Origin: a bacterium
Lineage (GTDB): Bacteria > Electryoneota > RPQS01
DNA length: 64,000 nucleotides
Direction of reading: 5' to 3'
Assembly (NCBI GenBank): GCA_023382385.1
Contig: JAHDVH010000005.1
Location: forward strand, 1 to 64,000
Shown here: positions 1 to 64,000 of the stretch, one piece after another
Position numbering within the stretch: position 1 is the stretch's first letter
Layout of the letters: every line of letters starts with the position of its first letter
Notes under the pieces: model-generated
Told to the model about the DNA's origin: nothing
Seen by the model: the letters and a program-made list of their open reading frames with translations, nothing else
The model's database searches: none
Position numbers and translations under genes: made by a program

Positions 1-24
1 TTCTGACCGGTTCGTTACCCTTGC

Positions 25-52
25 AGCGGGCCTCCCTTCCGGGAGGCCCGCT
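25..52 (+). terminator. Intrinsic terminator of an upstream gene
   Basis: A 12-bp GC-rich perfect stem with loop TTCC is followed by TGTCGTTT. It presumably ends a gene lying before the window. Confidence 0.7.
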
Positions 53-126
53 GTCGTTTGGCGGATACGTGTCTAAAATCCATACCGTTCAAAGACCTAC
101 GAAAGAAATTTCGCACCCGAATAGCG

Positions 127-155
127 TTGCTTTTCTGTAATCATGAGTGTATATT
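127..155 (+). promoter_or_regulatory. Sigma-70-type promoter
   Basis: TTGCTT at 127-132 and TATATT at 150-155 are separated by exactly 17 bp. This spacing and the same -10 recur at several other places in the window. It would drive the secreted protein gene starting at 263, with a leader of roughly 100 nt. Confidence 0.55.
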
Positions 156-262
156 ACTGTTTACGACAAAACCACTGCGTGGTTGATCAAGCGCGGCCTG
201 CGGTTTGCAGTTAGCGCATGTCTCGAATATCAAGCTACCGGCATGGAACCGGAAAGGAACGA

Positions 263-799
263 ATGATCATGGCACGATGGACATTCCTGGCAATTCTGAT
301 TTGCTTCGCAACTCTGCAGAGCGCTGCTTACGCACAGGGCTTTAACATGGCGTTTCAGCATTTTGAACCCGCCTCGCCGTTGACTACAACGTGCGGCGGC
401 AACATAGGTATTCCCGATGGAACGGTGATCAAGATATTCCAGGACGTGGACAACGATGGACCAGATCCGGAAGATCCCCAGCCGGTCGTGTGTACTGACC
501 CGCCGGATTGCGTGACGCCCTTTGATGCGGTCAACTTCAACGAATTCACATTCAACGGCGTCTACTTCGAACTCGGACCGGGTTACTTTGTAACAGAAAC
601 CCTGCTGACATGCTCGGCTACCATCCCCGCAAATGCTCGCTACTACCTGCGGATTTACGAACCGGATGGAGTTACGGTCTTGTGGACCAGTTCGGTTGCT
701 ACGGCGGTGGTGGGCTATCAGGAGGTCAATTATACTGATGCCGACTGGACCTGCGGTGCCTCAGGCCCGCGTTGCACAGTGATTGACGAATCTGAGTAG
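263..799 (+). CDS. Secreted protein of unknown function
   Basis: I chose the ATG at 263 because GGAAAGGA lies a few bases upstream and the protein then begins directly with a signal peptide (MIMARWTFLAILICFATLQS, cleavage near AYAQ). The mature part, about 155 residues, has acidic stretches (DVDNDGPDPEDPQP), six or more Cys residues that could form disulphides, and a YYLRIYEPDG motif near the C-terminus. The protein at 4083-4706 carries matching elements (an Asp/Pro-rich stretch, YYLRLWEGGD, DVEWTFG against DADWTCG), so the two probably belong to one family flanking the UshA-like cluster. No enzymatic motif is visible. Confidence 0.75.
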   Translation: MIMARWTFLAILICFATLQSAAYAQGFNMAFQHFEPASPLTTTCGGNIGIPDGTVIKIFQDVDNDGPDPEDPQPVVCTDPPDCVTPFDAVNFNEFTFNGVYFELGPGYFVTETLLTCSATIPANARYYLRIYEPDGVTVLWTSSVATAVVGYQEVNYTDADWTCGASGPRCTVIDESE

Positions 800-902
800 T
801 TTCCCGGACAGAATTCCGGAACCGGCGCTTGGACGTGCGCGTTCAACTCTGGAAAGCACGCTTTTCTTTCAAACTCATTCTGAAACAGATAATTCAAGAC
901 TC

Positions 903-1964
903 ATGCGCAAACTAACGATCTTGCTGTCCGCACTCCTGACTGCGGTGCTCAGCGGTCTTCTGGTCCCCGGGTGTTCTGTCGCCCCGGCCGAAGGCAAGCT
1001 GCAAGTCATGTATAGCGGCAATATCCGGGGCAATGTGGCCCCGTGTGGTTGAAAGGACAAAAAAGGTGGGGTGGCCCGGTGGGCTGCCTTCGTACAAAGA
1101 CATCAGGATCCGACAGCCAATTGGCTGACGGTTGATGCTGGCAACTTTGTAGACCGTGCAGGTGCCAAGGGCGGCTGCTCGACGAAGTGCCAATTCATGG
1201 TCACGAGTTATGAGGACCTCCATTACGACGTCCTGAACATTGCTCGTCAGGAAGTCTCGATGGGCTACGAGACATTGGTTTCGCTGCGCGACACGACCAA
1301 GACGACCAAGTACGTCTCTGCCAATCTGCTCGATGTGAAGACCGGCAAGCCGCTCTTTGATCCGTATGTGATCAAGGATTACGGCAATATGCGTATTGGC
1401 GTCATCGGACTCTTGCGTGATGCGGATTTTCCGGCCACCTCATCACTGGTGGATACCACAGTGATGAAAGTCACGCCGACTACCGAGGCCGCGCAGAAAT
1501 ATCTGCCGGATCTGATGCGCAAGACCGACGCGGTTATTCTGCTGTGTGAATTGCCGACCGATGATATCGATTCGCTGGTCAAGCAATTCCCGGACATTGA
1601 CATCGTGATTTCCACCGGCGCTCTGCGCACGGGAGAAACTACGACGACTATTGGTAAGAAGACGCGTCTCCTCGGAACTGGATCGTCCGGCTACAACGGA
1701 CACTACGCGACGCTTGAATTTAAGCCTGCGTGGGGCGACTCTGTTGCTTTCGCGGACTTCAAAGATGCGTTGCTGGATTCTTATGACATGCCCGGCGAAT
1801 GGTCCGAAAGACTTGCCAAATTTGAAGGCAAGTCCGGAGCTACCATTCAGCCCAGCCAGAGCGGCGTGAAGGTTTCACCCGGCAATGCGCCGTCGCTTTC
1901 GCCATCCAGCAAGGATCCCGCTTCAACGACCAAAGACCCTCATGTGGGGCACAATCACGGATAG
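903..1964 (+). CDS. UshA-like lipoprotein, probable selenoprotein (UGA at 1050-1052)
   Basis: Read as one 353-residue protein with Sec at the UGA at 1050-1052. The frame before the UGA (signal peptide, lipobox VPGC, GNIRGNVAPCG) and the frame after it (KDKKGGVARWAAFVQRH...) are the same frame. Together they align end to end with the neighbouring paralogue at 2033, which has Cys (PCGC) where this gene has UGA. The fold resembles the N-terminal metallophosphatase domain of UshA/5'-nucleotidases: VDAGNF in place of a GD motif, a SANL strand, IGVIGL and a ISTG strand. The metal ligands expected in DxH, GD, GNHE and GHxH motifs are all absent, so phosphatase activity is unlikely. The CGU motif suggests a redox role in the periplasm or at the membrane. 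The alternative is a genuine stop or pseudogene, but the intact frame of more than 300 codons after the UGA and the hairpin right behind it argue against this. A terminator-like hairpin separates it from the next paralogue. Confidence 0.82.
1050..1088 (+). promoter_or_regulatory. Candidate bacterial SECIS element
   Basis: Directly after the UGA (1050-1052) the mRNA can fold an 8-bp stem, 1070-1077 with 1081-1088 (two pairs are G-U), closed by the apical loop GGU at 1078-1080. Twenty-five nucleotides separate the UGA from the loop. Known bacterial SECIS elements place a G-rich apical loop roughly 16-37 nt behind the UGA. The UGA at 3295 has the same layout and the same spacing, while the Cys paralogue at 2033 does not form this hairpin at the matching position. 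Confidence 0.75.
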
Positions 1965-1981
1965 GGTTCTCTCCCGTTAGG

Positions 1982-2008
1982 AAAAGAGCGGCGAGAGGCC
2001 GCTCTTTT
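1982..2008 (+). terminator. Terminator or attenuator between UshA-like paralogues
   Basis: An 11-bp perfect stem (AAAAGAGCGGC paired with GCCGCTCTTTT) with loop GAGAG is followed by CTTTAC. It lies 18 nt behind the first selenoprotein gene and 24 nt before the start of the second paralogue, so it may tune expression of the downstream copies. Confidence 0.75.
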
Positions 2009-2032
2009 CTTTACAATAACAGGAGATGAACG

Positions 2033-3103
2033 ATGCTACGTGGTACAGGTGGGTTCCGATTTACGTTGCGCTTTCTGTTGCTTCTTATACTGGGGAGCAC
2101 GGGTCTTTCACTGCTAAGCGGCGGTTGCACCCCCGCGCCTGCTGAAGGCAAGCTTCAAGTGATGTTTACAGGGAACATCCGCGGGAACGTGTCACCGTGC
2201 GGCTGTAAGGTAAGCAAAGGCGGGGTGGCGCGGCTGGCGTCATTCGTCCAGCGACACACAGACCCGACGGCCAATTGGCTGATGGTGGATGCAGGGAATT
2301 TCGTGGATCGTGCCGGTGCCAAAGGCGGATGCTCGGACAAGTGTCAATTCCTTGTGACGAGTTACGAAGGCCTGAAGTACGATGTTCTGAATGTTGCCCG
2401 TCAGGAGATTTCGATGGGCTACGAAACACTGGTTGCGATGCGTGACACGGTGAAGTCCGTTGACTTTGTCTCGGCAAACCTCGTGGATGCGGCTACCAAT
2501 CGTCCGTTGTTCAAGCCGTATGTGATCAAAGACTACGGCAATATGAAAGTCGGTATCATTGGCTTGGTGCGGGATGCTGACTTCCCTGCAACGTCTTCGC
2601 TGATAGACACAACCAGGTTTCGTGTGACCAGCACAAAGGCGGCAGCGGACCGTTACTTACCGGAAGTTGCAAAGAAAGCCAACGCGATCGTCTTACTCTG
2701 CGAACTCTCATCGGACGATTTGGATACACTCATTAGTTCGCATCCCGAAATTGACTTTGTCATTTCCACCGGCGCATTGCGAACAGGCGAGACCATGACG
2801 ACCATCGGTAAGACACGCGTTGTTGGAACCGGTTCGTCAGGGTATAATGGCCACTACGCGATGATCGAGTTCAACCCCTCTTGGGGCGACTCCGCCGGCT
2901 ACGTTGACTTCAAAGACGCCTTGACGGATGTTTACGAGCAGGAAGGCGAATGGTCAACCAAGCTTGCGGCTTTCGAAGAGCGCACAGGCACAGGCAAACG
3001 CCAGCAAAATGCAGGTTCGACGCCTATGACTGGAGCAGGGATTCCCAACACACTTTCGCCGGACGCTCTGCAGAAGAAGGCGACAATAAGTTCTCACGGT
3101 TAA
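2033..3103 (+). CDS. UshA-like lipoprotein, Cys-containing paralogue
   Basis: 356 residues; the start is supported by CAGGAGATG upstream. The signal peptide ends at the lipobox LSGGC, so this is a lipoprotein. The core is very similar to the protein at 903-1964 (GNIRGNVSPCGCKVSKGGVAR, VDAGNFVDRAGAKGGCS, SMGYETLV, IKDYGNM). The third residue of the CGC motif is Cys (TGT) where the two flanking paralogues use UGA. The metal-binding residues of true 5'-nucleotidases are missing (GN for GD, ARQE for GNHE, TGAL for the GHxH region). Two further Cys (GGCSxKC) are shared with the first paralogue only, and another sits in VLLCEL. It acts outside the cytoplasm; its substrate is unknown. It serves as an internal control for the selenocysteine call. 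Confidence 0.88.
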   Translation: MLRGTGGFRFTLRFLLLLILGSTGLSLLSGGCTPAPAEGKLQVMFTGNIRGNVSPCGCKVSKGGVARLASFVQRHTDPTANWLMVDAGNFVDRAGAKGGCSDKCQFLVTSYEGLKYDVLNVARQEISMGYETLVAMRDTVKSVDFVSANLVDAATNRPLFKPYVIKDYGNMKVGIIGLVRDADFPATSSLIDTTRFRVTSTKAAADRYLPEVAKKANAIVLLCELSSDDLDTLISSHPEIDFVISTGALRTGETMTTIGKTRVVGTGSSGYNGHYAMIEFNPSWGDSAGYVDFKDALTDVYEQEGEWSTKLAAFEERTGTGKRQQNAGSTPMTGAGIPNTLSPDALQKKATISSHG

Positions 3104-3120
3104 CTCAAGTTCATAGCAGA

Positions 3121-4056
3121 ATGAATCAACGGATTCGGCCCATGCTGAAGGGCGGGGCGGTGACGGGTATGTTGTTGCTGGTCGGGCTGCTTGGCCTTTC
3201 GCTCGGTCATGCGGCGGACAAGCAGGCTTCGAAAGCTCAGAAAGCGCGCGTCATCTACTCAGGGCAGTTTAAAGGCCACGTCGAACCCTGCGGTTGAGGC
3301 TCGCGTAAAGGCGGGCTGGCCCGGAGGGCTACCTTTATTCATAACAGCCGCTCTGACACTCTCGCGATTGTCACGGTGGATGCTGGAAATTTCGCGACTC
3401 TTGCGATCGACAAGGAGTTCGAGCCGCGACGTGACCTTTTGTTCTCTTTTTACAAGGAACAAAACTACGACGCGATAACCTTGGGACCGCAGGAAATGAA
3501 CTCTTCGCTGTCGGTTTGGAAGCAGGCGAGCCAGGATGGGTTGCCCATCGTTTGCGCAAACCTGTTCGAAGGTAAACGCTCCAAGAAGCCGGTCTTCGAC
3601 GCATACCGTTGGACCGAGCGTGCGGGTGTGCGCATGGCTGTCGTCGGGCTTATCATGGAGCGATCTGTTGCGAACAGCCCCGACTCGGCGGAAGTGCGCG
3701 TCGAATCACCCTATAAGATCCAGAAGCTGATGCGGAAAGTGTTGAAGCGTTCCGATTACGTCACCCTGATTGGCGACTTTACGGTCAAGGAAGCTGACTC
3801 CCTCGCTCAGACCTATCCGGAAGTTAATCTGATTGTTTCATCGAATCCGACGCTTTCGAATTACTTCACCGTCGGCACGACTGTCGTCGCACCTTGCGGA
3901 GCAAAAGGATACTACGGTGAGTACATCGAGACTTCCGTGGCGCGCAGTGACTCGGCCAGATACGAGAAGGTACGCGAGACTCTCGATACCAAGATCCCCG
4001 CGGACACGCTTTATGAGAAGCGAGTTTCGCAGTCGGGAATCCTTCCGCGCAAGTAG
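3121..4056 (+). CDS. UshA-like secreted protein, probable selenoprotein (UGA at 3295-3297)
   Basis: 311 residues when the UGA at 3295-3297 is read as Sec. It starts 17 nt behind the preceding paralogue and is probably cotranscribed with it. The N-terminus is a signal peptide without a lipobox (MLLLVGLLGLSLGHA), unlike the other two copies. The frame before the UGA ends VIYSGQFKGHVEPCG, and the same frame continues GSRKGGLARRATFIH and VDAGNF. The CGU motif lies exactly where the paralogue at 2033 has CGC. The rest is more diverged: GPQEMNSS in place of the GNHE region, VVGLIMERS, LIVSSNP. A SECIS-like hairpin follows at the same distance as in the first copy. The extra Cys pair GGCSxKC of the other two is absent here. 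Confidence 0.8.
3295..3331 (+). promoter_or_regulatory. Candidate bacterial SECIS element
   Basis: Six paired bases, 3317-3322 with 3326-3331 (TGGCCC against GGGCTA, one G-U), close an apical loop GGA at 3323-3325. The stem can be extended by three more pairs beyond a C-C mismatch. Exactly 25 nt lie between the UGA and the loop, the same as for the UGA at 1050. Confidence 0.72.
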
Positions 4057-4082
4057 TTTTTGAAGCGAATCCTCAACCACAA

Positions 4083-4706
4083 ATGATGGCAAACGGAAAC
4101 ATGATGTTGCGTATTGCGACGACTATCCTGCTGGTGTTGGTGACCCTGAACAGCGTGATGGCGCGCGAAGTTATCAAGGGCCGCGAAGTCTACTTTGATA
4201 CGGAAAACACCGAAGAGCGCGACAACGAAATGGGGAATCCGTTCACCATTCTTGTCTTCTTCTTTAACAACAAACCCGTGTTGGATCGCACCGGAGCTCC
4301 CCACGATCATGGACATTTGATTCAAGTCATAGCAGATGGTGGAAACGGGATTCAGGACCCGCCCAATCCCGACGGAACTCCTGGCGGCGATGACTCGCTG
4401 GCCTGGGGCAACTTCAATCAACTCTACCTCGGCGGCCACGAATATCCCCCGCAAATGGAGGGGAAAACGGGTCTGTTCAGTTCCGGCAAGTACTTCATTC
4501 CATACGTGGATGATGGGGTATATTATTTGCGTTTATGGGAAGGTGGAGATTCGAAAAAAGCTCCGTACTATCAGGACTCAAGTGAATATGTTTCGACCAT
4601 TGGTGATCAGGGCGGGGGAATGCTGCGCGTATCCTCTCGTGTCTACAAATCCCCCGAAGATGTGGAATGGACGTTTGGACCGGCTAAGCCGCGACCCAAG
4701 AAATAG
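4083..4706 (+). CDS. Secreted protein of unknown function
   Basis: 207 residues with an N-terminal signal peptide (MMLRIATTILLVLVTLNSVM, cleavage after MA). The exact start among ATG 4083, 4086, 4101 and 4104 is uncertain. The mature domain has an Asp/Gly/Pro-rich segment (VIADGGNGIQDPPNPDG followed by TPGGDDS), then GKYFIPYVDDGVYYLRLWEG and YYQDSSEY. This looks like a family of secreted beta-sandwich proteins in FCB bacteria, and it resembles the protein at 263-799. It follows the third UshA-like gene by 26 nt and probably belongs to the same transcript. No catalytic motif is seen. Confidence 0.75.
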   Translation: MMANGNMMLRIATTILLVLVTLNSVMAREVIKGREVYFDTENTEERDNEMGNPFTILVFFFNNKPVLDRTGAPHDHGHLIQVIADGGNGIQDPPNPDGTPGGDDSLAWGNFNQLYLGGHEYPPQMEGKTGLFSSGKYFIPYVDDGVYYLRLWEGGDSKKAPYYQDSSEYVSTIGDQGGGMLRVSSRVYKSPEDVEWTFGPAKPRPKK

Positions 4707-4802
4707 CGTTCGACCTTTTGGAAGATTGTCAGCCTTGTTCGGGGATCGTCCACTACTGCAAGCCGGGCGAGCCCCGTTACTTTTGCAACGGGGGACCAGT
4801 TT

Positions 4803-5414
4803 GTGTTAAGGCTCTTGGTGACATTAGCTTGTCTTACGCCCGTCGCTTTCGCCAGTTGGGTGCAAATCGGCTTTCTCACGAACGAATCCCCGCAATCGGT
4901 GTCACTGCAAGTCGAATCCCTACCTGAAGCCCGCCAGTTTGAACTTCGGGAAGCTGGGGACGCACAGCGGTCTTGCTGGTTGAGTCCGCCGATTTTCTTT
5001 GAGGGGCGCGGCGAGCAGGATTGCATCGTAGCTTGGAAGCAGGCCGGCGTGGCACATGAACGACGCTTTACGCTGCGTGCTGATTCCCCGATGCAACTGC
5101 TCTTGGTGGAGGAAACGCATGCTGACCTCAAGCGCGCGGTTGAACAGCCCTTTGATGTCCAACTGGAATTGGCTCCCAATCCGTTCAACGTCATGGCAAC
5201 TCTGTCATTAACTCTGCCCGAGGCCGCCCATGCCGACTTAAAGGTCTATGACGTGCTGGGCCGCCGGGTTTCGGATCTCTTTGACCAGCCTCTTTCCGCA
5301 GGCAGTCACCGCTGGACTATTGACGGCTCGACATGGGCCAGCGGGACCTATTTCCTCTCTTATCGCCTCTCGCCCGGCCCGTCCGGGGTCCGCCGCCTGC
5401 TACTGCTGAAGTAG
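4803..5414 (+). CDS. Secreted protein with C-terminal sorting (FlgD-like/T9SS) domain
   Basis: 203 residues from a GTG start preceded by GGGGGACC. A short signal peptide (LLVTLACLTPVAFA) precedes about 100 residues with no recognised motif. The last 85 residues are the sorting domain of FCB-group secreted proteins: LAPNPFNVMATLSLTLPE, LKVYDVLGRRV, SGTYFLSY and a hydrophobic LLLLK end. Proteins with this domain are exported and attached to, or released from, the cell surface, probably by a type IX-like system; no secretion genes are in this window. The small mature part suggests a structural or ligand-binding role rather than an enzyme. Confidence 0.75.
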   Translation: MLRLLVTLACLTPVAFASWVQIGFLTNESPQSVSLQVESLPEARQFELREAGDAQRSCWLSPPIFFEGRGEQDCIVAWKQAGVAHERRFTLRADSPMQLLLVEETHADLKRAVEQPFDVQLELAPNPFNVMATLSLTLPEAAHADLKVYDVLGRRVSDLFDQPLSAGSHRWTIDGSTWASGTYFLSYRLSPGPSGVRRLLLLK

Positions 5415-5478
5415 TTTCCCCTCTCAACTCTGTTTCTTTATTGCGGCTTATAGTCAAGCTCCGTAGATTAGGGAGCCC

Positions 5479-6108
5479 ATGTCCATTCTGATCGGCATCG
5501 CCGGTGGCTCCGCCAGCGGCAAGACGACGCTGGCTCACGGTCTCATGCACGCAATGGGTCCGGATCGCGTGCTCTGGCTCCTGCAGGACAGCTACTACCG
5601 CGAATTACGTGGTATGAGCTTTGACGAGCGTTGCCTGTATAACTTCGATCATCCCAGCGCCTTCGAAACCGATTTGCTCTGCCGCCACTTGGATGAGCTG
5701 CTTGCGGGCAGACCCATCGAACTACCCGAATACGATTACTGCACACACATGCGGAAGCCGGCAGGCCAACATGTCGAACCGCGCGAAATTATCCTGCTCG
5801 ATGGAATCCTCGTCCTGCACGAACCTGATTTGCGGAAGCGAATGAGTCTGAAAGTGTTCGTCGAGTGTCCAGCTGATGTGAGACTGGCGCGCCGCATCGA
5901 GCGCGACGTCGTTTTCCGTGCTCGCGCAAAGCACGACGTCATTCGCCAATTCAACGACCACGTCGAACCCATGCACCGGCAGTTCGTCGAGCCTTCCAAG
6001 TCGTTCGCCGACATCGTAATTCCCTTTGGTGCCGAGATACCTTCGGTAACACAGATGGTCGCGGAGCGAATTCAATCTTCTGCACAGGCGGACGCGCAAC
6101 GTTCCTGA
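5479..6108 (+). CDS. udk: Uridine kinase
   Basis: 209 residues. A P-loop is seen at GIAGGSASGKTT (about residues 6-17), followed by LLQDSYY and YNFDHPSAF, which are typical of uridine/cytidine kinases, then PEYDY, the Walker B-like IILLDGIL and RLARRIERD. The enzyme phosphorylates uridine and cytidine to UMP and CMP in the cytoplasm. The usual ERGR lid is ERDVVFRARAK here, a mild divergence. It opens a salvage operon: tdk follows after 20 nt and nupC 3 nt later, so import and phosphorylation of nucleosides are probably coexpressed. Confidence 0.92.
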   Translation: MSILIGIAGGSASGKTTLAHGLMHAMGPDRVLWLLQDSYYRELRGMSFDERCLYNFDHPSAFETDLLCRHLDELLAGRPIELPEYDYCTHMRKPAGQHVEPREIILLDGILVLHEPDLRKRMSLKVFVECPADVRLARRIERDVVFRARAKHDVIRQFNDHVEPMHRQFVEPSKSFADIVIPFGAEIPSVTQMVAERIQSSAQADAQRS

Positions 6109-6128
6109 AAACTCTCCTTTGTTGATCC

Positions 6129-6740
6129 ATGCACCACTTTCCCCACAATACCGGCTGGATTGAAGTTATCTGCGGACCGATGTTCTCCGGCAAGACGGAG
6201 GAATTGATTCGCCGGTTGGTGCGCGCTCAGATTGCCAAACTGCGCGTTGAGATATTCAAGCCGCTGATTGACAACCGATACTCTCGGGACGAAATCGTCA
6301 GTCATTCGCGGCTGACAATCCCATCGCAGCTGGTCAAGTCACCGTGGGAGATCTTTGAACTCGCGCAGGATGCCGACGTGATCGGCATTGACGAAGCGCA
6401 ATTCCTCGGGAACGAATTGATCGAAGTCGTGCAGAAGCTCGCCGATCAGAACAAACGAGTCATCTGCGCGGGGCTGGATACCGATTATCGCGGCGTTCCG
6501 TTCGATCCGATTCCTCAACTGCTCGCAATCGCCGAATACATAGATAAGACGCTCGCCATTTGTGTGCGCTGCGGAAATCCCGCCAAGCACACACAGCGCG
6601 TGGTCGCGTCACGGGAGCTCGTCTTAGTCGGTGCGCAAGACGCCTACGAACCGCGCTGCCGCAATTGTTTTGTCCCTCCCGATCCTGCTCAAGAAACGGC
6701 TGTGCAGGAGCAACTCCCTCTCTCCTCAAAGCAAGGATAA
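6129..6740 (+). CDS. tdk: Thymidine kinase
   Basis: 203 residues of the bacterial type II thymidine kinase family. Walker A is [15 protein letters not shown] (about residues 15-29) and Walker B is IGIDEAQFL, in which the Glu is the likely catalytic base. Two Cys pairs, CVRC and CRNC, form the structural zinc site near the C-terminus. It makes dTMP from thymidine. The length fits the family. It lies between udk and nupC on the same strand with short gaps. Confidence 0.94.
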
Positions 6741-6743
6741 CCT

Positions 6744-7994
6744 TTGGAACGTCTCCAATCCTTGATCGCGATTCCGATTCTGCTTGGTCTCGCGTGGCTG
6801 CTGTCATCCGACCGCAAAAATTTCCCGTGGCGTGTGGTGATTTGGGGTACGGGCCTGCAAATCGTCTTTGCGGTCTTGATTCTCTGGACGCCGTGGGGCC
6901 GCAATGTGTTCAGCGCGTTAGGCGACGGTGTGTCGAAATTTCTCGGATATACACTCGAAGGATCATCGTTCCTGTTCGGCAACATGGTCAAACAGGAGTA
7001 TCAGGAAACTTTCGGATTCCAGTTCGCTTTTGCGATCCTGCCGACCATCATTTTCTTCGGATCGTTCATGGGCATCCTCTATCACTTCGGCATCGTGCAA
7101 CGTGTGGTGCGTGGACTGGCATGGGTGATGACGCGATCGATGGGAACGTCCGGAGCGGAATCTCTTTCGGCGGCGGGCAATATCTTCTTGGGCCAGACAG
7201 AGTCACCCTTGTTGATTCGACCCTTCCTGAAAACGGTCACGCGCAGTGAACTGAATGCCATCATGGTTGGCGGGTTCGCCACCGTTGCGGGCGGCGTCAT
7301 GGCGGGGTATATTCTGCTCGGAGTTCCGGCAAAACATCTGCTCGCGGCGTCGGTCATGGCCGCGCCCGGCGCTTTGATCTTTGCCAAAATCTTTCTTCCG
7401 GAGCGCGAACAGCCGGCAACGGCAGGGCAGCTCCACATGCCCGAGATGCCCAAGCAGGCGAATGTTATTGATGCTGCGGCAAGCGGTGCGCGCGACGGAC
7501 TCGGCCTCGCGGTGAACGTCGGGGCCATGCTGCTCGCATTCATTGCTCTCATTGCTGTCTTAAACGCTATCTTGGGGCTGATTTCCGGCTGGTTTGCAGG
7601 AGTAGGGATGATGTGGTTCCCGGAAAGTTTGCGCGAGATCTTCTCCTACGTGCTCTGGCCGATTGGTTTCATTCTCGGCGTGCCTGTCTCGGAGTGCAAG
7701 GACTTCGCCTATCTTATCGGCACGAAGATCTCGATCAATGAGTTTGTGGCCTATGTCGAGTTATCAAACTTGATGAAGGAAGGCGTGCTGTCTCCCCGCA
7801 CGATCATGCTCGCGTCATATGCGCTGTGCGGATTCGCGAATTTCTCCTCAATCGGCATCCAAATCGGCGGTATCGGAAGCCTTGCTCCGGAGCGACGCAA
7901 GGATCTTGCGGAATTGGGCATGCGGGCGATGATAGCCGGAACGATGGTCAGCCTGCAGACGGCGGCCATTGCCGGAGTGCTGTCGGCAAGCTGA
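6744..7994 (+). CDS. nupC: NupC-type concentrative nucleoside transporter
   Basis: 416 residues from a TTG start 3 nt behind tdk. Multiple membrane segments are evident. The family signatures are present: FGFQFAFAILPTIIFF, the LGQTESPLLI helix that carries substrate-binding residues, GGFATVAGGVMAGY, and SYALCGFANFSSIGIQIGG near the C-terminus. Transporters of this CNT family import nucleosides with H+ or Na+ across the inner membrane. The upstream kinases would trap the imported uridine and thymidine, which gives this three-gene operon a coherent job. Confidence 0.93.
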   Translation: MERLQSLIAIPILLGLAWLLSSDRKNFPWRVVIWGTGLQIVFAVLILWTPWGRNVFSALGDGVSKFLGYTLEGSSFLFGNMVKQEYQETFGFQFAFAILPTIIFFGSFMGILYHFGIVQRVVRGLAWVMTRSMGTSGAESLSAAGNIFLGQTESPLLIRPFLKTVTRSELNAIMVGGFATVAGGVMAGYILLGVPAKHLLAASVMAAPGALIFAKIFLPEREQPATAGQLHMPEMPKQANVIDAAASGARDGLGLAVNVGAMLLAFIALIAVLNAILGLISGWFAGVGMMWFPESLREIFSYVLWPIGFILGVPVSECKDFAYLIGTKISINEFVAYVELSNLMKEGVLSPRTIMLASYALCGFANFSSIGIQIGGIGSLAPERRKDLAELGMRAMIAGTMVSLQTAAIAGVLSAS

Positions 7995-8003
7995 CATGAA
8001 AAA

Positions 8004-8022
8004 GTCCGCGCAAAGCGCGGAC
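8004..8022. terminator. Bidirectional terminator between nupC and sulP
   Basis: A perfect 8-bp stem (GTCCGCGC/GCGCGGAC, loop AAA) has A-rich sequence on the left and TTCTCTTT on the right, so it can end transcripts from both convergent genes. Confidence 0.8.
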
Positions 8023-8050
8023 TTCTCTTTCGCACACCCGATAATTAAAC

Positions 8051-9751
8051 TCAGCGGCTCTCCTTGTGCGGCAGGTGTTTGCCGTGCGGGTGTTCGGGAA
8101 GACTCTCGATGATCTCACGTGCCTTTACGACGGCGTCGTCAAACGTCGGCGGTAGATTCTCAGCACCGAACAGTTCGATAAGCCCCGCACGCTCCAGCGC
8201 ATCGCGCGGCTGTTTGTTCAGACCGCTGATAAGAAATGCCGTTCCGTGCTTTCGCGAGTCGTTGAAGACTTCGATCAGTGCCTGCATACCTGAACTATCA
8301 ATGACGGGCACTTTACGCATCCGGATAATTCTGACCTTCGGCGCGCGCGCGACGATGTTCATCGCTTCTCGAAACTTGTAGACTGCGCCGAAGAAGAACG
8401 GTCCGTTGATTTCATAGACTTGCACTCCAGCTGGAATGGCAGAGCGGTCCAGAACGTCCAACTCCTCTGTGGGGGTCGGTTCGCGCATCTCGCTTGTAAA
8501 GATTTCTATTTCAGTGGCGCCGGACATCCGCTTCATGAACAGGAAAACTGCCATCAGCATCCCCACCTCGATCGCGACGGTTAGATCGAGGATGACGGTC
8601 AGCGAAAGCGTTGAGAGCAGCACCGCCACGTCACTCTTCGGTCCGCGCAGCATGGCGCGAAACGAGTGCCACTCGAACATATTGTAGGCGACGACGACCA
8701 GAATTGCCGCCAACGCTGCCAGCGGAATCATCTTTGCAAGTCCGCCGAACACGAGCATCAGCAGCAAGAGCGCAAGAGCGTGCACAATGCCTGCAACCGG
8801 CGTGCGGCCTCCGTTGCGCACGTTGGTCGCCGTCCGCGCAATTGCTCCCGTCACAGGCAATCCGCCGAACACGGAGCTGCCGATGTTCGCGACACCCTGT
8901 GCAACCAGCTCCATATTAGAGCGGTGCCGCCCGCCCACCATGCCGTCTGCAACGACTGCCGAAAGCAGAGATTCGATGGCCACCAGCACGGCAATCGTCA
9001 TCGCCGGCGGAACCAGCCTGCGCACTTCTGCGAACGTCAGGTCAGGCACCTGCGGCATCGGCAGCATCGAGGGGATGTCTCCAAACCGCGAACCGATCGT
9101 TTCGACGGGCAGGTGCAGCAACTGAGCGGCGGCCGTGGCGCCGACAAGCACAACTAACGAGCCAGGAATCGTCCGCATCAGTCTTGGCCACACCAGCAGC
9201 ACAACAACTGATGCAACTCCAATCACTACGGCAGAGGGGTTGATCGTGTCCGCAGCGCGAGCCAGTGAGAAAAGCTTCTCAATAAAGTTCGCAGTTTGTC
9301 CTTCCAGCGTCATCCCAGTGAAGTCGGCGATCTGCGAAACGAAGATGATCATGGCGATTCCGCTGGTGAAGCCTGTCACCACCGGCAGCGGGATAAACTT
9401 GATGACGGAACCGAGCTTGAAACGCCCGAATAAGATCAGCAGGATTCCGGCAAGAAACGTCGAGACGATTAGTCCGTCCAATCCGTACTCTGCAACGATG
9501 CTGAACACGATGACGACGAATGCTCCGGCCGGACCCCCGATTTGCACACGGCTTCCGCCCAGAAACGACACAATGAATCCGCCAATGACACCCGCAATCA
9601 GCCCCCGTTCGGGCGATACGCCCGAGGCGATGGCGAAGGCGATGCACAACGGCAACGCAACGACGCCGACGATGAGTCCGGCTACAAAGTCCCTGCTGAA
9701 TTGCTGCCGGTCGTAGTTCCGGAGAGTGGTGAAAAGTTTAGGCTTCAACAT
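8051..9751 (-). CDS. SulP-family inorganic anion transporter
   Basis: 566 residues. The N-terminal 400 residues contain 10-12 hydrophobic helices with the SulP signatures DFVAGLIVGVVALPLCIAFA, GGSRVQIGGPAGAFVV and VTGFTSGIAMII. The C-terminal 120 residues are a STAS domain (VQVYEINGPFFFGAVYKF, VPVIDSSGMQALIEVF). Family members carry sulphate, bicarbonate or dicarboxylates; the substrate cannot be told here, and no carbonic anhydrase or sulphate genes are adjacent. The start codon lies one base from the start of the divergent nuclease gene, so each promoter must lie within the other gene. Confidence 0.92.
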   Translation of the reverse strand: MLKPKLFTTLRNYDRQQFSRDFVAGLIVGVVALPLCIAFAIASGVSPERGLIAGVIGGFIVSFLGGSRVQIGGPAGAFVVIVFSIVAEYGLDGLIVSTFLAGILLILFGRFKLGSVIKFIPLPVVTGFTSGIAMIIFVSQIADFTGMTLEGQTANFIEKLFSLARAADTINPSAVVIGVASVVVLLVWPRLMRTIPGSLVVLVGATAAAQLLHLPVETIGSRFGDIPSMLPMPQVPDLTFAEVRRLVPPAMTIAVLVAIESLLSAVVADGMVGGRHRSNMELVAQGVANIGSSVFGGLPVTGAIARTATNVRNGGRTPVAGIVHALALLLLMLVFGGLAKMIPLAALAAILVVVAYNMFEWHSFRAMLRGPKSDVAVLLSTLSLTVILDLTVAIEVGMLMAVFLFMKRMSGATEIEIFTSEMREPTPTEELDVLDRSAIPAGVQVYEINGPFFFGAVYKFREAMNIVARAPKVRIIRMRKVPVIDSSGMQALIEVFNDSRKHGTAFLISGLNKQPRDALERAGLIELFGAENLPPTFDDAVVKAREIIESLPEHPHGKHLPHKESR

Positions 9752-9752
9752 A

Positions 9753-10310
9753 ATGCCGCAAGATACAAAATCCCAAACGACAATTCAATACACTCGCGCC
9801 TATCTGTCGCTGTTTCTGGTTGCCGCTCTCTGGCTTGGCTGTCGGCACACTGCGCCGGACACGATCCCTCCGTTTCGCGAAACACCCGTTCAGAAATCAG
9901 ACATCGTGGTTGAAGACGGGGACACTTTCCTCTGGAAAACTCAGCGCATACGCATGCTGGGCATTGACTGTGCCGAAATCAGCTCGCCTTTCCATAACGG
10001 CAATCAGGAGCCTTGGGGTTCATTAGCCACCGAGTTCCTGCGCGAACAGATTGCAAAAGCGAATAAACTCTCGATCATCCGTATTGAACAGCCCGACCGC
10101 TATGGTCGCTGGCTGGCCTATCTGTTTGCCGACGGCGAGAATGTCAATGCACGCGTCATCAGTGCGGGCTTGGCATATGAAACGGTTTCGCAGTATGGAA
10201 AACAAGGTCTGGACCGTTATGCCGAGCAATGTCTTGCTGCTTCACGGACCGCGCCAAAACCGTCGTTTGAACCTCCACACGAATTCAGAAAACGTAATCG
10301 CAAGAATTAA
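9753..10310 (+). CDS. Thermonuclease-family (SNase) lipoprotein
   Basis: 185 residues from the ATG at 9753; an upstream GTG at 9726 is possible but would overlap sulP. A hydrophobic stretch ends in the lipobox LWLGC, predicting a lipid-anchored, extracytoplasmic protein. The staphylococcal-nuclease fold shows DGDTFLWKTQRIRMLGIDCAE, with Arg and Glu matching the catalytic R35 and E43, and DRYGRWLAYLFADG, with Arg matching R87. It likely cleaves DNA or RNA outside the cytoplasm. The purine nucleoside phosphorylase gene begins 3 nt downstream, and together with nupC, udk and tdk this points to scavenging of nucleic acids. Confidence 0.88.
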   Translation: MPQDTKSQTTIQYTRAYLSLFLVAALWLGCRHTAPDTIPPFRETPVQKSDIVVEDGDTFLWKTQRIRMLGIDCAEISSPFHNGNQEPWGSLATEFLREQIAKANKLSIIRIEQPDRYGRWLAYLFADGENVNARVISAGLAYETVSQYGKQGLDRYAEQCLAASRTAPKPSFEPPHEFRKRNRKN

Positions 10311-10313
10311 CGT

Positions 10314-11156
10314 ATGCGTAACCGTCAGTTCGCGCGCGAGCGCATGTTGCAGTTCGAGACAGATATTGAGAAGATGGCAGGGAAACTAAATGGCTCTGCG
10401 GATGTCGCCGTTATCCTCGGATCGGGACTCGGCGGCTTCGCCGATGAACTTGCAGAGCCTCGCTCCTTTCTGACGAGCGAACTCTCGGGTTATCCCGTCT
10501 CCACAGTTGCGGGTCATGCGGGTCGCATCGTGTTCGGGAAGATCGGCCGTGTCAAAGTGATGGCCTTTCAGGGACGCGTGCACATGTATGAAGGCTACTC
10601 TCCGGAACAGGTCGCAGTGCCCGTGCGCCTGGCCTTTGCCAAAGGCGCGCGCACGCTGCTTGTAACCAATGCATCGGGAGGCGTGAGCCGCAGATTTCGC
10701 GCAGGCGATTTGATGCTCATTGATGACCACATCAATCTGCAGTTCCGCAATCCGTTACGCGGACCGCAGGCCGTGAACGAATCCAGATGGCCGGACATGT
10801 GCCACTGCTATGATCCCGAACTGAAGCTGCTTGCTGAACGCGTTGCTCAGGAACAGAAGATAGAATTGAAGCGTGGAACTCTTGCGGCGCTGCTCGGCCC
10901 CACCTATGAGACTCCTGCCGAAGTGCAGATGCTCGCTCGGCTGGGTGCGGATGGTGTCTGTATGTCGACCGTCCCGGAAGTCATTGCCGCAAGCGCGTTG
11001 GGAATGCGAGTTCTCGGTATCTCGTGTGTGACCAACGCCGCCGCGGGCGGCGGAGAAAAACTCGCTCATGAAGATGTCATCTTGACTGCAAACCGCGCCA
11101 AAGAGAAATTTCAGGAATTGTTGCGCGGAGTGCTTATCAGTCTGAAGCCTGAATGA
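10314..11156 (+). CDS. Purine nucleoside phosphorylase
   Basis: 280 residues of the trimeric (type I, PunA/XapA-like) family. Motifs: VILGSGLGGFAD (phosphate-binding loop), AGHAGRIVFGK, GRVHMYEGY, TNASGGVS, GPTYETPAEVQML, MSTVPEVI and CVTNAAAG (base-binding region). It splits purine (deoxy)nucleosides with phosphate into base and (deoxy)ribose-1-phosphate. It directly follows the nuclease lipoprotein, and its stop overlaps the start of the next gene (ATGA), so three genes form one unit. Confidence 0.93.
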   Translation: MRNRQFARERMLQFETDIEKMAGKLNGSADVAVILGSGLGGFADELAEPRSFLTSELSGYPVSTVAGHAGRIVFGKIGRVKVMAFQGRVHMYEGYSPEQVAVPVRLAFAKGARTLLVTNASGGVSRRFRAGDLMLIDDHINLQFRNPLRGPQAVNESRWPDMCHCYDPELKLLAERVAQEQKIELKRGTLAALLGPTYETPAEVQMLARLGADGVCMSTVPEVIAASALGMRVLGISCVTNAAAGGGEKLAHEDVILTANRAKEKFQELLRGVLISLKPE

Positions 11157-12895
11157 AAACCCGTCTGCTTACACTCTCGTTGCTCGGTTTGCTTACGTGG
11201 TGCAAAGTCTCGCTTGCGCAGTCTGACTATTCCCCGGGCGATTGGCAGAGCTACCGCGATTGCCGCGGCGCGCGTGCTATGGACGTCAATCCGCACGAGC
11301 TTTTTGTCGCGACGGGCGGCGGCGTGCTGACCTTTCAACTCAGTCGCAATCGTTGGGAAGCCCCGCAGGTGATGGGCTACGGCGCCTTCGAAGCCGTTCC
11401 GATTGACGACGCCATCCTTCTCCTCTATGATGAGCGCTACAATCACGTTTGGGTCGCCACTCGTGACCAATTGCTGAAATGGCAGCGCGGATTCGACCGC
11501 TGGGAAATTGCCGCAAGAAATGTTTGGATGCACGGCGAACGGCCCGTGAACATCGGTGTGGGCGGTCAATCACTCTATGTCGAAACGATTCCCGATCAGG
11601 TTTTCGAGCAGCTCTTCACGCAGAATCCGCCGCTTCCCGATCCTGAATGGAGAGCCTTCGTTCGCCGCTACAGGGGAGATCGCAGTACAGGAAATCTCTT
11701 TCTCGACATGATTCAGGACCCCGAAGAGATGGATCAGATCCGGTGGCGCGGTCTGCGCAGTAAGCTCCGCATTCCCGACAGCGCCTATCCTCCGGGTGTC
11801 CTCGCACAGCTTCCTGCGGGATTTCCCTACGTCATGCCCCCTCGCCCATATACATGGTACAGCGACGGAACACTCTATGATCCGCGCGGCCGCAGCTTTC
11901 CTGTGACAGACTGGCTGCTGGATAGCTGGGGCAACTTCTGGAGTACGCATTGGGGTGCGGGCGTTCTGAAGTCCGATCTGCGTGCGTTGCGTTCTGTGCA
12001 ATTGTTGGCCGGTCCCGCCGGAAACGATGTCAAAGCCTTGCTCTTTCTTGAGCAGGGGCTGTGGATTGGCGGGGCGAACGACGGTGACTTTCTCGGTGTC
12101 TCCTTCTTGGAAGGGTACGGGAATAGTTGGAGCTACGTCGAGCGACGTGATGACAGCCAGATTCGTTCAACCAATGTCTCTGACTTGGTCTCTGCGGGCG
12201 ACCGTATCTGGTTCGCCACGATGGATGGTCTGTTGAGTTACCAGCCGCGCAAGAAACAATGGAAGCGATTCGATGTGCAGGACAATCTGCATGCGCAGCA
12301 AGTCACTGCACTGGCCGTGCGCGGCACAGAACTCTGGATCGGAACGCACGATGGGCTTTCTGTTCTCGATACTCGCGGCGACCAGATCACTCGCATTCCT
12401 TCCGATGGATTCGCGCTCTCCGGCATCCTCGACTTGGTTGTTCACGATTCACTCCTCTATGTGGGAACTGAGGGCGGTCTGACTCAAGTCAATGCTCGTA
12501 CACACGAGGTCACGAGACTTCCTCTCGATCCCGGACTGTTGAACCTCCCTGTTAGCAGTCTCTCTCTTTTGAATAACGACCTTTGGCTGGCAACGCCGGA
12601 GGGCATCATGCGCCGCACAGCTTCCGGCGAGACAAAATCATGGCTGTCTGAGGTCTGGATGAAGAACGCGGTGCCCACATGCGTCGATGCCTCGAATCCG
12701 TTTATCTGGGTTGGTACGGAAGCGGGATTCTTCCGCTTCGATCCCTCCCGTGAGGCATGGGAGCACTACACGCGCCGCGACGGACTCGTAGACGACTACG
12801 TGCAGGTCATTAAAGAGGATCGCGGTGACCTGTGGATTGGAACCCGAGGCGGTTTGACGCGTTATTATTATAGTAGACCCGGAGCAGTTAGATAG
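11153..12895 (+). CDS. Secreted beta-propeller protein
   Basis: 580 residues with a signal peptide (LLTLSLLGLLTWCKVSLAQ). The mature protein consists of repeated blades of the 'two-component regulator propeller' type: IWFATMDGLLSYQPRKKQW, LWIGTHDGLSVLDTRG, LYVGTEGGLTQVNAR, LWLATPEGIMRR, IWVGTEAGFFRFD, LWIGTRGGLTRYY. Such repeats usually form the sensor part of hybrid histidine kinases in Bacteroidetes, but here there is no kinase or membrane anchor, so it is probably a free periplasmic or exported propeller. Translation is coupled to the phosphorylase gene by an ATGA overlap. Function is not known. Confidence 0.82.
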   Translation: MKTRLLTLSLLGLLTWCKVSLAQSDYSPGDWQSYRDCRGARAMDVNPHELFVATGGGVLTFQLSRNRWEAPQVMGYGAFEAVPIDDAILLLYDERYNHVWVATRDQLLKWQRGFDRWEIAARNVWMHGERPVNIGVGGQSLYVETIPDQVFEQLFTQNPPLPDPEWRAFVRRYRGDRSTGNLFLDMIQDPEEMDQIRWRGLRSKLRIPDSAYPPGVLAQLPAGFPYVMPPRPYTWYSDGTLYDPRGRSFPVTDWLLDSWGNFWSTHWGAGVLKSDLRALRSVQLLAGPAGNDVKALLFLEQGLWIGGANDGDFLGVSFLEGYGNSWSYVERRDDSQIRSTNVSDLVSAGDRIWFATMDGLLSYQPRKKQWKRFDVQDNLHAQQVTALAVRGTELWIGTHDGLSVLDTRGDQITRIPSDGFALSGILDLVVHDSLLYVGTEGGLTQVNARTHEVTRLPLDPGLLNLPVSSLSLLNNDLWLATPEGIMRRTASGETKSWLSEVWMKNAVPTCVDASNPFIWVGTEAGFFRFDPSREAWEHYTRRDGLVDDYVQVIKEDRGDLWIGTRGGLTRYYYSRPGAVR

Positions 12896-12919
12896 AACCC
12901 AGGAAGGGGCGCAGCAGCC

Positions 12920-13183
12920 ATGTTTGGGCCGGTACGTGAAGGAACTTTCTATTTCAGCCGTAGGGACTTTGATCAAGGCAAGGGTGTGAAAGTGTGGTAT
13001 CTCGGTGAGGGCGTCAAGCGCGGTTGGCAGGTAACTCCGTGGCGTGATGGCAAGGCGGAGGGCATGACCTTCCCGCTTACGCCGGATATCTGGGATTACT
13101 TGTACAGCGAAGAAGAGCTCTCCGCAGGCCGAAGTCGCAAATCCGGGGAACATTCCCGGGAGCACATGGGGTATACAAAGTAG
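12920..13183 (+). CDS. Small hypothetical protein
   Basis: 87 residues from an ATG preceded by AGGAAGGGG. The sequence is basic and aromatic-rich (GTFYFSRRDFDQGKGVKVWY) and looks like a compact cytoplasmic domain with no signal peptide or membrane segment. I do not recognise the family. It lies 24 nt behind the propeller gene and could be the last gene of that transcript. Confidence 0.6.
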   Translation: MFGPVREGTFYFSRRDFDQGKGVKVWYLGEGVKRGWQVTPWRDGKAEGMTFPLTPDIWDYLYSEEELSAGRSRKSGEHSREHMGYTK

Positions 13184-13353
13184 ATAGTATGGAAAACCGT
13201 TGGCTCCGAATGAAGTGCGTCATGTTCGAAACAAGGGGTTTGGCAGAGGTCACGTTGTCGTCTTGGAGCGGCAATCGGCATGCTCTGTCCCATAAACGTC
13301 GCATTCCTCACTTTGACTGACGGTTTCCGGTTCGCACTCGCAAGCAGTACCGG

Positions 13354-13385
13354 ACGCCCGGTGGTCGAGTTAGACTGCCGGGCGT
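13354..13385 (+). terminator. Probable intrinsic terminator
   Basis: ACGCCCGG and CCGGGCGT form a perfect 8-bp stem around a 16-nt loop that can itself pair GTC with GAC. It is followed by TTCC, a weak T-tract. Confidence 0.5.
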
Positions 13386-13666
13386 TTCCTATTCAGCGGC
13401 TGATCGGTAGCTAATTGGAGGTGTGGATAACTTCCATTTCTGCGCAAATTCTTACGAGTCGAAAGGATAGGTGGGTTAATTCAATTTAGCGACTTGGCTT
13501 ACGCCGTCCCTCTGTTGGCCTCGGACTACCGTGCCTCCCCCGACGAATGCGTGGGAATGCCCGCATTCCCCGAGAGCGGCAAAGTATTTGCTGATTCTTC
13601 AACAACCAACATGAGAGTCTTGCATGTTGCCGGCTTGAAACCTTCAAGTGTCTTAGAATCCGCCTC

Positions 13667-13695
13667 TTGCAATTCAAGGTGCGGATACCTAAATT
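13667..13695 (+). promoter_or_regulatory. Promoter of clpC
   Basis: TTGCAA at 13667-13672 and TAAATT at 13690-13695 are 17 bp apart, giving a leader of about 47 nt. Confidence 0.5.
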
Positions 13696-13748
13696 GGAAT
13701 CGCACTCGTTTGTTCAGTGGCTGGTGACGGCCAAGAATTGAGGAACAC

Positions 13749-16202
13749 ATGCAGAATAAATTCTCCCTGCGCGTTCAACAGGTAATCCAGTACTCCCGGG
13801 AGGAAGCGCTTCGCTTGGGCCATGACTTCATTGGCACCGAGCACTTGCTTCTGGGAATCATCCGCCTCGGCGATGGCTTGGCGGTTCAAATCCTGCACAA
13901 CCTCGGTTGTGACTTGGATGAACTCCGCGAGTCCGTCGAAGAGATGGTGGATACCACGCGCGGGTCGATGAAGATTGGGAACATTCCCTTCACCAAGCGT
14001 GCTGAGAAAGTTCTCAAGCTATCCTATATTGAAGGAAAGAGCTACTCGTCAGATATTATCGGGACCGAGCATTTGCTGTTGGCTCTTCTCAAGGAAGAGG
14101 ATTCGATGGCTGCTCAGGTGCTGCACGGTTTCAATGTCACCTACGAGAATGTCAAAGGTGAGTTGGACAATCTCCTGCGCGGCAGCGGACAGCAGGCTCC
14201 GCAGGCTCCGCAAGAGAAGACCAAGACTCCGAACCTCGACCACTTCTCGCGCGACCTGACCAAACTCGCTCGCGAAAACAAACTCGACCCGATTATCGGG
14301 CGCGACATGGAGATCGAGCGCGTCGCGCAGATCCTCTCGCGCCGCAAGAAGAATAATCCCGTGCTGATCGGCGAACCCGGTGTCGGTAAAACCGCCATCG
14401 CCGAGGGCCTCGCCCTGCGCATCGTTCAGCAACGCGTTTCGCCGATTCTTTACGGCAAGCGCGTGGTCGCTCTTGACTTGGGTTCCATCGTCGCTGGCAC
14501 GAAGTATCGTGGACAGTTTGAAGAGCGAATCAAGTCCATCATGCAGGAGATCGAGAAGAGTCCGGACATCATTCTCTTTATTGACGAGTTGCATACCATC
14601 GTGGGTGCGGGCAGCGCGTCAGGATCGCTCGACGCTTCGAACATGTTCAAGCCGGCGTTGGCTCGCGGTGAATTGCAGTGTATCGGTGCGACCACGTTGA
14701 ATGAATACCGTCAGTCCATCGAGAAGGACGGCGCGCTTGAACGCCGCTTCCAGAAAGTGATGGTCGATCCGCCTTCCGTCGAGGATACGATTCAAATTCT
14801 GCTCGGTCTGCGCGAAAAGTATGAAGAGCATCACGGCGTGAAATTCACGGATGAAGCCGTCGAATCCGCCGTGCACCTCTCTGATCGCTACGTCACGGAC
14901 CGCTTCCTTCCCGACAAGGCTATCGACGTCATCGATGAAACCGGCTCGTCCGTTCGCATCTCGCACATTGTGATTCCTGACAAGATTCTGGAAATTGAAA
15001 AGCAGATAGACAACGTCAAGCACGAGAAGGAAGATCTTGTCAAGCGGCAGGAGTATGAAAAGGCCGCGATGCTGCGCGACAAGAAAATCAAGCTCGAAAC
15101 GATGCTCCGCGAGGAGAAGGAACGGTGGGAGCGCAGCGAAGCCCGTCCGACTCTTGTCGTGACTCCCGAGGAAATCGCCGCAACCGTCGCTCGCATGACG
15201 GGCATTCCGGTCACGCGGGTCGCCGCGGGTGAAGGCGAACGTCTGCTGAAGATTGCCGAGTCGCTCTCCAAGAAGATTGTCGGACAGAACGAAGCGCTCG
15301 AAGTGATTGCCAAAGCGCTCCGCCGCGCGCGGTCTGGCCTCAAAAGTCCCACGCGTCCCATCGGCAGCTTCATGTTCTTGGGTTCGCCAGGTGTCGGTAA
15401 GACTGAACTCGCGCACGCGCTCGCGGACTATCTCTTCAATGATCCCGAATCGCTGATTCGCATTGACATGAGCGAGTATAGCGAAAAGTTTAACGTCTCG
15501 CGTTTGATCGGCGCGCCTCCCGGTTATGTCGGCTATGATGAAGGCGGCCAGTTAACGGAAAAGGTTCGTCGCAAACCGTATAGCGTGGTGCTGCTCGACG
15601 AAGTGGAAAAGGCACACCCGGAAGTCTTCAACGTTCTGCTGCAGGTGCTCGATCACGGTGAATTGACGGACGGCACGGGACAGAAGGTGGACTTCCGCAA
15701 TACAATCTTGATTCTCACGTCGAATCTCGGTACGCGCGAAGCGGCCAAGTCGATGGAGTTCGGGTTCGGTGGCGTGAAAGTTGAGTCGCACGACAAGATG
15801 TCCGGCAAGATGATGGACGAAGTCAAGCAGCTCTTCCGTCCCGAGTTCTTGAATCGTCTCGATGAAATAATCGTCTTCAACATGCTCAGCCGTGAAGCGA
15901 TCGACATCATCCTGTCAAAGCACATCGAAGATCTCAACAGACGGTTGCTGGATCGCTCGTTGACCGTACAGCTGACGGCTAAGGCCCGCGAATACCTGAT
16001 TGACAAAGGCTATAAGCCGGAAATCGGGGCGCGTTTGATGCGTCGTACGGTGGAGAAATTCGTCGAAGATCCGCTGGCCGAAGAAATCCTGCGTGAGCGT
16101 TTTCACGAAGGCTCGACTGTGCAAATTACCATGAAGGGCGACGAACTCACCTTCCGTGAGTTCAAGGAAAAAATCCCTGAAGAATCCGCTGACGCCGAAT
16201 AG
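13749..16202 (+). CDS. clpC: ClpC-type AAA+ unfoldase
   Basis: 817 residues. Two Clp-N repeats (residues about 1-145; [13 protein letters not shown] and [15 protein letters not shown]) precede the first AAA+ module (Walker [14 protein letters not shown], Walker [11 protein letters not shown]). A UVR-type coiled segment follows ([22 protein letters not shown]), which separates ClpC from ClpB. The second AAA+ module has Walker [12 protein letters not shown] and [11 protein letters not shown], then the D2-small domain. ClpC unfolds proteins for ClpP, and the length fits the family. It stands alone between its own promoter and a strong terminator; no clpP, mcsA/B or ctsR lies nearby. Confidence 0.95.
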
Positions 16203-16223
16203 GTGATTAATGTTTGTAAGTGT

Positions 16224-16246
16224 AAGGGCGGCCTCTGGCCGCCCTT
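16224..16246 (+). terminator. Intrinsic terminator of clpC
   Basis: A perfect 10-bp stem, AAGGGCGGCC with GGCCGCCCTT, has loop TCT and is followed by CTTGTTTT. Terminators with the same GGCC-TCT-GGCC core recur at 18437 and, degenerate, at 20875. Confidence 0.88.
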
Positions 16247-16446
16247 CTTGTTTTGGAAACCTCGGTTTCCTCTGCTGAAACACACATCTGCCCCTATTCA
16301 ATACGTTTGGATTGGTCAGAAGAGTAACGAGGCATAAAAAGGAACGAACAGGAACATTGTCACGCAGTGGTGTGGGTTCGCAAAGATGCACTGCGGTAGA
16401 AAACAGGTTTGTAGATAAATATAGCCGGATTTCGCTCTTTTGGAGG

Positions 16447-16473
16447 TTGCTATGAGGTGTGTTATCTTATAAT
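16447..16473 (+). promoter_or_regulatory. Possible promoter of the cytochrome gene
   Basis: A perfect TATAAT at 16468-16473 lies 15 bp behind TTGCTA at 16447-16452. The spacer is short, so this is tentative. Confidence 0.35.
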
Positions 16474-16507
16474 GCCCTTCCTTCACACCTCGACGCGAGG
16501 CGGTCCC

Positions 16508-18415
16508 ATGAAATCAAGGCTACTCTTTCTTCCCGCAGCATTGCTGCTCTTCACGCTGTCTGCTGCAGCCGTCCCCACAACCTTGAACGACTTCTTCCTG
16601 CCCGGCTCTCAACCGAATCAATCGGGAAACTTCCGTCCGCCAAGTCAGTGCGATAACTGTCACGCCGGATTCGGATTGAACATCGAACAGCATTTCAATT
16701 GGAGCGGCAGCATGATGGCGCAGGCTGCGCGCGATCCGCTCTACTTTGCAACGGTGGACATTGCCAATCAGGATGCTCCCAACTCCGGAGACCTGTGCAT
16801 TCGTTGTCACTCTCCGGTTGGCTGGCTCGGCGGGCACTCTGTGCCGACGGATGGTTCGGCTCTTTCGGGCACTGACTTGGATGGTGTGCAATGTCACTAC
16901 TGTCACAAATCCGTTCAACCTTCGCCAATCGGCGTGAACCCGTGGCCTGCCGATCCGATTTACACATCCACGACCTACGGGCCGGACCAGACGTATCTGC
17001 AAACGCTGACGCACATTCCCCCCACCACCGCCAACGGCATGTATGTTGTGAGCAACGTGGATGAGCGGCGCGGCCCGATCGCTGCGGCAGGTTCACCGCA
17101 CGCCTTTCTTTATTCGCCGTTTCATCTTTCATCGGGCATCTGTGGAACCTGTCATGACGTGAGCAACCCCGTGTTCACAAAGAACGCGTTCGGTCAATAC
17201 GTTCCCAATGCCTTCAATGCTCCGGCTCCGAGCTTCGACTTGCGGACGATGTTTCCGGTCGAGCGCACCTACAGCGAGTGGCTCGTCAGTGACTACAACT
17301 CGGTGACCGGAGTCTATGCTCCCGAATTCGGCACGGACAACGGCTATGTGTCCACCTGTCAGGATTGTCACATGCCGCGTTACGACGGTCGCGCCTGCAG
17401 TCAAAACGTTCCGTCGCGGGACAATCTCGGCGTGCATGATTTCACCGGTGGCAATACCATTGTCGGCAGATGGATCAAAACGCTCTTTCCCGGAGTGACG
17501 CCAAACGCCGCGCTCGATTCCGCTGTTGTGCGAGCCCGTCGCACACTGCAGAAGGCCGCAACGATTGCGATTGATGCCGAAGTGAGTGGCGGAATGGTGC
17601 ACGCCAGCGTGACGGTGACGAACCAGACCGGACACAAACTTCCTTCAGGCTATCCCGAAGGCCGCAGAATCTGGATCAATCTGAAAGCCTTCAACGCTCA
17701 GCAGCAACTGATCTTTGAAAGCGGTGCCTATAATCCCGCAACAGCGGTCTTGACTCACGACGCGCAGCTGAAGGTCTATGAAGTGCATCCCGGAATCTCC
17801 CCCGGATTGGCCGGCGTCGTCGGGCATCCGGCGGGTCCGTCCTTTCATTTCGTGTTGAACGACACGATCTACATGGACAATCGCATTCCGCCGCGCGGTG
17901 CGACCAACGCCGAGTTAACGAACGTCCAGTCTCCCGTCGTGGACTATGTCTATCCAGACGGTCAATACTGGGATGTCACCGAATACGAGTTGCCGATTGA
18001 GACGGACAGCATCGTTGCGACGCTCTTCTATCAGACGACGAGCAAGGAGTATGTCGAATTCCTGCGCGACAACAACTTCACGAGCAATCGCGGCAATACG
18101 CTATATGCTCTTTGGGACTCGACCGGAAAGTCTGCTCCTGAGTTAATGGAACGGGAATTTTTCCGTGTGATTCATCCCTTGCAACCGGTGGACGACCTGA
18201 CGATTTGGTTTGAAGAGGAGTCTGAAGACGAATTGCATTTCCGATTGAATTGGACTCCCGTTGCAGGCGCGACCAGCTACGAGATTCTGAGCATGGCTTC
18301 GCCGGCCGATGAGACTGGAACACTCATCGGTTCAACTCAGTCGCCTCCCTATGAGTTGTCCGAGTCATCGGCTATCACAGAGGTCAGATACTATCGCGTG
18401 CGCGCCGTGAACTGA
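16508..18415 (+). CDS. Secreted pentahaem cytochrome c
   Basis: 635 residues from the ATG at 16508, which begins directly with a signal peptide (MKSRLLFLPAALLLFTLSAA). Five CXXCH haem c sites are visible: CDNCH (about residue 48), CIRCH (97), CHYCH (129), CGTCH (about 215) and CQDCH (about 283). The second half has no haem site but a beta-rich domain, and the last 80 residues resemble a fibronectin type III domain (LNWTPVAGATSYEILSM). The spacing and the long haem-free C-terminus resemble multihaem proteins of FCB and Acidobacteria genomes that handle extracytoplasmic electrons. Its partner is not evident; no cytochrome maturation genes are adjacent. Confidence 0.88.
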   Translation: MKSRLLFLPAALLLFTLSAAAVPTTLNDFFLPGSQPNQSGNFRPPSQCDNCHAGFGLNIEQHFNWSGSMMAQAARDPLYFATVDIANQDAPNSGDLCIRCHSPVGWLGGHSVPTDGSALSGTDLDGVQCHYCHKSVQPSPIGVNPWPADPIYTSTTYGPDQTYLQTLTHIPPTTANGMYVVSNVDERRGPIAAAGSPHAFLYSPFHLSSGICGTCHDVSNPVFTKNAFGQYVPNAFNAPAPSFDLRTMFPVERTYSEWLVSDYNSVTGVYAPEFGTDNGYVSTCQDCHMPRYDGRACSQNVPSRDNLGVHDFTGGNTIVGRWIKTLFPGVTPNAALDSAVVRARRTLQKAATIAIDAEVSGGMVHASVTVTNQTGHKLPSGYPEGRRIWINLKAFNAQQQLIFESGAYNPATAVLTHDAQLKVYEVHPGISPGLAGVVGHPAGPSFHFVLNDTIYMDNRIPPRGATNAELTNVQSPVVDYVYPDGQYWDVTEYELPIETDSIVATLFYQTTSKEYVEFLRDNNFTSNRGNTLYALWDSTGKSAPELMEREFFRVIHPLQPVDDLTIWFEEESEDELHFRLNWTPVAGATSYEILSMASPADETGTLIGSTQSPPYELSESSAITEVRYYRVRAVN

Positions 18416-18436
18416 CTCTTGGGAAAACTACTTGGA

Positions 18437-18457
18437 AAGGCGGCCTCTGGCCGCCTT
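18437..18457 (+). terminator. Intrinsic terminator of the cytochrome gene
   Basis: A 9-bp perfect stem, AAGGCGGCC with GGCCGCCTT, has loop TCT and is followed by CTTCTTCTT. The core is nearly identical to the clpC terminator. Confidence 0.85.
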
Positions 18458-18635
18458 CTTCTTCTTGCACTGGAGAGGCATGCTGCTCAACTTCGCGCGG
18501 AACCGATGCACGAATTGAGCGAGAAATTGCGCACGCAAACGTTTGTTTTAAACACGGAAAGCGACTCCATTGTGGAAAATATTTTTCGCAGATTGTCCCT
18601 GACAAAAACAGTCTTAGAAACTGCGCGGCCGGCCT

Positions 18636-18664
18636 TGACAAGAAACCGCGTGTCTTGTATTATC
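18636..18664 (+). promoter_or_regulatory. Strong sigma-70-type promoter
   Basis: A perfect TTGACA at 18636-18641 and TATTAT at 18659-18664 are 17 bp apart. A transcript would begin near 18671, about 55 nt before the ATG at 18727. Confidence 0.7.
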
Positions 18665-18726
18665 TATCAAGGTCAGGCCTGACCACAGTTCAAAAACTCT
18701 GTTTGAAAAGTCAAGGGAGATCACAA

Positions 18727-19157
18727 ATGACGAAGTCAAATCTTAACTTCAATTGGGAGGGCACTTAGCTCTCGTATTGCTGCTGGTTGCCGTGCTCGCA
18801 ATAAGTGCGAATGGATGGGATGTAAAACATAGCTACACATCCACGGGTTCGCAGGAATCTTTCTTTACACCTGCCTACTCTGGCACTCATTACATCTATG
18901 TAAAAGCACCGCAAAGTGGTTCCATCACTGGCAAGATTGAACAAGCGGGCGAGTTCTATTTCCAACGGGCTCGTGCCGACGCAGCGAATGGGGATGCGGC
19001 TTGTGGACACGGCTATGTTTCTGGAACGGGCTTTTACACGACTCGTTTCTCGTCTGAATGCGCAATGGTGGGGGCAGGCTCCTCGGTCGCCATCGCTTAC
19101 GATAACGGATCGACCTACTATCAGCAAGCGTGGTGCGAGCAGCAGCCCGAGAACTAG
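18727..19157 (+). pseudogene. Small secreted protein, reading frame broken near its start
   Basis: The best start is the ATG at 18727 behind AAGGGAG, but that frame (MTKSNLNFNWEGT) stops at a TAG at 18766-18768. The main frame, open from a TTG at 18753, starts inside the hydrophobic signal peptide (GGHLALVLLLVAVLAISANG) with no ribosome-binding site and no basic N-terminus. Joining the frames by a -1 shift near the GGGAGGG run at 18755-18761 restores a normal signal peptide and a protein of about 140 residues. The mature part (SGTHYIYVKAPQSGSITGKI, several Cys) is an unrecognised secreted domain. This may be a sequencing or assembly indel, a recent mutation, or rarely programmed frameshifting. 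Confidence 0.55.
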
Positions 19158-19172
19158 AAAACGGCGAGTTTG

Positions 19173-20852
19173 ATGCTCATGAATCGTAGCCTAACATTCT
19201 TGTTTCTCTGGTGCACTGGCGTTAGTGCCGCTTGGTCGACGATTAGGGAAGTAAATGCGCCGGAGTCAATCAACGCCGTTGTTTCGGAGAGTTTCCCCGG
19301 CGACACCATCATTCTAAACAACGGCACTTTCCACGAGTCGGTTCAAATAGAGGAGCACGGTCTGGTTCTCGGAAGCCGCTTTGTTTTGGACAATGACTCA
19401 AGTCACATTGGCAACACGATTATTCGCGCGGGTGGTGACTCGGACTCATCAAGCTGTATCATTATAAGTCTCGCGGAAGACGATTCTGTCCGTATTATCG
19501 GTCTGTCACTTCGTTCAGGAACTGGGACTCGCTGGGCAACCGAACCCCAGCCGATTCAGGCGGGAGGTGGTATCTTCTCTTTACGATCACGGGTTAGTGT
19601 CGAGCGTTGTCAAATTGATTCGTGCAGTGCCGAGGCCGGCGGTGGTATTGCCGTTGTCCGCGAGACTCTTGGAGGTTTGGAGTCGTATCTTCACGTAAGC
19701 AACACATGCATTAAGAACTGCTTCTCAACTTATCCCGGCGGCGGGGGAATCTATGCGCGGAGCGCGGGGGTTTCCGCCTGCAGCACATTGATTGCAGAGT
19801 GTACATCGATTGCATCGGGCGGCATTCAGATGATTGACGCTCCGCTTTCTATGACGGCCTGCACAATCCGTAGCTGCAGAGGTGAAACTGGAGGAGTCTG
19901 GGTTTCGGGGCATGAAAGCCATCTGGACGGCAACGTTTTCGAACAAAACGGCGTCGTTCACACGACTGGAACGTGCCACTTGTATGGAGGTGGAAGAGTC
20001 TATGTGCGGCGTAACATCTTTCGCAACAACTCCTCCGACCATCCGGCAATCGACCTTGCCGACTTTAGTCGATTCGGTGTTCCCTTCTTCGAAGGAAATG
20101 TGCTTGAGTCTCACACAATGACTAACTATGCGGGGGCGATCTATTTGTGGGATTGCGAAGGAGACTTCTCGTACAATGTTATTCGAAACAACCATGCGCC
20201 GGGTGGAGCATCAATTTTCCCGGGCGGCAGAGGTCTGCTTCGCATACATCACAACGTGTTCTCGAGCAACAGTCAGGGTCCTACAGGCTACGGGTCAGTC
20301 ATCAGTTACACGAATTCAGGAAATAGACCCGCGATTGTCGATTCGAATCTTTTCGAAGGGAATACCGGACCTGCGATTTCGTATCATCCTGATTATCCGC
20401 CGCCTCAGACTATCGACGCGAGGAACAACTGGTGGGGTCATGAATCAGGCCCCTACAATCCCGCGCTTAATCAGGATGGAACCGGCGACACTCTCTATTC
20501 AGCGCTGATCGACTTCATTCCGTGGCTGACCTTACCTCCGGACACATCCTATACGGGGATTCCGGAGCGGGATGGTGTCGGAGTAATCCCGTCCACTTGG
20601 GAACTGCTTCCGGTGTATCCCAACCCCTTCAACTCCGCTCTGCAAATCAGCATAGCAGGCTTTGCGCGGGACGACTTTGACATCTCGCTCTATGACATCC
20701 TCGGACGCAAAGTGACGAGCGTGCACTCGGGTTCGCTGTCCGGTGGAACGATCAGTTACGTACCGGGCGGGGATCTAAGCACAGGTGTCTACCTGCTTCG
20801 CGCCTCGGATTCGCACTCGCGGACGTCAATCAAAGTTCTCTACCTGAAGTAG
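19173..20852 (+). CDS. Secreted parallel beta-helix protein with sorting domain
   Basis: About 559 residues; ATG at 19173 or 19179, followed by a signal peptide (MNRSLTFLFLWCTGVSAAWS). The body shows pectate-lyase-like right-handed beta-helix turns, with repeated short strands and Asn/Gly turns: NGTFHESVQI, RVSVERCQIDSCSAEAGGGI, GNVLESHTMTNYAGAIYLWD, IVDSNLFEGNTGPAI. A terminal turn carries DARNNWWGHESGP, a motif common in such repeat proteins. The last 85 residues are the sorting domain (VYPNPFNSALQISI, ISLYDILGRKV, STGVYLLRA). Probably surface-exposed carbohydrate binding or cleavage; no catalytic residues can be assigned. Confidence 0.85.
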   Translation: MLMNRSLTFLFLWCTGVSAAWSTIREVNAPESINAVVSESFPGDTIILNNGTFHESVQIEEHGLVLGSRFVLDNDSSHIGNTIIRAGGDSDSSSCIIISLAEDDSVRIIGLSLRSGTGTRWATEPQPIQAGGGIFSLRSRVSVERCQIDSCSAEAGGGIAVVRETLGGLESYLHVSNTCIKNCFSTYPGGGGIYARSAGVSACSTLIAECTSIASGGIQMIDAPLSMTACTIRSCRGETGGVWVSGHESHLDGNVFEQNGVVHTTGTCHLYGGGRVYVRRNIFRNNSSDHPAIDLADFSRFGVPFFEGNVLESHTMTNYAGAIYLWDCEGDFSYNVIRNNHAPGGASIFPGGRGLLRIHHNVFSSNSQGPTGYGSVISYTNSGNRPAIVDSNLFEGNTGPAISYHPDYPPPQTIDARNNWWGHESGPYNPALNQDGTGDTLYSALIDFIPWLTLPPDTSYTGIPERDGVGVIPSTWELLPVYPNPFNSALQISIAGFARDDFDISLYDILGRKVTSVHSGSLSGGTISYVPGGDLSTGVYLLRASDSHSRTSIKVLYLK

Positions 20853-20874
20853 GCGCATGACTCGCCGAACAATA

Positions 20875-20897
20875 GAAGGCTACCTCTGGTGGCCTTC
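20875..20897 (+). terminator. Intrinsic terminator
   Basis: A 10-bp stem with one G-T pair and loop TCT is followed by TTCTTTA. It is a degenerate version of the terminators at 16224 and 18437. Confidence 0.75.
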
Positions 20898-21095
20898 TTC
20901 TTTATGAATGCCTCTGGAACCCCGCGTGAAAGTCCATATTTGAATAGAAGGCAACCAGTCAATCGTAACCTATTTTATACTAAATAGTTAAAAATTGACA
21001 TTTTTAGCCAGAATAAACTCAAATTTTCCACAACAGAAACATTTTTTGAATCCCTGTCGTATATTCTGTAGAACCAAACAGGGAAACTACAGTCC

Positions 21096-21767
21096 ATGAC
21101 CTTACCAGCACACTCCTTCGCCCAGCATCTTGCCGCTCAATCTAAGATCCTTCAATGGCCGGGCGATGAACTATTCTATCCGCTCAAAGTAGTCGCCGAA
21201 GCCAAGCTGCCGACTCGCGCGGGCGATTTCAAGATTGTCGCTTTCTCACCCACACCCGACGGTAAAGAGCATATCGCGATGGTGCGGGGCGGCGTCAATG
21301 GGGGAGACGCTGTTCCCGTGCGCATTCATTCTGAATGTCTGACCGGGGATGTGATGGGCTCTTATCGCTGTGACTGCCGCGATCAGTTGGAAGCAGCTCT
21401 CGATTACATGGCACAGCAGGAGCGCGGCATTATCCTCTATCTGCGGCAGGAAGGGCGCGGCATCGGCTTGGTGAACAAGCTCCGTGCCTATGTGCTGCAG
21501 GAGCAGGGTCTCGATACTGTGGATGCCAACCACGCTCTCGGCTTTGACGACGACGAGCGGGACTATCGCGTGGCGGCCGAAATGCTGAAGGCGCTGGGCG
21601 TCCAATCCGTGAAACTGCTTTCCAACAATCCTAAGAAAATTGCCGGCTTGGAGCAGAACGGAATTCCCGTCACGGAACGTGTCCAGCATCAGCTGCCGTC
21701 CAACCCTCACAACCACCATTACCTCAAGACGAAAGCCGAAAAATCCGGCCACCTCTTAGAGGTCTGA
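21096..21767 (+). CDS. ribA: GTP cyclohydrolase II
   Basis: 223 residues. The zinc site Cys residues are in HSECLTGDVMGSYRCDCRDQL (C-x10-C-x-C); the catalytic region is GIILYLRQEGRGIGLVNKLRAY, and LLSNNPKKIAGLEQNGI is the GTP-binding segment. It makes the pyrimidine precursor of riboflavin from GTP in the cytoplasm. This is a stand-alone RibA without the DHBP synthase (RibB) domain found in fusions. No other rib genes and no clear FMN riboswitch are nearby; the upstream 200 bp are AT-rich and contain TATATT at 21060 without a good -35. Confidence 0.95.
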   Translation: MTLPAHSFAQHLAAQSKILQWPGDELFYPLKVVAEAKLPTRAGDFKIVAFSPTPDGKEHIAMVRGGVNGGDAVPVRIHSECLTGDVMGSYRCDCRDQLEAALDYMAQQERGIILYLRQEGRGIGLVNKLRAYVLQEQGLDTVDANHALGFDDDERDYRVAAEMLKALGVQSVKLLSNNPKKIAGLEQNGIPVTERVQHQLPSNPHNHHYLKTKAEKSGHLLEV

Positions 21768-21826
21768 TGTGCCCTCGCCGGCCCGCTGGCGGGTGAATCG
21801 CTTTAGTGCAATACAATCATATACAT

Positions 21827-21847
21827 ACGCCGGCCTATGGCCGGCGT
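21827..21847 (+). terminator. Intrinsic terminator of ribA
   Basis: A 9-bp perfect stem (ACGCCGGCC/GGCCGGCGT) has loop TAT and is followed by TGTCTTTT. Confidence 0.85.
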
Positions 21848-21912
21848 TGTCTTTTCCGGAAGATTCTAACTCCAAGCTGCCCAAATGTTTACAACATTTA
21901 TTCAAAAATCAC

Positions 21913-21941
21913 TTGACTTTTTGTAAATAATTTATTATATT
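21913..21941 (+). promoter_or_regulatory. Sigma-70-type promoter
   Basis: TTGACT at 21913-21918 and TATATT at 21936-21941, 17 bp apart, in an AT-rich stretch. The same two hexamers with the same spacing recur at 22196, before the RRM gene. Confidence 0.7.
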
Positions 21942-21947
21942 AGCATC

Positions 21948-22195
21948 AGTTTCCAACCAAAGACTCCGGAAAGGAACCCGTCGGAACAGGCCAACCGTTC
22001 GGACCGGACCGGTTTCCAAGGTGGATTAGCACGAAATTGTCGTCTTGAGCATGTCCAAAAGTAGCTCAGACCGGGCCAAAGAAAAGGACCTCCGCGAGAT
22101 GGACGACCGCATCCCGATGCACGGGCTTTCCCGTCAGAAGGTGCACCAACCCCTGCGCTTGCTCCCTCCGATTTCCACAATCTCCCTGAATACTC
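21948..22195 (+). ncRNA. Possible non-coding transcript or long leader
   Basis: About 250 nt downstream of a strong promoter with no convincing gene. An open frame from 22051 runs into the next promoter and has no protein-like second half. Several local hairpins can form, for example TTGAGC with GCTCAG near 22045-22068 and ACGGG with CCCGT near 22126. It may be a small RNA or an upstream start of the RRM mRNA. Confidence 0.35.
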
Positions 22196-22224
22196 TTGAC
22201 TCGCCATTGTTTTCACTGTATATT
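22196..22224 (+). promoter_or_regulatory. Promoter of the RRM protein gene
   Basis: TTGACT at 22196-22201 and TATATT at 22219-22224 with a 17-bp spacer. The predicted transcript starts near 22231, leaving an untranslated leader of about 180 nt before the ATG at 22414. Long leaders of this size are typical of cold-shock mRNAs. Confidence 0.7.
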
Positions 22225-22413
22225 GCGCTTACTCCGTCAAACGCATTAGTCGCCAGACGGATGAAGCCTCGAAGCAGCTTTGGCCTTGTCGCGACGTTCT
22301 GGTTCGCCCCCCTCGTTACGATAGTTGGTATGCAGATGTTTCCGGCTTCCACTTCTTTTGGAAGTAACTGAAAAACTGAATTTTGAACTGGGGCGAACGA
22401 AGGGAGTCGGGAA

Positions 22414-22716
22414 ATGCCGAAGAGGCTGTATGTCGGCAATCTGCCGTTTAGTGCGACCGAAGAATCTGTCCGCGCCGCCTTTAGCGCACATGGCGAGGTC
22501 CTCAACGTGGCCATGATCATGGATCGCGAGACTGGCCGTCCACGCGGTTTCGGCTTCGTGGAAATGGATGATGCCGGAGCCGATGTCGCGGTTGTTGCCA
22601 TGAATGGCGCAGAATTCGGGGGCCGCACATTGCGAGTCAACGAAGCTCAGCCCCGTCCTGAAGGTGGCGGCGGATTCCGCGAACGCCGTCCGCGCCGCAA
22701 TCAAGACGACATGTAG
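22414..22716 (+). CDS. RRM-domain RNA-binding protein
   Basis: 100 residues comprising a single RNA-recognition motif followed by a Gly/Arg-rich tail. RNP2 is KRLYVGNLPF (about residues 3-12) and RNP1 is RGFGFVEM (about 44-51), both with the aromatic residues that stack on RNA. The tail reads EGGGGFRERRPRRNQ. Small single-RRM proteins of this kind in cyanobacteria and other bacteria bind RNA and are often induced by cold. The start is supported by AGGGAGTCGGGAA upstream. The gene is monocistronic, with its own promoter, a long leader and a terminator. Confidence 0.93.
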   Translation: MPKRLYVGNLPFSATEESVRAAFSAHGEVLNVAMIMDRETGRPRGFGFVEMDDAGADVAVVAMNGAEFGGRTLRVNEAQPRPEGGGGFRERRPRRNQDDM

Positions 22717-22744
22717 CCTGATCGAGACATTCGCACGAGCAAGC

Positions 22745-22773
22745 GCAGCCCATACACATTGTGTGTGGGCTGC
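22745..22773 (+). terminator. Intrinsic terminator of the RRM gene
   Basis: A 12-bp stem (GCAGCCCATACA with TGTGTGGGCTGC, one T-G pair) with loop CATTG is followed by TTATTTG. Confidence 0.85.
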
Positions 22774-22799
22774 TTATTTGTGAAACTCCACTCAAGTTT

Positions 22800-24158
22800 G
22801 TGACTACCACTCTCATTCTCGGCGCCGGTCCGGCTGGACTCTCTGCAGGCTTCTATCTAAGCCGTGCAGGTCACGACGTCACCTTGCTCGAAGCTGCTCC
22901 GGAACCGGGCGGTTTCGCCCGCACGTTCGCGCACGGGCCGTTCCGCTACGATGCCGGCGCGCACCGCTTCCACGACAAGGATGCCGAGATTACCCGCGAC
23001 CTGCTCGAGCTGATGGGCGACGAGCTACTCAAGGTGCACGCGCCGAGTCAAATCTGCTGGCAGGGGAAATTCCTCGACTTTCCGCTCTCGCCTGCTAATC
23101 TTGCGATGAAGCTTGGGCCGCTGAAACTCATGCGCGCGAGCTTTGATTTCACGAAGGCGCGCGTTTCGGCAAAGCGCGAAGAACAAAATGACTTCGCAAG
23201 CGGCGCATACCGTCGCTACGGCAAAACGATTGCCGATGAGTTTCTGATTGGATATTCGGAAAAGCTGTGGGGAATTCCTGCGGAGCAACTGTCTCCGGCA
23301 GTCAGTGGCGGAAGGTTGAAGGGGTTGAGCGCACGCACACTGCTGACCGAACTATTGCGCGGCAAACAGAGCAAGAGTGAGCACCTTGACGGCAGCTTCT
23401 ACTATCCGCGCGGCGGTTACGGCAAAATAGTTGACAGGCTGTCGGAGCGCATCGGCAGAGAGCGGATTCATACAAATTGCCGGATTCTCAAACTCCGTCA
23501 TGATGCCTTGCGCATCACCGGTATTGAGCTTGCTGGAGGTTCCGTCCTGACTCCCGAGCGTGTGGTCAACTCGCTTGCTCCGTCAACAACACTTCGCCTG
23601 CTTGAACCCGCGCCTCCCCAAGCGCTTGTCGAGCTTGCCGACACTCTGAAGTTCCGCGACCTGATGCTGGTCACCGTCATGTTGGATCGCCCGCGAGTGA
23701 CCCGCAATGCTTCAATCTACTTTCCGTCGCCGGAGATTCCGTTTACGCGGCTCTACGAACCGAAAAACCGCAGTATCGAACTCGCTCCGCCGAAACAGAC
23801 GTGCGTAGTGGTTGAGATACCGTGCGGCTCAAGCGAGGAAATGTGGAATTTGAGCGACGACGCCCTGAAAGCTCAGGTTGTCGAGCATCTATCGGCGGTG
23901 AAACTGATTCGGCCGAATGAGGTGTTGGACAGCCGCGTGCATTGTCTGCGTGCGGCATATCCGGTGCTGGAAGTCGGAAGTGAGGAAGTCGTTGCGGAAC
24001 TGCGCGACTACTTGAGTCGGTTTGTCAATCTCTACACGGTCGGGCGTGCGGGTCGGTTTGAATACACGCACGTGCACGATTTAATGCGGCAGGCGAAGGA
24101 TTTGGCGAAATTGCTCAAGGTTGAGCGTGCGGAGCTTCCCGCATTCGACAGCGCGTAA
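22800..24158 (+). CDS. FAD-dependent amine-oxidase/protoporphyrinogen-oxidase-like enzyme
   Basis: 452 residues from a GTG at 22800; the frame is open further upstream but overlaps the terminator of the previous gene. The N-terminus is a Rossmann FAD site, TTLILGAGPAGLSAGFYLSRAG, followed by EAAPEPGGFARTF and YDAGAHRFHDKD. The middle (YGKTIADEFLIGYSEKLWGIP) and the C-terminal FAD segment (YTVGRAGRFEYTHVHDLM) resemble UDP-galactopyranose mutase-like and HemG/PPOX-like proteins linked with surface polysaccharides. The substrate is unknown; the convergent glycosyltransferase, whose 3' end overlaps this gene by 44 bp, is compatible with a sugar-related role. Confidence 0.8.
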   Translation: MTTTLILGAGPAGLSAGFYLSRAGHDVTLLEAAPEPGGFARTFAHGPFRYDAGAHRFHDKDAEITRDLLELMGDELLKVHAPSQICWQGKFLDFPLSPANLAMKLGPLKLMRASFDFTKARVSAKREEQNDFASGAYRRYGKTIADEFLIGYSEKLWGIPAEQLSPAVSGGRLKGLSARTLLTELLRGKQSKSEHLDGSFYYPRGGYGKIVDRLSERIGRERIHTNCRILKLRHDALRITGIELAGGSVLTPERVVNSLAPSTTLRLLEPAPPQALVELADTLKFRDLMLVTVMLDRPRVTRNASIYFPSPEIPFTRLYEPKNRSIELAPPKQTCVVVEIPCGSSEEMWNLSDDALKAQVVEHLSAVKLIRPNEVLDSRVHCLRAAYPVLEVGSEEVVAELRDYLSRFVNLYTVGRAGRFEYTHVHDLMRQAKDLAKLLKVERAELPAFDSA

Positions 24159-25581
24159 TCTCTAAATCCGCTCGGAATATCAGATAGGGATTGCGCGGAT
24201 AGAGCTCGGCTGTTTTGTAGGTCGAGTCGCATTCGCAGGATTCTGCGAGCACGGAGTAGACGGCATCGCGCATGGGTTTGGAATGACTGTAAGTCGCAGT
24301 GACAAACCAGACGGTTCCGCTGTCCGGCAGCAAAGACGCAATCTGCGTGGTGTCTTTGGGAATCACCACGTCATGCTGAAACAGGTTGCGGTAGTAATAC
24401 TCAAACGGCATCGGCGCACGCTGCGGATGGACGAGAATGTGATCGGCTGAAGCGATCTGCGGAATCAGCCACGCGACGGCCTGCCGCCACGGGTCCTTGT
24501 CGAACTTCGTATAGTAGTGATAGAGTGGCACAGCGTTGAGCACCAGAAACAGACCGATTGCAAGAATTTGCAGCGGTTTTTTTGTCTGTGCGACTATCCA
24601 TCCCATCAGCAGCAGAATTGCCGCGAGAGCTGTAATAGTATAACGCATCCACAGAATGGGAGTCAGCTGCGAAACCAGCCACGGCAGGCCGAACATTCCA
24701 ATCAGTAGTGCGGTGCAGACGACAAATCCGGTTCGGTGTTCCCTGATGCGCGTGCGGAAGTAGACAAGTCCGATGCTCAGGAGAAGCGAGCTTGCGAGGG
24801 CTGCAATGTACCACGCAAAGTAATGCTTCATGTAGGTCCACGGCTCGAGCAGACCGGGCCGATGAATCCACGCGGCAACGCTCCATTGGTTCTGAACTTT
24901 GCCGACAAACGACTTCAAGAAAATGTAGGCTTCAGGCAGATACGCTACGCCGATAATCAGCGCGGGACCGAAGAAGCGTTTCCACTCCTTGAACGGCACA
25001 AGCACTGCGATGATCAGCGCCTGCAGCGCAAGCAGAAACGGGCCGTAGGGATGAGTATAGAGCGAGAAGATAGTCGCGGCCAGCGTGCCGATGAGGTTGA
25101 CCCGCGAATCGCGTTCGATGAGGCGCAGGAGAAACCAGACCGCCAAGAGCGATGACCAGAGCCAGAGCGTGTAGGGCCGCGCTTCCTGCGAGTAATACAT
25201 GAGAAACGGATTGACCGCGGCGAACAACGCAGCAATCAGCGCGGCAGGATGACCGAAGACTCTTCTGCCCAGTAGATAGAGCGCATGAATGCTCAGCACT
25301 CCGAAGATAACGGAGGGGATGCGCATTGCAACTTCACCAACGCCGAAGAGCCTGCTCCACAGCCAGATGAACATCGCATAGGTCGGCCCTTGTGTGTCGG
25401 CGTCCCAGTCAAACAGAAACTTCATCGGCCCGTCCTTGATGCGGTGCCAGATGATGGCTTCGTCGAGCCAGAAGCTCTCCATGTTCAGCTGATACAGCCG
25501 CAACAGCAGCGCGCCGATCAGCACAAGGCCGATGGCGCGCTTTTCACTCGTCGAATATGTTGTGTTCTGATTTCCCGCCAT
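24115..25581 (-). CDS. Membrane glycosyltransferase (ArnT/PMT, GT39/GT83-like)
   Basis: 488 residues with about 10-12 hydrophobic segments. The first periplasmic loop has the family signature FWLDEAIIWHRI, including the acidic residue thought to be catalytic, and later GPTYAMFIWLW, then AVNPFLMYYSQEARPYTLWL. Such enzymes use polyprenyl-phosphate sugars on the periplasmic side of the inner membrane to glycosylate lipid A, proteins or polysaccharides. Its start shares a base with the lptD stop, so the two are translationally coupled, which favours a role in the cell envelope. Confidence 0.85.
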   Translation of the reverse strand: MAGNQNTTYSTSEKRAIGLVLIGALLLRLYQLNMESFWLDEAIIWHRIKDGPMKFLFDWDADTQGPTYAMFIWLWSRLFGVGEVAMRIPSVIFGVLSIHALYLLGRRVFGHPAALIAALFAAVNPFLMYYSQEARPYTLWLWSSLLAVWFLLRLIERDSRVNLIGTLAATIFSLYTHPYGPFLLALQALIIAVLVPFKEWKRFFGPALIIGVAYLPEAYIFLKSFVGKVQNQWSVAAWIHRPGLLEPWTYMKHYFAWYIAALASSLLLSIGLVYFRTRIREHRTGFVVCTALLIGMFGLPWLVSQLTPILWMRYTITALAAILLLMGWIVAQTKKPLQILAIGLFLVLNAVPLYHYYTKFDKDPWRQAVAWLIPQIASADHILVHPQRAPMPFEYYYRNLFQHDVVIPKDTTQIASLLPDSGTVWFVTATYSHSKPMRDAVYSVLAESCECDSTYKTAELYPRNPYLIFRADLEITRCRMREAPHAQP

Positions 25582-28268
25582 TAAAAGCCGCGCAGGTTGC
25601 CGCCTCGATTACGTTCGATCTTGACGTCGCGGAGTTGTGGCGACTTCAGACCGATGCGCAGGAAGTAACCGGGGCTGTATCCCACAGGCGACCACGTAAA
25701 CGACGCCTCCCAGCAATGCAGATCGCGGATGATGGAAACACTTGCATTCTGTGCGATCTTTCTGTCCATGTCGAAGTAGTGGCTGATGTCAAAACTCCAG
25801 CGCGGAGTCAATTGACTGTTGACGCTTGAAAACAGTGTCGTCGTTCGCGAATGGCTCAGGTAATCTCGCGCGTGGCGAATGTTGAAGCGCAAGGTGATGG
25901 GCATGTCCACAAACGTCTGCGGGCCTTCCGCTTTACGCGGTTCCTCGGCTTCCGGCAAGGGTGGCAATTCGGCATCGTAGTTTTGCGGTGCACTGCGCGG
26001 CGCGGGCGGGAGGACGCTTTGCGGATCGAACGGCACCTCTTCGGACAGCGACAGCTTGTTGCTCTTGAAGCTGAAAAGATCTGCCACCGATTCGGCGCGA
26101 ATGGCAAAATCTACGGAACCGCTGGCACGCAAGAGATCCAGCGGCGCATACCACTTCGCTCCGTCGCGATCCCAGAAGAACGTATTGACCGGAGTTGTGC
26201 CGCGTCGCTCATAGAGTGAATGCACGGTCGAGAGATCAAACCCCAAGCCTTCAATCGGCCCGAACAGGTGTCCCGGAATTGAGGTGCGATAACTGCTCGA
26301 GAGGTCTCCCCACTTCAGCGAGTCCTTTTTGAAATCCACGCCCGTGGAGAAATTCGCGCTCAAAAGATCGAACTTCTTCTCTTTTCGAGCTTCCGGATCG
26401 CCGTGCTTCATCTGAAAGAGATTTCCGAGCGAGAAGCTCATTGCCTGCGAGAGACCGTTCGGTGTCGCCCCGATGAGGGAACCTTGATCAGTGCCGCGAA
26501 AGCGATCGTATCTGTATTCACGTCCGTCAGCCAGTCGTGCCGTTTCGAAATAGCCCCAAGCTTCATCCGAAAAATCGGGACGGTAACGGAAGCTGACGGT
26601 GGGCGTCATGACATGGCGGAATTGCGCGCGAATTCCGAACGGGTGGCGCGCGAGACCGTAGAGCTTGGTTGAGGCGGAGCTTCCCACGTCGAACGTCGTG
26701 CGCGTGTAGAAGCCGTTCTGATCTTCGCGGTCGAGCAGCGGCCCGGCGGGTTCATAGTGCAGCACGCGTCGTGTCCAAACATGTTTCCAATCGAGCGACG
26801 GATTCAGATTGATGTAACGCATGATGCGCGCCGTTGCCGCAAAAGCACCCTGATGCGCGGCACCGTCGCGGTGCGTAATGCCCAGACTGTCGTCACCCAG
26901 AATAACCGTAGGCAGCGCGGGTTCACCCGATATCCGCACAGGTTCGGGTCTCAGGAACTCTTCGCGAAACGTCAAACTACGGGCGAAGTCGCTCGAATAG
27001 GCGGCGTTGTAGGTCCACGTAAACGCGCGATACCACGGCACAGTTGTTTCCTTCGGCGCGCTGGCGAAGCGAATTCCCTTATCCGCTTTCTGAGCGGGGA
27101 AGAGGCGACCCTGTTTGTGCGTGAACCGAATTGCGGGCAGCGTCGCCGACCACGTCTCCTGCCGGATATTCTGCGTAAAGTTTGTGTTCACGCTCATCGT
27201 CCAGGGAGAGTTGTTCCACGACTTTGAGAGCGTGGCGTTTGAGCGCACGGTCTGGTTGAGCTGATCCTGAATCGAACCGACATCGGAGCGATAACTGGCG
27301 TCGGAAACGTAGGTGCCGGAAGCCGCGACTTGTGTGTTCTGATCGATTGTATGATTGTGATTGGCCGAAATCTGCCAGCGGCGATTGCGCGATGCGCCGC
27401 GCCGTTGCGTGTCAAAGTCGAAATCCGCATTGCCGCGCAGACGATACCGCTTGGCGTAACGATACGACGTGCCGCCGAGAATTCCGAACTCTTCGTAGTA
27501 GTCCATCGTTCCGAGCAGGTCCATGTAATCCGAGGCCGCCCAGTAGTAGCCGATGTTGCGCAGAAACCTCCCTTGCGCAGCGGACTCGCCAAAAACCGGC
27601 GTGATGAAACCGGACGTTCGCCCCTTTTGCACAGGGAAGACACCGTAGGGCAGCGCAAGAACGGGCACGTCGGCAAAATAGAGATACACTGGTTTCGCGA
27701 TGACGCGCTCGCCGACTTCAATCTTGAGCACGTCGGCTCCAAAATGATAGTGCGGCGTGTCGAGTTCGCAGGTCGTGAACTCTCCATGCCGCACCGTCAG
27801 AATGTCGTCCGAAATCCGTTTGAATTGTTCGCCGTAGTATTTCCCGTCCTGATACTCCGTGCGCCCTCCTTTTACCCTCCCGATCTTACTCTTCAAATTG
27901 TAGGCGATCTCGTCACCCGTGAATTCTTCAGAGCCTTGCTTGAAGTGCGGCGGATCTATCTTGCGCACGGTATCGAGTTCGGTGCGCGCACTGTCTTTGA
28001 ACACCGAGTCGTCGAGCGCCGTTGCGATCATAGTCTGGTCGTCCCAGTGCAGCAGAATGCGCCCTGCGGTCAGGACCATATCCTTGTATTCGATGCGCGC
28101 CTTGCCCTCGAGAATGGACGTGCGCGTCAGAATATCGAAGTCTATCGCATCGGCGCTGTAAGTGATCACCGTATCCAAGCCGTCCCGCCTCGCGGTCGTA
28201 TCTGGCGAGGACTCCTGCGCATGAGCAAGTCCGCCAATCAATAGGGACAACAATAGATAGAAAATCAC
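25581..28268 (-). CDS. lptD: LPS-assembly protein LptD-like
   Basis: 895 residues. A short signal peptide (MIFYLLLSLLIGGLAHA) precedes an OstA/LptA-like beta-jellyroll (residues about 30-170; TYSADAIDFDILTRTSILEGKARIEY, TAGRILLHW, FTTCELDTPHYHFGADVLKIEVGERV). The large C-terminal LptD beta-barrel follows (PVLALPYGVFPVQKGRTSGFITPVFGES, many alternating aromatic strands). LptD places lipopolysaccharide in the outer leaflet, so this organism probably has LPS. It lies 6 nt behind the GH57 gene in a long minus-strand operon. Confidence 0.9.
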   Translation of the reverse strand: MIFYLLLSLLIGGLAHAQESSPDTTARRDGLDTVITYSADAIDFDILTRTSILEGKARIEYKDMVLTAGRILLHWDDQTMIATALDDSVFKDSARTELDTVRKIDPPHFKQGSEEFTGDEIAYNLKSKIGRVKGGRTEYQDGKYYGEQFKRISDDILTVRHGEFTTCELDTPHYHFGADVLKIEVGERVIAKPVYLYFADVPVLALPYGVFPVQKGRTSGFITPVFGESAAQGRFLRNIGYYWAASDYMDLLGTMDYYEEFGILGGTSYRYAKRYRLRGNADFDFDTQRRGASRNRRWQISANHNHTIDQNTQVAASGTYVSDASYRSDVGSIQDQLNQTVRSNATLSKSWNNSPWTMSVNTNFTQNIRQETWSATLPAIRFTHKQGRLFPAQKADKGIRFASAPKETTVPWYRAFTWTYNAAYSSDFARSLTFREEFLRPEPVRISGEPALPTVILGDDSLGITHRDGAAHQGAFAATARIMRYINLNPSLDWKHVWTRRVLHYEPAGPLLDREDQNGFYTRTTFDVGSSASTKLYGLARHPFGIRAQFRHVMTPTVSFRYRPDFSDEAWGYFETARLADGREYRYDRFRGTDQGSLIGATPNGLSQAMSFSLGNLFQMKHGDPEARKEKKFDLLSANFSTGVDFKKDSLKWGDLSSSYRTSIPGHLFGPIEGLGFDLSTVHSLYERRGTTPVNTFFWDRDGAKWYAPLDLLRASGSVDFAIRAESVADLFSFKSNKLSLSEEVPFDPQSVLPPAPRSAPQNYDAELPPLPEAEEPRKAEGPQTFVDMPITLRFNIRHARDYLSHSRTTTLFSSVNSQLTPRWSFDISHYFDMDRKIAQNASVSIIRDLHCWEASFTWSPVGYSPGYFLRIGLKSPQLRDVKIERNRGGNLRGF

Positions 28269-28274
28269 AACGCG

Positions 28275-30419
28275 TCAGCGCTCTGAAAGCTCCGCGGAAA
28301 ATCGGCAGCGCCACGCTTCGCCGGGCTGCAACCGCAATTCCCATGAGAAGAGCAAAGCAGCGGATTGAAAGACCCGCTCGAATCCGCCCTCGGACAGCGA
28401 CACACTTTCGACGGGCACACGCCACAACCGCGCAGGGATCGAAGACTCCACGTTCGCGGCGACTCCCTCATGCTCGTCGGCCAGCAGCACCCGCGAGACA
28501 TCGAGATGCTCCGCGATCTCCGCGAGCGGGCGTTTCACGACGTTTGTGCCGGGCAGCGAAAGATAGTGCTTGCCGGAATTGGGGGCCATCAGGGCGAAAT
28601 TCCATTCGATGCCGAACGGCCCGTAGATCTCCTGTGCGGATAAGTTGCTGACCACATAGTCCACATCCATAACCGCCTTGCCGGACTGGACACGAATAGT
28701 TTTCGACACTCGCACCGGAAGCGATCCGAGTTTGCCCGTTCTGGTGAGCGTAACTCCGTCGGTGAACATCTCGCTCAGCTCGTATTCGCCCGTCAGAAAG
28801 TCTGCGTAGTCCGCAAGTTTGCCCACGCGGAACTGGTCAATGTTTCCGTCGAAGCCGTGGAAGTGGTCGAGTAAAGATCGACGCGGCCAGCGATCAACTG
28901 TAACAAGGTGTTCGAGTCCTTCCTCCTTCTTCAGCACGAGATCGTGAATAGACTCGACCGCAGCATCGTCATTGGGCACAGACACCACCGCACGCGCCAC
29001 GTCCATATGATAGGGTTCTTCGCGGCGGGTAAGCGTATTGAGCACGTTATAGCCGCTGGGTCGGAAGTCCCATTCGAATAGCGAGCCGCCCTCATCAGGT
29101 TTCAGGTAGGCGTTCATGACAGCGTTTTCGATGAGAATCTCGGTACGGCCGTCCATGTCGTGATCCACGGTGTGAACTTCCGTCCACTTCCGCCCGCGAT
29201 GCAGCAGATTGTCGAGCGTGTATTCGCCCTGAATCAATTCCTTCCATACCGCATGCCGCAAGTGCGGAAGATACAGCCCGCCGAACACGCCGTGCCAGTA
29301 AGGGCAGTTGCATTGTCCTCGCAAGAGTTGTGTTTGATAGGCGGGATCGGTCTTGCGCGTTGAGAGCGAATGAAACTTGCGCGACACTCGCAGCATCTTC
29401 TTCTGCAGGTAGTTCGCTTCAGGATATTTGCTCAAGAAGCCGCGCCAGAAACCGCCCTTGACAAACGGACGGATTCGCGGCCAGTCGTCGCGTTCCTTGA
29501 GTTCATGCACGAAGTGAATGTATTTCTTGCGAGCGGCGGTCGGCAGCGTCCACTCTCCCATTTCAAAATAGGAACCCGTCGGCAGATAGGTGCGGCCTTT
29601 CGGCTGTATCCGGTCGCGTGCTTCGGACATGGTGAGCAGTTCGACGTCGCTGTCATGAGCGACGAGCGCGTCGAAAAAGCTGCGCAGCCAGCCGTCTTCG
29701 TAGATTGGCTTATACGTGCGCGGCCACAGTCCGAACTTCTCACCGTCGTCACCCATCAAAAACAGTGAGTCGGGGCGACCATCGGCCTGCTGAAAGATGT
29801 AGTCGAAGGTGGCTTCCGGCTCACGAAATGGAATCGCGTAACGCAGGGCCTGATGATTGGGGAACATCGCCAGAGGTCCGTTGTGCGAATCGGTCATGAA
29901 GTAGCCGTTCAATTCTTCCGGCAAATGACCGGCCGCCAGAAACAGATCGTCATCCATGGAGATATACTCCACTCCGGCTTCGACCAGCAGAGCCGCGAAG
30001 TCCGGTTCCCAGACGCGCTCGGGCAACCACGCGCCGCGAGGGGTGACTCCGAATCGTTTCTTCAGATAGTCGTTCATGCGCGAAAAATGTTCAAGCGCGT
30101 CATCGCGCGGAATCGCGGCCAACACCGGCTCGTAGAACGCTCCGCCGATCAACTCAATCTGGCCGCGGTCGTGCAACTTCCCGACCAGATCAAGATACTC
30201 GGGCAGATGAGCCTCGCACCACTCCAACAGACAGCCGGAAGTGTGCAGGCTCATGCGAATCTGAGGATAGTCAAGCAGAGTTTCGAGAAACGGCTGGTAA
30301 CTCTTATGATTGGCGTCGGCGATGACATGATCGAAATTGCCGATTGGCTGATGATTGTGAAGCTGAAGGCAGAGATAAACTTTTGTCACGGGGTCGAGAG
30401 GTTGAAGTGCAGGTTGCAA
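28275..30419 (-). CDS. GH57 4-alpha-glucanotransferase/alpha-amylase-like
   Basis: 714 residues. The GH57 catalytic barrel occupies about residues 10-330: LQLHNHQPIGNF, GAFYEPVLAAIP, GAWLPERVWEPDF with the nucleophile Glu, and FLMGDDGEKFGLWP with the acid/base Asp. The DUF1925 and DUF1926 domains follow, as in the glucanotransferase of Thermococcus litoralis. It would rearrange alpha-1,4-glucans in the cytoplasm, since no signal peptide is present. The neighbours, a ROK sugar kinase and a glycosidase-like lipoprotein, support maltodextrin or glycogen use. Confidence 0.92.
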   Translation of the reverse strand: MQPALQPLDPVTKVYLCLQLHNHQPIGNFDHVIADANHKSYQPFLETLLDYPQIRMSLHTSGCLLEWCEAHLPEYLDLVGKLHDRGQIELIGGAFYEPVLAAIPRDDALEHFSRMNDYLKKRFGVTPRGAWLPERVWEPDFAALLVEAGVEYISMDDDLFLAAGHLPEELNGYFMTDSHNGPLAMFPNHQALRYAIPFREPEATFDYIFQQADGRPDSLFLMGDDGEKFGLWPRTYKPIYEDGWLRSFFDALVAHDSDVELLTMSEARDRIQPKGRTYLPTGSYFEMGEWTLPTAARKKYIHFVHELKERDDWPRIRPFVKGGFWRGFLSKYPEANYLQKKMLRVSRKFHSLSTRKTDPAYQTQLLRGQCNCPYWHGVFGGLYLPHLRHAVWKELIQGEYTLDNLLHRGRKWTEVHTVDHDMDGRTEILIENAVMNAYLKPDEGGSLFEWDFRPSGYNVLNTLTRREEPYHMDVARAVVSVPNDDAAVESIHDLVLKKEEGLEHLVTVDRWPRRSLLDHFHGFDGNIDQFRVGKLADYADFLTGEYELSEMFTDGVTLTRTGKLGSLPVRVSKTIRVQSGKAVMDVDYVVSNLSAQEIYGPFGIEWNFALMAPNSGKHYLSLPGTNVVKRPLAEIAEHLDVSRVLLADEHEGVAANVESSIPARLWRVPVESVSLSEGGFERVFQSAALLFSWELRLQPGEAWRCRFSAELSER

Positions 30420-30428
30420 AGGCGACGC

Positions 30429-30833
30429 TTAATTCGGGTATAAATAGACCGTCCGGTTGACGACAACTTCGGGGTTGCCGCTTTCCGTCGTGGAGTCAAG
30501 CTGCGAGTATTGAAAGTCTGCGAATTCTTCAGTGGACTGGCCGTAGCCTTCGCTTTCCACATGATAGAAAATGCGAACGTCTTCTGAGATACCTTCCCAA
30601 ACTTTGACATTTCCGTTGGTGTGGCGGCATGCAGTGTCCCTCTGATCTGATGTTCCGGCATAGCTCCAGATAACATGAGCACACGACTGCAGCAGCCCGT
30701 CGGTCCGCGATCCGTCTCGTACAGAGACATTGAGAATCCACACCGGCCCCGTGAATTCCTCGTTGTCGTCGTCTTTCTTACAGCCGGATGCGGCAAGGCT
30801 CAGGATCAGCAATCCCAAAGTGAATCGAATCAT
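30429..30833 (-). CDS. Small lipoprotein of unknown function
   Basis: 134 residues, starting at the ATG at 30833 and not at the longer open frame, which overlaps the kinase gene. The signal peptide ends in the lipobox LAASGC and is followed by KKDDDNEE, an acidic linker common in FCB lipoproteins. The mature domain (WILNVSVRDGSRTDGLLQSC, NGNVKVWEGISEDVRIFYHV) is probably a small beta-sandwich. Its place between the kinase and the GH57 enzyme suggests coexpression only. Confidence 0.75.
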   Translation of the reverse strand: MIRFTLGLLILSLAASGCKKDDDNEEFTGPVWILNVSVRDGSRTDGLLQSCAHVIWSYAGTSDQRDTACRHTNGNVKVWEGISEDVRIFYHVESEGYGQSTEEFADFQYSQLDSTTESGNPEVVVNRTVYLYPN

Positions 30834-30846
30834 AATCGGCCCCCTA

Positions 30847-31767
30847 CTACGTTGACTGTTCAAACCAAAGTGCGGCTGCTCCGAGCATGCCGGCAAAGTA
30901 GCCGAGCTGGCCGGGCAGAATGTGCAGGTATTCCGTATGCGGCGGCAGAGCACGCGCAGTGAGATAGTGTTTGAAGCGTTCGAAAAAGTAATCTGCGCCA
31001 TGAATCGTTCCGCCACCTAAAACGATGGCTTCGGGATTCAGTAAATGTACCCATGTTGCTGCGGCTTCGGCGAGTCGCTGAGCAAGCACATCGTGTATTT
31101 CGCGCGCGCGAAGATCGCCCTGCTCTGCCAACTCCGTGATGCGTCGCGGAGTGGGAAACTCGCCCGTCTTGAATCGATCGTCCACAAGCTGATCGAACGC
31201 CGTTCTGCCGACAAAGGCTTCCAGGACGCCCGCTCGGCCAAGCACTTCCGGGCCATCCGGTGAAATGACGGTAAAGCCCATCTCGCCCGCCGCCCCACGT
31301 GCGCCGCGATACAATTTTCCGTCAATATAAATCGCACCACCAAGTCCGGTTCCCATCGCCGCTGCGACAAAGTGCTTGAACTTTCGTGCCGCGCCCCACC
31401 TATGTTCTCCTACGGCAAAGTTGTTGACGTCATTGTCCATGACCACCGGAATCCGCAGCGCATTGGAAATCGTCTGCTTGATGGGCAGGCCGAGCCAATC
31501 ATTAAAGTTTGGCGCCCACAACACGGTTTCAAGGTGCTCATCCACAACTCCCGGTGCGCCGACACCCGCGCCTTCAGGCCGAACACGATGCTTGTCGCAC
31601 AAGTTCCGCACGGCCGTTGCGAGCGACTGGACGACTGCGGAAAGTTCGCGCGGCCTCGGAGTAGGTGTCGTCTCCTTATCGACCAGCTTGCCCGATTCCG
31701 TAACCAGCCCGATCTTGAGGTTGGTGCCCCCGATGTCGATGCCCAGGGCGAGGCGCTCTGAATTCAT
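30847..31767 (-). CDS. ROK-family sugar kinase (glucokinase-like) lacking the zinc site
   Basis: 306 residues. ATP site LGIDIGGTNLKIGLV; sugar site PVVMDNDVNNFAVGEHRWG with the catalytic Asp in DND; phosphate loop MGTGLGGAIYIDGKL; and GARGAAGEMG. In usual ROK kinases this is followed by His (GEIGH) and a CxCGxxGCxE zinc motif. Here the His is Phe (GEMGF) and the motif reads PEVLGRAGVLE, so all four zinc ligands are gone while the active-site residues remain. It likely phosphorylates glucose released by the neighbouring glucan enzymes. It overlaps the upstream gene by ATGA. Confidence 0.9.
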   Translation of the reverse strand: MNSERLALGIDIGGTNLKIGLVTESGKLVDKETTPTPRPRELSAVVQSLATAVRNLCDKHRVRPEGAGVGAPGVVDEHLETVLWAPNFNDWLGLPIKQTISNALRIPVVMDNDVNNFAVGEHRWGAARKFKHFVAAAMGTGLGGAIYIDGKLYRGARGAAGEMGFTVISPDGPEVLGRAGVLEAFVGRTAFDQLVDDRFKTGEFPTPRRITELAEQGDLRAREIHDVLAQRLAEAAATWVHLLNPEAIVLGGGTIHGADYFFERFKHYLTARALPPHTEYLHILPGQLGYFAGMLGAAALWFEQST

Positions 31768-33656
31768 TCAGGTAAATTGCCGCTTGTCACACGCAGTCTT
31801 GATGCGTTGTCGGAGTCCACGTCCAAAGTAAAATGATGAGGCTGATCGCCGGGTTCAAGCGTGAATTGTCCGGCGATTGCGCCGTCCTTAGTCGGAAAGT
31901 ATAATTGACAGTCAAAACTCTGCACGAGTCCGCTTGCGGCGATATACGCCTGCCGTTGTGCGAAATCATAGTCCACATACAGCTCGCCGTCGGCAAACGG
32001 AATGCGTGCGCGTGTCCGGCCCCAGCCGTCCGGCAGGCGCGGATCGAACACAATTTTTCGCGCGCTCCAGTTAGGTCGAACGCCGAGATAACCTTCCACG
32101 ACCGTAACAAGTTCTGCGGCTGCGGCCCGCGTTTGAACACGCTGCTCCAACTCTCCGGGCAACGTGACAGGGTGGAGCGTGTCATTCAACGCTGCGAACG
32201 CAAGGGTCCAATGCTCAGACCGACGATAACGGATATCTTGCGAAAAAGTCCAGAGCAGCCTTGCGGATTCAGCATCCCACGGAAGCGCTTCCAGTGCAAG
32301 CCATGAAGCATCGGCTTCCTTCAGCCACGACAACGTTCCGCGGCTGACAGTCTCAAACAAACTCACGGAATCAGGCAGCACGAACGTCTCGAGTAATCCG
32401 TCCCCGCCGTCGCTTCCGCCGTCAATGAACTGATTGTTGAAATAGACGCTGTCAGTCTGCTCCGAGCGGGTCTGCCTCAACCTTCGAGCGGCCTGCTGCA
32501 AAGCGGTTATCGCATCCTTGGATGCGTCTCGGCTGTTGCTGCGATAGGACACCCGCGCAGGAGCTGACATGGAAGCCAGATAGGTCTCGGCGAACAGCCA
32601 TACTGCGGCTCTGCGAAACTGCTCTTCGATGGTTGCCCCCGTTCTGATTCTGTTCGCCGCCGCATCAAGTCGGTTCAGAGCGTCGTGCAACAAGGGAGTA
32701 TAGAGCGTGAGTTGCCGTTCGGGCAATGCTCCCCAGCGAAACGCCGTCTCGAACGCCTTCAAGCCGTTCTCTATAGTCCACACCTGATCTTCGGGTGCTC
32801 GGAGCGATTCAAAATAGTCGGGCCGGAACTCCGCGAACGTCAGCCACTGAGCGACTGTGAGGTCCGCCCAAAACTCAAATACATCCGCCGAAGTGGAAAC
32901 AGGAATCGTGGCCGCAGGTATCAGTGAGGTCAAGAGCGCGAGCGTGCGATTCACTGAGTCCGCTTCCGTCAGAATATCCACCGCGCGCCCTGACTCAGAG
33001 TCTCTATCGGAGTTAAGCCGGAGCGTGAATATCTTGGACGGCCGCGCTGCAAAAGATATGGACGCGCCTAAGCCGGTTGCTTGTGCCGGAGTGACTGTGC
33101 CTTCCGTCTCAAGCCGCCAGCGATTTCCATCAGGAAGCAGCACCTCCGCGCCCCAATCCGTCTGTGACCACGGCTCAGTTTCCGCATCTATGCCCCGCCG
33201 CTTGCTGCTCGGCCCGTGAAACTCAATCTCTGCAATCAGCGTCCGCTCGCTTTGGCCGGTCACCCCGCACTCGATAAGCTGGCCGCCGCGCTCTATGGAT
33301 AGCGACTGTATCAGCCCAAGCCCGGTTTCGACCAGCTCAAGTCCTTGCGCCGTTCGCTGCGTTGCGCGGAACGGCAAAGGGTGCTGGTCACCCTCAAATC
33401 GCCAGCTGATTCGCAACTCTGTTCCACTTAGGTCGCGGAGTTTGAGTCTGTGGTCATCGCCGGGTTGAGGAGGACTGACCTCCGTAGCCCAGCCCCCGAT
33501 GGACACAACCGTTGAGCCTGAATCCGGCAACATGACCTTAAGTATTTGGTCTTTATTTGTATACGGATTCAGCTTCGGAAATTCAAGCTCACCGCATCCA
33601 CACACCAAGACCACCCACAAAAGCTGTAACCCGATATGCAGATGCTGTTTTTGCAT
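31764..33656 (-). CDS. Glycosidase-like lipoprotein
   Basis: 630 residues from the ATG at 33656. A longer open frame exists, but the chosen start begins directly with a signal peptide ending in the lipobox VLVCGC. The first 300 residues are beta-rich; the second half is alpha-helical and resembles an (alpha/alpha)6 glycosidase barrel, ending in VEGYLGVRPNWSARKIVFDPRLPDGWGRTRARIPF, the C-terminal signature seen in amylo-glucosidase and GH63/GH15-type enzymes. I cannot assign catalytic Glu residues with certainty. An extracytoplasmic glycosidase would fit the downstream sugar kinase and GH57 enzyme. It is the first gene of the minus-strand operon. Confidence 0.7.
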   Translation of the reverse strand: MQKQHLHIGLQLLWVVLVCGCGELEFPKLNPYTNKDQILKVMLPDSGSTVVSIGGWATEVSPPQPGDDHRLKLRDLSGTELRISWRFEGDQHPLPFRATQRTAQGLELVETGLGLIQSLSIERGGQLIECGVTGQSERTLIAEIEFHGPSSKRRGIDAETEPWSQTDWGAEVLLPDGNRWRLETEGTVTPAQATGLGASISFAARPSKIFTLRLNSDRDSESGRAVDILTEADSVNRTLALLTSLIPAATIPVSTSADVFEFWADLTVAQWLTFAEFRPDYFESLRAPEDQVWTIENGLKAFETAFRWGALPERQLTLYTPLLHDALNRLDAAANRIRTGATIEEQFRRAAVWLFAETYLASMSAPARVSYRSNSRDASKDAITALQQAARRLRQTRSEQTDSVYFNNQFIDGGSDGGDGLLETFVLPDSVSLFETVSRGTLSWLKEADASWLALEALPWDAESARLLWTFSQDIRYRRSEHWTLAFAALNDTLHPVTLPGELEQRVQTRAAAAELVTVVEGYLGVRPNWSARKIVFDPRLPDGWGRTRARIPFADGELYVDYDFAQRQAYIAASGLVQSFDCQLYFPTKDGAIAGQFTLEPGDQPHHFTLDVDSDNASRLRVTSGNLPE

Positions 33657-33850
33657 AGATTTACAAGATACAAAAGCATCGAAACAGGTGCAAGCGTTAC
33701 GCTTCCGTTTGACTTGGTTCTTCCTTCGCATCTCGTTCAGCGGATGCTTATATTTTCGAGAGTTGCCGGAACTCCTCGACAAAGACAGCCGTTCAACGGG
33801 AACGACCTGAGAGGACGTTCCTCTCCCACACGCAAAACCCAAAAAGACTT

Positions 33851-35368
33851 ATGAATAAAACTCCCTCGAACCCGGACAAGATTCCCGAAAACGCCAGTAG
33901 ACTCCTGAAGTATCACGACAGCGAAAACGTCGCAGAGCCGGACTATGACTTAAACATCCCGCACGAGGGGACTGAAACGAAGTCCGGCGGCGGGGTGGAC
34001 TCAATTGATTTCAAGCTTCGCCCGACCGAGCTTGAGGCCTACCTGCGGCAATATGTGGTGCATCAGGACGAAGCGATAGAAATCCTCGCGACGAAAATCT
34101 GCACGCACTTTCACCGTCGCAAATGGGAAGCTGAGCATCCTTCGAAGGAGCCTACGGTGGGCCGCATCAAGTCGAATATTCTGATGATCGGACCTACGGG
34201 TGTGGGCAAGACTTACATCGTGAAGTTGATTGCGGACAAGATCGGTGTTCCATTTGTCAAAGGCGATGCAACGAAGTTTTCCGAGACCGGATACGTCGGC
34301 GGGGACGTGGATGATCTGGTGCGTGATTTGGTGCGCGAAGCCGGCGGGGATATGGCACTGGCCGAGTACGGCATCATCTACGTGGACGAAATCGACAAGA
34401 TTGCCGCGTCAGGCAGCATCGTCGGTCCTGATGTGTCGCGTTCGGGAGTGCAGCGGGCGCTGCTGAAGCTGATGGAAGATACCGAAGTGGATTTGCGCAC
34501 TCCGCATGATCTGGCCAGCCAGATGGAGGCGATGATGGAGACGCAGCGCAAGGGCAAAGCCGTGCGCAAGAAGGTCTCGACACGCAACATGCTCTTCATC
34601 ATGTCCGGCGCATTCTCTGGACTGGCTGAGATTGTCCGCCGCCGTCTGTCAAAAGGAACGATGGGTTTTCAAAGGACGGGTGAAATCCCCACGAAGGACG
34701 AAGAGCTGCTGAAGCGCGTGACCACGACGGACTTGATTCAATACGGGTTCGAGTCGGAGTTCGTGGGCCGTTTACCGGTCACCGCACAGCTGACCGAACT
34801 GAATGAAGAGGCGCTCTACGACGTGCTTCGCAATCCGCATTCGGCGGTCATTCAGGGGAAAGTTCGCGACTTCGCGGCCTACGGCATCGAGTTGACGTTC
34901 GACGATGCCGCGTTGCGTGAAATGGCGCGCCGCGCTCACGCATTGGGAATCGGAGCACGAGGCTTAACGTCGGTTGCTGAACGCGCACTCATCAAGTTTG
35001 AAAAACTTCTGCCGTCATCTACTCTGCGTGCATTACATGTCACCGTAGAACTGATTAACCACCCCGATCAGGTGGCCGCCGAATTGCTGGTGACAGACGC
35101 CATCAACACCTTCCAGCGCGGCTTCCTCGAAAAACACGGGCTGGTGCTGGAGATTCCCGTGGAGTCGCACCGTTGGATTCGCGAGCACTTGGACGATGAA
35201 CCGGTGCACATCGTCTATCGTCTGCAGCAGATGTTCTCGAATTACGAATACGGGATGAAGCTCGCCGGCAAGCAGAACCTGCAGGTCACGCCGGAGGTTC
35301 TGTCAGGTCCCGAGCAATATCTGGATGCCATGATAAAGAAGGCCTATACCGAGCGGGGAGAGACCTGA
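33851..35368 (+). CDS. ClpX-like AAA+ ATPase without zinc-binding domain
   Basis: 505 residues. Residues about 1-55 are polar and carry no Cys4 zinc finger. The AAA+ core follows ClpX closely: ILMIGPTGVGKTYIVK (Walker A), FSETGYVGGDVDDLVRDL (pore loop GYVG), IIYVDEIDKIA (Walker B), MSGAFSGL, a MGF tripeptide at the place of the ClpP-binding IGF loop, EFVGRLPV, and GIGARGLTSVAERAL (sensor 2 Arg). An extra C-terminal domain of about 110 residues (INTFQRGFLEKHGLVLEI...) is not in ClpX. It may be an unfoldase paralogue with its own adaptors or partner; whether it docks to ClpP is open. Confidence 0.85.
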   Translation: MNKTPSNPDKIPENASRLLKYHDSENVAEPDYDLNIPHEGTETKSGGGVDSIDFKLRPTELEAYLRQYVVHQDEAIEILATKICTHFHRRKWEAEHPSKEPTVGRIKSNILMIGPTGVGKTYIVKLIADKIGVPFVKGDATKFSETGYVGGDVDDLVRDLVREAGGDMALAEYGIIYVDEIDKIAASGSIVGPDVSRSGVQRALLKLMEDTEVDLRTPHDLASQMEAMMETQRKGKAVRKKVSTRNMLFIMSGAFSGLAEIVRRRLSKGTMGFQRTGEIPTKDEELLKRVTTTDLIQYGFESEFVGRLPVTAQLTELNEEALYDVLRNPHSAVIQGKVRDFAAYGIELTFDDAALREMARRAHALGIGARGLTSVAERALIKFEKLLPSSTLRALHVTVELINHPDQVAAELLVTDAINTFQRGFLEKHGLVLEIPVESHRWIREHLDDEPVHIVYRLQQMFSNYEYGMKLAGKQNLQVTPEVLSGPEQYLDAMIKKAYTERGET

Positions 35369-35416
35369 CACGAACCCGATGGCGGACCTCCATGTCCGTG
35401 ACATTGTTCCTGAACT

Positions 35417-35435
35417 CACCGGATTGCATCCGGTG
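35417..35435 (+). terminator. Intrinsic terminator
   Basis: CACCGGA and TCCGGTG form a perfect 7-bp stem around TTGCA, followed by TTTTCTTTA. Confidence 0.85.
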
Positions 35436-35526
35436 TTTTCTTTATGTAACTTAGTCCCGTAACGCGCTGTGTACCGTAAATCCTTTACAAAAATATCCCT
35501 TTTTTACGGGATTTTAGCTCTGAACC

Positions 35527-36825
35527 GTGTCTGACTTGCCACAAACTCCTCTTGCCGAGCGGATGCGTCCGCAGACCTTTGCGGAGTATGTCGGACAAGA
35601 GCACCTGTTGGGAGCGGATGCTTTACTGACCCGCTTGATGGCTGGTGGCAATATACCGAGCTTGATTTTCTGGGGCGACCCGGGAACTGGGAAAACCACA
35701 CTCGCCAAGCTCCTCGCCACCACGCTAAGCTATGCGTTCGTGCCGATTTCAGCCGTAGCGACGGGAGTGCCGGAACTCCGGAAGCATCTTGAGGCCGCAA
35801 GCCTGCGCCGGAAGGCCGGCCAGCGCACATTGCTCTTTGTGGACGAGATTCATCGCTGGTCGAAGGCTCAGCAGGATGCGCTCCTGCACGCCGTGGAAGA
35901 TGGCACGGTTACGCTGTTGGGAGCCACGACCGAGAATCCGTCATTTGAGATTATCTCTCCGTTGCTGTCGCGCGCCCGCGTGTTGCGGTTGGAGCCGTTG
36001 GGCGCGGACCAGCTTTTGTCACTCATGCGCCGCGCACTGGCGAATGACGAAATCTTGCGCGGATCCGGTGTGCAGGTGGAACAAGAGGCCGAGTCCGCGC
36101 TCCTGACGCTCTCCGGTGGAGACGCACGTGCTCTTTATAATGCTTTGGAACTCGCCGCGCAGATCGCTCCGCTCAAGAATGGCCGGCGAGTCATTGACCG
36201 CAAGTTGGTTGAAACCGCTGTCTTGCGCAGGCTGCCACGCTATGACAAAGCCGGGGATCAGCACTACGACACGATTTCGGCTTTCATCAAAAGTGTGCGA
36301 GCCAGCGATCCCGATGCCGCTGTTTATTACTTGGCGCGCATGCTCGAAGCGGGCGAGGATCCGCTGTTCGTCGCTCGGCGATTGATCATCTTGGCCAGCG
36401 AAGACATTGGGAATGCGAACCCGAACGGATTGGTGCTGGCGATGTCGTGCTATCAGGCGGTGCATGCGATTGGCATGCCGGAAGCCCGCATTGTGCTGTC
36501 GCAATGTGCAACATATCTTGCCTGTTCGCCGAAGTCAAACGCGGCCTACATTGCCATTGACAAAGCCCTTGAAGCCGTCCGCACCGAAACCTCACCCGAA
36601 CCGGTCCCGCTGCATCTGCGCAATCCCGTGACCGGTCTGATGAAGCGCGAAGGCTACGGTGCAGGCTATGTGTATCCGCACGATCGTCCGGGACACTTTT
36701 TTGAGTCCGATAACTTGCCCTCACGATATCAACACACGCTCTTCTATGAACCGACGGATCAGGGTCGAGAGGCGGAACTCGCCGAGCGTCTGGCCCGTTG
36801 GTGGAAGAAGCGTCGTAAGTCATAA
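35527..36825 (+). CDS. rarA: Replication-associated recombination protein RarA (MgsA)
   Basis: 432 residues from a GTG start. Residues about 8-30 (PLAERMRPQTFAEYVGQEHLL) and the AAA+ motifs FWGDPGTGKTTLAKLL, LFVDEIHRWSKAQQDALL, GATTENPSFEI and LLSRARVLRLEPL are diagnostic, as is the C-terminal domain (ASEDIGNANPNGLVLAMS, YVYPHDRPGHFFESDNLP). RarA forms a tetramer that acts at stalled replication forks. Here the usual HRFNK is HRWSK. Confidence 0.94.
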   Translation: MSDLPQTPLAERMRPQTFAEYVGQEHLLGADALLTRLMAGGNIPSLIFWGDPGTGKTTLAKLLATTLSYAFVPISAVATGVPELRKHLEAASLRRKAGQRTLLFVDEIHRWSKAQQDALLHAVEDGTVTLLGATTENPSFEIISPLLSRARVLRLEPLGADQLLSLMRRALANDEILRGSGVQVEQEAESALLTLSGGDARALYNALELAAQIAPLKNGRRVIDRKLVETAVLRRLPRYDKAGDQHYDTISAFIKSVRASDPDAAVYYLARMLEAGEDPLFVARRLIILASEDIGNANPNGLVLAMSCYQAVHAIGMPEARIVLSQCATYLACSPKSNAAYIAIDKALEAVRTETSPEPVPLHLRNPVTGLMKREGYGAGYVYPHDRPGHFFESDNLPSRYQHTLFYEPTDQGREAELAERLARWWKKRRKS

Positions 36826-36836
36826 ACAAGATCTAC

Positions 36837-37523
36837 ATGCAGATTTCTGACATTCTCATTCAATTTGAATTCTTCAGGAACGCCTCTTCGTCACTGCAGA
36901 GGGAGATGCTCTCGCAGTGTCAACTGGCGCAGCTGGAAAGCGGCGTCATGGTCTATCGAGAAGGCGAGGCCTGTACCCGCATCGCATTTGTCGGCGAAGG
37001 CAGTATCCGCGTCTACAAGCGTCACGAGGGCGGCAGGGAGATTACCCTCTATCATGTGCGCTCAACTGAGAGCTGCATCCTAACCACGTCCTGTGCCTTG
37101 ACCGGACAGCGCTATCCTGCGACGGCCGAGGTCGAGCCGGAGCATCCGGTGATTGCGGCCGTGACCTCTCCCGAGGTGTTTTTGAACTGGGTGAACAATC
37201 ATCAGGTCGTTCGTGACTACGTATTCAACTCGATGAGTCAGCGCATCGTGGATATGATGTCATTGATTGAAGAGATTACCTTTGGCAAGATGGATCACCG
37301 CATCGCATATTTTCTCTTGGAGAAGTTTACGGGAGAAGGCACGTATTTACGCAGCATCCATATCACTCACGAACAGATCGCGGACGAGTTGGGCACGGCG
37401 CGCGAGGTGGTTTCACGATTGTTAAAGGAGTTCGAACGATCCGGTGCAGTGGAGCTGGGGCGGGGAAGGGTAAGAATGGTCAATGAAGCATTGCTCAGGA
37501 CGTTTTCGGGTGAGAACACATAA
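36837..37523 (+). CDS. Crp/Fnr-family transcription regulator
   Basis: 228 residues. An N-terminal cyclic-nucleotide-binding-like barrel (residues about 15-125; VYREGEACTRIAFVGEGSIRVYK) contains ESCILTTSCALTGQRYPA, a Cys-x6-Cys element conserved in one Crp/Fnr subgroup. A dimer helix and a winged HTH (SIHITHEQIADELGTAREVVSRLLKEFE) follow. The FNR-type four-Cys iron-sulphur arrangement is not seen, so the signal (redox, haem or none) is unknown. A TGTGT-N6-ACACA palindrome lies between this gene and the next, which suggests control of that gene and perhaps itself. Confidence 0.92.
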   Translation: MQISDILIQFEFFRNASSSLQREMLSQCQLAQLESGVMVYREGEACTRIAFVGEGSIRVYKRHEGGREITLYHVRSTESCILTTSCALTGQRYPATAEVEPEHPVIAAVTSPEVFLNWVNNHQVVRDYVFNSMSQRIVDMMSLIEEITFGKMDHRIAYFLLEKFTGEGTYLRSIHITHEQIADELGTAREVVSRLLKEFERSGAVELGRGRVRMVNEALLRTFSGENT

Positions 37524-37558
37524 GTTGTGTGAGTAGGTCACGGTTTGGCAGTTCGCGG

Positions 37559-37576
37559 CTGTGTAGAATTACACAG
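37559..37576. promoter_or_regulatory. Candidate operator for the Crp/Fnr regulator
   Basis: CTGTGTA and TACACAG are 7-bp inverted arms separated by GAAT, matching the Crp-type geometry TGTG(A/T)-N6-(A/T)CACA. It lies 35 nt behind the regulator gene and 32 nt before the DUF2892 gene. Confidence 0.6.
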
Positions 37577-37608
37577 TCGCTTTCATTTTCACCCGAAGGA
37601 GTTCGAAC

Positions 37609-37806
37609 ATGACAAAGAACGTTGGGTCGGCGGACAAATTGGTTCGCATCGTAATCGGCGTCGGCTTGCTCATTTGGGGTATTGTCACAAAGAACTGGCT
37701 GGGTGCCATCGGGTTCATCCCGCTTGTGACTGCATTAATGAACTGGTGCCCGTTGTATTCGCTCTGCGGTGGCAGTACCTGCCAGACAAAACCGACGGCC
37801 AAGTAA
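37609..37806 (+). CDS. DUF2892 (YgaP-like transmembrane) family membrane protein
   Basis: 65 residues, start supported by CGAAGGAGTTCGAAC. Two hydrophobic helices (IVIGVGLLIWGIV and WLGAIGFIPLVTALMN) are followed by WCPLYSLCGGSTC, the Cys-containing C-terminus typical of DUF2892 proteins. These are often found alone or fused to rhodanese domains in sulphur or redox-related loci and beside Crp/Fnr regulators. The Crp-type palindrome upstream makes regulation by the preceding gene's product likely. Confidence 0.88.
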   Translation: MTKNVGSADKLVRIVIGVGLLIWGIVTKNWLGAIGFIPLVTALMNWCPLYSLCGGSTCQTKPTAK

Positions 37807-37851
37807 CGAAGTTTCTCCCGCAGTCGGGCCATTCGTGGTGCCGACTGAATT

Positions 37852-37879
37852 GCGGCTCCTCTTCTCCCCAAGGAGCCGC
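37852..37879 (+). terminator. Intrinsic terminator
   Basis: A 9-bp perfect stem (GCGGCTCCT/AGGAGCCGC) with a 10-nt loop is followed by TTCTTTTTG. Confidence 0.88.
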
Positions 37880-38097
37880 TTCTTTTTGCCCTGAAGACGA
37901 ATCTTGCACGACGATATGCATGAAGTAAAATTCAAAAATGCAAATCATGCGTAATTAAATCAAGAAATTAAAATGCTTATAGATATATTTATCAAATATT
38001 TATGATATTAGTCTGCAAATAGCACACCTTTTGCTTGCTTTGCTGTCGCGTCTTGGTGGACATTTTCGACCCGGGGCAAACCAAGCAGGAGGTCTGT

Positions 38098-40083
38098 ATG
38101 ATTCGGTTTGCTCTGTTTCTTTCTATTGCCGTAAGCGTGATGTTCGCTCACGCTGCCCCCAGTCCGACAAAGCCCATGCACAATGTGAAGCCTGTGAGCG
38201 GAGCGGAACAGTCGGCATTTCGTAACGTCCCCGATCCCTCGACCTACGGCCCGCTGCGCCACTCACTGGATGATCTGGTTGGGACAAGCTATGTGGCCGG
38301 AACAACATGGTACGATTACCAGCACAACGGGACATCCGGGAAGATGATTGCGGTAGACGAACTGGGTTTTGTGCACATTACGTGGACAAACGGCCTGAAC
38401 TTCAATTCATCCTCACGGCACGCCTATTACAACGTGTGGGATCCCACCACTGGTGAATTCACAATCCCTGCCGGACAAGTGAATTCCGCAGGTCGCGGTG
38501 GCTACGTGAGCGGCGCTGTGCTGCCCAACGGCTTCTTCTTCCCGGCCTTTCATCAGGAAATCGTCGCCAATCGAGCACACTCCGCTGCCGCGATTGACCT
38601 CATCGAACGCGCCGGCGCCTACACGTCCTTCGAGCCGGGCTATTTGTACGAAGGCGCTCAGGCCATGGAAATCATCTGGCCGAAAATCGCCATCGACACG
38701 CAAGGCAGACTGCACATGGTTTCCACCGAGAACCCTCTTTCCGGGCAGGCAGGCGACCCACAGTCTATCTACTACTCACGCGGAACTCCCGTGTTTGACG
38801 GTCCCTTTGGTGTCCAGATTATCTGGGATGTAGTGGATGCGCCGCGCGAGTTTCTCGAACTCGATACGGTTATGGTGATTTCGCCGGATATTGCCTGCTC
38901 GCGAAATTCCAACCGCGTGGTGATCGCGTGGTCAGACAGCCGCGACGACCTGCAGGGAAATCCCACCCAATACAACAACGACATCAAGTATATCGTCTCC
39001 GAAGACGGCGGCAACTCGTGGAGTGCGCAGGTCAACGTCACGAATTTCATCTACGCCGATGAAGACTGCCCGTCCGGCGACACTCTTGTCTGCGATGCCG
39101 ATACCTTTCGCGCCTATACGGATGTCTCGGTCATCCTCGACGAGGATGACGACATTCACCTTGCGTTCATGACGGTGCATTACTACTCGCTCGAAGGAAC
39201 GATTTCCCGCTATTCGTCTCAGCTTTGGCATTGGGGAAGTGATTCGGGCTATGTCTCGCCCATCTTTGCTCACACGGCGGCCTACTTCGATACGAACTGG
39301 GCCGATGACCTCGGCGACTGGCAATATACGCTGCAACGCCCGAATCTGGCGATTGATACGGAAACGGGCCATCTCTATTGCTGCTTCGTGCGCGCGGACT
39401 CCGCCAACTATTCGGTCAACGGAATCCCGATGCAGGACATTTGGGTCGCCAAGTCGTGGAACGAAGGTGTAGCCTGGACTTCGGCAATTAACGTCACCAA
39501 CACCAATACGGGCCAGCTTGTTCCGGTCGGCCAGAGCGCACATGAACGGGATGCCACGTTGTCGGAAACCGTGACGACCTACAACGGCGAGCGGTATTTG
39601 CATATGAGCTACGTGTTCGACCTGGATGCGGGCGGCGCGGTGGGGGATACCCCGACCGGAACACCGACTCTCAATCCCGTGCACTATCAGCGCATCAACA
39701 TCGCGGATATTCCCAATGCGCCGCTGTGGGACAATCAATGGCCCGTCCTGCACGTGGATTCCACCGATATGCCGCCGCAGGTCACGAGCACGGCGCACGA
39801 GCGTCCTGCGCTTCCGCAGCGGTTCACGTTGCATCAAAACTATCCGAATCCGTTCAATCCGAGCACTTCGATTCAGTTCGATTTGGCGCAAGGTTCGCGC
39901 GTGACCTTGAAAGTCTTCAATGTGCTCGGTGAAGAAGTCGCGACACTGCTGGACAATGCGGCGTTGACGGCTGGGACGCAAATCGTGACCTTCGACGCAT
40001 CAGGATTGGCGTCGGGTGTCTACCTCTACCGCTTGGACATGCAGGGTCTTACTCAGACCCGCAAGATGGTATTGATGAAATGA
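38098..40083 (+). CDS. Large secreted protein with BNR/sialidase-like repeats and sorting domain
   Basis: 661 residues from the ATG at 38098, preceded by AGCAGGAGGTCTGT. A signal peptide (MIRFALFLSIAVSVMFAHA) leads into a likely beta-propeller: SEDGGNSWSAQVNVTN is an Asp-box (BNR) of the sialidase type, and SWNEGVAWTSAINVTN is a second, weaker one. The catalytic Arg triad of sialidases cannot be confirmed. The last 85 residues are a textbook sorting domain (NYPNPFNPSTSIQFDL, LKVFNVLGEEVATL, SGVYLYRLDM). Expected on the cell surface or in the medium. The AT-rich 220 bp upstream probably hold the promoter. Confidence 0.85.
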   Translation: MIRFALFLSIAVSVMFAHAAPSPTKPMHNVKPVSGAEQSAFRNVPDPSTYGPLRHSLDDLVGTSYVAGTTWYDYQHNGTSGKMIAVDELGFVHITWTNGLNFNSSSRHAYYNVWDPTTGEFTIPAGQVNSAGRGGYVSGAVLPNGFFFPAFHQEIVANRAHSAAAIDLIERAGAYTSFEPGYLYEGAQAMEIIWPKIAIDTQGRLHMVSTENPLSGQAGDPQSIYYSRGTPVFDGPFGVQIIWDVVDAPREFLELDTVMVISPDIACSRNSNRVVIAWSDSRDDLQGNPTQYNNDIKYIVSEDGGNSWSAQVNVTNFIYADEDCPSGDTLVCDADTFRAYTDVSVILDEDDDIHLAFMTVHYYSLEGTISRYSSQLWHWGSDSGYVSPIFAHTAAYFDTNWADDLGDWQYTLQRPNLAIDTETGHLYCCFVRADSANYSVNGIPMQDIWVAKSWNEGVAWTSAINVTNTNTGQLVPVGQSAHERDATLSETVTTYNGERYLHMSYVFDLDAGGAVGDTPTGTPTLNPVHYQRINIADIPNAPLWDNQWPVLHVDSTDMPPQVTSTAHERPALPQRFTLHQNYPNPFNPSTSIQFDLAQGSRVTLKVFNVLGEEVATLLDNAALTAGTQIVTFDASGLASGVYLYRLDMQGLTQTRKMVLMK

Positions 40084-40188
40084 CCTACTCGCAGCGAGCG
40101 AGTGCCTGAATCATAAATGAGGCTCGTGCCGCGAGCCTTTAAGTCAGAGCGGTGTGCCCCGCAGGTGTCGCTGCCGCACACAACTTCA

Positions 40189-40223
40189 GAGACGGCGAGG
40201 TCCGGCGGTGACCTCGCCGTCTC
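40189..40223 (+). terminator. Strong intrinsic terminator
   Basis: A 14-bp perfect stem (GAGACGGCGAGGTC with GACCTCGCCGTCTC) with a 7-nt loop is followed by TTTATAG. A shorter hairpin, AGGCTCG with CGAGCCT at 40120-40138 followed by TTAA, precedes it. Both lie behind the secreted protein gene. Confidence 0.85.
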
Positions 40224-40505
40224 TTTATAGAGTGGTCATTAATACTGAACGTTGTTCCGCGACAGAACAACTTTCATGGCAATAAGAAAATGATAAATTG
40301 GAGGCTTAATGAACATTGTTAATAAAATGAATTTATATTTTTATTGAACTTAGAGAAAATTCAATCTCCTTTCTGCTTGACTTCCTTCCGAGCTGAACCC
40401 ATCTTGTACTTACCAAACTTATTTTTACCAGTACATCTTGAGTGCACCTTGATGTGCAAGGAGGTTCACGAAGGTCCGCCTTCAGACTCGCGAAAGGAGG
40501 TTCGG

Positions 40506-41636
40506 ATGAGAAATCCGAAATACGTCGTCCGCCTCAAGCAGGTGGGAGAGCTTTCCGCGCAGACGAGAGACGAGTTGCAAGCCGTGACAGACAAGTTCGT
40601 TTTTCGCAGCAACGACTACTATCAGGAGCTCATTAACTGGGACGACCCGGACGATCCCATCAAGCAACTCATCATGCCCAACATCCGCGAATTGGATGAT
40701 TGGGGTAAGCTGGACGCATCCGGCGAGCATTCCTATGTCAAGGTTCCGGGCCTCGAACATAAGTATCCGTCCACCGCGCTGCTCTTATGCAGCGATGTCT
40801 GCGCAGGCTATTGCCGCTACTGCTTCCGCAAGCGGCTGTTCATGAACGATAATGAGGAGGTCGTCAAAGATGTCACGCCGGGTGTCGAGTACATCCGGTC
40901 GCATCGTCAAATTACCAACGTCCTGCTCACGGGCGGCGATCCGCTGATTCTTGCGACACTCCGGCTGGAAGAGATTCTCGACCAACTCTTCGCTATTCCG
41001 CATGTGAGAATTGTCCGCATCGGTTCCAAACTGCCCGCTTTCAATCCCTACCGGATTCTGCGCGATCCCAAGCTGACTGATCTGTTTCGCAAGTATTCTG
41101 CAGGTGACCGTCAGGTCTACATCATGGGCCACTTCGACCATCCGCGCGAACTGACCGATGTTGCAATTGAGGGACTGCGCGCGTTGATGAACTCCGGAGC
41201 AATAGTCGTCAATCAGAATCCGATTATTCGCGGAGTGAACGATTCGGCGGATACCCTGCGCGAACTATGGGACAAACTTTCGTATATCGGCGTGCCGCCA
41301 TATTACATCTTTCAGTGCCGGCCGACTTTGGGAAATTCGCCGTTTACGACTCCTATTGAACGTAATCTGGCAATCGTCGAAGAGGCTCGCAAGCAGCTTT
41401 CCGGCTTGGCAAAACGCGTGCGATATGTCATGTCGCACTTCACAGGCAAGATTGAAATCGTGACGATGACCGAAAAGTTGATTATCTTCCGCTATCACAG
41501 TGCGGCCGACCCCGCAAATGAGAGTCGTGTGATGATCTTCGAGCGCAACCCTGAAGCGGTTTGGCTGGATGACTACACAGAGATGGTGGATACGCATGTC
41601 GTGGCCGATGAAGCGCTGGCGGACTTGGCCGCCTGA
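40506..41636 (+). CDS. KamA-family radical SAM enzyme (lysine 2,3-aminomutase-like)
   Basis: 376 residues from the ATG at 40506 behind a perfect AAAGGAGG. The radical SAM cluster is CAGYCRYCF (C-x3-C-x2-C, about residue 100) and a GGDPL loop (LLTGGDPLIL) binds SAM. IVVNQNPIIRGVNDS and PYYIFQCRPTLGNSPF are KamA-typical. PLP would be bound by a C-terminal Lys, perhaps in FTGKIEIVTMTEK. Family members move the alpha-amino group of lysine, glutamate or a lysine on EF-P; the substrate cannot be fixed here. A second AAGGAGGTTC copy lies at 40457-40466 in the leader and could compete for ribosomes. Confidence 0.88.
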   Translation: MRNPKYVVRLKQVGELSAQTRDELQAVTDKFVFRSNDYYQELINWDDPDDPIKQLIMPNIRELDDWGKLDASGEHSYVKVPGLEHKYPSTALLLCSDVCAGYCRYCFRKRLFMNDNEEVVKDVTPGVEYIRSHRQITNVLLTGGDPLILATLRLEEILDQLFAIPHVRIVRIGSKLPAFNPYRILRDPKLTDLFRKYSAGDRQVYIMGHFDHPRELTDVAIEGLRALMNSGAIVVNQNPIIRGVNDSADTLRELWDKLSYIGVPPYYIFQCRPTLGNSPFTTPIERNLAIVEEARKQLSGLAKRVRYVMSHFTGKIEIVTMTEKLIIFRYHSAADPANESRVMIFERNPEAVWLDDYTEMVDTHVVADEALADLAA

Positions 41637-41664
41637 GTCTTCTTCTTACAGTGCCGTTATGCAG

Positions 41665-41688
41665 CGGGCAGGCGTAATCGCCTGCCTG
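41665..41688 (+). terminator. Intrinsic terminator
   Basis: A stem of 10 bp including one G-T pair around TAAT (core GGCAGGCG/CGCCTGCC) is followed by TCGCTTTTT. Confidence 0.85.
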
Positions 41689-41908
41689 TCGCTTTTTACT
41701 CGTCTCGTCCGCACGGGAAATAAGTCTAATCCTCGTTTCCTCAACACCTAACCTCCTGTTATTTCACTCTCTGCTAAAGAGAACTCAATTCCCTAAAAGT
41801 AGGCTCAAAGCTTTCATTTTTAGGGATTTGTTTGTAAATTCCTGATTCGGAAGCCCTCTCGTGTATTCTTGATTCCGGTCCGAGTAACCCCACTCTCAAA
41901 ACTCATCA

Positions 41909-42796
41909 ATGAAAACTTCGCACTTGCGCGGCTCGATTGTCCCTGTGCCAACGCCATTTCGCAATGGTCAGGTGGACGAAGCCGCTCTGCAAGCCTTGAT
42001 TGACTGGCAGATTCAGAACGGCGCGCACGGAATTTCTGTCACGGGAACTACCGGTGAACCCAGCTCGTTGACAGCAGACGAGCGCATGCGCGTGCATCAG
42101 GTTGCCAAAGACGCGGTCGCGGGCCGCGTGCCCTTCATGCCGGGCACAGGGTGCAACAACTTTGACGAAGCCGTGACGTATTCACGCAATGCTGAGAGAA
42201 TCGGAGCGGATGCGCTGCTCCTGATAGCCCCTTACTATAATCGCCCGTCGCAGGAGGGACTGTTCCGCTACTTCACGGGAATCTGTTCACAAGTCGGCAT
42301 ACCCGTGATTCTGTATAACATTCCGGGCCGTACTGCCGTGAACATCGAACCGGAAACCGTCGCGCGCGTCGTCGAGAAGTGTCCGAACGTTGTCGGTGTC
42401 AAAGAGTCGAACAAAGACTTCGAACACATCAACCGCCTGCTGCACCGCATGGGCCGCGAGTTTCTGGTCTACTCGGGAATTGAACTCTTGTGTTTTCCCA
42501 TTCTCGCCATCGGTGGCGCGGGCTTCCTGAGTGCGACGGCGAATCTGTTGCCGCGCGAAACGGCCAACGTCTACAATCTCGTGCAGGCCGGCAAGTGGGA
42601 AGAAGCACGTGAGCTGCATTATCACATGCTGCCCTTGAACGACGCTGTGTTTTTCGAGATCAATCCCGTGCCCATCAAAACCGGTCTGAGCTGGATGGGC
42701 AAAATTAACTTCGAAGTTCGTCTGCCACTCTGCGAAATGAGCGCCCCCAATCAGGAGCGCTTGCGCAAAGTCATGCAAAGCTACAATCTGATCTAA
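41909..42796 (+). CDS. DapA-family lyase/aldolase
   Basis: 295 residues. The DHDPS/NAL fold motifs are clear: GTTGEPSSLTADE, APYYNRPSQEGLFRYF, VILYNIPGRTAVN (Tyr of the proton relay and the Arg that binds the aldehyde carboxylate in true DapA) and VGVKESNKD with the Schiff-base Lys. By residues it could be 4-hydroxy-tetrahydrodipicolinate synthase (lysine and peptidoglycan precursor). By position, first gene before hpaG, hpaE, hpaB, hpaC and hpaD, it could instead act as the pyruvate-forming aldolase at the end of homoprotocatechuate degradation, for which no HpaI is present here. I cannot decide between these. Confidence 0.88.
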   Translation: MKTSHLRGSIVPVPTPFRNGQVDEAALQALIDWQIQNGAHGISVTGTTGEPSSLTADERMRVHQVAKDAVAGRVPFMPGTGCNNFDEAVTYSRNAERIGADALLLIAPYYNRPSQEGLFRYFTGICSQVGIPVILYNIPGRTAVNIEPETVARVVEKCPNVVGVKESNKDFEHINRLLHRMGREFLVYSGIELLCFPILAIGGAGFLSATANLLPRETANVYNLVQAGKWEEARELHYHMLPLNDAVFFEINPVPIKTGLSWMGKINFEVRLPLCEMSAPNQERLRKVMQSYNLI

Positions 42797-42807
42797 TGCT
42801 GCGATCG

Positions 42808-42854
42808 GCGGGTGGGTGAAGTGTTTATCCCCTCCAGAGCACGAACCCACCCGC
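42808..42854 (+). terminator. Long-loop inverted repeat behind the dapA-like gene
   Basis: GCGGGTGGGT and ACCCACCCGC pair perfectly over 10 bp around a 27-nt loop. A T-rich stretch, CTTTCTTTTTG, comes only 13 nt later, so termination may be partial. Confidence 0.45.
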
Positions 42855-42901
42855 TTCGCGGCTGACTTTCTTTTTGCCTCGCAAACCACACCACCTCTGA
42901 A

Positions 42902-43672
42902 TTGAAACTCGCACGCTGGGCCGCCAACGGCCAACTACATCAGGGAGTGTTTAGCAACAACACTCTGACCTCGCAGGACGGAACCGAGCATCATCCCGAC
43001 CATGTCATCTGGCTGCCGCCCAACTGGCCCGGCAAAGTCATCGGCATCGCGCTGAATTTCGCGGATCATGCCAAGGAACTCAATCTCGCTAAACCCGAAC
43101 TTCCCGCAATCTTCCTGAAGCCGCAAACGTCGCTCATCGGCCATAAAGCCGCCGTGCACATGCCGCCGAAGAGCGAATATATGCACTACGAAGTCGAACT
43201 GGTGGCGATTATCGGACGCAGGTGCCGCTATGTGAAAGCCAAGCATGCACTGGACTACGTGCAGGGCTACACCATCGGCAACGATGTGACGATCCGCGAC
43301 CACATCGGCCCCTATTTTCGCCCGCCGCTGATTGGCAAAGGCTGGGATACCTTCGGTCCGATAGGACCCTACATCGTCACGGCCGATGAGTTCGGCTCGC
43401 CGCACGAAGTGGACTTGAAAACATATGTCAACAATGAGTTGCGCCAGCACGGCACGACGAAAGACCTGATCTACTCTCTTGAGGAAATGATTGAGTATTG
43501 TTCGATGATCATGACGCTCGAAGAGGGTGATCAAATTTGGACCGGCACTCCCGCTGGTCTGTCGCACGTCTATCCCGGCGACACGATGCGCTTGGAGATT
43601 CAGGGCATCGGCGCGCTCGAGAACACCGTTGTGCAGGGCAATCAGCAGTTGTCGCCGATCTTGGGGAAATAG
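42902..43672 (+). CDS. hpaG: FAH-family isomerase/decarboxylase (HpaG-like)
   Basis: 256 residues from a TTG start. The fumarylacetoacetate-hydrolase fold is shown by GKVIGIALNFADHAKELN, IFLKPQTSLIG, the metal-binding HYEVELVAIIG (Glu-x-Glu), GYTIGNDVTIRD, GKGWDTFGPIGPYIV and IWTGTPAGLSHVYPGD. HpaG opens the last steps of homoprotocatechuate breakdown by decarboxylating and isomerising 5-oxopent-3-ene-1,2,5-tricarboxylate. This is a single-domain version, about half the size of the duplicated E. coli enzyme. It is followed directly (TAG then ATG) by hpaE. Confidence 0.88.
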   Translation: MKLARWAANGQLHQGVFSNNTLTSQDGTEHHPDHVIWLPPNWPGKVIGIALNFADHAKELNLAKPELPAIFLKPQTSLIGHKAAVHMPPKSEYMHYEVELVAIIGRRCRYVKAKHALDYVQGYTIGNDVTIRDHIGPYFRPPLIGKGWDTFGPIGPYIVTADEFGSPHEVDLKTYVNNELRQHGTTKDLIYSLEEMIEYCSMIMTLEEGDQIWTGTPAGLSHVYPGDTMRLEIQGIGALENTVVQGNQQLSPILGK

Positions 43673-45145
43673 ATGCATCACGTCCAACACTATATCAACA
43701 ACCACTTTGTCCCGTCAGACTCCGGCGAGACGTTCGAAATTCTCTCTCCGTTGAACAACACGGTCATCGGTCAATGCGCATCAGGCCAGCCCGCCGATGT
43801 GGACAAGGCCGCCAAAGCCGCGCGCAATGCCTTCGATAGCGGCGTGTGGTCCAAAATGAAAGTCAAAGACCGCGCGAAGAAAATCCGCACGATCGGCGAC
43901 CTCATCTTGAAGCATGCGAACACCGTGGCCGAGCTGGAGATTGTGGACACCGGCATTCCGCGCGCACAGATCACCAAAGGCGCGATCCCCCGCGCGGCGG
44001 ACAATTTCTATTTCTTTGCGGATCAGTTGGAAGCTCTGCGCGGTGACGCCTACACCGTCAATGATGAGTGGATGAACTATGTCATCTACCGTCCCGTCGG
44101 TGTCGCGGGTCTGATCACGCCGTGGAATACTCCGTTCATGCTCGAAACGTGGAAGGTCGCTCCTGCGCTGGCGAGCGGCTGCACGGTCGTCTTGAAGCCC
44201 GCCGAATGGTCCCCGCTCTCCGCCTCGCAACTCTGCAAAATCATGCAGGAGGCCGATCTCCCGCCCGGTGTGTTTAACTGCGTGCATGGCTACGGCGAAT
44301 CCGCCGGTGCGCCGCTCGTCGCCCATCCGATGGTGAATCTGATTTCCTTCACGGGTGAAACCACGACGGGTCAGATCATCATCAAGAACGGCGCGGACAC
44401 CTTGAAGCGCTATTCGATGGAGCTGGGCGGTAAATCCCCCAACATCGTCTTTTCCGATGTGGACATGGAGCGCGCGATTGACGGAGCACTTTGGCAGGTC
44501 TATTCGCTGAATGGCGAGCGCTGCACCGCCGCGTCACGGCTGTTCCTGCAGGAGAATATTCACGACGAATTTGTAAATCGCCTCGCCGAGCGCGTGCGCC
44601 GGATCAAAGTTGGTGACCCCAACGACATGGCGACTGAAGTCGGCCCGCTGATTCATCATGAGCACTGGGCGCGCGTCCGAGGCTACATGGACGTCGCGCG
44701 GCAGGACGGCGCAACAATTCTTGTCGGCGGTGACCGTCCGGCGGAGTTTGAGAAAGGCAACTATTTCGCACCGACGTTGATTACAAACGCGACAAACACC
44801 ATGCGCATCGCGCAGGAGGAAGTCTTCGGCCCCGTGCTGACCGTGCTGAAATTCAAGGATGAGCACGATGCGGTCCGGCAGGCCAACGACATCAAGTATG
44901 GCTTGGCGGGCTACGTCTGGACCAATGACATCGAACGCGCGCATCGTGTCGCCGCTGCTTTGGAATGCGGCATGGTCTGGATCAACGCGCAGAACGTCCG
45001 CGACTTACGCCTGCCCTTCGGCGGCTCCAAGTGGAGCGGCATCGGCCGCGAAGGCGGCGAACTCTCTTTCAAGGAATTCTTCATGGAAGCCAAGTCCGTG
45101 CACTTGCCTTTGAAACCCGCACACGTCCCAAGGCTGGGTGGATAG
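43673..45145 (+). CDS. hpaE: 5-carboxymethyl-2-hydroxymuconate semialdehyde dehydrogenase
   Basis: 490 residues of the aldehyde dehydrogenase superfamily. NAD site: GVAGLITPWNTPFMLETWK and SFTGETTTGQII; catalytic Glu in MELGGKSPNIVF; catalytic Cys in NGERCTAASRLF; and EEVFGPVLTVLKF near the C-terminus. In E. coli and other bacteria HpaE oxidises the ring-cleavage semialdehyde in the 4-hydroxyphenylacetate pathway, and the hpaG, hpaB, hpaC and hpaD neighbours support the same role here. The next hpa gene is 1.36 kb away because three unrelated genes are inserted. Confidence 0.9.
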   Translation: MHHVQHYINNHFVPSDSGETFEILSPLNNTVIGQCASGQPADVDKAAKAARNAFDSGVWSKMKVKDRAKKIRTIGDLILKHANTVAELEIVDTGIPRAQITKGAIPRAADNFYFFADQLEALRGDAYTVNDEWMNYVIYRPVGVAGLITPWNTPFMLETWKVAPALASGCTVVLKPAEWSPLSASQLCKIMQEADLPPGVFNCVHGYGESAGAPLVAHPMVNLISFTGETTTGQIIIKNGADTLKRYSMELGGKSPNIVFSDVDMERAIDGALWQVYSLNGERCTAASRLFLQENIHDEFVNRLAERVRRIKVGDPNDMATEVGPLIHHEHWARVRGYMDVARQDGATILVGGDRPAEFEKGNYFAPTLITNATNTMRIAQEEVFGPVLTVLKFKDEHDAVRQANDIKYGLAGYVWTNDIERAHRVAAALECGMVWINAQNVRDLRLPFGGSKWSGIGREGGELSFKEFFMEAKSVHLPLKPAHVPRLGG

Positions 45146-45148
45146 GTG

Positions 45149-45895
45149 ATGAAGGATCTGCAGAGTTTCGTCGGCTATTTCAAGCAGTATCTTCAAGACA
45201 TTGAATTCATTAGTTTACAACAAAATTCCAATACCAGAATATATAAGAAAGTTCTCTATGTCAGCGTTCTCGACGCCATAAGTGCATCTATCTTTCCTAA
45301 AGAAATCAATCGAGAGAGATTTATTAAGCTGATCTCCGAGTTTTGCGATTGGCCAGAATCACGGCGTGTAAGCTTCCCACACTTTCGCAGACTTGTTCAT
45401 TTGCTTCCAGAATCCCGATTCGAGGTGCTTCACGATTACGTAAAGAAGACTAAATTCGACCCAGACTCTCGCATTGACAAGGACCCATCATTCGCCGAGA
45501 TTGCGGAGCTTTGCAAGGAGTCGGGCATTGCAACAAATGAAAAGCTGTTTGGAAGAATCACTATTGGAGATCTTAAACACTCTTCACTCTTTTGGCAACT
45601 AAGAAATGGTCTTGTGCACGAGTTCCGGAAGAGAGGGCAAGGTCTTGAAGACGAGGAGTCTTCTGACCCGAAGGTGTATCCAAATGGCGTGGTCATGCCA
45701 TATTACCATAGCGTAAATAACTGTGACGACCAAGGAAACATCCACTTAGAGCTAGTGTATCCTCTTGGTTTTTTCAAGAGGATAGCGGAAAGTGCGTTGA
45801 AGAATGCTGAGACCCATTTTCGGAAGATAGATTACAATCCCTATGACTCATTCAGATTCGGGCCATTCTATTTAGAAGACTTGAACTCACCTTAA
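45149..45895 (+). CDS. Hypothetical protein with HEPN-like R-x4-H motif
   Basis: 248 residues from the ATG at 45149, 3 nt behind the hpaE stop. The base composition is clearly AT-richer than in the neighbours, and codon use differs (AGA, ATA and TTA are frequent), suggesting import. The protein is mostly alpha-helical without signal peptide. Around residue 155 it has LFWQLRNGLVHEFRKRG, an Arg-Asn-x3-His arrangement as in HEPN RNase domains, often parts of toxin or defence systems. The adjacent hicBA pair fits such a context. I do not recognise a named family, so the nuclease idea is an inference. Confidence 0.6.
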   Translation: MKDLQSFVGYFKQYLQDIEFISLQQNSNTRIYKKVLYVSVLDAISASIFPKEINRERFIKLISEFCDWPESRRVSFPHFRRLVHLLPESRFEVLHDYVKKTKFDPDSRIDKDPSFAEIAELCKESGIATNEKLFGRITIGDLKHSSLFWQLRNGLVHEFRKRGQGLEDEESSDPKVYPNGVVMPYYHSVNNCDDQGNIHLELVYPLGFFKRIAESALKNAETHFRKIDYNPYDSFRFGPFYLEDLNSP

Positions 45896-45934
45896 TCCAT
45901 ATCCGAACTCCCACTCCCATAATCGAGGCAAAAT

Positions 45935-46180
45935 ATGTCTGAACATTCAGAAATAATCTTTGAGGTCCGCGAGGCGGAAGAAGGCGGCTACTGGGCGCGC
46001 GCGCTGGGCGTGGACATCTTTACACAAGGTGAAGATTGGGAAGACCTAAAAGTTATGGTGAAAGACGCCGTCGAACTCTTCTTTAATGACCAGACGCAGC
46101 GTCCACGTGTTGTCCGGTTGATGCTGATGACCACTCGAGAGGAAGTCGTTCCGCTGGATTCATTTCGCGCTTCCGCTTGA
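45935..46180 (+). CDS. hicB: HicB-like antitoxin
   Basis: 81 residues. The sequence EVREAEEGGYWARALGVDIFTQGEDWEDLKVMVKDAVELFF is the compact HicB fold (partial RNase H-like), with the GGYWA and FTQG elements and the acidic helix. No C-terminal DNA-binding domain is visible, so autoregulation may work through another route. It lies 1 nt before hicA, antitoxin first, the reverse of the E. coli order. Confidence 0.85.
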   Translation: MSEHSEIIFEVREAEEGGYWARALGVDIFTQGEDWEDLKVMVKDAVELFFNDQTQRPRVVRLMLMTTREEVVPLDSFRASA

Positions 46181-46181
46181 T

Positions 46182-46421
46182 ATGACTCGCATTCCGCAAG
46201 ACGTACGGCCCACTGAACTGATCAAGTTCTTGGAGTCGCTTGGGTTTGAGCGAGCAAGACAATCGGGAAGCCATATCATCATGAAGCACTACGGTCCGCC
46301 TGAGAGAACAATCGCGATACCCGCGCACCGTACACTTAAGGCCGGGACTTTGCGTAGCATCCTGCAATCTGTGTCTTTACAGACTGGACTTTCACTCGAA
46401 GACTTGGCCAGGAAGTTGTAG
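46182..46421 (+). CDS. hicA: HicA-like mRNA interferase toxin
   Basis: 79 residues. The dsRBD-like HicA fold is shown by LIKFLESLGFERARQSGSHIIMKH, which has the catalytic His in GSHxxM, then IPAHRTLKAGTLRSILQSV. HicA cleaves mRNA until neutralised by HicB. The pair sits inside the hpa operon, between hpaE and hpaB, and may stabilise this locus or act in phage defence. Confidence 0.88.
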   Translation: MTRIPQDVRPTELIKFLESLGFERARQSGSHIIMKHYGPPERTIAIPAHRTLKAGTLRSILQSVSLQTGLSLEDLARKL

Positions 46422-46504
46422 ATCATCAAAATCGTTTTGCCAACTTCCCTTTATACGCCGACAACAATCAAACAACTCACCGAACATAGCCGGAGATTGA
46501 ACAC

Positions 46505-47986
46505 ATGCCTGCACGCAAAGGCGCAGACTACCTCAAGAATCTGAAAGACAACCCGCCCGAAATCTACCATCGCGGCGAACGCATCAAGGACTTCACCACG
46601 CATCCCGAGTTCAAGGGTCACGCCAAGAGCCTCGCCGACATCTATGACCTGCAGTGGAAGCATCCCGATGTGATGCTCGTCAAGGATGAGGAAACGGGCG
46701 AGATGATCGGTCGCACCTATCAGATTCCCCGCACGGCGGAGGACATCCGCCTGCTCTCGCAGTGCATGCTGAAAATCGCGGAATTCTCCTGCGGCATGAT
46801 GGGCCGTTCACCCGACTACTTGAATCGCGCGATGGCGGCCTACGCGGGCGGCTGGAAATATCTCGCAGAACAGGATCCGCGCTTCGGCGAAAATGCCAAA
46901 TCCTTGCACCGCCACCTCGCGGGCAAAGACCTCTGCATGACGCATACGTTGATTAATCCGCAGGCGAATCGCGCCGTCTCCGTCGCACAGCAGAAGGATC
47001 CCTATCTCGGCGCGCGCATCAAGGAGGAACGCGCCGACGGTTTCGTGATTCGCGGCGCGCGCATGCTGGCCACCGCTCCCGTTTCCGATGAGATTATGGT
47101 CTTTCCCTCGACGCTGCTCACCAGCAATCCCGAGGACGCTCCCTACGCCTTCGGCTTCTGCATTCCGTCCAACACTCCGGGTCTGAAATTTCAGTGTCGC
47201 GAAACGGTGAGCTATAATCCCAACGGCTACGATCACCCGCTCGGCGCGCGTTTTGAAGAACAGGATGCCGTCGTCATCTTCGACGACGTGTTTGTCCCGT
47301 GGGAAAAAGTGCTGCTCTACAAAAATGTCGAAGTCTGCAACAAAGCCTACGCCGCGTCCGGTGCGGTCGTGCATATGTCGCATCAGGTCTTGTGCAAGAA
47401 TATCGCGAAGAGCGAGTTCCTGCTCGGCCTCGCGTCTCTAATGGTGGATTCCATCGGGATCGAACAATTCCAGCACATCCACGAAAAGCTCGCCGATCTC
47501 TGGGTTACGCATGAAACCATGAAGGCGTTTCTGCGCGCCGCTGAAGCAGATTGCCACTTGGACGAATACGGCGTCATGCGTCCGGCCTGGGATCCGCTGG
47601 ATGCCGCGCGTAATCTCTTCCCGCGCACCTATCCGCGCCTCGTGCAGATCATCCAGCAGCTTGGCGCAAGCGGTTTGGTGGCCATGCCCACGCATGACGA
47701 CTTGAATGGCCCGCTCAAGGAGGAAATCCAGAAATACTACATGGGTGCGCGCGTTGATGCGTATGAACGCATCCCGCTCTTCCGTTTGGCGTGGGACGCT
47801 TCGATTTCCGCCTTCGGAACCCGTCAGGCGCTCTACGAGTATTTCTTCTTTGGCGACCCCGTCCGCATGGCCGGTGCGCTTGTCAAGAATCATCCGCGCA
47901 AGGAAGCAATGGAGAAGGTTCGTCACTTCCTCGAAAAGATGCGCAGCGAAGCCGAAGCGGATGCCTCCGCCGCGAAGTCTCGCTAA
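46505..47986 (+). CDS. hpaB: 4-hydroxyphenylacetate 3-monooxygenase, oxygenase component
   Basis: 493 residues, full length. Family motifs: GRSPDYLNRAMAAYAGG, with Arg and Tyr that in the Thermus enzyme contact the substrate, and KDLCMTHTLINPQ with the active-site His. These are followed by AQQKDPYLGARIKEERADG, FDDVFVPWEKVLLY and LPRTYPRL-like (NLFPRTYPRLVQIIQQL). It hydroxylates 4-hydroxyphenylacetate to homoprotocatechuate with FADH2 delivered by HpaC, encoded 29 nt downstream. Confidence 0.94.
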   Translation: MPARKGADYLKNLKDNPPEIYHRGERIKDFTTHPEFKGHAKSLADIYDLQWKHPDVMLVKDEETGEMIGRTYQIPRTAEDIRLLSQCMLKIAEFSCGMMGRSPDYLNRAMAAYAGGWKYLAEQDPRFGENAKSLHRHLAGKDLCMTHTLINPQANRAVSVAQQKDPYLGARIKEERADGFVIRGARMLATAPVSDEIMVFPSTLLTSNPEDAPYAFGFCIPSNTPGLKFQCRETVSYNPNGYDHPLGARFEEQDAVVIFDDVFVPWEKVLLYKNVEVCNKAYAASGAVVHMSHQVLCKNIAKSEFLLGLASLMVDSIGIEQFQHIHEKLADLWVTHETMKAFLRAAEADCHLDEYGVMRPAWDPLDAARNLFPRTYPRLVQIIQQLGASGLVAMPTHDDLNGPLKEEIQKYYMGARVDAYERIPLFRLAWDASISAFGTRQALYEYFFFGDPVRMAGALVKNHPRKEAMEKVRHFLEKMRSEAEADASAAKSR

Positions 47987-48015
47987 ACATTTGCAGCTTA
48001 CCGGAATTTGACCGC

Positions 48016-48591
48016 ATGACGGATTTTCTCGCACCGCTTGAACCGCGCACGTTCTTCGATACGGTTGGACTCTTTGCCACCGGAGTCTGCGTCATCACGA
48101 CCGAAGGCGAAACCGGCCCGCACGGCATGACCGCCAATGCCGTCACGTCGCTCTCTCTCGATCCCATGCTCGTCGTCTTCTGTGTGGCCAAGCGCGCGCA
48201 CATGGCCGACTATCTGACAAAACGCGGCGCGCGGTTCACGATCAACATCCTGCGCGATGAACAGATCGCCATCTCCAATCATTTCGCCGGCCGCTCTCCG
48301 GAAGGCGAACACCCGTCCTTCCGTTTCGTGGACTGGAAAGGTGGACCGCGCATCGAAGGAGTGCTCGCCGCCATCGGCTGCGAAGTGGATAGCTATCCCG
48401 AAGGCGGAGATCACCTCATCGTCGTCGGCAAAGTCGTCGCGCTACATCAGGGAATCGAACCGCACAAACCGTTGCTCTATTACAAGAGCCACTATCATGA
48501 TCTCTCAGGCAAGCTCAATCAGCCTGCTCCCGACCGCGAAGACCTCAGCGGCCCCGGCCCGCAGCTCTTCTGGGACCCTTGGGAGGGATGA
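48016..48591 (+). CDS. hpaC: Flavin reductase of 4-hydroxyphenylacetate monooxygenase
   Basis: 191 residues. The split-barrel flavin reductase domain shows LFATGVCVITTEGETGPHGM, TANAVTSLSLDPMLVVFCV, FTINILRDEQ, and the C-terminal HLIVVGKVVAL with PLLYYKSHYHDL. It reduces FAD or FMN with NAD(P)H for HpaB. The stop overlaps the next start (ATGA at 48588-48591), so translation of the desaturase gene is probably coupled to it. Confidence 0.92.
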   Translation: MTDFLAPLEPRTFFDTVGLFATGVCVITTEGETGPHGMTANAVTSLSLDPMLVVFCVAKRAHMADYLTKRGARFTINILRDEQIAISNHFAGRSPEGEHPSFRFVDWKGGPRIEGVLAAIGCEVDSYPEGGDHLIVVGKVVALHQGIEPHKPLLYYKSHYHDLSGKLNQPAPDREDLSGPGPQLFWDPWEG

Positions 48592-49757
48592 TTCTGATCT
48601 TCCTCCGTTCACGGAGGGAACAAGGGGGTGAAACATCACAACAAACGCAAGAATACTTTTCACCATATAGTCAGGACCCGATCATCAGCACCGAAATCAT
48701 CGTCAAGCCGCGCGAACGAAAGCCCATTGGCTCGGAGGGATCGCCAGCGCAGCGCAAGATAGACAATCAGCAGGATCTGCTTCAAATTCTGAAACCCTAC
48801 GCGACTCCCTCTATCAAAAGTTCACTCTGGCAGACGTTTAATACGTTTATCCCTCTTTTCGCAACTTACTATCTGATGTATCTGAGTCTGAGCTACTCTT
48901 ATTGGCTCACGCTCGCACTCGCGCTGCTCGCCGCGGGCTTCACGGTCAGACTCTTCATCATCCAGCACGATTGCGGACACATGGCCTTCTTTCCCAGCCG
49001 CACGTGGAACGACCGCTTGGGCTACGTCTGCAGCCTCTTTACGATGGTCCCCTACTTCTACTGGAAGCGCCAGCACGCCCTGCATCACTCGACCAACGGC
49101 AATCTGGACAAGCGCGGCATCGGGGACATGGACGTCTTCACCGTCGAAGAATATCTGGCCATGAACAAGTGGCAACGCTTCAGATATCGCGCCTATCGCA
49201 ATCCGCTCGTCTTCCTGTTCATCGGTCCGCTTGTGCTCTTTTTCGTTATCAATCGTCACTGGGCCGATCCCGTGCAGTATAGCGCGCGCGACAAGCGCAA
49301 CGTCTGGCTGACCAACCTCACCATCGCCGCGACCTTCGGCGGACTCGGCTGGCTGATCGGCTACGGCGCGCTGTTGAAAATCGCCCTGCCCGTGCTCTAC
49401 CTTGCCGCCGGCGCCGGCATCTGGCTCTTCTACATTCAGCATCAGTTCGAGCACACCTATTGGAAACCCGATCAGGAGTGGAACTTCGTCCGCGCCGCCA
49501 TGCAGGGCAGTTCGTTCTATCGTCTCCCGAAGATCCTGCAATGGTTCACCGGCAATATCGGTTTTCATCACATCCACCACCTGACGCCCGGCATCCCGAA
49601 CTATCGTCTTGAGAAGATCTACAACGAAAACCCCGAGTTCCGCGATGTCTACGAAGTCACGATTCTCTCAAGTCTGAAAACCATGTTCCTGTCGGTTTGG
49701 GACGCCAAGCAGCAGCGTCTGATCAGCTTCCGCGAACTGAACAGGAAATACGCGTGA
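48588..49757 (+). CDS. Membrane fatty-acid desaturase
   Basis: About 389 residues from the overlapping ATG at 48588; a later start is possible, since the first 50 residues are polar and poorly conserved-looking. Four to six hydrophobic helices and the three His boxes of the acyl-lipid desaturase family are present: HDCGH, HALHH and HIHH. The enzyme inserts a double bond in acyl chains using a di-iron centre. Its place between hpaC and hpaD, joined to hpaC by ATGA, is unusual: it has no known step in aromatic degradation, but shares the need for O2 and reductant. Confidence 0.88.
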   Translation: MILIFLRSRREQGGETSQQTQEYFSPYSQDPIISTEIIVKPRERKPIGSEGSPAQRKIDNQQDLLQILKPYATPSIKSSLWQTFNTFIPLFATYYLMYLSLSYSYWLTLALALLAAGFTVRLFIIQHDCGHMAFFPSRTWNDRLGYVCSLFTMVPYFYWKRQHALHHSTNGNLDKRGIGDMDVFTVEEYLAMNKWQRFRYRAYRNPLVFLFIGPLVLFFVINRHWADPVQYSARDKRNVWLTNLTIAATFGGLGWLIGYGALLKIALPVLYLAAGAGIWLFYIQHQFEHTYWKPDQEWNFVRAAMQGSSFYRLPKILQWFTGNIGFHHIHHLTPGIPNYRLEKIYNENPEFRDVYEVTILSSLKTMFLSVWDAKQQRLISFRELNRKYA

Positions 49758-49772
49758 CGCATAAAATGTAGG

Positions 49773-49792
49773 GGCGGATGGCGATCCGCCCG
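49773..49792. repeat. Intergenic palindromic repeat
   Basis: GGGCGGAT and ATCCGCCC form a perfect 8-bp hairpin with a GGCG tetraloop. It resembles short palindromic repeats scattered between genes in many environmental bacteria. No second copy was found in this window. Confidence 0.55.
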
Positions 49793-49797
49793 TGTGG

Positions 49798-49862
49798 TCA
49801 TCCTGAACGCAGTGTTCTGCTTGATAACCTGCTTTAACGTGTCGTCATCCTGAACGCAGTGA
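49798..49862. repeat. Direct repeat of an 18-bp dispersed element
   Basis: GTCATCCTGAACGCAGTG occurs identically at 49798-49815 and 49845-49862. The second copy continues AAGGATCC, the form of a dispersed intergenic sequence known from many unrelated genomes. The two copies flank 29 bp without a gene. Confidence 0.65.
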
Positions 49863-49954
49863 AGGATCCCTCCGGTCCCCTCGAATCTGAGCAGAATTTG
49901 AGGCAATCCGGTGCACCCGAAATTTCAATCTCTCATTTTCACGCTTTATCCCCA

Positions 49955-51001
49955 ATGACCCCCAACATTCTTCGCACCGCCCACGCCGAATTCCGCGTCA
50001 CCGATCTTGAGCGCGCCAAAACTTTCTACGTTGACGCCCTCGGCTTCTCGATCCTGCATCAGGATTCCGAACGGCTCTACTTAGGCAACATCGAGGAGCG
50101 CGACCCCTACTCACTGGTCTTGCGCAAATCCGCGCAGCCCGGCCTTGGGCATCTGGCCTTCAAAGTCGAGCGCGAAAGTGATCTCGACGGCCTCGCGTGG
50201 ATCGCCGGTGAAGACGGCCTCGCCCACAAGTGGCTCGAAAAGGGCGCGAAATACAAAATGGGCCGCACGCTGGTCATGCAGGACCCGCACGGCATACCGC
50301 TGCATTTTTATTTCGAGGCCGAGCGCCGCGACTGGAGCCTGCAAAAGTATTACGAACATCGCGGCGCGCGCATTCAGCGCATTGATCACTTCAATTGTCA
50401 GGTGCACGACGTGCGCCGCGCCTACGAGTGGTATACAAAGCGCTTGGGCTTTCATTGCAGCGAATACACCGCCGCCAATGACACCCCGCGCATTCCCGGT
50501 GAATATTCTCCCGGTAATCCAAGCTTCAGTTGGCGCTGCGTCGAAACGGATGATTTGTGGGCCACGTGGCTGCACAGAAAACCCAATGTGCACGACATCG
50601 CCATGATGAACGGCATCGGCCCGCGTCTGCATCACGTCGGCTTCTGGGCCTATGATAGATTATCCATTCTCGATGCCTGCGACGTCTTGGCCAGCATGGG
50701 CATGGTGGATCACATCGAGCGCGGTCCGGGCCGTCACGGCCTGTCGAATGCGTTCTTTCTCTATTTGCGCGACCACGACAACAACCGCATTGAAATCTAC
50801 ACCGGCGACTATCTGCTGACCGACTGGGATGTCCCGCCCGTGCGCTGGAGCATCAATGACAAGCGCCGCGCCACCTTCTGGGGCCACTGGCCTCCCAAGT
50901 CATGGTTCGACGAAGCAAGTTTAGTCGAAGACATCGTCACCGGCGACCTGATGCCCGTCAGCGACCCCAAGTTCTTTGGGCGTCCAACGTTTGTTGTGTA
51001 A
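49955..51001 (+). CDS. hpaD: 3,4-dihydroxyphenylacetate 2,3-dioxygenase
   Basis: 348 residues from the ATG at 49955. Two vicinal-oxygen-chelate modules: the N-terminal one (RTAHAEFRVTDLERAKTFYV) is structural; the second (RIQRIDHFNCQVHDVRRAYEWY) carries the metal ligands His (DHFN), His (RLHHVGFWAYD) and Glu (NRIEIYTGDY), as in the HPCD/MndD enzymes. It cleaves homoprotocatechuate next to the diol with Fe(II) or Mn(II), feeding HpaE. The repeat-bearing gap upstream separates it from the desaturase gene, so it may have its own promoter. Confidence 0.93.
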   Translation: MTPNILRTAHAEFRVTDLERAKTFYVDALGFSILHQDSERLYLGNIEERDPYSLVLRKSAQPGLGHLAFKVERESDLDGLAWIAGEDGLAHKWLEKGAKYKMGRTLVMQDPHGIPLHFYFEAERRDWSLQKYYEHRGARIQRIDHFNCQVHDVRRAYEWYTKRLGFHCSEYTAANDTPRIPGEYSPGNPSFSWRCVETDDLWATWLHRKPNVHDIAMMNGIGPRLHHVGFWAYDRLSILDACDVLASMGMVDHIERGPGRHGLSNAFFLYLRDHDNNRIEIYTGDYLLTDWDVPPVRWSINDKRRATFWGHWPPKSWFDEASLVEDIVTGDLMPVSDPKFFGRPTFVV

Positions 51002-51008
51002 GAGAACA

Positions 51009-52478
51009 TTGTCGAATTCCAATATCGAAAACGGCCGAAGTAGCCAGATTCTGTGGTTCATTATTACCGCACTAATCGGCGGACTAATCGGTTTTCTTTT
51101 GAACAGTTCTTGGCGATATTTTGAATATTCATGGGCTGAAGTTCGAGTAGATCTAAAGCAGCTGCTTGTCTACAGATTTCAAGGTGAAGACGCAGGAAGA
51201 CTTCGCATTGTCGTCAGTTTACAAAATCCATCGGGCGAGGGTATTGCAATTCGATATGATAGTCTACTCCTTTGCAATGCTAGGGCAATGCTCCGACTGG
51301 AAGGAGAGATTCCCTTTCGCTACATTCCTCCGCGCACATCGATTTCTGATACTATAGATGCTTACTTCCAAAGCGCAACAGTGCTTCTGAAAATTCCGCA
51401 TTCAGAAAGGACATCGAACCAAGAGCTTTTTGTGGCAAAGGTTGGTCGGAAACAACAGTTCGTCTCGAGAGTCGGAGACAAAGATCTTGGAAAGTGCACC
51501 TACTGGCAGACGCCAATCCTAACATCTGAAACGGAAGCAAAAGAATTGAATTTGGCATTGTACCGAATACAGCTAAATTCTTATCTTTCAGCGCAGAGTG
51601 GTGATGCACTCCTTGCTATTCTCAGTGATTCACTGTATATCAATCCGTACAATCTCGTTGATGTAAAGAAAAGGGAGCCTCCAAACGGACAGAAGGTAGA
51701 CCTCCCAAGCCCTCAAAGTAATTTTGTTCCACTTGAATTGTCAGGAGCGGGTGACTTCAGAAGACGGTATGGAGGTGTCTATGTCGCCGATATTCCTGGC
51801 GGGGTGATAAATACTGAAGCGATTGATTCCGTTCTTGGTGCGTTAACGCCAGAGAAAGAATTTCGACTCATTGGTGGCGTAACAGGCATTGATCTAACAA
51901 CCGTATCTGAGTTTGTGTTTTTTTCGTATGGGTCTGTCGAGTCACAGTCCCCTTATTGGACGTTTGAAGCAAACAGCATGTATGAAGTGTTCATTTCGTA
52001 CCCTGTGGATAGTAAACCGTCATTTCATCAAATCGAACTAAGTAACTCTCTTGCCGATCTCGGGTTCAAAGGAGACTGGGTTGCAGATTCAAACTTTAGC
52101 TACATGTTTGGTTTATTAGCGGCCCTTTCCCCTCAAGTGACAAAGAGGTTGATGCAGAATTGGCTAGACACAAATAGAGAGATTATCAACAATGTCGTAA
52201 AAAACGATGGTATCCTTTCAGTTTGGCCGGGGAGCTACAATTCGAGATCTGATTCATCCATAAAGGCGGCCGCGAATAGAATCTTCCCCGATAGTCCATA
52301 TCAAAGCCTTCGGATAGATGCAGGCCCATGGAGTGACAAATGGTCAAACTACTATGGACGACAACCAATTTTCATTTTCATGAGATTCCCCGACAAATTC
52401 ATGAAAACACCCATTACGAAATTAGAGTTAGTTGAGAAGAATGGCGAGTTTATTGTTGTAAGAACGATTGACGATTAG
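51009..52478 (+). CDS. Membrane-anchored hypothetical protein, AT-rich
   Basis: 489 residues from a TTG at 51009, 7 nt behind hpaD. One N-terminal membrane helix (ILWFIITALIGGLIGFLL) is followed by a large soluble part without recognised domains. Sequence features include LRIVVSLQNPSGEGIAIRYD, which looks like a beta-sandwich, and GGVTGIDLTTVSEFVFFSYG. Codon use is AT-rich, unlike hpaD directly before it, which suggests import together with the next gene. Function unknown. Confidence 0.65.
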   Translation: MSNSNIENGRSSQILWFIITALIGGLIGFLLNSSWRYFEYSWAEVRVDLKQLLVYRFQGEDAGRLRIVVSLQNPSGEGIAIRYDSLLLCNARAMLRLEGEIPFRYIPPRTSISDTIDAYFQSATVLLKIPHSERTSNQELFVAKVGRKQQFVSRVGDKDLGKCTYWQTPILTSETEAKELNLALYRIQLNSYLSAQSGDALLAILSDSLYINPYNLVDVKKREPPNGQKVDLPSPQSNFVPLELSGAGDFRRRYGGVYVADIPGGVINTEAIDSVLGALTPEKEFRLIGGVTGIDLTTVSEFVFFSYGSVESQSPYWTFEANSMYEVFISYPVDSKPSFHQIELSNSLADLGFKGDWVADSNFSYMFGLLAALSPQVTKRLMQNWLDTNREIINNVVKNDGILSVWPGSYNSRSDSSIKAAANRIFPDSPYQSLRIDAGPWSDKWSNYYGRQPIFIFMRFPDKFMKTPITKLELVEKNGEFIVVRTIDD

Positions 52479-52539
52479 CTACATTTGTGGCGGCAGTGCT
52501 TCGGATTCCCCTTACGAACAGCTCCGAGAAAAGCAACCC

Positions 52540-53094
52540 ATGGCAGACATCCCTGACCAAAGACTTAATGCAATGAACCTGATATGGGTATTCGTCTTTG
52601 TGGCAGTAACCCTAGTTTCAGGGCAGGTCACAAGTCCGCAAATCTCAAGTGAGGAACGAATCATTTATCAAATATTCAACGTCCTCCCAGTAATACCCAT
52701 TTCGCCGAACGCCGCAGTTGAAGTAACAAGGTTTGATTCGACACGGCTGCTCGGTTACGCGAGATTGCAGGTGCAAGCCGCCAACCGAAAAATAGAAATC
52801 TTGAACGACATTGATTTACCGACTACTTCTTCACTAATACATCCTCTTGAAGGCGCCAAGGCAGAATGGGAAGTTGTGGTAGATCGTTTTGAGAAAGCAG
52901 AAGGTGTAAGGCTGGCAGCTCGGGCTGCACTTATTGAGAAAGAGAGAAAGCTAAACGAAAGAGAGCTGTACTATCTGCAGCAGGAACTCAATATCGCTAA
53001 GCTTCGCCTTCTCGGTGCGAACGATAAGGCCGACCGCCTTGAGCTAGACCTACGGCATCAGCAACTTACAGATCCGATATTGAAAAATAGATAA
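52540..53094 (+). CDS. Hypothetical protein with membrane helix and coiled coil
   Basis: 184 residues from the ATG at 52540; the frame is open from a TTG at 52468 that overlaps the previous stop. A hydrophobic segment near the N-terminus (NLIWVFVFVAVTLVSG) may be a signal anchor. The second half is strongly helical and charged (LAARAALIEKERKLNERELY, LLGANDKADRLELDLRHQQL), a likely coiled coil. It shares the AT-rich composition of its upstream neighbour, and both may form one imported unit. Confidence 0.6.
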   Translation: MADIPDQRLNAMNLIWVFVFVAVTLVSGQVTSPQISSEERIIYQIFNVLPVIPISPNAAVEVTRFDSTRLLGYARLQVQAANRKIEILNDIDLPTTSSLIHPLEGAKAEWEVVVDRFEKAEGVRLAARAALIEKERKLNERELYYLQQELNIAKLRLLGANDKADRLELDLRHQQLTDPILKNR

Positions 53095-53150
53095 ATGACT
53101 CCTCGACAATCTCTTCAAACATCCAATTTTAGCTCCGAAAGGAGCAAACC

Positions 53151-53414
53151 TTGCCCACCATCCCTGGCAAAAAGTTTGCAGAATTAATACTTTACATCTC
53201 CGACCGCTCGGAGCTGGATCCGTATTTCAAAGGTTATCAGTTGTTTACTTCCTCGGGAACCAACCCATCTGCCCAAGCGTTCAATAATTGTCCCCTCAGC
53301 CAGCCGCGTCGCCAACACGACCTACATCTCCATGTCCCGCAAGCGCTTACGCCAAAACACCCCGTTACTCCTCTCGAGTTGATGAACAAATGCACAACTA
53401 CCTGTTTATATTAA
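53151..53414 (+). pseudogene. Truncated gene, possibly 5' end of a Panacea (DUF4065) protein
   Basis: A TTG at 53151 follows a good AAAGGAGC. The first 25 residues (MPTIPGKKFAELILYISDRS followed by ELDPYF) resemble the start of Panacea-domain proteins, which are antitoxin-like and found in toxin-antitoxin and mobile loci. The sequence then loses this character (PRRQHDLHLHVPQALTPKHP). No other frame restores the expected KLNK region, so this looks like a remnant joined to unrelated DNA. Confidence 0.4.
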
Positions 53415-53425
53415 CCACATAGAAC

Positions 53426-53454
53426 TTGACAAATTCCTAAATATGTGCTATATT
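53426..53454 (+). promoter_or_regulatory. Consensus sigma-70-type promoter before a gene-less region
   Basis: A perfect TTGACA at 53426-53431 and TATATT at 53449-53454, 17 bp apart. No gene follows for 1.15 kb. Confidence 0.75.
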
Positions 53455-53460
53455 AAGCAC

Positions 53461-54245
53461 ATCCTGCCCGCCCCGCCATCCCGTCCCCAATATCATCGTG
53501 TTAGGACCGCAAACAACCCCCGTTTGAACAAGGCCCAGTAGCTCCGACCGGGTGAATCAGGCCCCCCACGATCAAACAGCCGGAGAGTTTCCTCTCCGCA
53601 CCCCCGAGTCACCACTCCGTCAGGAGTTCAAGACTCCTTTCCCCCTAATCCCAAAATCTTAAACCGTGCACAAATCTCAGAACATGCAAGCCATGCACAG
53701 CATTCCGTGCAAAACTCAAAAACTAACACGATGATAATACTTAGCTAAACACCACAAACGGTAGTGGCACAGCCGTTGCCTAATAGACAATTGAATGGCA
53801 TAGTCCGTTCACCCGGGTCCCATGCCCGGATTGATCTGACTCGGACACTTTCCCTGCGCGGCACCAATGGGTAGATGTCCACCCCAATTTGAGAAAGGCA
53901 GTCGGGCCTCACGAAGACCCTCGTCATTCGCGCGGTTTTCTTCCCAGTCTCCCTGCTTCATTGTGACGACGCTTCTTCCTCCTTGGCTTTGTGGTTCGGG
54001 CCTCGTGAGGCCCTCCTTTCTCGCACTGGTAGAAACTTCGGACGCTTTCCAAAGGCTCGGATTCAGTTACCGAGGGCTTGGCACGGTTTCTTCGCTCCTG
54101 CTTGCGGCCCCTGCACGGCTCACTCAGACTTCCTTCACGGTTCTCGGTGACTGAATCTGGTCCTTGGAAGGACAAATGATTGCGCAAACAACGCAATCAA
54201 GCCGAAAAACTACAAACACCGCCCTCGCAGCGGTGTTTTTTGTTG
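53461..54245 (+). ncRNA. Candidate large structured non-coding RNA
   Basis: About 785 nt between a consensus promoter and an intrinsic terminator, with no convincing gene on either strand. Two long-range helices stand out. Domain 1: 53891-53898 with 54015-54022 (8 bp) stacked on 53904-53914 with 54003-54013 (11 bp), enclosing TCGTCA/TGACGA at 53921/53964. Domain 2: 54058-54074 with 54143-54159 (17 bp, two G-U), extended outward by 54045-54055 with 54162-54171. Local hairpins lie at 53581-53598, 53622-53638, 53813-53829 and 54178-54198. The hairpin at 53622, followed by TTT, may end a shorter first transcript, so this could be two RNAs. I see no RNase P, tmRNA, 6S or SRP signature. Confidence 0.6.
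54215..54237 (+). terminator. Intrinsic terminator of the candidate RNA
   Basis: AACACCGC and GCGGTGTT pair over 8 bp around a 7-nt loop; six T follow from 54236. Confidence 0.85.
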
Positions 54246-54321
54246 GATTGAAGTCTTGTAAATATTTTTAGAATAATAGTTTATGTGCTCATGGAAGATT
54301 GGCAGGCGAGTACGATTTGAG

Positions 54322-54350
54322 TTGACAATCCGTATAGTGATCGGTATATT
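54322..54350 (+). promoter_or_regulatory. Promoter of icd
   Basis: A perfect TTGACA at 54322-54327 and TATATT at 54345-54350 with a 17-bp spacer. The transcript would start near 54357, about 250 nt before the icd start. Confidence 0.75.
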
Positions 54351-54356
54351 ATGAAA

Positions 54357-54608
54357 ACATTTGTGGCCTGATGATGTGGAAAGGGTGCTTTCGTCCACGC
54401 ATCGTCAGTCTCGATGTTGAATCGCATGCCTCCTTAATAGGATTTCGGCCAACCGGAATTCTATCGAACCTTATCAATCCCCTCCGCGTGCGGAAGCCGA
54501 CCGGGGTCTCCGCGCTGGACATCCTGCCTTACTGAGAGACGAACAACTTGGCATTGGACCTCACGTACCCGCGCATCTTGCGTTCCCGACAGATACGAGG
54601 AAAGAGCA
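54357..54608 (+). promoter_or_regulatory. Structured 5' leader of icd
   Basis: No gene is evident in this 250-nt leader. It begins with a long hairpin at 54368-54408: nine pairs CTGATGATG with CATCGTCAG (one G-T), then GTGGA with TCCAC, then AAG with CTT around GGTG. Smaller hairpins follow (for example CCGC with GCGG near 54488). A regulatory function is possible; it matches no riboswitch I know. Confidence 0.45.
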
Positions 54609-55850
54609 TTGTACGATAAATTAACTCCCCCGACGACCGGTGAGAAGATTACGGTCGCGGAGGGTCGGCTCGTCGTTCCCGACCATCCAGTCATTCCATT
54701 CATAGAAGGTGACGGCACCGGCCCGGATATTTGGCGCGCATCGCAGCGCGTGTTTGACGCCGCAGTGGAGAAAGCTTACGGCGGCAAGAAGAAAGTTGTC
54801 TGGTTTGAAGTGTATGCCGGCGAAAAGTCGCTGAAGGTTTACGGCGAAAACGTCTGGCTGCCGGAAGACACGCTGACGGCGATCAAGGAATACATCGTCG
54901 CGATAAAAGGGCCGTTGACCACGCCGGTGGGCGGCGGGATTCGTTCTTTGAACGTGACGCTCAGGCAGGTGCTTGACCTTTACGCCTGCGTTCGCCCGGT
55001 GAGATGGTTTGAAGGGGTCCCCGCTCCTGTAAAGGAGCCGGGGAAACTCGACGTGGTCATTTTCCGCGAGAACACCGAAGACGTATACTCGGGAATCGAA
55101 TGGAAGGCCGGCTCGGCGGAAGCAGCTCGTCTGATTGAGTTTGTCAAGGGGATGGGCAAAACCATTCGTCACGATTCCGGTGTGGGAATCAAGCCGATTT
55201 CCAAGTATGGCAGCGAGCGCATCGTGCGCAAGGCCATTCAATACGCCATCGACCGTGGATTAAAGACTGTGACGCTTGTCCACAAGGGCAACATCATGAA
55301 GTTCACCGAGGGAGCGTTCCGTGAATGGGGCTACGAGCTTGCCGCGAGAGAGTTTGCGGACAAGGTGGTCACGGAGAAGGACCTTTGGGAGAAGCACGAC
55401 GGCAAGCTGCCGGCAGGCAAGATTCTCCTGAATGACCGGATCGCCGATGCGATGTTCCAGCAGCTGCTGCTCAGGCCTGACGAATACGAAGTCATCGTAA
55501 CACCGAATTTGAACGGGGACTACCTCAGCGACGCCTGCGCCGCACAGGTGGGCGGACTTGGGCTTGCGCCGGGCGGCAACATCAGCGATGCCTATGCGGT
55601 GTTTGAAGCGACGCACGGCACGGCGCCGAAGTATGCGGACAAGGATGTCATCAATCCCGGATCGGTGATTCTGTCGGGCGTGATGATGTTTGAGTATCTG
55701 AAGTGGGACGAAGCGGCTAAGCTGATTGTGAAGGGTCTTGAGGGAGCGATTGGCAAGAAGCGCGTGACCTACGACCTTGAACGGCAGATGGCCGGTGCGA
55801 CGAAACTGAAGACTTCGGAATTCGCGAGCGAGATTATCGCGAACATGTAG
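54609..55850 (+). CDS. icd: NADP-type isocitrate dehydrogenase
   Basis: 413 residues from a TTG at 54609 behind GAGGAAAGAG. Motifs: [38 protein letters not shown] (substrate loop with the Ser that is phosphorylated in E. coli and the Arg residues), [16 protein letters not shown] (Tyr), [15 protein letters not shown] (Lys), [19 protein letters not shown] (Asp metal ligand) and [19 protein letters not shown] (NADP adenine site). It oxidises isocitrate to 2-oxoglutarate in the citric acid cycle. The gene stands alone. Confidence 0.95.
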
Positions 55851-56018
55851 GTAGTCGGGCAATTGCGAGTCGCAAGACTCACAACGGCCGAAGATTGATT
55901 TTTTTTTTGAATGCTACGGGAACCGCAGGGGCGGATTCCCTCAACTGTATAGACGAAACAAACCTCCCAAAAGTTGCATGACCTGCCCGCGCAGGGATTC
56001 AGCGAAGAGGACTTTCAC

Positions 56019-59000
56019 ATGAAGCGTAGTCTGACCACATTTTTTCACATTTTTGCGTTGTTGTCGTTGACGTCGCTGGCGTTTGCCGGACCCGGAAAGA
56101 TAGCCGGCACGGTATTGGACGAAAACGGCGACGCGATTCTGGGCGCAAACGTGCAGATTCTGGAGACGCAGCAGGGCATCTCCGTGCTGAATCCGGACGG
56201 CAGTTATGTCATCTTGGGCATCACGCCCGGCGTATACACGGTTCGCTTTTCGAGCGTCGGCTACGGGACGAAGGAGGTCCGCGAGGTCTCCGTGTCATCG
56301 GACCTGACCACAACGGTCAACACCGTGCTGCGGGAAGAGGCGTTTCAGATGGGCGAGGTAGAGATTGTCACGCAGCGGAAAGCGACCGTACAGCTTGACG
56401 TCGCCGGCAAAGAGAAGCGCATCACGGGTGAACAGCTGCAGAACTTCGGCGGCGGTCAGGTGGCCACGATTATCGCCAAGCAACCGGGCTTCAAGGTAGA
56501 CCCCGACGGCGGATTGCACGTACGCGGTGGTCGCGACTCGGAAGCGAAATACGTGGTGGACGGGCAGTCCAAGGGTGACGCGCTCTACAACAGTTCGAAG
56601 CGCCTGATCAACACAAGCGCGTTAAACGTCGAGGAGATCGAGATTCTGACGGGCGGCGACGCTTCGACGGGTGGCTATCAGTCGGCGCTGATTCGCGTGA
56701 CGACGCCCGAAGGCAAGATGGACAATTACAACGGGACAGTGGAGTACCGCACGGACCGGATGTTCCAGACGTACAGCTTCAATTCGGATCAATACGATTA
56801 CGCATTCAGCGGACCGGTGCCGTTTGTCAAGGACCTGTTCAACCTCCGTGAGAACAAGTTTTCGTTCTTCACGTCGGGCACGGCCAAGCTGACGAACACC
56901 TATACTCCTTATGCAATCAACCGCGACCCCAACGACTATTTAGGGTTGGGTTTTGACATTCCCGAGCGGCAGTCGAACGACTATTCGACCTTCTGGAAGT
57001 TGACGTACCGCATGGATCCGAAGCGCAAGCTGAACATGTCTTATTCGCGCGACCATTCGCTGTGGGACATTTATCCGGAAGGTGAGGCGGCGATTGCGGG
57101 TAACTACGGCTGGCAGTACAAGTATGCGCCGGAGAACCGTCCTTACGCTCGGAACATTCGCGACTCTTACAACCTGCAATATCAGCATAACGTCACGCAG
57201 AACACGTTTTATGAAGTGTCGCTGGGGCGGTTCAAGACGAAGACACGTGTGACGCCGCGCGGGAAGAATCCCGACGAATTCACGCAGCAGAACGACATTG
57301 AAGACGGCCGGCTGGCGGCGAACGCGACGGGCGGCGCGGATGTCAACAACAACGGCATTCCCGACGGATACCGCGACGCCAACGGCGACGGCGAATACAA
57401 CGGTGAAGGTGAAGGCTACAACGATTCCAATGGCAACGGGCGGTGGGATCGCGGCGAAGACTGGGTGGATCTGAACGGCAACGGAGTGTTTGATCCGGCT
57501 GAACCGTGGGTGGACCGTCCGAATTCTCAGGGTGTGAACAATCTTGGCGTTTACGATTCGTGGGATCCTTACTTTGACTTGAACGGGAACGGCCGCTGGG
57601 ACGATGCGGAGCCGCAGCTTGGCGAGCAGGACTGGAACGGCAACGGTGTTTGGGACGGCGAAGTGTTCCAGGACGCGAACGGCAACGGGAGATATGATGG
57701 CTATGGGGAAGGTTATGACGACCGGAACGGCAACGGCAGTATAGACCGTCAGACTAATTTTGCGGACAATCAGGATACAGGCGAAGGTTTGCTCGACGGC
57801 GATTTCGCGTGGGACACGGGCGAGCCGTTTATTGACCTGCCTGATGAAAACGGATTCTACAACGGGATTCGAGACGAAGGCGAGGTTTGGCTGGATCTTC
57901 CGACGCGGAACGGCAATCCGTTTTCCGCACCGACGCGCAACGGGCGCTACGACGGTCCGGGCAATGGGTTTGACGAGTTTGAACTTTTCTGTTATCCTGC
58001 GAACCTGAGCTACGGAATGGATCCGCGACTGCCGGTGATTTACACGTGGGCGAATATTCTGGAAGAGTTTCCGGCGGGAGAGCCGCCGTGGCTTGGGATG
58101 GGATACGACGATAACTTTGTTCCTCTGTATTTCCACTATATTGAAGGTCGTTCGACGTGGATCAACCGGACGCAGAATGACCGCGAGAATCCGATATTCA
58201 ATCAGCGGAACGGTCAGTACGATCCGGGCGAAGTGTTCAGCGATTACAATCGCAACGGCCGTTACGATCCGTTCCCGGACGATTTTCTGAATCCGGGTCA
58301 GTGGGACGACGCAGCGTTCTGGCAAGATCGGCAGTCGGTCGAGTATTCCGGCAAGTTTGATATTACGAGTCAGGTGAACAAGTTCCACGAGTTGAAGTCA
58401 GGTATCGAGTTGAAGCATCGCGAACTGAAGATGCAGTCGATTCAGAATCCCGATCAGCCGTATGACAACGCGGACTTTCCGCTGCCTCCGGGATCACCGT
58501 TCTATGGAGTGGGCGGAACGCGCGACTTCTACGATCATAAGCCGTGGGAAGGCGCAGTCTACTTTCAGGATAAGATGGAGTTCGAGGGTTTGATCGTTCG
58601 CGCGGGCATTCGTTCGGACTTCATTATTCAGGGCGACGGGCTGCTGCAGGACTTGCAGGACAAGGTTGACGCGGGTCAGCCGGGCGCGCTGCTGGCCGAG
58701 CGCGGCCGCTATGTGATCGCACCGCGATTGGGCATCTCGCACCCCGTATCGGCGACGTCGAAACTGTATTTCAACTACGGTCACTACTATCAGACGCCGT
58801 CGTTCCAATATTTCTATCGCAGTGCGACGGCGAACATTTCGCCGAACACGCAGGTTGGAAATCCGAATCTCGAGTATGAGAAGACGGTATCCTACGAAGT
58901 GGGCGTGAGCACGGAGTTCACGGAGAACTGGGTTGTGGACGTGGCGGGTTACTATCGCGACGTGTATAATCAGATTGGAACGATTGAAGAGCGTATCGGG

Positions 59001-59678
59001 CCGATCACGCTGAACCGCTACTTCAACCTGGGCTATGCGCGTGCGCGCGGCTTTGAGTTCTCGGTGGACAAGAAGTTTTCAAGCATGTGGGCTTTGACGG
59101 CAAACTATGACTTCTCGTTCGCCTACGGCAAGGAATCGGCGGCGGCGGAGGGATTGATCAGCCGCTTGAGCGGAGTGCCGGAGAATAGGAATGAGCATCC
59201 GCTGGACTGGGACGAGACGCACCGCGTGTCGGCGTTTCTGACGTTCATGGTGGGCAAGGATCAGCGTCCGGAAGTGATCGGAGTGAAGCTGCCGTCGAAC
59301 TGGTTGTCGACGGTGGAGTTTTCCTACGGTTCGGGTCTTCCGTATACGCCATCGACGTTCATCGCGCAGAAGCCGGGGAATCTGATATTGCCGAATTCGG
59401 CGCGTCAGCAGGCGACATCGACGACAGATTTCCGGTTTGACAAGTTCTGGGAACTGCGTCAGGGACTGAAGCTTGCGACGGGATTTGAGATATTCAATTT
59501 ATTTAATCGCAAGAACGTCCGGGATATCTACTCGGAGACGGGCAACGCCTATGACTCGTCTCATGAGTTGAATCAGAACGAAACGGATGACGGCAACCAG
59601 GGCAAGGATTACGACCACAACCCGCGCAACTACTTCCCGCCGCGGCAGGTCTTGTTGCACCTGAAGCTTGAGTTCTAA
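56019..59678 (+). CDS. TonB-dependent receptor with an insert of calcium-loop repeats
   Basis: 1219 residues from the ATG at 56019, which starts directly with a signal peptide (MKRSLTTFFHIFALLSLTSL). Residues about 25-110 form a carboxypeptidase-regulatory-like domain (KIAGTVLDENGDAILGANVQ, DGSYVILGITPGVYTV). The plug follows (LDVAGKEKRITGEQLQNFGG, GGLHVRGGRDSEAKYVVDGQ), then the beta-barrel ending in LHLKLEF with an aromatic last residue. Residues about 440-580 hold eight or more DxNGNGxxD loops (DSNGNGRWD, DLNGNGVFD, DWNGNGVWD, DANGNGRYD), with another near 745 (DYNRNGRYD), as in dockerins and EF-hands. These probably sit in a large extracellular loop and bind calcium. The ligand is unknown. 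The next genes encode secreted beta-rich proteins, as in nutrient-uptake clusters. Confidence 0.9.
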   Translation: MKRSLTTFFHIFALLSLTSLAFAGPGKIAGTVLDENGDAILGANVQILETQQGISVLNPDGSYVILGITPGVYTVRFSSVGYGTKEVREVSVSSDLTTTVNTVLREEAFQMGEVEIVTQRKATVQLDVAGKEKRITGEQLQNFGGGQVATIIAKQPGFKVDPDGGLHVRGGRDSEAKYVVDGQSKGDALYNSSKRLINTSALNVEEIEILTGGDASTGGYQSALIRVTTPEGKMDNYNGTVEYRTDRMFQTYSFNSDQYDYAFSGPVPFVKDLFNLRENKFSFFTSGTAKLTNTYTPYAINRDPNDYLGLGFDIPERQSNDYSTFWKLTYRMDPKRKLNMSYSRDHSLWDIYPEGEAAIAGNYGWQYKYAPENRPYARNIRDSYNLQYQHNVTQNTFYEVSLGRFKTKTRVTPRGKNPDEFTQQNDIEDGRLAANATGGADVNNNGIPDGYRDANGDGEYNGEGEGYNDSNGNGRWDRGEDWVDLNGNGVFDPAEPWVDRPNSQGVNNLGVYDSWDPYFDLNGNGRWDDAEPQLGEQDWNGNGVWDGEVFQDANGNGRYDGYGEGYDDRNGNGSIDRQTNFADNQDTGEGLLDGDFAWDTGEPFIDLPDENGFYNGIRDEGEVWLDLPTRNGNPFSAPTRNGRYDGPGNGFDEFELFCYPANLSYGMDPRLPVIYTWANILEEFPAGEPPWLGMGYDDNFVPLYFHYIEGRSTWINRTQNDRENPIFNQRNGQYDPGEVFSDYNRNGRYDPFPDDFLNPGQWDDAAFWQDRQSVEYSGKFDITSQVNKFHELKSGIELKHRELKMQSIQNPDQPYDNADFPLPPGSPFYGVGGTRDFYDHKPWEGAVYFQDKMEFEGLIVRAGIRSDFIIQGDGLLQDLQDKVDAGQPGALLAERGRYVIAPRLGISHPVSATSKLYFNYGHYYQTPSFQYFYRSATANISPNTQVGNPNLEYEKTVSYEVGVSTEFTENWVVDVAGYYRDVYNQIGTIEERIGPITLNRYFNLGYARARGFEFSVDKKFSSMWALTANYDFSFAYGKESAAAEGLISRLSGVPENRNEHPLDWDETHRVSAFLTFMVGKDQRPEVIGVKLPSNWLSTVEFSYGSGLPYTPSTFIAQKPGNLILPNSARQQATSTTDFRFDKFWELRQGLKLATGFEIFNLFNRKNVRDIYSETGNAYDSSHELNQNETDDGNQGKDYDHNPRNYFPPRQVLLHLKLEF

Positions 59679-59718
59679 GCGGATTCACCACGAAAATTTC
59701 CCCGGAGTCAGATAGATT

Positions 59719-61746
59719 ATGAAATCAACCATACAACGTGCCGGCATCGCCCTGATGGCAGGGTTGCTGATACTTCTGGGTTGCTCGGATCCTGTTTCGA
59801 ATCCGCGTGAGTTGCCCAGTCCATTTCGCGACGGCGATACGCTTCGCTCACCGACTGCAGACATGACCATCACCCGGAATAACGGAACACCGTGGGTCAT
59901 CACTGAGGACTTTGTGATCCCGGAAGGAGTCACGGTCACGGTGGAGCCGGGCGCCGAGATCATGGTGGCGGGTTTGAACTGGATCGACGTTCAAGGCAAG
60001 ATGATCGCCAACGGGAACGCGCAGAGTCCGATCATTTTCACGACGGCACACACGGAGCCGGATCTGGGTCAGTGGCGCGGGGTGAAGCTGCACAATCCCG
60101 ACGAAGCCTCGGAGTTCAGGTTCTGTCTGTTCACGTACGGTGCCTATTTTGACATAGACACGTTGACGGATCGCGGACGCGACGCGCAATTGTACCGCGG
60201 GATGCTGGCGATACGCGCGAGCAGTCCGATCATTGAGCACTGTATTGTCACGAACAATCAGAACAACGGCATTTACATTTCGGAAGAGTCGAGCCGTCCG
60301 CGCATTCGTTACAATATTTTGACGAAGAATGACGCATCGGCAGTGCGCGCGAATGAGACTGTGCCTGAGGCTGCGCTGACGGAATTGGATATCCGGTATA
60401 ACTGCGTGGCCGAGAACAGCGCTCCCGGGTTCATTTTGACGAATGACAATCCGGACACGGCGACGGGCACGCGGCGTGTGTTTGGCGACTTGACGACAGT
60501 GAACGCGAATCTGGATTCGTGTGACTCGCGGTTCAATATTGATTTGCCGCCGTTGTTTTTAGATCCGGCAATCAGGCTGCAGACACGATTTGCGAATTTT
60601 GGATTGCAGTCGTGCTCGCCGTGTGTCAATGGCGGACCTCTGGATACGGACTTTGATCCGGACGGGACTCCCGCAGACATGGGCGCGATGCCTTATGCAC
60701 AAGCCGCGTTTGAGCTTCGCGGAAGGTTGGAAGATGATCTGGTGGCGGCGACGTATCGCATGTCGTGCAACGTGGTCGTTCCGCCGGGTGTGACAGTCGT
60801 GGTGCCGGCGGGCGCGCGCATCGAGTCGACGGGCAAGTTCAATCTTGAAGTTTACGGGCGACTGCTGGTTCAAGGGACGGCCGGGAATCCGGTGGAAATG
60901 TGTCCGTGTCAGTCTGTAGCGCAGGACATCGTCGGCGGTCTGGTATTTCTGGAACGCGGCGACGCGCCGTCGGTGATTCAACACATGGTTATCCGCGATT
61001 ACGATGAAGTGGTTGTCTACAAACCCGGCGTGCGTTTTGAGAATGTGGAGTTTCGACACGGGTTCTTAGGCGGCATTCAAGTGGAAACGGGAACCACGGA
61101 TCCTGCAGATGCAGTCGAGATCCAGTCCTGCACGTTTGTCAATGTCGGCACGCAGGCGATTGAAGTTCTGGCCTCATCGGCCAAAGTGCGTAACGTGCAC
61201 ATCAACGGCTCACGCGGACGCGGGTTTACGCTGCAGAGTGTCAGACAAGGCGTGGAGATCACGAATACGGTGGTGCAAGCGTGTTCCACGACGGGTATTT
61301 CGATGACGGATTTCTGCAGTCCGCTGATCGTGAACAACACGATAACCGATTGCGGATACTACGGCGTTCAGATGGTGAACAACTGCAATCCGACGTTGTT
61401 CAACAACATCATCGTGAACAGCGGCCGCTTCGGTTTGTACGCGCAGTTTTCGTCGCATCCAGTGCTGAACTACAATGATATCTGGAACAACGGTCTGCGC
61501 GACACGAATCCGGTGAACTACAGTCCGTCGACGTTGGATATAGGTCAGGGAATCAGCGCCAATCCGCAGTTTTCCGGTGCGGACTTCCGGCTGCAGGCGG
61601 GTTCACCGTGCGTGAATGCCGGTCATCCGGACGCGGCCTACAACGACCTTGACGGATCGCGGAACGACATCGGGGCATGGGGCGGCCCGGGCGGTTCCGG
61701 CATCGGGAGAGGGCTCACTGCAGGCGGACTCGCGGCGCGCTTTTGA
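59719..61746 (+). CDS. Parallel beta-helix lipoprotein
   Basis: 675 residues. The signal peptide ends in the lipobox LILLGC. The mature protein has right-handed beta-helix turns in two blocks (about residues 60-260 and 345-640): GAEIMVAGLNWIDVQGKMIANG, IIEHCIVTNNQNNGIYISEESS, VEIQSCTFVNVGTQAIEVLASSAKVRNVHI, NPTLFNNIIVNSGRFGLYAQFS. It ends with typical turns SPCVNAGHPDAAYNDLDGS and NDIGAWGGPGG. No catalytic residues can be assigned; it may bind or process polysaccharide at the surface. It lies 40 nt behind the TonB receptor and is probably cotranscribed. Confidence 0.85.
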   Translation: MKSTIQRAGIALMAGLLILLGCSDPVSNPRELPSPFRDGDTLRSPTADMTITRNNGTPWVITEDFVIPEGVTVTVEPGAEIMVAGLNWIDVQGKMIANGNAQSPIIFTTAHTEPDLGQWRGVKLHNPDEASEFRFCLFTYGAYFDIDTLTDRGRDAQLYRGMLAIRASSPIIEHCIVTNNQNNGIYISEESSRPRIRYNILTKNDASAVRANETVPEAALTELDIRYNCVAENSAPGFILTNDNPDTATGTRRVFGDLTTVNANLDSCDSRFNIDLPPLFLDPAIRLQTRFANFGLQSCSPCVNGGPLDTDFDPDGTPADMGAMPYAQAAFELRGRLEDDLVAATYRMSCNVVVPPGVTVVVPAGARIESTGKFNLEVYGRLLVQGTAGNPVEMCPCQSVAQDIVGGLVFLERGDAPSVIQHMVIRDYDEVVVYKPGVRFENVEFRHGFLGGIQVETGTTDPADAVEIQSCTFVNVGTQAIEVLASSAKVRNVHINGSRGRGFTLQSVRQGVEITNTVVQACSTTGISMTDFCSPLIVNNTITDCGYYGVQMVNNCNPTLFNNIIVNSGRFGLYAQFSSHPVLNYNDIWNNGLRDTNPVNYSPSTLDIGQGISANPQFSGADFRLQAGSPCVNAGHPDAAYNDLDGSRNDIGAWGGPGGSGIGRGLTAGGLAARF

Positions 61747-61845
61747 GCCTGTTAGGTTGATCTTTCGACACGAGTATATTTTAGAATTCTGAACGCGCAC
61801 GACGCCAACCGTCTGCGCATGCTTTCACGATAGAGGTTCTTGCAC

Positions 61846-64000
61846 ATGCGCTGGAAAATCTACTCCTCTTTCCTGCCGTCTCTGGTTCTGATTGGCCTGT
61901 TTGTGTCAGTCGGTCACGCGGCACTCGGTCCATTTGATGCATCGCGCGACCGTGGTCCGGTTCGCCGCACGCTCGACATTGCCGATCCCGAAGACGAGAA
62001 TCGCGTCCATAATGCAGGTAAGATGTGGATGAATATCACGAACTACGGGTATTTCGGCAACGACGGACCGTCACAGAGCGACGCTTTGACCGATCCTTGT
62101 CCTCCTCCGGGAAGCTGGGCGCCGCAATGCGAGTTTCCGGGCGGCTCCGGTCAGCAGTATCTGTTTCAGGGCGGCCTTTGGATCGGCGCGCTGATCGAAG
62201 AAGAGGGTTTCTTCACGACCCGCGTGTCGGTGGGAACGGATGGTTGGCAGAACCCGTCCATCAATGAGTTTCACGCCGGTGAGCGGGGCGGCAACGGGAT
62301 TCACGAGCGCTCCAATCGTCCGGGCTTCACGAACTGTTTTGGCGAGCAGGTCTATGATTCCTTTGCCGTTTCAGATCAGGACTTTCTGGCCGTGATGACG
62401 GACACTTTGACGGACCGATTCTTCGTGCGGAACGATCCGGACGACGGGCCGCATCGCCCGCTGGGTATCAAGATCACGCAGACATCATACTCGTTCAGTC
62501 AGGCGTTCGCCGAGGACTTCATCCTGATAGACTACGAGATTGAGAATATCGCCTCGAACTTCCTGAAGAACGTGTATGTCGGTCTGTATGTGGACTCCGA
62601 CTGCGGAGTCCGCGGGGATTTGGACGAGCATACAGACGATGTCTGCGGTTTTATTCGTGAAGTTGAAGAGGTTTCGGCGCAGGGTGATACGACCAATATT
62701 CGCATTGACGTTGCGTGGATTGCGGACAACGACGGCTACGAGAACACGTCGTTCGGCGGGCCGCTCTACATTCCGCACGTGACGGGAACGCGTGTGATTC
62801 GCGCTCCAAACCCGCGACTGTTTACGTCGTTCAACTGGTATAACCCGAACGGCAACGTTGAGCTTGACTACGGTCCGGCGTGGGAAGCCTACGCGAACCG
62901 CGACAGCATGGGGATGAACTGGACGGCCGACTACGGAACGCCCGAAGGCGACGCGCACAAGTATCAGTTGATGAGCAACGGCGAGTTCGACTTTTGGCAG
63001 ACGTCGGTGCTGGACCACTTTAACCAGTTGGTACCGCCCGATACGAACCTCTACGGCAGCGGCCGCGGGCAGTCGTGGTCGCGATTGGGCTTGCCGACGG
63101 CGGAAACGGCAACGGATATTGCCAACGGATACGATACGCGTTATCTGTTGTCGTGGGGTCCGCTCGGTATCTACGACTTCACGGACGGTGCGGGGAACGA
63201 CATTTACCGTTTGAATCCTGGCGAGCGTTTCAAGATGACGATTGCCTATGTCGGCGGTGAGTATTTCCACGATCCGAACAATCCGCAGACGGTGCCCGGC
63301 ATTCCCGACACGTCGAAGTTTGACTTTACGGACTTGAAATTGAATGCACGTTGGGCGAAGGACGTCTACGATAACCGGATGTTCGACACGCCGATCTTTG
63401 ACTGGGGTCTGGACGGGGACCCGGCCGTTGTTGACGAGGACGGCTCGCAAGGCGACGGCTTGCTGGATACAGGCGACGGCTGGTATGGTGAAGACGTCGG
63501 CACGGACGGACTATTTGGCGTGCTGGCGATTGGAGTAGACAGTGTTCTGGTGAAGTATTTCGTGGGTTCCGGTCAGTTGGGACAGAACGCGGAGATCGAA
63601 GTCGGCTGGTACAAGGGACCGGACGAGGACGGCACGGAGCGCAACGGCCGGATAGATAACGTAACGAATGCAGCTCTGAATACACGCCCGTTGTTTCCGG
63701 CCAGTTCAGAGGACAACATCATTCCGCCGGACCTCGTGTATGCGTTCAACGTCTTCCATCCGCTTCAGCTAAACCGTTGGGACATGGGCTGGATGTCGGG
63801 CAACCAGATTCTGGACATGGGCGACGGTATTCCGGATTTCACGGGTCCGCCGCCGCCGCCGATCCCGGCGCTGCTGGATTGTGTGCCGAATACGTTTAAC
63901 GCGGCACAGCATCAAGGTGGAATCGTGCGGACGGGCAATTGTTTCATCGGCGGATTGGGCTACGAGTTCAGCGGCAACGACGTGATTATTCGCTGGTCCA
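61846..64000 (+). CDS. Large secreted protein, cut by the window end
   Basis: The frame from the ATG at 61846 stays open for 718 codons to the last base, so the 3' end is missing. A signal peptide (MRWKIYSSFLPSLVLIGLFV, then SVGHA) precedes a mature part rich in Gly, Asp, Asn and Trp: GKMWMNITNYGYFGNDGPSQ, YLFQGGLWIGALIEEEGF, VYVGLYVDSDCGVRGD. Similar proteins in FCB genomes end in the sorting domain, which would lie beyond the window. An Asp-rich stretch (DGDPAVVDEDGSQGDGLLD) may bind calcium. It follows the TonB receptor and beta-helix genes and probably forms one surface-associated cluster with them. Confidence 0.8.
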   Translation, partial: MRWKIYSSFLPSLVLIGLFVSVGHAALGPFDASRDRGPVRRTLDIADPEDENRVHNAGKMWMNITNYGYFGNDGPSQSDALTDPCPPPGSWAPQCEFPGGSGQQYLFQGGLWIGALIEEEGFFTTRVSVGTDGWQNPSINEFHAGERGGNGIHERSNRPGFTNCFGEQVYDSFAVSDQDFLAVMTDTLTDRFFVRNDPDDGPHRPLGIKITQTSYSFSQAFAEDFILIDYEIENIASNFLKNVYVGLYVDSDCGVRGDLDEHTDDVCGFIREVEEVSAQGDTTNIRIDVAWIADNDGYENTSFGGPLYIPHVTGTRVIRAPNPRLFTSFNWYNPNGNVELDYGPAWEAYANRDSMGMNWTADYGTPEGDAHKYQLMSNGEFDFWQTSVLDHFNQLVPPDTNLYGSGRGQSWSRLGLPTAETATDIANGYDTRYLLSWGPLGIYDFTDGAGNDIYRLNPGERFKMTIAYVGGEYFHDPNNPQTVPGIPDTSKFDFTDLKLNARWAKDVYDNRMFDTPIFDWGLDGDPAVVDEDGSQGDGLLDTGDGWYGEDVGTDGLFGVLAIGVDSVLVKYFVGSGQLGQNAEIEVGWYKGPDEDGTERNGRIDNVTNAALNTRPLFPASSEDNIIPPDLVYAFNVFHPLQLNRWDMGWMSGNQILDMGDGIPDFTGPPPPPIPALLDCVPNTFNAAQHQGGIVRTGNCFIGGLGYEFSGNDVIIRWS

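Follow-up and report, generated by a model that had tools for sequence, protein, structure and literature searches.

Two predicted UshA-like selenoproteins flank a cysteine paralogue in a tandem cluster of secreted proteins

Three tandem UshA-like genes (A, B and C) were located on the forward strand of the window, the 64,000-nucleotide stretch of contig JAHDVH010000005.1 (assembly GCA_023382385.1; GTDB lineage Bacteria; Electryoneota; RPQS01) that was analysed in this study, and comparative sequence analysis indicates that the in-frame UGA codons of genes A and C are almost certainly decoded as selenocysteine (Sec) by SelB and tRNA-Sec through a SECIS hairpin in the coding region 25 nt downstream. 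Gene A (903..1964) is open throughout when TGA is read as U and would encode a selenoprotein of 353 residues with a Cys-Gly-Sec motif and, by inspection, a lipoprotein-like N-terminal signal (LVPGC). Its Sec-UGA codon (1050..1052) is followed by 303 further codons. Gene B (2033..3103) encodes a Cys paralogue (PCGC) of 356 residues that is 64% identical to A, grouped with the A lineage in the tree and has TGT (2204..2206) at the Sec position. Gene C (3121..4056), for which UGA homologues were found in 10 genomes, would encode the second selenoprotein, of 311 residues with Cys-Gly-Sec and, by inspection, a secretion signal without a lipobox; 252 further codons follow its Sec-UGA codon (3295..3297). 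The two UGA codons, the TGT of the middle paralogue and the long frames beyond both UGAs had been claimed in a preliminary description of this DNA; the codons were all re-read in the sequence, with their positions determined by script, and the long frames are conserved across the order.

Gene A with the UGA was present in 11 and gene C with the UGA in 10 of the 13 genomes of the order, in each case in the same alignment column and with a conserved downstream frame, and the remaining two genomes (G002 and G012) contained more distant Cys forms only. Homologues elsewhere in the phylum, outside the order, had no in-frame TGA. An exchange of UGA and Cys between genomes, which the preliminary description had proposed to look for, was observed as UGA aligned with Cys in homologues.

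The genome containing the window (2.9 Mb, 98% complete) encodes all four components of the Sec machinery that the preliminary description had named for a search (selA, selB, selC and selD). SelB scored 335 bits, above its cut-off, and SelA 500 bits, tRNA-Sec exceeded the Rfam gathering score and was also called by ARAGORN as tRNA-SeC with anticodon tca (UCA), and selD contains one in-frame TGA (G000:C3:99826-100740, L016). The selD gene of most genomes of the order is a selenoprotein gene too, with an in-frame UGA and a downstream hairpin with a GGU or GGA loop as in A and C, although the selD loop starts 20 nt after the UGA rather than 25 nt. SelA was above its cut-off in 34 of the 39 genomes of the phylum. 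Most metagenome-assembled genomes of candidate phylum KSB1 have been reported to have selA, selB and selD (PMC9012183), and a scan of genome contigs returned only five related loci, which all came from metagenome assemblies and lacked a close taxonomic assignment; one of the contigs is labelled KSB1. A global reassignment of UGA was ruled out as TGA terminates 15 of the 41 long open reading frames in the window, in keeping with the earlier argument from genes ending in UGA, and a sequencing error at the UGA was ruled out by its recurrence in separately assembled genomes.

The hairpin of gene A (1068..1090, forward strand) has a 10-bp stem and a GGU loop at 1078-1080, and that of gene C (3317..3331, forward strand) has a 6-bp stem and a GGA loop at 3323-3325. 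Both stems are perfect and both loops lie exactly 25 nt behind the UGA as originally described. The published bacterial SECIS model specifies a loop of 3-9 nt with G in the first two loop positions, a stem of 4-16 bp, a spacing of 16-37 nt and a minimum free energy of -7.5 kcal/mol or lower, and the two hairpins agree with it in their 3-nt GGN loops, 10- and 6-bp stems and 25-nt spacing. Folding of the 43 nt after the UGA gave -14.8 kcal/mol for A and -19.1 kcal/mol for C, where another hairpin further upstream contributes to the value. An Rfam search of the window returned no SECIS or other RNA at gathering scores, and matches with E up to 10 were weak and at chance level. Single-sequence folding z-scores of the hairpins were unimpressive (-0.8 to -1.8), and comparison between genomes and codon choice were therefore used as evidence.

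The hairpin was found in 21 of 21 UGA copies from 11 genomes, with stems of 6-10 bp, and at the equivalent codons it occurred in 24/24 UGA homologues versus 1/18 Cys homologues among the sequences examined. In a synonymous-recoding test, only approximately 0.9% of recodings of A and 2.4% of those of C matched the native stem around a GG loop. The codon for Arg-59 was CGG in all 21 copies, against a CGG usage of 14.7% of Arg codons, and the next Arg was encoded by AGG, with a usage of 3.9%, in eight of ten C-type copies; this codon choice provides independent support for the SECIS. In the ungapped alignment 94% of the cells were paired and 13 had changed on both sides. None of 500 shuffles reached the observed paired percentage or covariation score, and sliding the partners lowered pairing to 41-65%. 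This covariation is support rather than proof, as the double changes fall at two pairs only and the sequences are related. Gene B has a 0-bp stem around the equivalent GG loop, although it can fold a different hairpin, so the statement that the middle copy lacks the hairpin stands for that position; as a rule for all Cys copies it does not hold since the Cys copy of a related genome (G008) retains one. Taken together, the Sec machinery, the conserved UGA at a Cys column, the SECIS with covarying pairs and the absence of UGA reassignment make the Sec reading well supported, and the selenocysteine signature claimed at the outset, consisting of Cys/UGA homologues and a SECIS, is strongly upheld.

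No Pfam match was obtained for A, B or C, and profile HMM, sequence and structure searches all pointed to the metallophosphatase domain found in periplasmic nucleotidases. The predicted structure (pLDDT 74, pTM 0.73) matched nucleotidase metallophosphatase domains with E of approximately 1e-17 and probability 1.0, and the Sec loop (residues 44-53) was modelled with low confidence. The 5'-nucleotidase of the same genome, which has Metallophos and 5_nucleotid_C domains, keeps all of the metal ligands (D,H,D,N,H,H,H,H). Read against this protein, A and B have N,R,N,R,Q,E,G,L in the eight ligand columns and C has Q,K,N,P,Q,D,S,P; the last two columns are less surely aligned than the others. Across 20 A and C copies the second Asp was the sole surviving ligand, in two copies. 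The C-terminal, substrate-binding 5_nucleotid_C domain was absent from A, B and C. The three proteins thus have the metallophosphatase fold in common with Escherichia coli UshA and the CpdB-type 2',3'-cyclic nucleotide phosphodiesterase/3'-nucleotidase but lack their metal ligands and C-terminal substrate domain, and bear a Sec/Cys motif instead. Cys-Gly-Sec directly follows the degenerate first ligand loop and would lie in the loop that succeeds strand 1, where the former active site opens. With almost all metal ligands of the ancestral phosphoesterase replaced, A, B and C probably do not act as 5'-nucleotidases, and the label 'UshA-like' probably misleads on function. A fourth paralogue encoded in this genome (G000:C1:502235-503101; L066, 4152-5162, minus strand) has a GCGC motif without a UGA and without metal ligands, and has likely counterparts across the order.

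The preliminary description knew of no established UshA-like selenoprotein family, which was mistaken, as the family has been catalogued since at least 2008 and is covered by NCBIfam models NF041198 and NF049981. The 2008 GOS selenoproteome listed 76 UshA-like sequences (COG0737, motif CxU) (PMC2398784), among which there may be short forms. UshA-like selenoproteins were also catalogued in a 2022 review (PMC9312934), and a 2026 review assigned UshA-like to NF041198 with NF049981 as a second family (PMC13188914). A, B and C resemble NF041198 (UshA_like_PCGU) in their degenerate nucleotidase-type N-terminal domain with its PCG[U/C] motif (CxU) and SECIS-encoding GGLAR segment. They differ from it in their length (311-356 aa), in the absence of the C-terminal cytochrome c554-like region (profile positions ~340-519) and in the loss of more metal ligands. 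Scores of 151.8 (A), 135.2 (B) and 111.4 bits (C) were below the curated cut-off of 275, and the matches ended near profile position 285. Since only the N-terminal half is matched, below the cut-off, while the relatives that pass it carry cytochrome c554-type haem domains, the window proteins are placed next to NF041198 as a short branch without haem and outside that equivalog. The N-terminal region is also related to that of NF049981, although A, B and C scored only 32.9, 29.1 and 39.2 bits against a cut-off of 140 and have CxU rather than CxxU spacing.

In a 386-genome sample a single in-frame TGA occurred in many other families, some of them as tandem pairs (G233 and G174). Reading of five of these loci revealed four CXXCH haem motifs in the PCGU proteins of G233, G172 and G324 and, in G174, a protein with the motif PCPTU. 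The G233 locus, from outside the phylum (L137, 2529-5768), encodes tandem full-length UshA-like selenoproteins with four CXXCH motifs each, and tandem Sec duplication has thus also occurred elsewhere.

The likeliest role that we propose for A and C, judged by the CxU motif and by the haem domain fused in relatives, is that of thiol/selenol oxidoreductases of the periplasm or cell surface, in which a metallophosphoesterase fold without metal ligands now bears Cys-Gly-Sec. They would exchange electrons with a partner; full-length relatives have it fused as a four-haem cytochrome c554 domain, and in the window organism it would be a separate protein. The case for this role and partner is evenly poised, and electron exchange with separate cytochromes is plausible. 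A competing reading by analogy, which we regard as unlikely though worth consideration, is that Cys-Gly-Sec handles persulfide, polysulfide or thiosulfate in the manner in which SoxB acts on the swinging-arm Cys of SoxY, rather than serving plain electron transfer. The SoxB thiosulfohydrolase belongs to the same fold family and was among the weak sequence matches (E 3.9e-10 for A), and the structural matches included the SoxB-SoxYZ disulfide complex. However, SoxB was no closer than the nucleotidases, the metal site that it needs is lost in the much shorter window proteins, and the conserved cluster showed neither soxYZ nor any other gene for sulfur oxidation.

Cys copies were present in the window's genome (G000), in G008, where the copy is split over two frames, and in G009. 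In the tree the B copies grouped with the A lineage of their own genome and at least three label changes were forced, with the caveats that many forks are weak, that the labelling took in a short G004 fragment and that gene conversion is possible. That fragment (L054, 2-499), at a contig start, is near-identical to the G004 gene A and represents another recent A duplicate, whose Sec/Cys position falls beyond the contig end. The G008 Cys copy (L057, 3723-4762) is a close duplicate of the G008 gene A in which the SECIS-like hairpin is intact and the frame breaks mid-gene, and is either a recent, decaying Sec-to-Cys duplicate or an assembly error. These patterns suggest that gene B derives from a duplication of A within its own lineage, with replacement of Sec by Cys and decay of the SECIS, and Cys copies probably have at least three separate origins. 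The reverse history, with an ancestral Cys paralogue B and a gain of Sec by A and C within the lineage, accords with the predominance of Cys forms elsewhere in the phylum. We consider it improbable in view of the B copies of three genomes that branch inside or beside their own A genes, even if several weak forks and gene conversion could blur this pattern, and of the complete SECIS in the G008 Cys copy, as expected of a recent Sec-to-Cys change. As a duplicate of A, gene B would plausibly be a selenium-independent version.

The cluster is bordered on the forward strand by a secreted protein of 193 aa directly upstream of A (218..799; tblastn, synteny), a secreted protein of 207 aa directly downstream of C (4083..4706; synteny) and, at the cluster end, a protein with a type IX secretion sorting tail (4803..5414; PF18962, TIGR04183, synteny). 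In nearly all contigs that were long enough the 193-aa protein preceded A and the 207-aa protein followed C, with the sorting-tail protein next. The gaps between genes in the window cluster are 17-103 nt, a spacing compatible with an operon. The 193-aa and 207-aa proteins had no Pfam or NCBIfam match, were weakly related to each other (profile comparison probability 87%) and may represent a new family. For the 207-aa protein, the AlphaFold model (pLDDT 48) was too poor for use. No partner cytochrome was found within the conserved cluster, where the neighbours are secreted proteins without a family match. A large protein encoded elsewhere in the window (16457-18415) had weak multihaem cytochrome matches (cytochrome c554 or MtrC-like).

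Behind the cluster, the window (5479-11156) encodes a uridine kinase, a thymidine kinase, a nucleoside transporter and a phosphorylase-family protein, and in several relatives a uridine kinase lies behind the cluster too. A link to nucleotides is conceivable given the uridine kinase in several genomes and the nucleoside-salvage genes of the window. These downstream genes, together with the common fold and clear homology, would suit residual metallophosphoesterases in which A, B and C still act as 5'-nucleotidases or cyclic phosphodiesterases and Sec is accessory or binds metal, but the replaced ligand columns and the missing substrate-binding domain make such an activity very doubtful. It is scarcely credible that the UGA is a genuine or leaky stop and that A and C are pseudogenes or translated merely as short fragments, for although UGA ends ordinary genes elsewhere in this genome, the same codon recurs in gene A (11 genomes, downstream identity 55-77%) and in gene C (10 genomes), the UGA copies show SECIS-type codon constraint and the Sec machinery is complete.

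Our overall proposal, which on balance we favour, is that A and C are two exported selenoproteins of a haem-free branch with a thiol/selenol redox role and that B is a duplicate of A. A more tentative extension, which we hold with less than even confidence, is that a dead metallophosphoesterase fold became a secreted redox module of two selenoproteins (A and C) with recurrent, lineage-specific and selenium-independent Cys backups derived from A by loss first of Sec and afterwards of the SECIS, the G008 copy, which has Cys and yet retains the hairpin, being caught midway. With the metal site gone, the nucleotidase name of the family looks wrong for the window proteins, and automatic annotation is likely to split A and C at the UGA since the short forms score under the cut-offs of both curated models. 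An established yet functionally uncharacterised selenoprotein family would thereby be extended to a short form below both cut-offs, and the tandem Sec/Cys/Sec arrangement, together with separate Sec-to-Cys duplications at differing stages of SECIS decay, would offer a natural series for studying Sec loss.

Follow-up and report, generated by a model that had tools for sequence, protein, structure and literature searches.

Locus and extent of the RNA gene

The window, the whole 64,000-nt stretch of DNA that was analyzed, contains a predicted non-coding RNA of about 450 nt at 53790..54241 on the + strand, upstream of icd, the gene for isocitrate dehydrogenase (54609..55850, +; PF00180, E 2.6e-89). 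This RNA, here called icd-upstream RNA, is homologous and syntenic in 11/11 genomes of the family, and a structured RNA gene at this locus is well supported. Its start was placed from promoter spacing and its 3' end coincides with an intrinsic terminator, CACCGCCC...GCGGTGTTTTTT (54217..54241, +). The terminator recurs as CACCG-loop-CGGTGTTT in 11/11 RNAs, a count that, like those for the promoter and for the block GCGCGGCAC described below, is partly a selection rule, because the 11 RNAs of the full alignment were picked by regular expressions for these three elements; the three sites were first seen in unselected upstream sequences. RNA lengths from start to terminator of 373-509 nt were predicted across the 11 family loci. 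The RNA is presumably transcribed from this locus, and G-U pairs, promoter and terminator point to the + strand as the RNA strand.

A first-pass annotation of this DNA had proposed an undescribed large structured RNA of about 785 nt, driven by a TTGACA-N17-TATATT promoter at 53427-53455 and ended by the terminator at 54217-54241. The RNA itself was borne out by its occurrence in 11/11 family genomes, by covariation in both long helices and by the lack of an Rfam match, and the terminator is present. The extent was too large, the conserved transcript covering only about 53790 to 54241, where the terminator ends it. The promoter sequence exists as described, but it was found upstream at 1/11 homologous loci and was rejected as driver and start of the RNA. 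When homologous loci were compared, the stretch 53460-53660 had no counterpart in relatives and little upstream of about 53660 was common to them; the conserved block opens at TGGCACAGCCGTTGCC and closes at the terminator. Since the conserved gene starts at a sigma-54 promoter (53765-53779), the RNA measures about 450 nt and not 785. The annotation had correctly set tmRNA aside: neither tRNA nor tmRNA was found within the window, and both identities were rejected.

Sigma-54 promoter and probable activator site

Based on the sigma-54 consensus, a promoter of sequence TGGCAC-N5-TTGC (-24/-12) was identified at 53765..53779 (+). TGGCAY-N4-RTTG[CT] is found at the RNA start in 10/11 loci, the exception being G002 with TGGCCT. 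Both the DNA-binding and the core-binding domains of sigma-54 (rpoN) were detected in the same 9/11 family genomes and were missed in G004 (56% complete) and G002 (97% complete). Of the near-complete genomes only G002 is without rpoN domains, and no other genome has a broken -24 element, a coincidence in favor of the mode of action proposed below; either sigma-54 has been lost or the assembly has a gap. The RNA core is kept in this 97% complete genome with no sigma-54 domains detected, which makes it a natural test. More generally the promoter offers a direct handle on the RNA, as it predicts the time of synthesis and the kind of regulator to seek.

A probable enhancer (activator) site of the TGCA-N5-TGC type lies at 53685..53696 (+), at -80 from the -24 element. 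YGCA-N5-TGC is present in 11/11 loci, at -69/-70 in eight and at -80 in three, two positions that differ by about one helical turn, and TGCA-N16-YGCA-N5-TGC at exactly -89 is common to six genomes. The genome of the window has 23 occurrences of the pattern TGGCAYNNNNNTTGC and 7 of the reversed pattern. Such sigma-54-like sites precede rpoN itself (checked by domain search) and, from translations read by eye, FlgF- and FlgB-like (flagellar rod), pilin-like and enhancer-binding-protein genes. YGCA-N5-TGC accompanies 1/23 of these sites, namely the RNA's own, and a separate activator dedicated to this promoter is therefore likely. By sequence, a sigma-54 promoter with an enhancer site is a trait shared with CrcZ-type RNAs. 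CrcZ and CrcY (Pseudomonas, Azotobacter), which are under sigma-54 control (CbrB-RpoN), resemble the icd-upstream RNA in being long, sigma-54-controlled and furnished with repeated short motifs.

Predicted fold and covariation

The 456-nt RNA was predicted to fold with -169.4 kcal/mol, as against -145.4 +/- 5.9 for shuffled sequences (z -4.1; 0/100 shuffles as stable). A short hairpin, P1 (CCCGGG...CCCGG; 53812..53829, +), is part of the minimum free energy (MFE) fold and takes the form CCCGG...CCGG in the 11-sequence alignment. It is followed by hairpin P2 (53843..53881, +), drawn from the same alignment, whose loop at 53856-53864 is GCGCGGCAC, the sole 9-nt block identical in 11/11 RNAs; covariation in the core extends to helices 1 and 2. 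The strands of core helix H3 (53891..53914 and 54003..54022, both +) are supported by covariation in helices 3 and 4. Inside H3 is arm a (53920..53970, +), in which TCGTCA pairs with TGACGA, as indicated by the fold and by helix 5 (73.5% of cells paired). An exposed C/U-rich tract, CTTCTTCCTCCTT, is located at 53972..53986 (+), its CTCCT having an unpaired probability of 0.83. The 3' hairpin (54045..54171, +) is a helix of 27-28 bp with GCACGG-type motifs at 54081, 54113 and 54136 and covaries in five genomes. These five have it in the form seen in the window, and the other six have a different sequence there. Kissing between the P2 loop and arm a was considered and rejected: 7-9 bp can be drawn in 9/11 genomes with energies no better than those of shuffled arms (p 0.13-0.78).

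The two long helices reported in the first-pass annotation are both present in the MFE fold, and a covariation check on homologous regions gave compensatory double changes in each. The annotation's 19-bp helix is represented in the core alignment by helices 3 and 4, where 9/18 pairs are doubly changed. Across the 7 sequences and 36 pairs of the core, 87.9% of cells are paired and both sides have changed in 21 pairs; for the 3' hairpin (5 sequences, 39 pairs) the values are 93.2% and 9 pairs. These counts lean towards the structures of the covariance models R2 (core) and R1 (3' hairpin), because most of the sequences in the counts had also been used to derive the structures. The R2 structure was hand-drawn on 5/7 sequences of the core alignment (A10) and the R1 structure computed on 4/5 sequences of the 3'-hairpin alignment (A9); the model builds did not include G004 (in A9 and A10) or G006 (in A10). 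A10 took 7/11 sequences, leaving out G008 (an insertion misaligns) and G000, G001 and G005 (low scores). The covariation score was 0.459 for the core and 0.282 for the 3' hairpin; neither was reached by any of 500 shuffles, and sliding gave at best 0.154 and 0.131, respectively.

In the 3' hairpin there are 32 cells with G-U and 2 with A-C, and in the core 19 and 13, respectively, an excess that favors the + strand. The G-U excess in the 3' hairpin also bears on whether there is an RNA gene here at all, the alternatives being an element conserved as DNA, a remnant in decay, or an mRNA that encodes a small protein. A 95-codon ORF does span the region in the window, and G002 combines undetected rpoN with a poor P2, so that the gene may be decaying there. 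However, conserved blocks contain indels whose lengths are not divisible by three, neither the frame nor the length of the longest open stretches is constant among genomes, and promoter, terminator and structure are conserved together, which with the G-U excess leaves such readings highly improbable.

The invariant P2 loop might also serve a homodimerizing or scaffold RNA by pairing with itself through UGCGCG or CGCGCG. By eye, a self-complementary six-mer (terminal U-G counted) is found in 11/11 P2 loops, nine with UGCGCG and two with CGCGCG, and OLE, ROOL and GOLLD are reported to form homo-oligomers (PMC12286853). Such a six-mer is nevertheless not rare by chance (about 5% counting G-U, by our estimate), and the invariance of the loop yields no covariation; this function is considered very unlikely.

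Database searches and distribution

Rfam 15 gave no match at or above the gathering score in the window (best sub-threshold E 0.48; a further best sub-threshold match, E 0.093, was located outside the RNA), so this is no known Rfam RNA and the Rfam families were rejected as its identity. No description of it was found in Rfam or in a literature search of open-access papers, and no paper on the lineage was among the matches listed. The family-restricted icd-upstream RNA is a new RNA family of a general kind already known, and it adds a covariation-backed family without an Rfam 15 match, in an uncultured lineage.

The first-pass annotation had placed its size in the range of the OLE, ROOL and GOLLD RNAs. 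Those RNAs are larger, and about 450 nt falls below the sizes usually quoted for them. Covariance models of all three are present in Rfam, and none matched the icd-upstream RNA in the Rfam search. They are large conserved structured bacterial RNAs whose role is unclear (PMC12286853); the icd-upstream RNA differs from them in being restricted to one family, fixed upstream of icd and under sigma-54.

DNA from 53420-54250 was used as query against 61 genomes. Strong matches were confined to close relatives, namely G001 (78% identity over query 346-827), G006 (77% over 500-734) and G005 (76% over 644-735), and all others were short. Among 39 genomes of the phylum R1 matched G000, G001, G004, G005 and G006. 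R2 matched G002, G003, G004 and G006-G010, the same eight being recovered in a search of 386 genomes. R2 alone therefore covers 8/11 family genomes at E <= 0.001; G000, G001 and G005 were assigned by R1 and synteny, and the window RNA scores just 17 bits with R2. The gene icd was found in 11/11 family genomes, with the RNA directly upstream on the same strand in each. Among genomes of other families, icd was present in 8/9 examined and the promoter and RNA motifs were upstream of it in 0/8. A strict DNA pattern run over a genome-contig collection gave 38 stretches, of which five were confirmed by R2, all in records matching family genomes; the remaining 33 were taken as chance. As far as models R1 and R2 see, the RNA appears to be confined to a single family. 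Phage and plasmid collections contained no match to the window RNA, the RNA pattern had 0 matches among viral contigs, and a phage or plasmid origin was rejected. The association with imported genes suggested by the annotation did not hold, as the RNA has the same position before icd in every family genome and is not tied to imported DNA.

Relation to icd

A separate sigma-70-type icd promoter is located at 54322..54350 (+), and TTGAC[AT]-N17-TAT[AC]TT follows the terminator in 11/11 loci. The icd leader after this promoter is long (54351-54608, about 250 nt in the window) and contains G+C-rich hairpin-like stretches, as do its homologues. When pairing of the RNA with icd leaders was computed, the cognate leader was not preferred (mean -161 vs -163), in a test that is weak because the program linked pairs into chains along the entire length; on that basis such pairing was rejected.

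The constant position immediately before icd, in the same orientation in 11/11 genomes, is a feature for which pure trans action gives no explanation. It would suit a cis-acting icd leader or attenuator, with sigma-54 transcripts reading through the terminator or not, or interfering with the icd promoter. The icd and icd-II motifs, structured RNAs upstream of icd in Proteobacteria (PMC8632094), offer a precedent. Those are short riboswitch candidates, with the ribosome-binding site of icd-II in its P1; the icd-upstream RNA, unlike them, is bounded by a promoter and a terminator of its own, and icd is separately promoted. Compared by description, it is not an icd/icd-II leader containing the icd ribosome-binding site, since its structure stops far short of the icd start and excludes that site. 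The terminator and separate icd promoter in 11/11 loci and the lack of preference for the cognate leader (weak test) also argue against attenuation, which we regard as unlikely and rank third.

Sequence motifs and host proteins

Two short motifs recur in the RNAs. CTCCT is present in 30 copies in the 11 RNAs as compared with 8.9 in dinucleotide shuffles, and GCACGG in 17 as compared with 1.6 (0/300 shuffles reach either count), enrichments that are inflated because the genomes are related. The longer CACGGTT numbers 15 against 0.37 (0/300 reach 15). The mean unpaired probability of CTCCT is 0.69, with 0.37 overall and 0.53 for permuted letters (non-CTCCT C/U-rich words, which are fairly open); CCTCC is not exposed (0.35). 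CACGG is no more open than its permuted letters (0.34 vs 0.35). The position of the C/U tract differs between two sequence groups.

The Hfq domain PF17209 was detected in 0/11 family genomes (5/14 controls positive) and the CsrA domain PF02599 in 0/11 (controls positive), which, as far as detected, argues against a decoy of either protein. GGA motifs were not enriched in the RNAs (71 vs 81 expected), and with CsrA domains in 0/11 a Csr-type GGA decoy (CsrB/RsmZ) was rejected. That the family's genomes show neither domain bears on the working of regulatory RNAs in this lineage.

CrcZ is a decoy RNA (PMC4063720) that titrates Hfq, and the icd-upstream RNA could in a similar manner be a sponge whose recurring GCACGGUU/GGCAC motifs titrate an RNA-binding protein other than Hfq. 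The GCACGG and CACGGTT counts would agree with this, as would the fact that its place in the structure differs between the two sequence groups for the motif, and the five CACGGTT copies of the G008 RNA, four of them spaced 24-26 nt. In that RNA (L032, 473-951, -) the four lie in a private insertion and the fifth further on. Against a sponge stand the counts of 0/11 for Hfq and CsrA domains, CACGG being no more open than permuted letters, the lack of GCACGG in G007 and the inflation of motif counts by shared descent. The icd-upstream RNA further differs from CrcZ/CrcY in that Hfq was not detected in 11/11 of its genomes, in its motifs (GCACGG and CUCCU, not A-rich), in lacking an Rfam match and in its neighbor genes. 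Titration of another protein is ranked second and is doubtful.

Proposed mode of action

Because CTCCT is mostly unpaired and CACGG is not, an anti-Shine-Dalgarno reading is ranked first: an independently terminated, trans-acting sigma-54 RNA that masks ribosome-binding sites. We give it a probability of about 0.4. The model for it is RNAIII of Staphylococcus aureus, a highly structured RNA of about 500 nt whose C-rich unpaired tracts mask Shine-Dalgarno sequences, Hfq not being needed (PMC2837412). Exposed C/U-rich tracts (CTCCT enriched, mean unpaired 0.69) are found here as in RNAIII. The likeness is in working only, as promoter type and phylum differ, and the icd-upstream RNA lacks an Rfam match and encodes no known peptide.

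The mode of action that we infer would begin with a dedicated enhancer-binding protein at the TGCA sites, which would switch on sigma-54 RNA polymerase. Transcription would yield a free-standing RNA of about 370-510 nt ending at its own terminator and folding into P1, P2 with its invariant loop, the long core helix closing a branched domain, and the 3' hairpin. Acting in trans, its exposed CUCCU tracts may pair with Shine-Dalgarno regions of target mRNAs and so block their translation without Hfq. Several observations count against this reading: use of Shine-Dalgarno sequences looks modest in the window (11/37 long ORFs vs 26/294 internal ATGs), other C/U-rich words are fairly open too, CCTCC is not exposed, the C/U tract lies at different positions in the two sequence groups, the synteny with icd is constant, and G002 retains the RNA with no sigma-54 detected. 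A more elaborate proposal is a new class of sigma-54-controlled large ornate RNA, in which the P2 loop forms a self-kissing dimer, GCACGGUU arrays recruit an RNA-binding protein, and the enhancer-switched particle regulates many mRNAs in a lineage with no detectable Hfq or CsrA; this we hold to be improbable.

Surrounding DNA

A perfect 14-nt inverted repeat, TATCATCGTGTTAG / CTAACACGATGATA (53491-53504 / 53723-53736, 218 nt between the arms), brackets the non-conserved region and the activator sites. At 53427-53640 hairpins near 53580 and 53622 and a short run of T come after the perfect TTGACA-N17-TATATT, an arrangement that may produce a short transcript of its own, confined to this genome. 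A local minimum of cumulative GC skew, the lowest point sampled in the 189-kb contig, falls at about 54000-55000 (RNA/icd); with no DnaA-box cluster at RNA/icd, its reading as a replication origin was unsupported.

Two adjacent low-G+C ORFs (about 0.44; 50976-53094) without a Pfam match lie between a dioxygenase-type gene and the RNA and were possibly imported. The stretch 53151-53414 looks like what is left of a broken gene whose intact form is present in G001 (L010:9196-9720, -), the shared protein start having been recognized by eye. The intact gene of G001 matches the SocA-like Panacea antitoxin domain (PF13274, E 1.5e-16).
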